Source of the DNA: a virus
Virus record (IMG/VR): IMGVR_UViG_3300042350_001509
Coordinates: 1-21,402 of that record
Length of the DNA stretch: 21,402 nt
Reading direction: 5' to 3' (one strand)
In this document: piece after piece, positions 1 through 21,402 of the stretch
Layout: each line of letters opens with the position of its first letter
Position numbering within the stretch: position 1 is the stretch's first letter
Notes under the pieces: model-generated
Databases searched by the model: none
What the model saw: the letters and a program-made list of their open reading frames with translations, nothing else
What the model was told of the DNA's origin: nothing
Program-made: the position numbers and the translations under genes

Positions 1-2
1 AG

Positions 3-1097
3 AACCTTCTAACTCCCGGACAGTTTACGGCGGGGTCTAATCTTGCTCAAGCCGCTGGTCTGGGTGCGCTTACCTATGGCAACTACCAACCAACACAATA
101 CGCTACGGGAACATTTTCTAACCCTTTCGTACGCCAGAGCTATGAAGATCAACGGCAAGAAGTTATCCAAGATCTTTATCAAAACGTGCTTGGGCGTGCT
201 CCTGAGAGGGGCGGGGTTGAATACTGGCGAGATACGGACAAGACTCCAACGGGTCAATTGTCCCAGCAGTTTTTAACTTCTCCTGAAGCACAGCAACGTC
301 TTGCAGGAATGGGCTATACCTACCAAACTCCGGGCAAAGCAGAAGGTGGTACCGTTGGTTATCAAGCAGGCGGTGATGTAAACGTAGGCGCTAATTCTTC
401 GCAGCAGTCGCCATATACCAACATGAATTACGGTATGAATAATCTTCAGCCAATGGTTTATGGCGGACAAAACGTGACGAACGTGCAGGCTTCCTACATG
501 GACCCGTACATGCAGAATGTGACGAACATTGCTAAGCGGGAGGCCCAACGTGCATCAGATATTGCTGGACAAAGAGAGGCTGCTCAAGCTGTTTCTCAAG
601 GTGCTTTTGGTGGTTCTCGTTACGGTCTTGTAGAAGCAGAACGCCAACGCAACCTCGGTCAGCAAATGTCTGACCTTGACATCAAAGGACTTCAGGCAGC
701 GTACCAATCGGGTCTTGGTCAATTCAACACCGAACAAGAGCGTGCTCTCAAAGCGCAGCAATTGGGTGAACAGTCTCGTCAGTTTGGTGCTGATTTGGGA
801 CTTAAAGGTTTACAAACCGCGATCTCTGCCGGTTCTACGCTTGGTAATCTCGGGCAACAACAAAGCCAAGCTGATCTTGCAAGGCTCAGGCAGCAGTACG
901 ATACGGGTGCGGCAGAGAGAACGTTTGATTACAACGAGTTCTTGCGTAGTGAAAAGTATCCGTACGAGAATCTCACATTCATGAAAAATATGTTGCAAGG
1001 GCTACCTATCCAAGCATCATCAACAGGTATTAGCCCCACAACGGAAGCAATAATGTCTGCACTTGGCTTGGGTAGTTTGCTTAAAGTTGGAGGTTAG
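3..1097 (+). CDS. Virion-type structural protein with DUF4214 domain (5' end missing)
   Basis: The reading frame is open from the left edge of the window, so the start is outside; an in-frame GTG at 186 lies inside the domain and is not the start. 364 residues are visible. Around bases 153-303 the segment LYQNVLGRAPERGGVEYW, then FLTSPEAQ, matches the DUF4214 pattern (LYxxvLGRxPDxxGxxYW...FxxSxE), a domain found in extracellular, RTX-type and phage tail or virion proteins. Next comes a Gly-rich EGGTVGYQAGG stretch (342-374). A helical Gln/Ala-rich region follows, carrying QGAFGGSRYGLVEAERQRNL (597-656), a pattern I know from unannotated virion proteins of aquatic phages. A hydrophobic C-terminus ends the protein. 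It sits immediately before two further large hydrophilic proteins on the same strand. The exact role is unknown; a virion or ejection component is the best inference. Confidence 0.75.
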   Translation, partial: NLLTPGQFTAGSNLAQAAGLGALTYGNYQPTQYATGTFSNPFVRQSYEDQRQEVIQDLYQNVLGRAPERGGVEYWRDTDKTPTGQLSQQFLTSPEAQQRLAGMGYTYQTPGKAEGGTVGYQAGGDVNVGANSSQQSPYTNMNYGMNNLQPMVYGGQNVTNVQASYMDPYMQNVTNIAKREAQRASDIAGQREAAQAVSQGAFGGSRYGLVEAERQRNLGQQMSDLDIKGLQAAYQSGLGQFNTEQERALKAQQLGEQSRQFGADLGLKGLQTAISAGSTLGNLGQQQSQADLARLRQQYDTGAAERTFDYNEFLRSEKYPYENLTFMKNMLQGLPIQASSTGISPTTEAIMSALGLGSLLKVGG

Positions 1098-1099
1098 TC

Positions 1100-2737
1100 G
1101 TGGCGCAAATTCCTTTCTCCCCTCCACAAGTTCAGGCTGCGCTGCAAAACCCCACACGCTTCCCTGACCAGAAGTTGCAGCAGTATGCTCAGAGGGGTAG
1201 CCCCACGGGACAAGTCTCGCCTATGATGGCGCAGCAAGAGATGGCGTCCAGGGGTCAAGAACGTCAAGCGTTTCAGCGACAGCAAGCTATGCAAAACAAT
1301 CCAGAAAACAGCCCGACAATTTTCCAGCAGAAAGACGCTGAGCTTGCACAAGCTCGTGCTGCACTGCAACAGCAGCAACAACAAGTCGGCATGCTGGGCG
1401 CTATGCTTGCTAAGAAACAGCAGGATCTACAAGCCCGTGAGCGCGGTATTGCTGCACTACCCATGCGCCAAGATATGTTTACTGCGATGGACGGTGGGAT
1501 TGTATTTAGGGGTGGTGGGCAGGTGCAGCGGTTTAACGGGCGTGATAGCAGCGACGTTAAAGATTATCCTGATATTGAAAAACTCCCGACAGAGCAGCGC
1601 AACGCGTTGATGGATTACGGTAGGGAGATTGAAGCAAGAATACTGCGTGAAGCACGCGCACGTCGAGAAGAAAATAAAAAGACACCGTCAACCACTAACG
1701 CTTCTGTATCTACAACAGGCGAGTCAAACAGACCTTCTACTGGAGCAGCTTCTAGGGCACCGACTGCATCTTCTGACTACGGCTCGCGCTTCGTGCGCAT
1801 GATGGCGCCTTATACAGGAGAGAGTGAAGAGTCTACGCAGTTGTCAGCAGACATACAAAGCAGCATCCGGCGTGAGATTGATGCGATTAACAGATCGCAG
1901 ATGTCAGAAGAAGATAAAGCTGCAGCGCGTAAAAAAGTTATTGAGGACATGCAGAAAGAATACGGCGAGTACACGAAGGGTCGTGAGTCGCGCCGTGGTG
2001 ATATAGCAGAAGCGCTAAGGGGTAAACCTGCCGACATGTGGCAGGGTATAGCTGCTGGACTACCGACAGATACGCGTGGGTTGCGGATAGCAGGGCTGCT
2101 CAGTGGTGTTGCTAAAGGTGTTGCAGGTGAGCGCGGTCGTGCTGAAGATCGTGAGCGCGAGGCCAGAATGTTCTTGGCAAAAGCGGCAGAAGAAGATGCA
2201 CGTGCAGATCTTGCTGAGCGTCGTGGTCAGCGTAAAGAAGCTGATGCCGCAGAACTTAGGGCGCAGCAGTTACGCAATGAAGCTGCAGATCGCATGCGTG
2301 CTACCGAGAAAACAGGGCGTGAAGGACTGGCTGCGCTGCTCTCAAGAAGTGATAAACAGGCAGACATCCAGCGTAGTATCGGAGCTAAAGCGGCTGAGAT
2401 GACTCTAGGGTTTGACGCTGACATAGCTAAGCTGCGTGAACAGGCGCGTCTGCGTCCACAAGACGCTTACACAACGGCACTTCAGTGGCTCGCTGGTGAT
2501 GATCCCAAGAAAAAACAAGCGGCTGAAATGTTGCTTGGACGTGGACGCGGCACCCTGTCTGATGTTAATCTTGCACCGCTGTTCCAGAAAGAAAAAGAGA
2601 AGTGGGAGTCGAATGTTGAAAATATGGGCAAGCCGTACCCATACTCTTTTGAACAATTTAAAGCACGTTTTGGCGGTAATGAAGCAGCCCCTCAGATGGA
2701 TCTTAGTGGATGGGGTACTCCTCGCCTTAAAGGATAG
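1100..2737 (+). CDS. Hydrophilic, coiled-coil phage protein, probable internal virion protein
   Basis: 545 residues, GTG start at 1100 supported by a strong GGAGGT at 1089-1094 with a 5-base gap; it begins 2 bases after the upstream stop. No enzyme motif is visible. The N-terminal 125 residues are Gln/Ala-rich with a poly-Gln run (residues about 90-95) and predicted helix. GGIVFRGGG at residues 132-140 recalls the Gly-rich element of the preceding gene. Residues 200-230 are a Ser/Thr/Ala-rich linker. Residues 235-430 are charged, Ala/Arg/Glu-rich helix of coiled-coil type. The C-terminal 90 residues look more globular, with YPYSFEQFKARFGG and a PQMDLSGWG tail. The position between a virion-type gene and a giant polyvalent protein, and the composition, suggest an internal virion or scaffold-like protein. 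I do not recognise a named family. Confidence 0.8.
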   Translation: MAQIPFSPPQVQAALQNPTRFPDQKLQQYAQRGSPTGQVSPMMAQQEMASRGQERQAFQRQQAMQNNPENSPTIFQQKDAELAQARAALQQQQQQVGMLGAMLAKKQQDLQARERGIAALPMRQDMFTAMDGGIVFRGGGQVQRFNGRDSSDVKDYPDIEKLPTEQRNALMDYGREIEARILREARARREENKKTPSTTNASVSTTGESNRPSTGAASRAPTASSDYGSRFVRMMAPYTGESEESTQLSADIQSSIRREIDAINRSQMSEEDKAAARKKVIEDMQKEYGEYTKGRESRRGDIAEALRGKPADMWQGIAAGLPTDTRGLRIAGLLSGVAKGVAGERGRAEDREREARMFLAKAAEEDARADLAERRGQRKEADAAELRAQQLRNEAADRMRATEKTGREGLAALLSRSDKQADIQRSIGAKAAEMTLGFDADIAKLREQARLRPQDAYTTALQWLAGDDPKKKQAAEMLLGRGRGTLSDVNLAPLFQKEKEKWESNVENMGKPYPYSFEQFKARFGGNEAAPQMDLSGWGTPRLKG

Positions 2738-2742
2738 TAAAC

Positions 2743-5700
2743 ATGCCGCTCTATGAGATCACCGGCCCTGATGGTCGCCTTTATGAAATCGAAGGTCCAG
2801 CAGGCGCAACAAAGGAACAAGTTGTTGCAGCGGTTGTTTCAAAGTTAGGGGGCATGCCTGCCCCTGCACGACCAGAGGGTGGGTTGCGAGGCGCTGTTAA
2901 GAAGGGTACAGAGTCTTTAATCTCAAGCGGGTTGGCAGGTCTTACAGGTGTCATCGACCCTGAGCGTGCAGCGCGTGAAGCACTTGAGCGTGAGCGCAGT
3001 ATTGGGCAGCGATATAAGGACGAGGTTAGTCTTGACGCGCTCAAAGAAAAGTATCAGCAAGAGGGGTTGTTTGCCGCAGGTAAAGAACTAGCACGGCAGG
3101 TGCCGATTGCTGTTGCTGAACAGCTCCCACAAGTTGGCGTTGCGCTTGGCGGCGCTCGGTTAGGTGCCATGGCAGGGGCTCCGCTTGGTCCTGTTGGTGC
3201 GGGTGTGGGTGCGGCGGTCGGTGCGTTTGCGCCATCTTTCCTTCAACAGTTCGGTACCAATCTTTCACGGCAAGCTGCTGAAGGTAAAACCATTGATGCA
3301 GCTTCGGCTGCAACAGCAGCAACCGCACAAGCAGGTCTTGAAACTGCTGCAGGGGCGTTCACCCTCGGTAAGCAGATGGTAGGAAAACTTATTGGTAGAC
3401 CTGCTGAAAAAGCAATTGACTCTGCTGCTGGACGTGCGCTTGCTGAACAAAGCCTAAAACGTTCGCTGGCTACAGGTGCTGTGCGTGCTACGGCTGTTGA
3501 AGTTCCGACAGAAGTTACACAAGCTATGCTTGAGCGTTTGCAAGCAGGACTCCCATTGCTCTCAGATGATGCGATTAAAGAATACGGTGACACGGCGTAC
3601 CAGACAGCGCTTGCATCGCCGGGGTTTGGTGGTGCTGCTCGTGTAGCTGAGCGTAGCGCGGTGCGTGCGCAGGTTGCTGAGGAAGAGTCAAAGAAGCGTG
3701 CAGAAGAACAGCAGCGTCAGGCAGCAGTAGAAGAACAACAGCGGCAAGCAGAAGAGGCTCGCAAACGCAGTCCTGAGTACATGCAGCAGCTCAACCAAGA
3801 GCAGGTGCAGTTAAAAGATGAGATGCGTCAGATCAACGAGTTGTTGAAAGACAAGACGCTCGACCCTGACCAGAAGCTTGAAGCCCAAGATCGTCGTAAA
3901 GATATTGGCAAGCGCTTAAAAGAAATCAATCAAGACATCCGCACGGTGTTCCCTGCACGTCCAGTCAGTGAATTGTTGGCTGAGCGACAAATGGCGCAAG
4001 AAGAAAAAGGTGCGCCTGTTGTTGACGAGTTTGGGAATATTGTCCCTGGGAAGTTTTTGCCTAGAAGTGAAGCTGACGTAGAGGCGCAGGTTGCCCAGGG
4101 TTACGACACAGAAATTAATCGCCTCCGAGCTGCAGAAGAAAAGCGGGTACAAGAATTACAGCTTGAACTGCAAGAAGCGTACCGTCGCACTGTCAGTGCA
4201 GCAGAACGCAAAGACGCAAAAGAAGAAGCTGAGTACAAAAAGCTAATTGCTGACATCTCGAAGAAAGTTGAGCAAGGAAAGAAAGCTTTAGTTAAGTCTG
4301 GCATGTCGGTGGATATGCAAGCACCGTTTGCTGAAGCTTACGACTCCCTTACAGAGGCAGCAGAGCAAGCGCAAGTTGGCACGTACGATGAGTCGCTCGT
4401 TGACCAGATCTTAGAGAAGATTCAGGCTGAACAGCCTAAAGCAACGGTTGAAGCTAAAGGTGAGTTGGCGCTTGAGGGACGTTCTAAAGTTACGGAACAG
4501 ATCCAAGAGCTTAAGAATCAACGTGAGAAAGCTGTTCAAGCACGCGATAAAGAAACGATTGCAAATATTGACGCTCAGGTTGCAGAACTAAGACGCACCG
4601 AAGCTGCTGCCGCACCAGACTATAAAGGCAAACAAGAAGAAGTATTTTTAGATTTAGAAAGCACTGTTGACGACCTCCGTAAACGTCGATACTTTGGCGT
4701 AACCGGGGAGACAGGTGAAGCTTCGTCGTTAGCCAAGTCTCTTCAAAAGAAAGCAACAGCGCTTAAAGGCGAGTACGTTAACAACGTGCTGCAAGAAATT
4801 GCAGAGTCTCGTGCGCAGCAGAAGCAAGTAGGATTAAACAAAGACGAAGAGCTTGCAGTCAGAGCGCGTCTTGATGCTGTGCTGCAGGAATACATTAAGC
4901 GTTCTCAAGCGCTATCGGCAAAAGAAATTGTCGATGGTATGGATCAAGTATTGGAAAAGCAGCGTGAGTTTGCACCGCGTGATGTGAAGGTGCTGACGCA
5001 GTTACAGAACAGGCTGAGGAACAACGCTGACAAAGAACTTGAGTTATCTAACCGTATTGAACGCGAGCCTAACGCAAATAACAAAGCGCAGCTTCAACGG
5101 CAGCTTGATGGCTTATTTAACCAGACCAGCCAGATAACTAATACGTTCTTGCAACGGCTGACAGAACCCCTAAAGGTTCGCACGGTTGAGGTACTAAGAC
5201 GCCCCAGCGATAAACGACCACTCGCAGAACGTCCGTTTGGTGCGCCTAAACGTGCCAGTGATATTTTGCAAGAACAGCTTGCTGAAGTTCGTGCTGAGTA
5301 TATGCAGCCTGAACGTCAAGCTGCGCCACAAGTTTTAAAGACACAGTTTGCAGGTGAAGAAGCTAAAAAAGTTGAAGCTGAACGCAGCACACTGAAACGT
5401 AAGATTGAGGCAGCAGAGAATCAGATCGAGCGTGTGCGCGGCATGGGTGAGTTACAGCCTGCTGTGGATAAAGCGTTTGATACGTTTGAGCGCATAGAAA
5501 AACCCAGCGAAGCGCTTGTAGACTTGGTGCTTGAGCAGACTGACCGCATCCTGCGTGGTACTGATCTACCCTTTAAACCCAGTGCTGATGTTGCACGTCG
5601 GGCGCAGCGCCCAGGTGCACAAAATACGGCTGAGCTGTTACCTCAGATACAGAAACAACTCGCCGCTGAACAACCTGCGCCAGAAGTTGGCGGTCCACAG

Positions 5701-8700
5701 ATGGACTTGTTTGGTGAGAAAGAACTTGAGCCACGGGCGACCATTCGCAAAACGCCAGAAGCGTTCATGCGTTTTCTTAACTCGTTCAAAGTCTCAAGCA
5801 TGCGCAAGAAGCTTGAAGATGCCAAGAAACAGATTGCAGACAACGAGAAAAAACAACAGGATGTTGAGCGTGCATCAAAGCAAAACCTTGATCGGTTAAT
5901 TGACGAGGTAGGAAAAGATGTTCGTAAAACTGCTTTAAAAGTTCAGCGCGATGTTGTTGAGCGTATAAACGCTGAAGGGTTGCGGGATCTTCAAACGCTT
6001 GCTCAGTCTATTTCTCAAGAACTTGCTGCTAAGACACGGCAGTATAAGAACATCGTTGAGAAGGCTGACCGTGCTGAGTACTACATCGCAGACGCAGACC
6101 GCCAAGCGGCTGATAAGTATTTGGAAGATTTGCGGACAGATCTTGCAGCAGTCATGGCTGAGATCAAAGACGCTGCTCCTGCGGCTGAAGATAAGCTGCT
6201 AGCCAACGCAGAGGTCGCGCTTGATAAACGTCTGAACTCTGAAAAAGAGTTGCTTCGCAAGCTTGAAGCTGAACGTGCTGCTAGGCAGGTTAAACCTGAA
6301 TCTGAACAAGCTATTGCACGCCGCAATATTGCCATACTTGAAGCTACTAAACGTCGTATTGCAGACCTCCGTGCTAAGGCTAAACAAGCAACAGAACAGC
6401 GGCTTGCAGGTATGCAAGGTGTGCGTCGCACAACCGAGACAGTTACGGTGCTTACTGAAGTTGGACGCGGTAAGAAGAAACGCCTTGAGCTTGCAGAACG
6501 CGAGCGCAAAGTTACACAACCTATTGGTAAAGGCGCAGAAAAGATTGAGCGTCGGGCTGAGGCGTTGGACCTTTCAAGCACTGCTGCTGAAGCGTATGCA
6601 CGTACGGCACAAGAAGAGAAAGTTCTGTCACCTGCTGAGGCAGCGCAAGCATTGCTGCGTGGCACAAAACAAAGCATAACCGCTACAGGTAATCTTGGCG
6701 GCACTACAGAACAGATACGCAAACAGCGCTTGAAGCCTTTGCGTGGTGGCAAAGCTGAACAAGCCGCTAAGAATATTGCTGAAGCTTCAACACTACGCCA
6801 GCGTGCTGCAGGTAAGAAAGCGCAAACAGATAAAGACTTACTTAAGTTGTTGAAGTCTTTTGAAGAAGGTATGGCACGAGAGAAGGATGACACCGTATTT
6901 CGTGTTGAAGAAACAGGAAACGCTGTTGTAGATCTTGCACAAGCTAAAGAGCGCGTTGATGCGTTTAAGGCAAAGCTGCCAGAAAACGTCAAGTTTGTTT
7001 ACGCTGAGTCTGTTGTTGATGCACCCAAAGCATTTATCCGTGCGCTGTATCAGCAGGGCATGGACATAGACAGCGCGAAAGTTAAGGGTGGTGTGCTGCC
7101 TGACGGTACGATTGTTGTGATCGGTGAGAACCACACCGATATGCTTGATCTTGAAAAGACGTTGGTGCATGAGGTTGTTGGTCACTATGGGGTTGATACG
7201 CTCCTTGGTGAAAAAGGCATGGACAACCTGATTGAGACTGTCAACGCTCAGAAGGGCGGCATGGCTGCGCTTGCAGAAAGCCTTGGTGTTTATGACGCAG
7301 CATTAGGCGCAGCGTTTGGGTTACGTCGTGTTGGTGCGTCTGAAAAAGATCAGCAACGCGCAGCTATGCGCGAGCTTATTGCCCACGTTGAAGAAGCACG
7401 CATCGATGAAAACTTTAAACAAAAAGCACGTCGCTTTTTGGGTGAGTTGATTGGTGCGGTAAAAGCTGCGCTGAGAAAGATGGGGTTAATGACACTGGTT
7501 GAGCAGACCCCCTCCGACATTTATTTCCTGTTGAGGCAAGCTCGTAGCAAAATGGCTGAATCTCAGCCGGGAGCGTACAGAACAGTAGGCGGAGAGGTCG
7601 CGTTCCGTGGACAGACTAGGTACGACGCAAGCGTGCCGGAAGAAGTCATCCGCGCTAACAACAAGGTGGTTGCGGCACCTGCTGGTGTGTTTGATAAGGT
7701 CAAGGCTAACAACTCATGGCTGGCCGTGCGCACACAGTTTATCGACCGCTTCGAGCCTCTGGAACGTGTTGCTGAGCAGATGAAGGATTCACTGCAGGCG
7801 ACGCAGATGATGTATTACTTGCGCATGTACGACCAGCGCATGAGCTTCACAGCCGAGGTCACTAACAATGGACCGCTTGTGCTTGATAAACAGAAGCGTG
7901 CTGATGGGCGTGAAGAGATTGTTGTAAAGAGCAGTGGCACTACGTCACTTAAAGATGTGGCCGATGAGTTACGCAAAGTCACATCCATGAACGCTGATGC
8001 TGCGAACATGACCTTTACAACTTATCTGGCTGCACTGCGTGCAGACCGCGTTGGTATTGACACACTTAACTTTGACCCCTCGCTGACACAAGCTGATCTT
8101 GATGCAGTCAAAGACTTTGTTGCACGTACGCCTGATGTTAAGGCTGCGTTTGAGAAAGCCAGAGAGAAGTACAACGCCTACAACAAAGGGCTTGTTGAGT
8201 TCTTAGTACAGACCGGCGCATTGTCTAAAGACACGGCGAAGAAACTCTCAGAAACAAATGACTATATTCCTTTCTACAGAAAGCAAGGCGGCAACGCAGA
8301 GCTTGTACTAGGTGGAGAGATTGCACCGATCACGGTTGGTAACTTAAAGAATCAACCCTACCTCAACGAGTTAGTAGGCGATAACCGGCACATTCTGGAT
8401 TTCTTTACCAGCTCTGTGCAGAACACCAACATGTTGACAGATATGGCGCTGCGCAACCTAGCCACGCGTAACGTCGCGTTTGGTCTGGGTGAGATGGGTC
8501 TGCTTGAGCGCACACCCAAAGAGATTGAGGCAAACAAGTCTGGCATCCGTAAAGGCAAAGCCAAAGGTGCAGAAGTTATTCGCTTTAAGATTGACGGCGA
8601 GGACTACTACGCTGAAGCCAGCACCGATGCAATTGGCATACCCTCTGACTTGTTAGTTAAAGGGCTTGAAGGTATCTCCATGACGGTGCCTGCAGCCGTA

Positions 8701-10212
8701 CGCATGCTTGGTGTACCTGCACAGATCCTACGTAAATTTATTACACGCAACCCTGTGTATGCGCTTCGACAGATTGTCCGTGACTCTACGGCTGCTGTGA
8801 TGGTGTCTGGCGCTAACATGACGCCAGTGGCCTCGTCGCTAAAAGAACTTGGCAAGATGCGTCAGGGTAAGAGTGAAGGTGAGAAGCTCCTGCAAGAGCG
8901 TGGGGTTCTGGGTGGTCAGGTGCTAACCGGCACGCCTGAAGATCTCTCAAAGATGTTACGCGAACTTGCTGGTGGCGGTAAATCGTGGACAACAGCTATG
9001 GCTAAGCTCGATAACTTAGCTGTCCAGGGTGATGCCGCAACGCGTGTAGTGATGTACAACAGCTTCCGCAAGCAGGGGCTGTCTGATATGGAGGCAACGC
9101 TTGCCACGTTAGAGTCTATGAACTTTAACCGTCGTGGTTTGTCGCCTAGCGTGTACATGCTGTCCATGATGGTGCCGTTCATGAACGCCCAGATCCAAGG
9201 TTTGGATGTGTTGTACCGTGCGTTTACAGGCAAGATGCCGTTTAATCAACAGCTTAAGGTAAGAGAGAAGTTAATCGCCCGTGGCTTGATGCTTGCCGGT
9301 ATAACGATGGCATACGCTGCCATGATGGAGGATGACGAGACGTACAAGAACGCAGACCCCACTGATCGGGCGATGAACTTCTTTGTACACACTCCATTCT
9401 TTGACGAAGCTGTGCGCATACCCATCCCGTTTGAGATTGGCTATATCTTTAAAACATTGCCTGAGATGGTTTACAACACCGCTTTTGGTGATACAGAAAT
9501 CAAACAGGTAGCGCCAGCTATAAGGAAAATTCTTTCAAGCCTTGTGCCTGGAGATATTCCTGCCGGTATCAAGCCAATGATTGAGTTGATGACGAACTAC
9601 TCGTTTTATAGCGGCAAAGCTATTGAGAGCGAACGGGAGAAGGCGCTTGTACCAGAAGAGCGGTACCGTGCTGGAACCTCTGAAGTGTCTAAACTTATCG
9701 GTCAGTTGTTTGGTATCTCACCCATCAAAATTGACTACATGATTCGCGGTTACACCGGAGGTCTGGGTGTCGCTGCTGTCAGCATCGCTAACCCTGTTCT
9801 TGCGGCAGATGAGAAAGTTTCTGCTGAAAAGAGAGTAAGTGAGCTGCCGATAGTTGGGGGTCTCTTCCAACCCAAAGATGCCCAAGGGCTAATAAACTAC
9901 GCTTACGAACTTGTTGGTGACATCGAGCAGCGTCAGCGCACGATAAAGACTATTCAGGAGCGTGGTCGCCGCGAGGACGTGCAGGAGTTTTTGGAAGAAA
10001 ACAGGGACTTACTCAAGATGGCTCCAGCCGCAGGCTCATTTAAGAAGAGGATGGGCGAGTACGCAGCACGTGAGCGGTATATTCGTGATGCAGAGGGTAT
10101 GTCCCCCGCTGAGAAGCGGGAGAAGCTCGACCAGATTAGGGATGCTCGGATCGAATTTGCGAAGAAAATGATAGCCGCTGTCGCTGAAAGTAAACGCCTA
10201 GCTGACCGTTGA
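2743..10212 (+). CDS. Giant large polyvalent protein with HExxGH metallopeptidase-like and LPD38-like regions
   Basis: 2489 residues. The ATG follows AAGGA (2728-2732) and lies 5 bases after the previous stop. Order of parts: residues 1-37, a YEITGPDGRLYEIEGPAGAT module that recurs at the N-termini of phage virion proteins; about 115-215, Gly/Ala-rich hydrophobic segment; about 300-1440, Lys/Glu/Gln/Ala-rich coiled coil; 1440-1560, a globular domain with H1476-EVVG-H1481-YG and candidate third ligand E1544 in RELIAHVEE; about 1620-2000, helical region with NDYIPFYR; about 2003-2250, NPVYALRQIVRDS and LDNLAVQGDAATR, resembling LPD38, with a hydrophobic stretch at 2178-2197. Such polyvalent proteins occur in phages and mobile elements and are thought to enter the host with the DNA. 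No lysozyme or transglycosylase motif is visible. It ends the + strand module. Inference: ejected internal virion protein, possibly with peptidase activity. LPD38 assignment is from memory of the pattern. Confidence 0.85.
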   Translation: MPLYEITGPDGRLYEIEGPAGATKEQVVAAVVSKLGGMPAPARPEGGLRGAVKKGTESLISSGLAGLTGVIDPERAAREALERERSIGQRYKDEVSLDALKEKYQQEGLFAAGKELARQVPIAVAEQLPQVGVALGGARLGAMAGAPLGPVGAGVGAAVGAFAPSFLQQFGTNLSRQAAEGKTIDAASAATAATAQAGLETAAGAFTLGKQMVGKLIGRPAEKAIDSAAGRALAEQSLKRSLATGAVRATAVEVPTEVTQAMLERLQAGLPLLSDDAIKEYGDTAYQTALASPGFGGAARVAERSAVRAQVAEEESKKRAEEQQRQAAVEEQQRQAEEARKRSPEYMQQLNQEQVQLKDEMRQINELLKDKTLDPDQKLEAQDRRKDIGKRLKEINQDIRTVFPARPVSELLAERQMAQEEKGAPVVDEFGNIVPGKFLPRSEADVEAQVAQGYDTEINRLRAAEEKRVQELQLELQEAYRRTVSAAERKDAKEEAEYKKLIADISKKVEQGKKALVKSGMSVDMQAPFAEAYDSLTEAAEQAQVGTYDESLVDQILEKIQAEQPKATVEAKGELALEGRSKVTEQIQELKNQREKAVQARDKETIANIDAQVAELRRTEAAAAPDYKGKQEEVFLDLESTVDDLRKRRYFGVTGETGEASSLAKSLQKKATALKGEYVNNVLQEIAESRAQQKQVGLNKDEELAVRARLDAVLQEYIKRSQALSAKEIVDGMDQVLEKQREFAPRDVKVLTQLQNRLRNNADKELELSNRIEREPNANNKAQLQRQLDGLFNQTSQITNTFLQRLTEPLKVRTVEVLRRPSDKRPLAERPFGAPKRASDILQEQLAEVRAEYMQPERQAAPQVLKTQFAGEEAKKVEAERSTLKRKIEAAENQIERVRGMGELQPAVDKAFDTFERIEKPSEALVDLVLEQTDRILRGTDLPFKPSADVARRAQRPGAQNTAELLPQIQKQLAAEQPAPEVGGPQMDLFGEKELEPRATIRKTPEAFMRFLNSFKVSSMRKKLEDAKKQIADNEKKQQDVERASKQNLDRLIDEVGKDVRKTALKVQRDVVERINAEGLRDLQTLAQSISQELAAKTRQYKNIVEKADRAEYYIADADRQAADKYLEDLRTDLAAVMAEIKDAAPAAEDKLLANAEVALDKRLNSEKELLRKLEAERAARQVKPESEQAIARRNIAILEATKRRIADLRAKAKQATEQRLAGMQGVRRTTETVTVLTEVGRGKKKRLELAERERKVTQPIGKGAEKIERRAEALDLSSTAAEAYARTAQEEKVLSPAEAAQALLRGTKQSITATGNLGGTTEQIRKQRLKPLRGGKAEQAAKNIAEASTLRQRAAGKKAQTDKDLLKLLKSFEEGMAREKDDTVFRVEETGNAVVDLAQAKERVDAFKAKLPENVKFVYAESVVDAPKAFIRALYQQGMDIDSAKVKGGVLPDGTIVVIGENHTDMLDLEKTLVHEVVGHYGVDTLLGEKGMDNLIETVNAQKGGMAALAESLGVYDAALGAAFGLRRVGASEKDQQRAAMRELIAHVEEARIDENFKQKARRFLGELIGAVKAALRKMGLMTLVEQTPSDIYFLLRQARSKMAESQPGAYRTVGGEVAFRGQTRYDASVPEEVIRANNKVVAAPAGVFDKVKANNSWLAVRTQFIDRFEPLERVAEQMKDSLQATQMMYYLRMYDQRMSFTAEVTNNGPLVLDKQKRADGREEIVVKSSGTTSLKDVADELRKVTSMNADAANMTFTTYLAALRADRVGIDTLNFDPSLTQADLDAVKDFVARTPDVKAAFEKAREKYNAYNKGLVEFLVQTGALSKDTAKKLSETNDYIPFYRKQGGNAELVLGGEIAPITVGNLKNQPYLNELVGDNRHILDFFTSSVQNTNMLTDMALRNLATRNVAFGLGEMGLLERTPKEIEANKSGIRKGKAKGAEVIRFKIDGEDYYAEASTDAIGIPSDLLVKGLEGISMTVPAAVRMLGVPAQILRKFITRNPVYALRQIVRDSTAAVMVSGANMTPVASSLKELGKMRQGKSEGEKLLQERGVLGGQVLTGTPEDLSKMLRELAGGGKSWTTAMAKLDNLAVQGDAATRVVMYNSFRKQGLSDMEATLATLESMNFNRRGLSPSVYMLSMMVPFMNAQIQGLDVLYRAFTGKMPFNQQLKVREKLIARGLMLAGITMAYAAMMEDDETYKNADPTDRAMNFFVHTPFFDEAVRIPIPFEIGYIFKTLPEMVYNTAFGDTEIKQVAPAIRKILSSLVPGDIPAGIKPMIELMTNYSFYSGKAIESEREKALVPEERYRAGTSEVSKLIGQLFGISPIKIDYMIRGYTGGLGVAAVSIANPVLAADEKVSAEKRVSELPIVGGLFQPKDAQGLINYAYELVGDIEQRQRTIKTIQERGRREDVQEFLEENRDLLKMAPAAGSFKKRMGEYAARERYIRDAEGMSPAEKREKLDQIRDARIEFAKKMIAAVAESKRLADR
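7168..7191 (+). other. HExxGH metallopeptidase-like motif in the giant protein
   Basis: Codons 1476-1483 read HEVVGHYG. The spacing is H-E-x-x-x-H with Gly before the second His, unlike the usual HExxH of zincins but like the HExxGH of M49 dipeptidyl peptidase III. A downstream glutamate (E1544, codon 7372-7374) in a helical segment is a plausible third ligand. The same motif type is common in large polyvalent phage proteins. Confidence 0.6.
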
Positions 10213-10384
10213 CAATACAGACAAACGGTTTGATATGAAAGATGTGCCTTTCTGTAGCTGAGCGGTATGCTTGCTCTATCGTGCGCTCAGGATTGAGCGT
10301 GGGGACAAAGAAACCGCCTCCTAGCGGAACTTGTTCCCACGGAAACTCAATCTTCAATTTCTGGCATTGAGATTCGGATTGCAT
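10136..10384 (-). CDS. Small conserved phage protein (VPLGGGFFVP type)
   Basis: About 82 residues from ATG at 10384; a GTG two codons upstream (10390) is an alternative, and only a weak AGGGA precedes either. The core, FPWEQVPLGGGFFVPTL followed by a basic helix and ending near GVYFQRQR, matches a small unannotated protein family that I recall from many phages (pattern FPxxxVPxGxSFFVP...GxRVxR). No function is known to me. It overlaps the end of the primase-helicase gene by about 38 bases upstream. Its last 25 codons overlap the end of the giant + strand gene by 77 bases in convergent orientation. Two inverted repeats lie within it. It is the last gene of the - strand run. The family match is pattern memory, so moderate confidence. 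Confidence 0.65.
   Translation of the reverse strand: MQSESQCQKLKIEFPWEQVPLGGGFFVPTLNPERTIEQAYRSATERHIFHIKPFVCIVNGQLGVYFQRQRLSFSSQIRSEHP
10283..10341. terminator. Two consecutive inverted repeats at the convergent gene junction
   Basis: First hairpin: GCGCTCA (10283-10289), loop GGAT, TGAGCGT (10294-10300). Second: CGTGGGGACAAAG (10298-10310) pairs with CTTGTTCCCACG (10330-10341) through 12 pairs with one G-U and one bulged A. It encloses CCGC (10314-10317) and GCGG (10324-10327) around a 6-base loop. The two share CGT, so they may be alternatives. There is no T-run on either side, so intrinsic termination is uncertain; the location between converging transcripts is the reason for suspecting it. 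Confidence 0.35.
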
Positions 10385-13217
10385 TAACACGCATCCCTGG
10401 ACCTCTGGTTCTCTTCATCAAGTCTGTCTTACCGTATGTGACACGGTACACGCGTTCAATCTGTTTCTTAAAGTCTGAGTACCCGAAACTCATGGACGCA
10501 CAGTAAGACTTGAGCAGCGCCTCCTCGATGTAATAGTCGATGTATCCTGCCGTCACCCCATGCTCTACGCGCCCTGCAATTTCAGTACGTGAAATTGTTT
10601 CATCAAGCACCCCGTTATCCCCAAGTGTGGCGGCAAGTGTGCCGTCAACTTGTTTAATCACGACAAACTTACCGTAGAACTCTCTTGTGTAAGAGTTCAG
10701 TACATCCTCGACGGTACGCTTGCTGCTCTTAACTGTCTCTCTGCTCTTGAAAACTAAGCTGCGAAACACTCGGATGATGCGCTCCACAGGCAGGTCGATG
10801 ATGCCCATATACTTACTACCCATAGCAACAGCCCCTGCAATACACGCTGTGTTACCGGCAGTCCAGAAGCGCTCATCATCTGATGACCTGAACTCCATAC
10901 GGATGTGTTTCTCAATCTTCTTGTAAAGCTTCAACGCCTCCATAGCGTTTTGAGACATCCACTGTGAATAGAGCGGACCGACCACACCATAGTTTTGAGA
11001 CAGCGACACAATCACATCGCGCTCGTGGTCGTCCCATGTGAGGATGTCAGACAGCGTCATCTCAAGCACTCGCCGTAACTCACCCTCTGAGGAGTGCTTG
11101 CGGTTACCTGTCATGTAGTCCATAACGTGCGTGTTAGACGCCATCAGCGCAAGCAGTGACCAGATTGTGGTGTTCAAGCGTTCTTTGTTTGCGCCTGACT
11201 CCATACGGTCTTTGCCTTTACCCTCACTAATGTCGAAGATCATTGCGGGGAACCACTCGAAGTCACGCCTGTTCTTTACCGTAATCTCATCAGAGATCAG
11301 CGGCAGTGAACCCAGCATCCCTGCATGGTGGACCATCGCTACATCAGACGTTGATCGACTTACACGGAAGTGATCTGGGTGCCCCCACACGCTTGCAGCA
11401 AGGCGCAGCGCCAGCGTTTTACCCGTGCCTGACTCCGTAGACCCAAGGTGATACGTCATCCCTGACAACTTACTGAACGCCATAAACGGTGAGCCTAACC
11501 CCACGCACATCACAGCGAGCATCTCATCCAAGCCTTTGTCAATCAGCACCTGTATGACACTCTTCCAACCATCTAGCGTGCCCATGGAGCGCATGCTACT
11601 TGTGATGTTTTGAAGATCAGGCATGGGCACTTTGCGCATCTGCCCGTTTTGGTACACACCCCCACCGTACACAAAGGGCGTGTTGCGTCCTTCGACTAGT
11701 CGATCAAAGCTCTGCCACCCGTAATTAGATGGAATAACGATGGGTGTCTTTGCAATGCTCGCGTTTTCAACGCAGCCGCGCACGTAGTCAAACAAGTTCT
11801 TATCGTTACCTGCGCCAAATGAAGCAATGATGTTTTGCGCTGCAAGTGTTTTAACTGTCTCGTCTTTACTGACTACAGCTTTTTGATTTAGCAACACGTC
11901 ATGGAAATCATCATCGCGCTCAGCGATCATGTGCACAATGTGCTCGCCAGTGGGCTGCTTGAGAATATCCACAGCGAACAGCGTAAACGGCAGGATCATC
12001 ACTGACTTCTTGGACTTGTTACCCTCATCATCCTCAAGTGTCTTATCGATAAACACCCCGCCTTTGGCGCCATAGCTAAACCCACGGGGCGGCGCAGGGC
12101 GTGTGTACTGGGCAGGCAGCATCTCTTCTTCATGATGTATCTCAATTTCTTTCTCAGTGTTATCTGTGACCACAGTGCGGCACAGACTGAGAGGATTAGT
12201 TATCTTGCCCCAGTGCGTACACTTCGTACAAACGTTAGGATTCTCGCTATCCATCTTGATGCACGGATACGGTCCTTTAATTTCTCGCAGCTTCTGCCGC
12301 ATGCGATCTTCGTCATACGGGTGCATCTCCGACAGACGACGCGAGTATTCATCGCTATCTGCGCAACGCGACGACCAAGAGAGTAACCCGCGCCACAACG
12401 GTTCCATGCCATCTTCAGTCGCATGATCTTTGTAGTACTCCAGTTGTTTACAGCCTGAACCCTCAAGCGTTTTAATCCACAAAACTTTAAAGTCGCTTTG
12501 AAGATTGTCGAGCAGCTTGACGGTTGTGGCTGAGTTATCTCGCTTGGGACGCTCGCCTTCGATCTCAACCTTCTGCGCCAGTAACGGGTTGTAAGCATGA
12601 CCGTTCAACTTCTTGATGAGGTAGTGGGAGAACAACTCGAACTCAAACGCTTCAGGCTTTGCCTCCACCATAATGCGCACGGCACGTGGTTTAGGGTACT
12701 TAGGCTTGAAGTTGACCGTCCCCGGTATGCGCAAGACACGCGCTGCATCAGCCGTGACGGTGTTGTCGATACGCATATTCTCCTGTGCGCAAAGTCTTTT
12801 TAAGTTCTCTGCAACAGGTTTCCACTGTTCAATTGAAATGTCGGCAGTAAACGGCCAGTACACATGAAGCCCACCACCTGAATCAACAACAAGCGGTTGA
12901 CCGAGTTGAGCAAGATCTGTCTTTTCAAGGAACACATCAAGCGCTTCTGCCGCATCCCGCTTCGTCTCGTACCCGTCAAGATCAAGAAAAGCAGCGCGTA
13001 TGTATTCAGCGTTCTTAGCGGTGCGGTTGCCTTCCTCTTTAAAGGTAGCCAGCGCAAAGTAAACGTCCTTCTTGTCCTTAACCCATGAATCTACGACATG
13101 CTGAAACTCTCCTAAGTTTGTTGCAAAAACATGCTCTTTTTTCTTTGATGTTAGTTCGGCAATACAGTACACACCTGTCGATGGGAGTACCGCCGCCAAG
13201 AACTCTTGCGGTTGCAT
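10347..13217 (-). CDS. Primase-polymerase (AEP-type) fused to a DUF927-type helicase
   Basis: 956 residues, ATG at 13217 with GGAG five bases upstream. N-terminal domain: FLDLDG with D79 and D81 (metal-binding DxD), SGGGLHVYW at 113-121 with H118, and DNTVTADAARVLRIPGT at 151-167, the three-motif layout of archaeo-eukaryotic-type primases in replicons and phages. Middle: C319, C330, C333, C346 in a CxnCxxCxH-W arrangement, probably a zinc knuckle. C-terminal domain: GSTESGTGKT Walker A at 592-601 (K600), LPLISDEI Walker B-like segment, and a preceding GTLDGWK / LGSPFMAF region as in DUF927 ATPases. Expected role: primer synthesis plus unwinding at the fork. No separate DnaB- or DnaG-type gene is present in the window, so this may be the main primase-helicase. 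It follows a 60-residue gene by 14 bases. The product is inferred from motifs; confidence is high for the class. Confidence 0.9.
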   Translation of the reverse strand: MQPQEFLAAVLPSTGVYCIAELTSKKKEHVFATNLGEFQHVVDSWVKDKKDVYFALATFKEEGNRTAKNAEYIRAAFLDLDGYETKRDAAEALDVFLEKTDLAQLGQPLVVDSGGGLHVYWPFTADISIEQWKPVAENLKRLCAQENMRIDNTVTADAARVLRIPGTVNFKPKYPKPRAVRIMVEAKPEAFEFELFSHYLIKKLNGHAYNPLLAQKVEIEGERPKRDNSATTVKLLDNLQSDFKVLWIKTLEGSGCKQLEYYKDHATEDGMEPLWRGLLSWSSRCADSDEYSRRLSEMHPYDEDRMRQKLREIKGPYPCIKMDSENPNVCTKCTHWGKITNPLSLCRTVVTDNTEKEIEIHHEEEMLPAQYTRPAPPRGFSYGAKGGVFIDKTLEDDEGNKSKKSVMILPFTLFAVDILKQPTGEHIVHMIAERDDDFHDVLLNQKAVVSKDETVKTLAAQNIIASFGAGNDKNLFDYVRGCVENASIAKTPIVIPSNYGWQSFDRLVEGRNTPFVYGGGVYQNGQMRKVPMPDLQNITSSMRSMGTLDGWKSVIQVLIDKGLDEMLAVMCVGLGSPFMAFSKLSGMTYHLGSTESGTGKTLALRLAASVWGHPDHFRVSRSTSDVAMVHHAGMLGSLPLISDEITVKNRRDFEWFPAMIFDISEGKGKDRMESGANKERLNTTIWSLLALMASNTHVMDYMTGNRKHSSEGELRRVLEMTLSDILTWDDHERDVIVSLSQNYGVVGPLYSQWMSQNAMEALKLYKKIEKHIRMEFRSSDDERFWTAGNTACIAGAVAMGSKYMGIIDLPVERIIRVFRSLVFKSRETVKSSKRTVEDVLNSYTREFYGKFVVIKQVDGTLAATLGDNGVLDETISRTEIAGRVEHGVTAGYIDYYIEEALLKSYCASMSFGYSDFKKQIERVYRVTYGKTDLMKRTRGPGMRVNAIRISMPEIED

Positions 13218-13231
13218 GAAAACTCCACAGG

Positions 13232-13414
13232 TCAGAACAAGGGTAACTGCCGTCCGTCTTTAGGTTCAGCAATGTCAGGGATGTGCTGCTCCATGTATTG
13301 GGCCATACGTCGAAGAAGCTCTTTCAAAAAAGCAGGTTCGACTTCTTCCCAATGTATTTCACAGTAGTTCAAAAGCTCCGCATCCGTCAGGCTTGTAGGT
13401 TGTATTCCTCGCAT
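13232..13414 (-). CDS. 60-residue phage protein ending in QLPLF (possible sliding-clamp binder)
   Basis: The ATG at 13414 is chosen because GGAG lies at 13421-13424 with a 6-base gap; an ATG four codons earlier (13426) lacks a good ribosome site. The body is helical and acidic, starting LTDAELLNYCEIHWEEVEP, then LLRRMAQYMEQ, a pattern seen in small unannotated phage proteins. The last five residues are Q-L-P-L-F, directly before the stop. This fits the bacterial beta-clamp-binding consensus QLxLF, which is often C-terminal in polymerases and repair proteins. It overlaps the HTH gene by 28 bases and precedes the primase-helicase. Function unproven; clamp binding is an inference from five residues. 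Confidence 0.7.
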   Translation of the reverse strand: MRGIQPTSLTDAELLNYCEIHWEEVEPAFLKELLRRMAQYMEQHIPDIAEPKDGRQLPLF

Positions 13415-13665
13415 ATGTGTCTCCATGCGTGATCGGCTGTTGGGTGTCTTTCAAGTATGTTGATTAGCTGCTGCACGCGTGAGCGATATGCGGGAGTTAC
13501 TTCAACACCAGATAGCCAGTTGTAAACGGTTTGTCGCGTTGCGCCTGTAAATTTTGAAATACGCAACACAGAAAAGTCTCGGTGCACCGCCCACTTTCCC
13601 AGCCTTGAGCCGAGAGTGCGGGGGGCGTGTTTAACAACGTTTTTAGTTCGGTCAGAATAGGGCAT
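13387..13665 (-). CDS. HTH DNA-binding protein, Cro/XRE-like
   Basis: 92 residues, basic. A helix-turn-helix is visible at about residues 32-53: SVLRISKFTGATRQTVYNWL followed by SG, where ATRQTVYNWLSG is the usual recognition-helix form of XRE-type regulators. A C-terminal helix (RVQQLINILE) may support dimer formation. The ATG at 13665 has no clear Shine-Dalgarno sequence, and a GC-rich hairpin stands 9 bases upstream, so expression may be low or controlled. It lies between the SSB-like gene and the 60-residue gene inside the replication run. Similar short HTH proteins occur in aquatic phages. Likely target: a phage promoter or operator near this cluster, unknown. No inducer domain or cleavage motif of a CI-like repressor is present, so it is more Cro-like. 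Confidence 0.8.
   Translation of the reverse strand: MPYSDRTKNVVKHAPRTLGSRLGKWAVHRDFSVLRISKFTGATRQTVYNWLSGVEVTPAYRSRVQQLINILERHPTADHAWRHICEEYNLQA
13421..13424 (-). promoter_or_regulatory. Shine-Dalgarno GGAG deciding the start of the 60-residue gene
   Basis: GGAG formed by the upstream ATG and its next codon (ATGGAG) stands 6 bases before the ATG at 13414, favouring the shorter product over the ORF that begins at 13426. Confidence 0.55.
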
Positions 13666-13674
13666 AGTGTTTAA

Positions 13675-13690
13675 AGGGGCTTGCGCCCCT
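13675..13690 (-). terminator. GC-rich hairpin with GCAA loop after the SSB-like gene
   Basis: Read on the - strand: AGGGGC, loop GCAA (GNRA type), GCCCCT, then TTTAAAC. A perfect 6-bp stem begins 5 bases after the stop of the SSB-like gene. The T-tract is only three bases, so it may attenuate rather than stop transcription, or stabilise the upstream message. Confidence 0.45.
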
Positions 13691-13695
13691 GTTGA

Positions 13696-14601
13696 TTAGT
13701 CGTCAGTGTCCCAAGCATCTACGGTAGCAGCAATCCCAGACTTCTTGGGTACTGCGTTAACAGGCGCCGATTCCTTACGAACTTCCGGCTCACTGTCGTC
13801 CGATTCTTCCACAACTTCTTTCTTTTTAGCACTAGCCTTTGGTCTGGTACCTTCCAGTGCAGGCGGTGCGACTTGGGGCTGAGGTGCGCTGAACGACATA
13901 GTCACCATCTTCTTGACGGGTTCAGTGTCAATCTTGGTTTCGACCGTTGCAAACTCATCGTCGGTCAACCAACGCATCGTTTTGAAGAACAACTTAGGCA
14001 CAGCAGCTTTAGTATCAAAGCGCATACGTGTGACAACTTCTTCAGGTTTGATGTCTTGCGCAGCTAACCAGCGAGCGTAAGCTTGCAGAGGCAGATTACC
14101 GCTGCCATCGTCCTTACCGAAAATACTCGTGGCAGGTAAAGACAACGCTAGCGCATCACCACCAACGTCATTAGCCAACACTACAGCAATACGTTGTGAG
14201 AAACGACAAGCGCGGCTGTTGCCTTCACCGCTGCCCTGAATGTTCTGTGGGCAGTCAGCACAGTTGGAGTGCTGGGGTTCAGCAACAGATGCGTCGGGCT
14301 TATCACCGTCTGCTGACCAGCATGTAGGCGATGTAGTTTTACCCTCTTCATACTTGCCCATGTAAAACGTACGACCGATCTTGGGCGCTGCTCCAACGAC
14401 TACAACATCAAGATGTCGATCATCAATCGATGCGATCTCTTTACCATCGCTTATCAAACGAAACACACCGCCTTTGATAGAGATGTTCTTGCCAGATGCA
14501 CTACTAACACCGCCAGTTAAAGCTAAAGCAATTGCAGACGGGCCACCCCGCTTGGCAAAAGCGGGAGCTTTGGAAGGATTAAAAACAGTAACGTTACTCA
14601 T
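13696..14601 (-). CDS. SSB-like single-stranded DNA-binding protein (zinc cysteines, acidic tail)
   Basis: 301 residues, ATG at 14601, overlapping the upstream stop as ATGA; AAGGAAA lies about 8 bases before the start. The N-terminal 230 residues look beta-rich. Cysteines C94, C114, C117 and C132 (CxxC plus two flanking) could hold zinc, as an insertion in an OB-like domain would. Residues 235-290 are a Pro/Ala/Lys/Glu-rich linker. The end, DAWDTDD, is an acidic tail with an aromatic residue, as in phage and bacterial single-stranded DNA-binding proteins, where the tail recruits partners. The location among polymerase, helicase and primase genes fits. Direct sequence similarity to SSB, T7 gp2.5 or T4 gp32 is not evident, so the assignment is by composition, cysteines, tail and context. 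It might instead be another DNA-binding accessory factor. Confidence 0.7.
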   Translation of the reverse strand: MSNVTVFNPSKAPAFAKRGGPSAIALALTGGVSSASGKNISIKGGVFRLISDGKEIASIDDRHLDVVVVGAAPKIGRTFYMGKYEEGKTTSPTCWSADGDKPDASVAEPQHSNCADCPQNIQGSGEGNSRACRFSQRIAVVLANDVGGDALALSLPATSIFGKDDGSGNLPLQAYARWLAAQDIKPEEVVTRMRFDTKAAVPKLFFKTMRWLTDDEFATVETKIDTEPVKKMVTMSFSAPQPQVAPPALEGTRPKASAKKKEVVEESDDSEPEVRKESAPVNAVPKKSGIAATVDAWDTDD

Positions 14602-14996
14602 TTGGTTGGTTTCCTTACAGAGATGTCGAACTCTTTGTCTGAGTTCAAACCAGGGGGTACAAGCGAAGGGTTATCTTCTAAAAACTTAGCCATGTTGGAT
14701 TGATGAATACGCTTCTCATAAAGATCGAGCGCATCATGTTCCACCACGAAGGTTTTGAAAGCATCCCAGTCCTGCGTGAAGTACCGTGTCTTAGTCGTTA
14801 AGATCACAGTGCCTTGATCGGTTTTCACCGATTTACTGCCGAGTGCCATAAGCTGATCTTTCATCGCAGCTTTAATCTCATCTTGCTGCGCTTTTAGTTC
14901 CTCAACTTCAGACTCATAATCTTTTGTAAGTTCTTGAATACGTGTGCGTATCTTGAGATACACACGCGCCAATTTATCCATTGGTATAGCATCCAT
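14598..14996 (-). CDS. Conserved coiled-coil phage protein of unknown function
   Basis: 132 residues, ATG at 14996 with AAGGAGAG five bases upstream. Residues 10-50 are a charged coiled coil (KIRTRIQELTKDYESEVEEL). The middle has GSKSVKTDQGTVILTTKTRY, a beta-hairpin-like element. The C-terminal half carries DWDAFKTFVVEHDALDLYEK and RIHQSNMAKFLEDNP, then PPGLN, a pattern I recall from a widespread unannotated phage family. It is the first gene after the internal promoter and is coupled by an ATGA overlap to the SSB-like gene, so a role beside single-stranded DNA handling is plausible. No enzymatic motif is seen. Confidence 0.8.
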   Translation of the reverse strand: MDAIPMDKLARVYLKIRTRIQELTKDYESEVEELKAQQDEIKAAMKDQLMALGSKSVKTDQGTVILTTKTRYFTQDWDAFKTFVVEHDALDLYEKRIHQSNMAKFLEDNPSLVPPGLNSDKEFDISVRKPTK

Positions 14997-15025
14997 ATCA
15001 ACTCTCCTTTTGTGTTATGTCAAGA

Positions 15026-15053
15026 ATTATACATGCTTTGTTTCATCGTGCAA
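15026..15053 (-). promoter_or_regulatory. Sigma70-like promoter for the SSB-like gene group
   Basis: On the - strand, TTGCAC (15048-15053) and a perfect TATAAT (15026-15031) are separated by 16 bases. The -35 is weak (3 of 6). Transcription would begin near 15019, about 22 bases before the ATG at 14996, leaving room for the strong AAGGAGAG. It overlaps the end of the helicase gene and lies in the only clear break between the upper and lower halves of the - strand run. Confidence 0.55.
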
Positions 15054-16605
15054 CCTCCTCTTCGTAAAGTTTTATTAACAACGCGTGATCCTCTACGCGC
15101 TCTTCCAGCATCTTGAACATCTTGCGTTCAATCTCACTGCCTTGCAGATGTATCACCGTAACTTTAGTCGAGTCCTGACCGATACGATCAGAACGAGCGA
15201 TACACTGTTTATAAGTCTCAACGGACATCACTGGACCCCAGAAGATCACAGTGTCCGCAGCGGTCAGCGTGACACCGTGCGCAGCAGCTTGAGGCTGTAT
15301 GACAAGCACACGCGGGTCATCCTCATTCTGGAAGCGCTTAAATATATCTGTTCTCTTTTTTGGTGACACGTCACCGTGAATCATCTCGTTAGCAATACCA
15401 TGCTTGGTGAGGTATGTGTTGATCGTATCTATGCTGTGCCTGAACGGAGCGAAGATCAACAACTTGCGCTTAGTCTCTTCAAGCACCTCCATCAACACGT
15501 TAAGACGCGGCGCACAATCAAACTCCACAACCTCACGCCCATCGGTGTAAGCGGCTCCAGCACTTATCTGCAACAGCTTACTGACACTTGCCGCTGCGTT
15601 TACGGCTGTTATAACTTCTCCAGCAGTCTGCACTAGCATGCGTTCCTTAAGCATCACGTAGTATTTTTTCTGCTGCGGTGTGAGAGGTATGTCACGCGTC
15701 TCAATCAACACAGGCGGCAGATCGGTGCACTGTTCTTTTGTGTAGCGTATGGCAGGCTGCAGCGCACTGTGTACAAGATCTGGCGCTTCTCGTTTCGGCC
15801 CCCACTTAAACTGCGTGATCTTGTTCATCGTCTTATCACGCCACGCTGTGAAGAAATTTGGAACACCTGTTGGGTTAACAAGTTTGGCTAACCCGTAAGC
15901 GTCAAGCGGTGACTGTGAAGCTGGAGTACCAGTCATCATCCACAGGTAAGTGTGTGGTGTGATTAATGAGTTAAGACTTTTCCAACGCCTCGTGCTCTGG
16001 TTTTTATATGCGTTCGCCTCATCGACAATGATGAGATCAAAACGTCCGTCTGCCTTCACCTCGTTAGCAATTAAGTTCAGTCCGTCATAATTAATAATCA
16101 CAAACTCGTAGTCGCCCTGTACCATCTCAATACGTTTCACAGCTTGCGGATGGTGCGCGACAATCGCAGTCCGGTGGATGATGCTCTTGCCGATACCGCT
16201 CATCCAGGCGTCGTGCATGATAGACAGCGGGCACAAGATAAGACAACGTCTTACGTAACCTTTATTCATCAGGTAGTCAGCAGCCCACAACGCAGACAGC
16301 GTCTTGCCAGTGCCCGGATCGTTGAACACAAACGAGCGTCGATGTAGCGTTAAGAACGATGCTGTCTCGATCTGATGCGCGAACGGCTTGTGCTTCCCAG
16401 GCCAGTTGTATTTAGCCTTGATGGGTGACGGCACGCTACGTACACCCAGATTGCGCAGCACACGCATTTCGTCCAAACCCCAGAACACAAGTACCTCGTG
16501 TACACCAGGGGCTACTTCTCCAAGATTTTTGCTGCGAGGTATCACAGCGTATTTGTCAGGCTTGCGTGTCCGTAGCAAGACTGCTTTGTTGTCTATGATC
16601 TGCAT
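15043..16605 (-). CDS. SNF2-type superfamily 2 helicase/ATPase
   Basis: 520 residues. Motif I is DPGTGKT at 96-102 (K101), after the Q-like KPFAHQIETASFL. Motif II is VDEAN at 194-198, with Asn in place of the usual His of DEAH/DEAD. Motif III is MMTGTP at 223-228. The second RecA-like lobe has LLIFAPFRHSID, HGDVSP, and motif VI QCIARSDRIGQ at 467-477 with both arginines. The length is that of the minimal phage SNF2 proteins, with no extra DNA-binding domain. Likely roles are fork remodelling, recombination or origin opening. The ATG at 16605 has no clear ribosome site, but the upstream gene stops 12 bases inside it, so translational coupling is likely. The region around its stop contains the promoter for the next gene. 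Confidence 0.93.
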   Translation of the reverse strand: MQIIDNKAVLLRTRKPDKYAVIPRSKNLGEVAPGVHEVLVFWGLDEMRVLRNLGVRSVPSPIKAKYNWPGKHKPFAHQIETASFLTLHRRSFVFNDPGTGKTLSALWAADYLMNKGYVRRCLILCPLSIMHDAWMSGIGKSIIHRTAIVAHHPQAVKRIEMVQGDYEFVIINYDGLNLIANEVKADGRFDLIIVDEANAYKNQSTRRWKSLNSLITPHTYLWMMTGTPASQSPLDAYGLAKLVNPTGVPNFFTAWRDKTMNKITQFKWGPKREAPDLVHSALQPAIRYTKEQCTDLPPVLIETRDIPLTPQQKKYYVMLKERMLVQTAGEVITAVNAAASVSKLLQISAGAAYTDGREVVEFDCAPRLNVLMEVLEETKRKLLIFAPFRHSIDTINTYLTKHGIANEMIHGDVSPKKRTDIFKRFQNEDDPRVLVIQPQAAAHGVTLTAADTVIFWGPVMSVETYKQCIARSDRIGQDSTKVTVIHLQGSEIERKMFKMLEERVEDHALLIKLYEEEVAR

Positions 16606-16928
16606 TTTAGTTTGTATAAAGTTTTATGTGTTTGCACGTGGTAGTGCTTGTCCAATAAGTTTCTGCGCATCATTTCATGCAACATCAAACGCCAGAACGC
16701 TTCTTCTGTTGTTATGTCGCTGTGGATGACTTCCATGTGGTTGACCCACCATCCATCTCCATGTTTAGCAGACCACAGCGTTACTAGCGTGTCGTTACTT
16801 TCCGTTGTCAGCCATGTTCTTGTTTGGGCTGCGAAGTCGCGTATTTCCTTTGGTAGACTTCCCCCCAGATCGGATAGGTGTGATATGGTCGATGTCTTTA
16901 CCGGCTCTATCGATACCGTCTTTGTCAT
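16593..16928 (-). CDS. Small phage protein overlapping the HNH gene, function unknown
   Basis: 111 residues if translation begins at the ATG at 16928, which has AAGGAG at 16934-16939 with a 5-base gap, entirely inside the HNH gene in the +1 frame. The convincing protein-like part is the C-terminal 70 residues: DTLVTLWSAKHGDGWWVNHM, then EAFWRLMLHEMMRRNLLDKH and HKTLYKLK, which resemble small phage proteins with an LW...GDGWV opening. The first 45 residues coincide with the HNH core in another frame and may be untranslated if a later non-ATG start is used; the next ATG (M65, MEVIHSD) lies inside the conserved-looking part. It overlaps the helicase start by 13 bases, probably coupling helicase translation. 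The existence of the gene is likely; its start is uncertain. Confidence 0.6.
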   Translation of the reverse strand: MTKTVSIEPVKTSTISHLSDLGGSLPKEIRDFAAQTRTWLTTESNDTLVTLWSAKHGDGWWVNHMEVIHSDITTEEAFWRLMLHEMMRRNLLDKHYHVQTHKTLYKLKCRS

Positions 16929-17034
16929 ACATTCTCCTTGCGCGTTGGCGCTCGATCTGATCTTTTGTTTCGCCTGATTTTTTCTGTAGCTTGTATGCGT
17001 GCTTGTAATCGCGCTTGCCGTTAACTTGTGTCAT
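16795..17034 (-). CDS. HNH endonuclease
   Basis: 79 residues from ATG at 17034, one base after the stop of the upstream nuclease gene, with AAGGGG about 8 bases upstream; a GTG at 17058 gives an 8-residue extension but lies inside the neighbour without support. The N-terminus is basic (KRDYKHAYKLQKK, RQRARRMYDKDG). The HNH core is DIDHITPIRSGGKSTKGNTR followed by LRSPNKN: D-H, central N in the GN element, and N in place of the last His, as in many HNH variants. Phage HNH proteins serve as homing nucleases, packaging partners or nicking enzymes. Here it sits within the replication run between the PD-(D/E)XK nuclease and the helicase, not beside a terminase, so a homing or recombination role is more likely. 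Its 3' half overlaps the next gene. Confidence 0.85.
   Translation of the reverse strand: MTQVNGKRDYKHAYKLQKKSGETKDQIERQRARRMYDKDGIDRAGKDIDHITPIRSGGKSTKGNTRLRSPNKNMADNGK
16934..16939 (-). promoter_or_regulatory. Internal Shine-Dalgarno AAGGAG within the HNH gene
   Basis: AAGGAG stands 5 bases before the ATG at 16928. In the HNH frame it encodes part of ARRMYD, a common local motif, so it could be fortuitous; its match and spacing are nevertheless as good as any ribosome site in the window. Confidence 0.5.
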
Positions 17035-17035
17035 C

Positions 17036-17695
17036 TCAATGCCCCTTATTAAATTCACAGGTTTTCACAGGACACCACGGACAAAGTGGTGTTGAGGTTG
17101 GGTTCCACACGTTGTTAGCAAACGCTGCTTCAAGACGCGCTACCCGTTCACGATAGTCCTGCCAATAGTTAGTAGCTTCTTCAAGCACCACCTTGTGTTT
17201 GACCATCGTATCTTTCACTACAAATAACAGAGCAGACTTCACCATACGCACAATCGGGAAGTGCGCAAACACCATGAGCGACATCAGCGTCAGTTGTTCT
17301 TTGTCAGGATATTTATCTTTACCTGTCTTGTAGTCCACAACCCATGCTGTAAGACTTTCTTCGTCAACGATAAGTAAGTCAGCGATACCGCGCACCCAAC
17401 AGCTGTCATCTCTAAAACCACACGGGCGCAGGTCAACCGTTAGCCCCATCTCATACTCAGCATACTTCGTCCCCGGCTTTGCAAGGAGCGCATCAATCGT
17501 AGGCTGCACAAAAGAAAAGTGTGCGGGTATGGGCACGTTATCTTTAACATAATCTTCTGCGGCTTTGTGCAACTCTTTACCGTAGCGGATCTGTTCTGTT
17601 TCTTTCTGCGTGTACTTCTTTAGTACACGTACTTCGTGATAACGTCTTGCACAGCCTTCAAAGTCTTTAAGTGCTGAGTGGGACCATGCCTTCAT
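17036..17695 (-). CDS. PD-(D/E)XK nuclease of RecB/Cas4 type with probable iron-sulfur cysteines
   Basis: 219 residues, ATG at 17695 with GAGG five bases upstream. It begins SHSALKDFEGCARRYHEV, the usual opening of PDDEXK_1 / AddB / Cas4 nucleases. Catalytic residues: H43 in ELH, E80 or E82 in YAEYEMGLTV, D106 in GIADLLIV, and D121 with K123 in VVDYKTGK. Cysteines C15, C205, C208 and C213 (CPWC...C near the end) match the one-plus-three layout that binds a 4Fe-4S cluster in Cas4 and AddB. Expected activity: single-strand DNA exonuclease or end-processing nuclease. Neighbours are the zincin (1-base TAATG overlap) and HNH. No Cas1 or Cas2 or repeat array is near, so this is a phage recombination or DNA-processing nuclease rather than a CRISPR adaptation factor. 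Cluster binding is inferred. Confidence 0.88.
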   Translation of the reverse strand: MKAWSHSALKDFEGCARRYHEVRVLKKYTQKETEQIRYGKELHKAAEDYVKDNVPIPAHFSFVQPTIDALLAKPGTKYAEYEMGLTVDLRPCGFRDDSCWVRGIADLLIVDEESLTAWVVDYKTGKDKYPDKEQLTLMSLMVFAHFPIVRMVKSALLFVVKDTMVKHKVVLEEATNYWQDYRERVARLEAAFANNVWNPTSTPLCPWCPVKTCEFNKGH

Positions 17696-17979
17696 TAGAA
17701 CCTCGCTGATTTAACGATCTGGTGCATTGTCTCTGCGAAGTGTTCGACAAAGCGTTCGTCGTTGGAAAGTTTAGGGCGCACGTGATCGAGGATGACATGG
17801 GTCAACTCGTGCCAGAAAGTCAGCGCACGTTCGTTCTCGGTTGTATGCTTTGTCTTGTTACTTGTTGCTATAACAATCATATTGTCCACGGTGTAACCCG
17901 TGGTGTATGCCTCATCAACATGTTGCTGCTTGATGATGTACCGCCTTTTACCTACACGTATTGACTTCGGTATGTCCAC
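17695..17979 (-). CDS. Minimal zinc metallopeptidase (ImmA/IrrE or SprT-like fold)
   Basis: 94 residues, GTG start at 17979 with AAGGAG six bases upstream; an ATG at 17981 is out of frame. A short beta-rich N-terminus (KRRYIIKQQHVDEAYTTGYT) precedes the zincin signature TFWHELTHVILDH with H57, E58 and H61. The likely third ligand is E79 in RFVEHFAETM, spaced as in ImmA/IrrE-type peptidases. The protein is little more than the catalytic core, and there is no HTH domain. In phages such proteins are usually annotated as IrrE- or SprT-like; substrates are unknown, but cleavage of a host repressor or of a DNA-protein crosslink are known roles in the wider families. It lies between DNA polymerase and nuclease genes, so action on replication or host regulatory proteins is a reasonable guess. 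Confidence 0.8.
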   Translation of the reverse strand: MDIPKSIRVGKRRYIIKQQHVDEAYTTGYTVDNMIVIATSNKTKHTTENERALTFWHELTHVILDHVRPKLSNDERFVEHFAETMHQIVKSARF

Positions 17980-17991
17980 ATGACTCTCCTT

Positions 17992-19929
17992 TTATTTAGC
18001 GTCACCGTAACGCTTTGCTGAACTAACTTCTGCTGCCAGCGGTATCCCTGGCATGTACTTCGGCTCCATCGTCATCTGCTCCAAGACCCACTGCTCTGCC
18101 TCTTGGACATAGGCATCTGGCACGATGACTACTTCTTCGTCATGCACGGTTAAACACACTGAGTACCTCTTTTGAGTTCTCAGCATCCCATCAGTCATCA
18201 CAATACGAGCTAGCGCCTGAACGATGTTTTCGGTCAGCTTGCCACCATACAGCTTGGTCTCGTCGGGGCCATACACCACCCCCTTCTCTTTTGAAACTTT
18301 GATGTCAGGATAGCGTAACTTCATGCCGTTTGGCAAGAGAATTTCTTCTTTCCTGAACGTGATGCACTTGTGCTTGTACTCGTTACCCTCCAACAGACAG
18401 TGATTTATCGCTGACTGACACAGCGCCCAGAAGTCCGTCACCGGCTGCGCCGCTCTGCGGTATATCTCGATGATGGCTTTAGCTGCCAAGCAGTGGTAGA
18501 ACAACTCCTCCTCTGTACATGTGTGGGGGATCTTCTCAAACTGCTTCATCAGCACCTTATCTTTGAGGAACGCCCTAGCTGCGACAGCAGATACACCAAC
18601 TTGTTTAGCAAACTTCTTGTCGTACATCATGGGCGGTGCGCCGAGGAACCCCGTCAACAACTGCGCCGAGAACGACGCCCACCCCATGCCGTAGCCCGCA
18701 CCGAGTAGCGCTGACTTGGCAGACTGCCGCAGGTCAGGGTGTGACTCTTTACTCAGGTTGGGTATGTTGAACATCTGCGCACCGAACGCAGCGTATGCGT
18801 CCTGCCCACTCCTGAAGATGTCTAGGAGCGCGTCGTATCCACTGACCCATGCGAGGACTCTGGGTTCAATCTGGGAGAGGTCACAGACGACGAGGCTGTG
18901 TCCTTCGGGTGCCAGAATGGAACGACGTAAGAAAGATCCGCGTTTGAGATTTTGGAGATTGAGCCCTGAACCTCGACTCGCTGACCATCTGCCCGTGTGA
19001 GCCCCATAATAGTTAAGGGGAACGGGCAGTGCGCCTCTTGACGCAATATCAAGGAAACGCTGGGCACGCGTTCTTTCAAGGGTTGACTTGACTTTAAGAC
19101 GTGCTTCACACAGCAGGGCAACGTCCTCCCGCTCTGAATTGAGCAGAGCCTGAAACAGTGCGTCGTTCTTAGCAAACGCATAAGTTCGTCTGCCGGTGGT
19201 CTTGCTGAGTTTTGTGGGGGGTTCCACGTCCATACGACGGAGAAGATCTGCGAATCGATCATTACTCGCCAATGCTCCGTCATCCACTCCGAGTCGTCCC
19301 AATATTTCTCCACGCTTGCGCTCCTCTTCATCAATGGCTTGCCTCAACATCTCAGTGTCCAACATCAGCCGAGGTATTGTGAACATCTTCAGCGTCATGT
19401 CGATCAGCTTGAGTTCTTTAGCAGGGAACCCATCAACCAGACGGTTGAACACCTGCTCACACAGGAACGTGTCATGCGCACAGTACTCAGCAAGTTCTTT
19501 CTCTATCTCAGGGGTAAGCTCGACCAGCCCGTCCGTGCTGTGCACAGCTTGACCTTTAGGCGGCAGACCAAACTCATCTGCAAGTTTTGCCAAGCTGTTG
19601 CCAACCTCCACACCACGCAGCGCTCGTGCCATGGACAGTGAGTCGAAGATCAGCGCAGGATTGGCCCCATACACCCACGCCAAGATAGCCACGTCAAACT
19701 GCGCGTTGTGCGCTAGCACGGCTGTGCTCGACCAATCAGTCGATGCTACGAACTCAGGAATATCTTTGTGAGAAATCCATACTGGATCATCGTCTGAACC
19801 CAGTTCTTTAACACACAGCCCGAACGCTTTGAATCGTTTATCCCTGATGTACTGCTCTGTCGTCAGCTTACTCAGTGTGTACTCTTTCCTGCTCCAACGT
19901 GTTTCAAAGTCTATGACTAGCGTTTTCAT
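17992..19929 (-). CDS. polA: Family A DNA polymerase with 3'-5' exonuclease
   Basis: 645 residues. Exonuclease domain: Exo I IDFET (D7, E9), Exo II LAHNAQFDVA (D79), Exo III YCAHDTF (D153), all acidic residues present, so proofreading should be active. Polymerase domain: HTGRWSASRGSGLNLQN at 311-327; motif A CDLSQIEPRVLAW (D350, E355, R357; Pro replaces the usual Leu of QIELR); motif B RQSAKSALLGAGYGMG from R401 with K405, Y413, and L409 at the position of E. coli Phe762 / T7 Tyr526; motif C LTVHDEEVV (H596, D597, E598). No 5'-3' exonuclease domain, typical of phages. Residues 416-500 between motifs B and C are long. ATG at 19929 overlaps the previous stop as TGATG. This is the replicative polymerase of the phage; the partner is probably the primase-helicase at 10347-13217. 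Confidence 0.97.
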   Translation of the reverse strand: MKTLVIDFETRWSRKEYTLSKLTTEQYIRDKRFKAFGLCVKELGSDDDPVWISHKDIPEFVASTDWSSTAVLAHNAQFDVAILAWVYGANPALIFDSLSMARALRGVEVGNSLAKLADEFGLPPKGQAVHSTDGLVELTPEIEKELAEYCAHDTFLCEQVFNRLVDGFPAKELKLIDMTLKMFTIPRLMLDTEMLRQAIDEEERKRGEILGRLGVDDGALASNDRFADLLRRMDVEPPTKLSKTTGRRTYAFAKNDALFQALLNSEREDVALLCEARLKVKSTLERTRAQRFLDIASRGALPVPLNYYGAHTGRWSASRGSGLNLQNLKRGSFLRRSILAPEGHSLVVCDLSQIEPRVLAWVSGYDALLDIFRSGQDAYAAFGAQMFNIPNLSKESHPDLRQSAKSALLGAGYGMGWASFSAQLLTGFLGAPPMMYDKKFAKQVGVSAVAARAFLKDKVLMKQFEKIPHTCTEEELFYHCLAAKAIIEIYRRAAQPVTDFWALCQSAINHCLLEGNEYKHKCITFRKEEILLPNGMKLRYPDIKVSKEKGVVYGPDETKLYGGKLTENIVQALARIVMTDGMLRTQKRYSVCLTVHDEEVVIVPDAYVQEAEQWVLEQMTMEPKYMPGIPLAAEVSSAKRYGDAK

Positions 19930-20174
19930 CAGTTCAGCGTCCTGTGGGGGGACATCTCTTTTTCCAAGTGTGTCTCCAAACGTTCTAGTGAACTGACAAC
20001 AAGGTCATACACCTCCATGATGTTTGCGTTAACTCCAAGCATTTTGAAGTTGTCGTTTGCTTCATCGCCAACAATTAAGACGCAGTTAACTTTGTGCTCT
20101 ATAGCGTTTTCAAGCAGCTCTCTTGCAAGCTTTATTGTTTCTTCACGCTCCGTTGATAATGTTTTCGACTTCAT
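19929..20174 (-). CDS. Small acidic phage protein, function unknown
   Basis: 81 residues from ATG at 20174, chosen for GAGGAG seven bases upstream; a TTG eight codons earlier (20198) has no such site. The N-terminal half is a charged helix (TEREETIKLARELLENAIEH), followed by a beta strand with VNCVLIVGDEAND and a C-terminal helix (VYDLVVSSLERLETHLEKEM). The alternation suggests a small alpha/beta domain; no catalytic motif is recognised. It overlaps the VRR-NUC gene by 32 bases and is coupled to the polymerase gene through TGATG, so it is translated with both. Confidence 0.75.
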   Translation of the reverse strand: MKSKTLSTEREETIKLARELLENAIEHKVNCVLIVGDEANDNFKMLGVNANIMEVYDLVVSSLERLETHLEKEMSPHRTLN

Positions 20175-20430
20175 GAATATTCTCCTCGTTGATGACAAGT
20201 GCTATACCGCCAGACTGACGGATCATCTCAAGCTGCCTGTCTTGTAGTGCTGTGGTCTTGTTCTTCCCTGCTTTACATTCAATAGCAATGAAGCGTCCAT
20301 TGTGGCAGCAAACGATGTCAGGGATACCTGACACTCCGTAACCACCTGTAACAGGAAAGAAGTAATAAACGTTGTAAGACTTGAGCAGCTTAGTGATCTT
20401 GTCTTTAACGCGTCCTTCGGGTGTTCTCAA
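20143..20430 (-). CDS. VRR-NUC domain nuclease (Holliday-junction-resolvase-like fold)
   Basis: 95 residues. Core: YGVSGIPDIVCCHNGRFIAI then ECKAGKN, giving the PD-(D/E)XK set D38, E51, K53, followed by TALQDRQLEMIRQSGGIALV, the standard C-terminal helix and strand of VRR-NUC proteins. The only usable start is TTG at 20430: there is no in-frame ATG before the core, and GAGGAGG lies at 20438-20444 with a 7-base gap. The TTG overlaps the upstream TGA stop as TTGA. Stand-alone VRR-NUC proteins are frequent in phages and can act on branched DNA; a role in resolving replication or recombination intermediates before packaging is likely. Distinct from the larger Cas4-like nuclease in the same run. 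Confidence 0.92.
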   Translation of the reverse strand: MRTPEGRVKDKITKLLKSYNVYYFFPVTGGYGVSGIPDIVCCHNGRFIAIECKAGKNKTTALQDRQLEMIRQSGGIALVINEENIHEVENIINGA

Positions 20431-20636
20431 AACGGTGCCTCCTCTATGTCAGTGGGTGTTTGGTTCTTAACAACTTTCACCAAGACAACAGCTTTACGTT
20501 TGAGATACGCATAGCTTGGAAACGGCCAGTTGTTGTCTGATGGTATGCGTATGTACAGCATGTCGTTGGGTTCTTCTTTAACAACGTAACCTATCTCCCC
20601 TGTGTTCTTGATGCGTACTCGTGTGTCAGGTTGCAT
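20427..20636 (-). CDS. Small beta-rich phage protein, function unknown
   Basis: 69 residues from ATG at 20636, preceded by GAGG five bases upstream; an ATG at 20663 would add nine residues but has a poorly placed AGAGGG. The sequence VRIKNTGEIGYVVKEEPND then YIRIPSDNNWPFPSYAYLKR alternates strands and turns, suggesting a small SH3-like or KOW-like barrel. The tail is hydrophilic and acidic. No nuclease or regulator motif is visible. It overlaps the winged-helix gene upstream by 11 bases and the VRR-NUC gene downstream by the TTGA junction. Confidence 0.72.
   Translation of the reverse strand: MQPDTRVRIKNTGEIGYVVKEEPNDMLYIRIPSDNNWPFPSYAYLKRKAVVLVKVVKNQTPTDIEEAPF
20438..20444 (-). promoter_or_regulatory. 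Strong ribosome site for the TTG-started VRR-NUC gene
   Basis: GAGGAGG, complementary to the 16S tail over seven bases, stands 7 bases before TTG and decides this unusual start. Confidence 0.7.
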
Positions 20637-20991
20637 GTGTGCCTCGTATATTGAACGGGTCATGAAAGCTAAGACCCTCTTCTTCGACCATTAGATTCTT
20701 TTTCTTCTTGATGGGTTTTTTGATCTTCTTATTTGCAACGTAATAGCCGTATGCCCACCCTAACTTCTTACAGATAGACGATTGACGCAGCATCAGTTCT
20801 CTTTCGATGATTCCTTGTTCTAGTAACGGCATCAGTGAGTTCGAGACCGACTTGGTAGTGACTCCGAGTTTCCCTGCTAGTTCCTTGAGGGTCACCGGAA
20901 ACGTTCTAGTCTGCATGTATTCAAGACACGCTTGCCCTCTGTCCTGTTTAGCTTTCATCCTGAGTTTGTGAATACTCATCGTTGCACTCAT
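20626..20991 (-). CDS. Winged-helix/HTH DNA-binding protein
   Basis: 121 residues from ATG at 20991, which has GGAGGG four to five bases upstream; an ATG at 21003 adds four residues that themselves form that ribosome site. FPVTLKELAGKLGVTTKSVS, then NSLMPLLEQGIIERE, is a typical winged-helix core: helix-turn-helix followed by the wing that begins at IIERE. A Lys-rich stretch (NKKIKKPIKKKKN) after it could bind DNA or nucleic acid non-specifically. The tail is acidic. It may be an early regulator or a replication initiator accessory. It is preceded by the widest break in the upper part of this strand. Confidence 0.8.
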   Translation of the reverse strand: MSATMSIHKLRMKAKQDRGQACLEYMQTRTFPVTLKELAGKLGVTTKSVSNSLMPLLEQGIIERELMLRQSSICKKLGWAYGYYVANKKIKKPIKKKKNLMVEEEGLSFHDPFNIRGTHAT

Positions 20992-21046
20992 TCGTCCCTC
21001 CATGTACCGTCTTTAAATATAAAACGTGTAAACAATAACTTTTGTA
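20992..21046 (-). other. AT-rich intergenic segment, possible but unproven promoter
   Basis: The 55 bases before the winged-helix gene include TTGTTTACACG and TTTATATTTAAA on the - strand. TATATT is a fair -10 candidate, but no -35 hexamer sits 16-18 bases upstream of it. I see no terminator hairpin for the preceding gene. Confidence 0.3.
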
Positions 21047-21283
21047 TCAGGGTTCACGGGTTTTTCTCTCCATGAGTAGTTGTTTAATGTGTTCTGGAAC
21101 TTTTGGTAACGGTGCCCAAGCCACGGCCCAGTCAGCCCACGTGCCAACGATGCACACACCGCCGGGGTTTAGTAACAACATCTTCACACCGATGGGCGGT
21201 GGGTCTTCTTCTGGCGTGCGCCAAAACGCGTTACCAGATAAATAAGAGGTGGCTTTCTGGAACATGTTGTGATCGCCACTCAT
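21047..21283 (-). CDS. DUF551-like small phage protein
   Basis: 78 residues, ATG at 21283 with AAGGAG seven to eight bases upstream and an ATGA overlap with the preceding stop. The sequence FWRTPEEDPPPIGVKMLLLN ... VGTWADWAVAWAPLPKVPE follows the DUF551 layout: an initial W, PP-x-G, a strand, then W-x-PLP near the end. This family is common in phages and prophages and has no established function. It belongs to the top of the - strand run. Confidence 0.72.
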   Translation of the reverse strand: MSGDHNMFQKATSYLSGNAFWRTPEEDPPPIGVKMLLLNPGGVCIVGTWADWAVAWAPLPKVPEHIKQLLMERKTREP

Positions 21284-21402
21284 AGCTCACTCCTTGCTCT
21301 TATAGCTTCCGCACACATTCCTGCAAGACCTTTGGTGTAATACTTTTGAAAAACTTCTTGCCGCTCTTCACACACCTTCGCACACGCCTCACGCTCTTCT
21401 TG
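21280..21402 (-). CDS. Small phage protein, C-terminal part only (start beyond window)
   Basis: Open in frame from the right edge to TGA at 21280-21282; 40 residues visible, opening QEEREACAKVCEERQEVF and ending CAEAIRARSEL. A short charged helix with two cysteines, of the kind common in small unannotated phage proteins (CAEAIRAR endings). Its stop overlaps the next start as ATGA, the same style as other junctions in this run, which supports it being translated. Function unknown. Confidence 0.65.
   Translation of the reverse strand, partial: QEEREACAKVCEERQEVFQKYYTKGLAGMCAEAIRARSEL

Follow-up and report, generated by a model that had tools for sequence, protein, structure and literature searches.

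The 2489-residue protein described here is most likely an ejection (internal virion) protein of a short-tailed phage, the third and largest of its set, and is of polyvalent build. Its gene lies in a 21,402-base IMG/VR virus record, referred to as the window, where a single ORF of 2489 codons runs exactly between the predicted ends and takes up about 35% of the sequence, in agreement with the third originally estimated; the ATG start directly follows GGATAGTAAAC. In a comparison with the sister locus L005 over residues 1621-2489, substitutions amounted to 0.104, 0.032 and 0.425 at the first, second and third codon positions, and the third position carried the most changes in every block compared with this sister, although this was least evident over the first 45 codons. 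This third-position excess supports the view that the frame is a real coding gene under purifying selection. An antisense open frame of 303 residues is also present inside the gene (window 6081-6992) and is probably a by-product of codon usage. The features discussed below are collected in Table 1.

Table 1. Features of the LPD38 protein gene and of the genes preceding it in the window
Feature	Position	Strand	Basis
LPD38 polyvalent protein gene, 2489 residues, whole ORF	2743..10212	+	ORF list, Pfam, codon-position substitutions
DUF4214 protein, C-terminal 364 residues	3..1097	+	family search, homology
545-residue protein between ejection homologue and LPD38 gene	1100..2737	+	position
N-terminal tag, residues 1-44, predicted hairpin plus helix	2743..2874	+	model, tag comparison
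Hydrophobic Gly/Ala and helical block, residues ~105-320	3055..3702	+	hydropathy, relatives' coverage
Charged, predicted helical middle, residues ~321-1350	3703..6792	+	composition, model, relatives' coverage
Zincin-type peptidase domain, residues ~1381-1620, HEVVGH 1476-1481, conserved E1544/E1551	6883..7602	+	motif, conservation, structural and profile comparison
Constant C-terminal module, residues ~1621-2489	7603..10209	+	comparison of relatives
Most hydrophobic segment, residues 2176-2196, candidate membrane helix	9268..9330	+	hydropathy
LPD38 (PF18857), residues 2198-2371	9334..9855	+	Pfam

The surroundings of the gene are those of a structural cassette that, judged by sequence relationships, is podovirus-like. 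In the contig of one relative (L014), families of terminase, portal (a protein of 822 residues) and head proteins are present, and the phrog_3287 gene of the cassette has relatives in Bruynoghevirus-type Pseudomonas phages, in Sinorhizobium phiM5 and in Pelagibacter phages. In L008, a contig nearly identical to the window, the preceding genes encode a lysozyme, the phrog_3287 virion structural protein, three proteins without a family, and the full DUF4214 protein (923 residues, 5584-8355). The last ~200 residues of the latter are homologous to a gene product of L014 (34%, E 2e-24), which in turn matches PHROG 4287, "DNA ejection protein" (E 1.5e-13); the same family is also matched by the place-equivalent genes of MinM2 (E 2.1e-19) and DSL-LC04 (E 6.9e-9). 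The order is thus head and tail genes, the phrog_3287 stabilisation-type gene, the ejection-gene homologue and then the LPD38 gene, with virion genes adjoining the giant and the ejection genes clustered, the largest last, as in PMC8954989. An ejection-gene homologue was found no more than 2.1 kb upstream in 16 of the 17 loci of the lineage with enough sequence (15 of 16 from IMG/VR, several of them near-duplicates, plus MinM2), and was not detected in eight distant cultured LPD38 phages. The 545-residue protein encoded in between has no family in Pfam or PHROGs and no match in the phage collection, and is by its position a candidate second ejection protein. A change of strand follows the LPD38 gene in 82 of 86 loci; in the window, a primase-helicase-like protein, an SNF2 helicase, a PD-(D/E)XK nuclease and a family A DNA polymerase are encoded on the opposite strand. 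Between the converging genes there is a terminator-like minus-strand hairpin (10314-10327; one found against 0.2 expected).

LPD38 is the only Pfam domain in the window protein (E 3e-31; 109.4 bits against a curated cut-off of 27), and the stretch directly before it has the highest hydrophobicity of the whole chain (Kyte-Doolittle 1.56), which together bear out the predicted LPD38-like region with its membrane-like helix. Two PHROGs families of unknown function extend across the C-terminal third. A comparison with relatives from 79 IMG/VR loci and 174 phage records reveals a constant C-terminal module of ~860 residues common to them, with other domains replacing the middle: among 19 distant full-length relatives, residues 1701-2400 are covered in 95%, and residues 401-1300 in at most 9%. 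In chains run whole with Pfam, or published, LPD38 ends 109-143 residues before the C-terminus, as in phage JC1, where it ends at residue 4401 of 4515 (PMC9144972). The exception is Pelagibacter phage HTVC010P, in which LPD38 ends 20 residues before the end of a 504-residue protein; its gene (L098 9761-11275) is separate from that of the large protein, and the large protein may be split in this phage, or the record may contain a frameshift. Relatives range from ~1680 to 4650 residues, and different enzyme domains precede the constant end. Upstream of LPD38 are found a ParB-like domain and a methyltransferase in phiARM81mr, a methyltransferase in Vibrio phage 1.183.O, a helicase and a methyltransferase in Vibrio phage D274, and a lytic transglycosylase, a methylase and a helicase in DC1 and JC1. 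Two main types of peptidase motif are seen among the relatives, HExxGH(Y/F/H) and HExxHAA; their distance from the C-terminus is ~965-1120 residues in most relatives and 1400-1800 in others. Bacillus phages, for example Page (L100 7331-12370), have LPD38 proteins as well, and their host has no outer membrane; the module is therefore not tied to a Gram-negative envelope. A search of contigs from 84,980 genomes returned no relative, which may reflect the patterns used.

With LPD38 and a zincin-type domain, the window protein combines two recognised domains in one chain, only one of them of enzyme type. The expectation that it would deliver several activities at once was not sustained, as Pfam and PHROGs reveal one enzyme-type domain only, the putative peptidase, and the protein yielded no peptidoglycan hydrolase domain. 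The proposed peptidase-like domain itself gains support from its HEVVGH motif and from residue conservation: across 30 sequences with this type of peptidase, H1476, E1477, G1480, H1481, E1544 and E1551 are each retained at a frequency of 95% or more, the predicted zinc-binding residues being among them. The motif has the HExxxH form, which has been described in a set of polyvalent proteins (Iyer et al., PMC5512222). Structural comparison of this part with a solved zincin metalloprotease domain gave Z 6.8 (rmsd 4.5, 162 aligned), below the reliable level of the tool, and a search of the sequences of solved structures with the whole protein gave one weak zincin (E 0.097). Both the peptidase activity and its target are putative.

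Several comparisons connect peptidases of this kind with the virion RNA polymerase of phage N4, whose C1 domain, with a zincin motif, comprises residues 2124-2375 (PMC12633501). According to Iyer et al. (PMC5512222), encapsidation requires the peptidase-bearing region of N4. One relative with LPD38 (L037) has a match to the N4 polymerase family (E 2.3e-10) over profile positions 2100-2339, where C1 lies, and the internal virion protein phiKMV gp37 matches that region too (E 2.5e-17). For the window peptidase itself the N4 motif is in register and the similarity is weak (P 0.0065 as a single comparison; hhalign probability 6-25%), scoring above all 30 shuffles when the whole N4 end was compared and above 28 of 30 with C1 alone. 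The gp37 protein of phiKMV (L112 5567-9580), which is of the T7 gp16 type, contains a zincin-type HEAVHA domain related to that of N4 (hhalign probability 94%). In L014 (9545-17884) and L015, an insert of ~100 residues (residues ~1657-1770 of the L014 protein) occurs soon after a HEAGH motif and begins with a twin-arginine-like stretch, MTRRQFLKGAVTGLTALKL.

The short N-terminal module foreseen in the original prediction does exist: residues 3-35 are modelled, at low confidence, as strand-strand-helix, and in the loci searched the module recurs at the N-terminus of LPD38 proteins and nowhere else. The tag differs from those of sister loci at 67-80% of positions, whereas the block that follows differs at 18-26% (74-82% identity), and it more closely resembles those of L039, L050 and L056, which are more distant loci. 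This pattern indicates that such tags have probably been exchanged. Next comes, as predicted, the hydrophobic Gly/Ala segment (residues 120-169), with a Kyte-Doolittle maximum of 1.32; residues 201-300 are the best-shared part of the N-terminal half, being present in 67% of the 19 distant full-length relatives. Between residues ~308 and 1350, E, K, R, D and Q account for 39-61% of the composition, and helices of up to 96 residues are predicted. The claim of more than 1000 residues of coiled coil was not confirmed; because the model of the N-terminal half has a mean pLDDT of 49.5, a coiled coil is graded as plausible only for this ~1000-residue region. Structural matches to the model of this half were to the long helices of unrelated proteins.

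A natural replacement of the giant is seen in DSL-LC04, a phage from a lake metagenome (PMC10611076). It resembles the window lineage in its phrog_3287 gene (38%), its ejection-family gene (35%) and its SNF2 gene (27%). In the equivalent slot, as the last structural gene, it carries a 1068-residue protein annotated as "DNA transfer protein", and divergent PD-(D/E)XK and SNF2 genes come next, as in the window lineage. That label is the annotation of the depositors, and the phrase is absent from the main text of PMC10611076. Like the window protein, this protein occupies a slot between related neighbours and has a hydrophobic Gly/Ala stretch near its N-terminus; unlike it, it is 1068 residues long and has neither similarity to the LPD38 module nor an HExxH motif. 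The syntenic swap within the lineage suggests that ejection is the underlying function.

Counterparts of the window protein can be sought among giants of known phages. JC1 gp69 and Bcep22 gp75 share with it an LPD38 domain ending ~114 residues from the C-terminus, the place of last and largest gene in the virion cassette, and a multidomain plan. The gp69 protein of JC1, a Burkholderia podovirus, differs in its 4515 residues (LPD38 at 4195-4401; PMC9144972) and in having lytic transglycosylase, methylase and helicase domains, in place of which the window protein shows only a long, predicted helical middle and the putative peptidase. Mass spectrometry of CsCl-purified JC1 virions detected it with 51 unique peptides, and its score ranked second (PMC9144972), and the giant of the sister phage, DC1 gp67, is similar to the C-terminal module of the window protein in tblastn (22%, E 4e-6). 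The N4 virion RNA polymerase, gp50, is likewise a giant protein of a short-tailed phage, in which C1, the zincin-motif domain, immediately precedes C2, a large helical domain at the C-terminus (PMC12633501), but its RNA polymerase has no counterpart in the window protein, and C2 and the constant module display no detectable homology in sequence (hhalign score 24.1 against a shuffled maximum of 27.2). T7 gp16 and phiKMV gp37 also are the products of the largest ejection gene, placed last after two smaller ones, and phiKMV gp37 likewise has an HExxH domain; they differ in that no lytic transglycosylase was found in the window protein.

Sequence homology between the C-terminal module and T7 gp16 was considered and rejected. 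An initial and a deeper pair of profiles both scored at chance level in hhalign, and segment tests against block-shuffled and reversed controls, as well as hmmsearch among 2503 ORFs, yielded nothing above chance; a likeness of motifs noted by eye (YIPFYR versus YVPHVYD) did not hold up. In fold, T7 gp16 was matched with Z 6.7 (9jyy_I; rmsd 5.6, 209 aligned) and Z 4.9 (7eyb_I), below the reliable level of the tool, and this overlap of a predicted model with a solved structure is only a lead. Foldseek against the PDB gave no match with E below 0.18, and the C-terminal profile gave none against the sequences of solved structures.

These observations are most readily accommodated by a packaged and ejected polyvalent protein. 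In such a scheme the window protein would be synthesized late, would enter the head by means of its C-terminal peptidase plus LPD38 region, and would leave through the portal and tail together with the DNA; its hydrophobic segments would aid in crossing the cell envelope or in anchoring there, and the zincin-type domain would cut either the protein itself, in the release or maturation of its parts, or a host protein. As to the earlier proposal of packaging and ejection with the genome, it finds favor in the gene position, the ejection family two genes upstream, the swap in DSL-LC04 and the JC1 virions; since that last evidence comes from a distant relative, packaging of the window protein is something we infer, together with its ejection and membrane insertion. 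The LPD38 match, the conserved predicted catalytic residues and a zincin-type domain in common with ejected or internal virion proteins also speak for this reading. Against it count the eight distant cultured LPD38 phages in which no ejection-gene homologue was detected upstream, the negative sequence comparisons with T7 gp16 and N4 C2, the weakness of the link between the window peptidase and N4, and the failure to find a peptidoglycan hydrolase domain.

An unlikely reading, albeit the best placed of the alternatives, is that the protein is packaged solely as a carrier of effectors for anti-restriction or host take-over, with no part in DNA delivery. The methyltransferase, helicase and ParB-like domains of relatives agree with it, as do the description of the JC1 protein as DarB-like (PMC9144972) and the role of such kind proposed by Iyer et al. 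(PMC5512222). However, retention of the constant module while the rest varies suggests a role in ejection, as does the protein annotated for DNA transfer in the DSL-LC04 slot, and the two roles are in any case compatible rather than exclusive. A broader proposition, which we consider doubtful, is that the constant LPD38 module is a general carrier for capsid loading and envelope crossing to which exchangeable enzymes are attached, that the zincin-type domain would act as its release protease, and that it may share remote ancestry with the C-terminal portions of two other proteins, T7 gp16 and the N4 virion RNA polymerase. A protein produced in infected cells but never packaged is very unlikely in view of the location of its gene at the end of the structural cassette and of the JC1 virion mass spectrometry (PMC9144972). 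Least credible of all is a tail tape measure, a long helical protein setting tail length, for although the length, long predicted helices and hydrophobic segments would suit one, the window protein matches no tape measure family in Pfam or PHROGs, its cassette is podovirus-like by the relatives of phrog_3287, the L014 structural genes scanned include no tail tube or tape measure family, LPD38 homologues occur in podophages such as JC1 and DC1 (PMC9144972), and the relatives vary widely in length and in the enzyme domains before their constant end.

To return to the preferred interpretation, a packaged ejection protein, the class to which it belongs is known: LPD38 polyvalent proteins were described as such by Iyer et al. 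in 2017 (PMC5512222), and the window protein is a further member. The original remark that these proteins are poorly described accordingly holds for their mechanism and not for the class. We did not find stated in the cited literature the layout of constant end and variable middle across the lineage, the slot swap or the exchange of tags, which together furnish a testable claim on the role of LPD38. The window adds a clear example of such a protein, which has a single peptidase and lacks any known cargo enzyme. If the constant module does load and eject these giants, it would represent a portable signal by which proteins are directed into phage heads and into the cells of the host, and would link ejection proteins between which no relationship is apparent at present.

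Follow-up and report, generated by a model that had tools for sequence, protein, structure and literature searches.

A 60-residue protein of uncultured phages carries a putative clamp-binding motif at its C terminus and is encoded beside the primase-helicase gene

The window, that is, the whole 21.4-kb IMG/VR virus record analyzed here, encodes a 60-amino-acid protein that likely binds the beta clamp of its host through its C-terminal tail, as judged from comparison of its sequence with those of relatives. We consider clamp binding likely because the terminal motif is conserved and follows the published rule, occurs at none of 664 background C termini, and lies in a tail that is predicted to be free, and because no clamp gene was found in these phages. 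The protein belongs to a family that is found in uncultured phages and is uncharacterized; clamp-binding tails themselves are of a known kind.

Position and start of the small gene

The small gene belongs to a minus-strand replication cluster encoding, in this order, a family A polymerase, a RecB-type nuclease, an HNH-type protein, an SNF2 helicase, a 301-aa protein, a 92-aa helix-turn-helix (HTH)-type protein, the small protein, and a primase-helicase-like protein (Table 1). A sequence-only reading of the window had proposed that a 60-residue protein ending exactly in QLPLF adjoins the primase-helicase, and the open reading frame (ORF), the Shine-Dalgarno-like element, and the conserved start all bear this out. 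QLPLF makes up the last five residues (RQLPLF-stop), with TGA directly after, and the ribosome-binding site of the primase lies 3' of the small-gene stop, free of overlap with the tail codons. The ORF measures 60 aa from ATG 13414 and 64 aa from the in-frame ATG 13426. Because the outer start position is occupied by GTG in relatives L031, L040, and L043 and by CTG in L045, and because GGAGA stands 5 nt before the inner ATG, the sequences identify ATG 13414 as the conserved start of the gene. The same cluster contains a 94-aa protein (window 17698-17979, minus strand) with weak matches to zinc metallopeptidases, the M48 match lying just over its cut-off.

Table 1. Features of the small gene and its surroundings (window coordinates)
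Feature	Position	Strand	Remarks
60-aa protein gene, stop included	13232..13414	-	Conserved in 25 IMG/VR loci; by position in 103/105 primase loci
Terminal QLPLF codons, clamp-binding-type motif	13235..13249	-	Consensus according to PMC11139829 (available part)
Shine-Dalgarno-like GGAGA	13420..13424	-	5 nt upstream of ATG 13414; read from sequence
Small HTH-type protein, 92 aa	13387..13665	-	Overlaps small-gene start by 28 nt; HTH_23 E 0.0057, below cut-off
Primase-helicase-like protein (DUF927), 956 aa	10347..13217	-	ATG 14 nt past small-gene stop
Family A DNA polymerase of the window phage	17992..19929	-	Profile matches
Predicted helical body, residues 6-44 (helices 11-20, 27-44)	13283..13399	-	Block mean pLDDT 95-96 for residues 11-40
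C-terminal tail, residues 45-60, no predicted secondary structure	13235..13282	-	Block mean pLDDT 71 (41-50), 65 (51-60)

Relatives and the conserved gene slot

Scanning IMG/VR with patterns that reached QLP yielded 25 loci at 73 to 100% identity to the small protein, and a profile scan whose patterns took in the tail gave the identical 25. QLPLF is kept in 24 of 24 complete close relatives, including 73%-identical ones in which the preceding residues differ; this close clade alone proves little, since most of the small protein is conserved there. The adjacent primase, used as the query, recovered 48 loci, among which full-length matches were as low as 43% in identity, and a primase profile found 373 relatives, the best 80 of which were kept. 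The HTH-primase slot was read at 105 loci, some of them sharing a contig. At 103 of the 105, the small gene lies directly before the primase (101 found by pattern, L126 and L088 by eye); it is absent at L052 and L082, where the HTH gene and the primase are kept. At 101 of 101 loci, the distance between the end of an HTH-type ORF and the start of the small gene is no more than 80 nt. The body of distant rows retains 19 to 46% identity to the window protein in a 73-row alignment, in which M1, E13, and L14 never vary and P6, E32, and R36 rarely do.

Among isolate phages, tblastn of the window protein and of the L095 protein against 50,697 phage records returned no match. Pseudomonas phage Rollin and Rhizobium TM3_14A are distant isolates whose primases are related; a motif scan of the regions fetched from them revealed no terminal motif, and the 104-aa protein upstream of the Rollin primase is likewise without one. 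The KPP25 region, which was fetched for its related polymerase, has one ORF with QLKLW near its end. When genomes were searched for a host, the primase profile found no relative, and the body profile found one contig, L257, with a QLDLFLKN tail, binned in an Armatimonadetes metagenome-assembled genome. This contig is phage-like and may represent a host hint or a binning error; it is too weak to assign Armatimonadetes as the host.

Variation of the terminal motif

The published clamp-binding rule reads Q-aliphatic-x-[L/M]-[F/L] or Q-aliphatic-x-[L/M]-x-[F/L]; position 3 is free, positions 1, 2, 4, and 5/6 count, and position 2 is comparatively tolerant (available part of PMC11139829). The tails of the family include QLPLF, QLSLF, QLELF, QLDLF(L/K/Q), QIDLFK, QLRLF(D/E), QMRLFD, QLKLFL, QLELPL, and QLPLPF, together with degenerate forms altered at position 2 (QRDLF, QPELF, QAELF, QRPLF), so that, at the level of sequence, variation across the family obeys this rule. 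The sequence signature of clamp-binding-motif (CBM) ligands is present in the window protein as QLPLF and in canonical form in 69 of the 94 distinct relatives.

These 94 distinct proteins comprise 68 with a canonical pentapeptide, 1 with a canonical hexapeptide (QLELPL), 6 with a degenerate QxxLF, and 19 without the motif; L126 (QLPLPF) and L088 (no canonical motif) are additional to them. Counted per locus, the 101 pattern-found genes divide into 73 canonical pentapeptides, 1 hexapeptide, 5 degenerate forms, and 22 without. Patterns restricted to the body, which did not touch the tail, gave 79 complete genes among their best 80 loci, with 74 canonical, 5 degenerate, and none lacking the motif, a proportion valid for that clade and not for the whole family, since the best 80 loci lean towards query-like rows. 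Weighted by relatedness, the shares in the 73-row set are 0.44 canonical, 0.09 degenerate, and 0.46 none. The sequence-only reading had looked to an alignment of homologues for conservation of the tail: this held for the close relatives and for the 69 canonical proteins, and failed for the 19 without the motif and the 6 degenerate ones. It had also named homologues varying in or lacking the last five residues as evidence against its proposal, and part of the family consists of such homologues, as the motif is not universal and changes about six times on the primase tree.

A canonical terminal motif was found in 0 of 664 distinct C termini of other ORFs of at least 150 aa in the fetched phage DNA. 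A broader end-motif pattern matched 5 of 710 called ORFs in eight large relatives, 4 of the 5 being the small gene, in a count from which the greedy ORF caller had dropped the G004 copy of that gene. Synonymous drift is evident in 85 distinct genes whose products carry Q..LF close to the C terminus: Q is encoded by CAA in 48 and CAG in 37, position 2, when Leu, by six codons, and L4 by five codons. Position 3 is occupied by D, E, P, R, S, or K. Rows for the codon and motif-column tables were picked by a Q..LF-type pattern, which in itself accounts for part of the invariance of Q, L4, and F5 but not for the codon drift or for the variation seen at positions 2 and 3. Conservation thus exceeds the background (74 canonical and 5 degenerate of 79, versus 0/664), yet the motif has been lost in several deeper lineages. 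The proposal that the protein ends in a clamp-binding-type pentapeptide accordingly gains support from its sequence: the motif is under selection, matches the published rule, and has no counterpart in the background.

Gain and loss of the tail

On a FastTree phylogeny of 78 primases, from which rows without the small gene were omitted and for which long-branch warnings were given, at least 6 changes are required to explain where the motif is present, with canonical and degenerate forms scored together against none. The body is retained in several lineages without the tail. L063, whose QLELPL we take to resemble the hexapeptide of Hda, sits among six rows that lack the motif and whose bodies are nearly the same as its own, which argues that the tail is a module that can be lost or regained. 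The bodies of L063 and of L056/L066 are nearly identical and their ends read KDPRQLELPL and AEDDLK, respectively; the tail differs as a unit. We asked whether the motif had moved elsewhere in motif-less phages. No canonical end motif is present in any called ORF of G006, G008, or G011, so no replacement was seen.

Predicted structure and family matches

An AlphaFold2 model built from the 73-row alignment (mean pLDDT 84) consists of two helices, residues 11 to 20 and 27 to 44, with no secondary structure past residue 44. QLPLF is predicted to lie in a free, low-confidence tail outside the helical pair; burial of the motif inside the fold, which had been named as a possible objection, is not what the model predicts, and accessibility as expected of a CBM ligand is indicated by the placement of the motif in an unstructured tail.

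The window protein matched no Pfam, PHROG, NCBIfam, or PDB profile. The best profile match of the 73 relatives was PHROG 9780, of unknown function (E 0.0026), the best E values in the PDB were 0.47 by profile search and 0.6 by Foldseek, and the helical-pair fold had no match at E of 0.001 or below in PDB or BFVD. The best BFVD match, A0A6J5N792, is a 58-aa protein of an uncultured Caudovirales phage (E 0.034, probability 1.00) and is probably another member of the family.

Clamp and polymerase content

Beta clamp domain PF02768 was found in 0 of 15 records and PF00712 in 0 of 12 relatives; the T4-type clamp PF02916 was also found in 0 of 12 relatives, with cellular control genomes that are weak controls for it. 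Two clamp searches of the window itself each gave 0/1. A family A polymerase is present in 9 of 12 relatives as well as in the window, which upholds the description of the phage as having a family A polymerase and no detected clamp of its own. In the tail-less relative G006 (~61 kb), which encodes a family A polymerase, none of the called ORFs ends in a canonical motif, suggesting that the clamp link is dispensable in this phage; more generally, the existence of tail-less lineages indicates that such a link is not essential for this replication system. In G006 (L159-L162), the polymerase is divided between the two termini of the 61,405-base contig, as it would be if a circular map had been cut open; this suggests a circularly permuted, near-complete genome.

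Possible roles of the small protein

There is about an even chance that the small protein is a tiny adaptor between phage replication proteins and the host clamp. Its N-terminal helical pair (residues ~6 to 44) would dock on a phage partner, for which gene order points to the primase-helicase or the overlapping HTH protein as most likely, and its flexible C-terminal tail would insert QLPLF into the peptide pocket on the beta clamp of the host. Gene order further suggests that a phage that has a family A polymerase but lacks a clamp may in this way tether its replication proteins to a loaded clamp of the host. We prefer an adaptor to an inhibitor for two reasons: the gene keeps a constant position within the replication cluster, and the body persists where the tail is missing, as it should if the tail is a detachable arm of an adaptor. 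Evidence against an adaptor comes from the 19 of 94 proteins without a tail motif and the 6 of 94 with a degenerate one; weighted by relatedness, motif-less proteins are about as many as canonical ones (0.46 versus 0.44).

Instead of tethering, the small protein might fill the pocket of the host clamp and so put a stop to polymerase loading, repair, or replication in the host, in the style of SocB or phage inhibitors, which we regard as rather unlikely. A very small protein whose motif is free at the C terminus would be plausible as such a competitor, SocB inhibits through the same pocket (available part of PMC9690074), and a phage clamp inhibitor exists in Twort Gp168, though it is listed as a DNA-channel binder (available part of PMC11139829). 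However, the gene is locked between the HTH gene and the primase and does not lie in a pool of small early genes, a block of the host clamp would hurt a phage that needs this clamp, and several lineages keep the body without the tail, which is unexpected for a pure pocket blocker. Retention of the body after tail loss also suits a protein whose function resides in the body, e.g., as a partner or antagonist of the overlapping HTH regulator, with the tail only localizing it to replicating DNA and tuning phage gene control to replication. The closeness of the end of an HTH-type ORF to the start of the small gene, seen at 101 of 101 loci, agrees with such a function, but L052 and L082 keep the HTH gene and primase without the small gene, and we judge it unlikely.

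The end might not be a clamp ligand at all, being another C-terminal signal (a protease tag or SSB-type tip) or a product of shared ancestry without function, and the 25 of 94 distinct proteins in which the motif is absent or degenerate would fit this. It is nevertheless improbable in view of the synonymous drift under Q, the empty background (0/664), the absence of an acidic SSB-type tip, and the up to three residues that follow the motif in many relatives (QLDLFL, QIDLFK, QLRLFD, QLDLFLHN). Such residues show that F need not be followed immediately by a free carboxyl end, and the SSB-tip and C-terminal degron readings were dropped for this reason.

If the adaptor is taken further, a dedicated 60-aa protein might enlist the host beta clamp as a processivity or docking ring for the family A replisome of a widespread lineage of uncultured phages, much as T7 polymerase is paired with thioredoxin; in many members, a second clamp motif in a giant polyvalent-type protein would supplement it. 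This extension is possible but doubtful. To our knowledge, little has been established about how clamp-less family A polymerase phages interact with the host replisome. Our literature searches brought up no paper that we recognized as dealing with such a phage adaptor. If true, a compact conserved adaptor whose clamp tail can be detached would make a simple system for tests, for which the natural family offers bodies with canonical, hexapeptide, degenerate, and missing motifs. The clamp, which is studied as an antibacterial target, would also gain a pocket-binding ligand made by phages.

Comparison with known clamp ligands

Hda carries an AAA+ domain, which the small phage protein lacks. This regulator attaches to the clamp through a short motif in its disordered N terminus (available part of PMC11139829). 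Insertion sequence (IS) transposases (IS1634 and others) contact the host clamp through a C-terminal QLxLF of weak consensus that is thought to have arisen many times, and their binding has been shown (available part of PMC4549789). The small protein resembles them as a mobile-element protein with a short C-terminal beta-binding-type motif; unlike these full enzymes, as that source describes them, it is a putative binder of 60 aa, has no catalytic domain, and is encoded beside a primase-helicase. As in E. coli Pol II (C-terminal QLGLF) and Pol III alpha, the motif ends a flexible tail (available part of PMC11139829), but these are large enzymes and the phage protein has no enzyme domain.

The SocB toxin of Caulobacter also has the usual clamp motif; in the available part of PMC9690074, it is a shown inhibitor with an antitoxin partner, whereas a clamp role for the small protein is suggested by its motif. 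Twort Gp168 is likewise a small phage protein aimed at the host clamp, but it is listed for the DNA channel and not for the peptide pocket (available part of PMC11139829). The pocket motif, set against this description of Gp168, suggests that the two proteins would use different clamp sites. Staphylococcus aureus phage 77ORF104 is another small phage protein aimed at the host clamp.

A second clamp-type motif in the giant protein

A second clamp-type motif, QMDLFGEKEL, is encoded at window 5698-5712 (plus strand), at residues 986 to 990 of a 2,489-aa giant protein (2743-10212), in a linker ahead of RxTPExF. Giant proteins of G003, G005, G006, and G008 have no canonical pentapeptide ending in F. 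QMDLF is present in 10 of 10 loci (L258-L267), one of the search patterns being the motif itself, and the corresponding motif elsewhere is QMELF in L036, QLELF in G001 and G002, QLEMF in G004, and QYSLF in G011.
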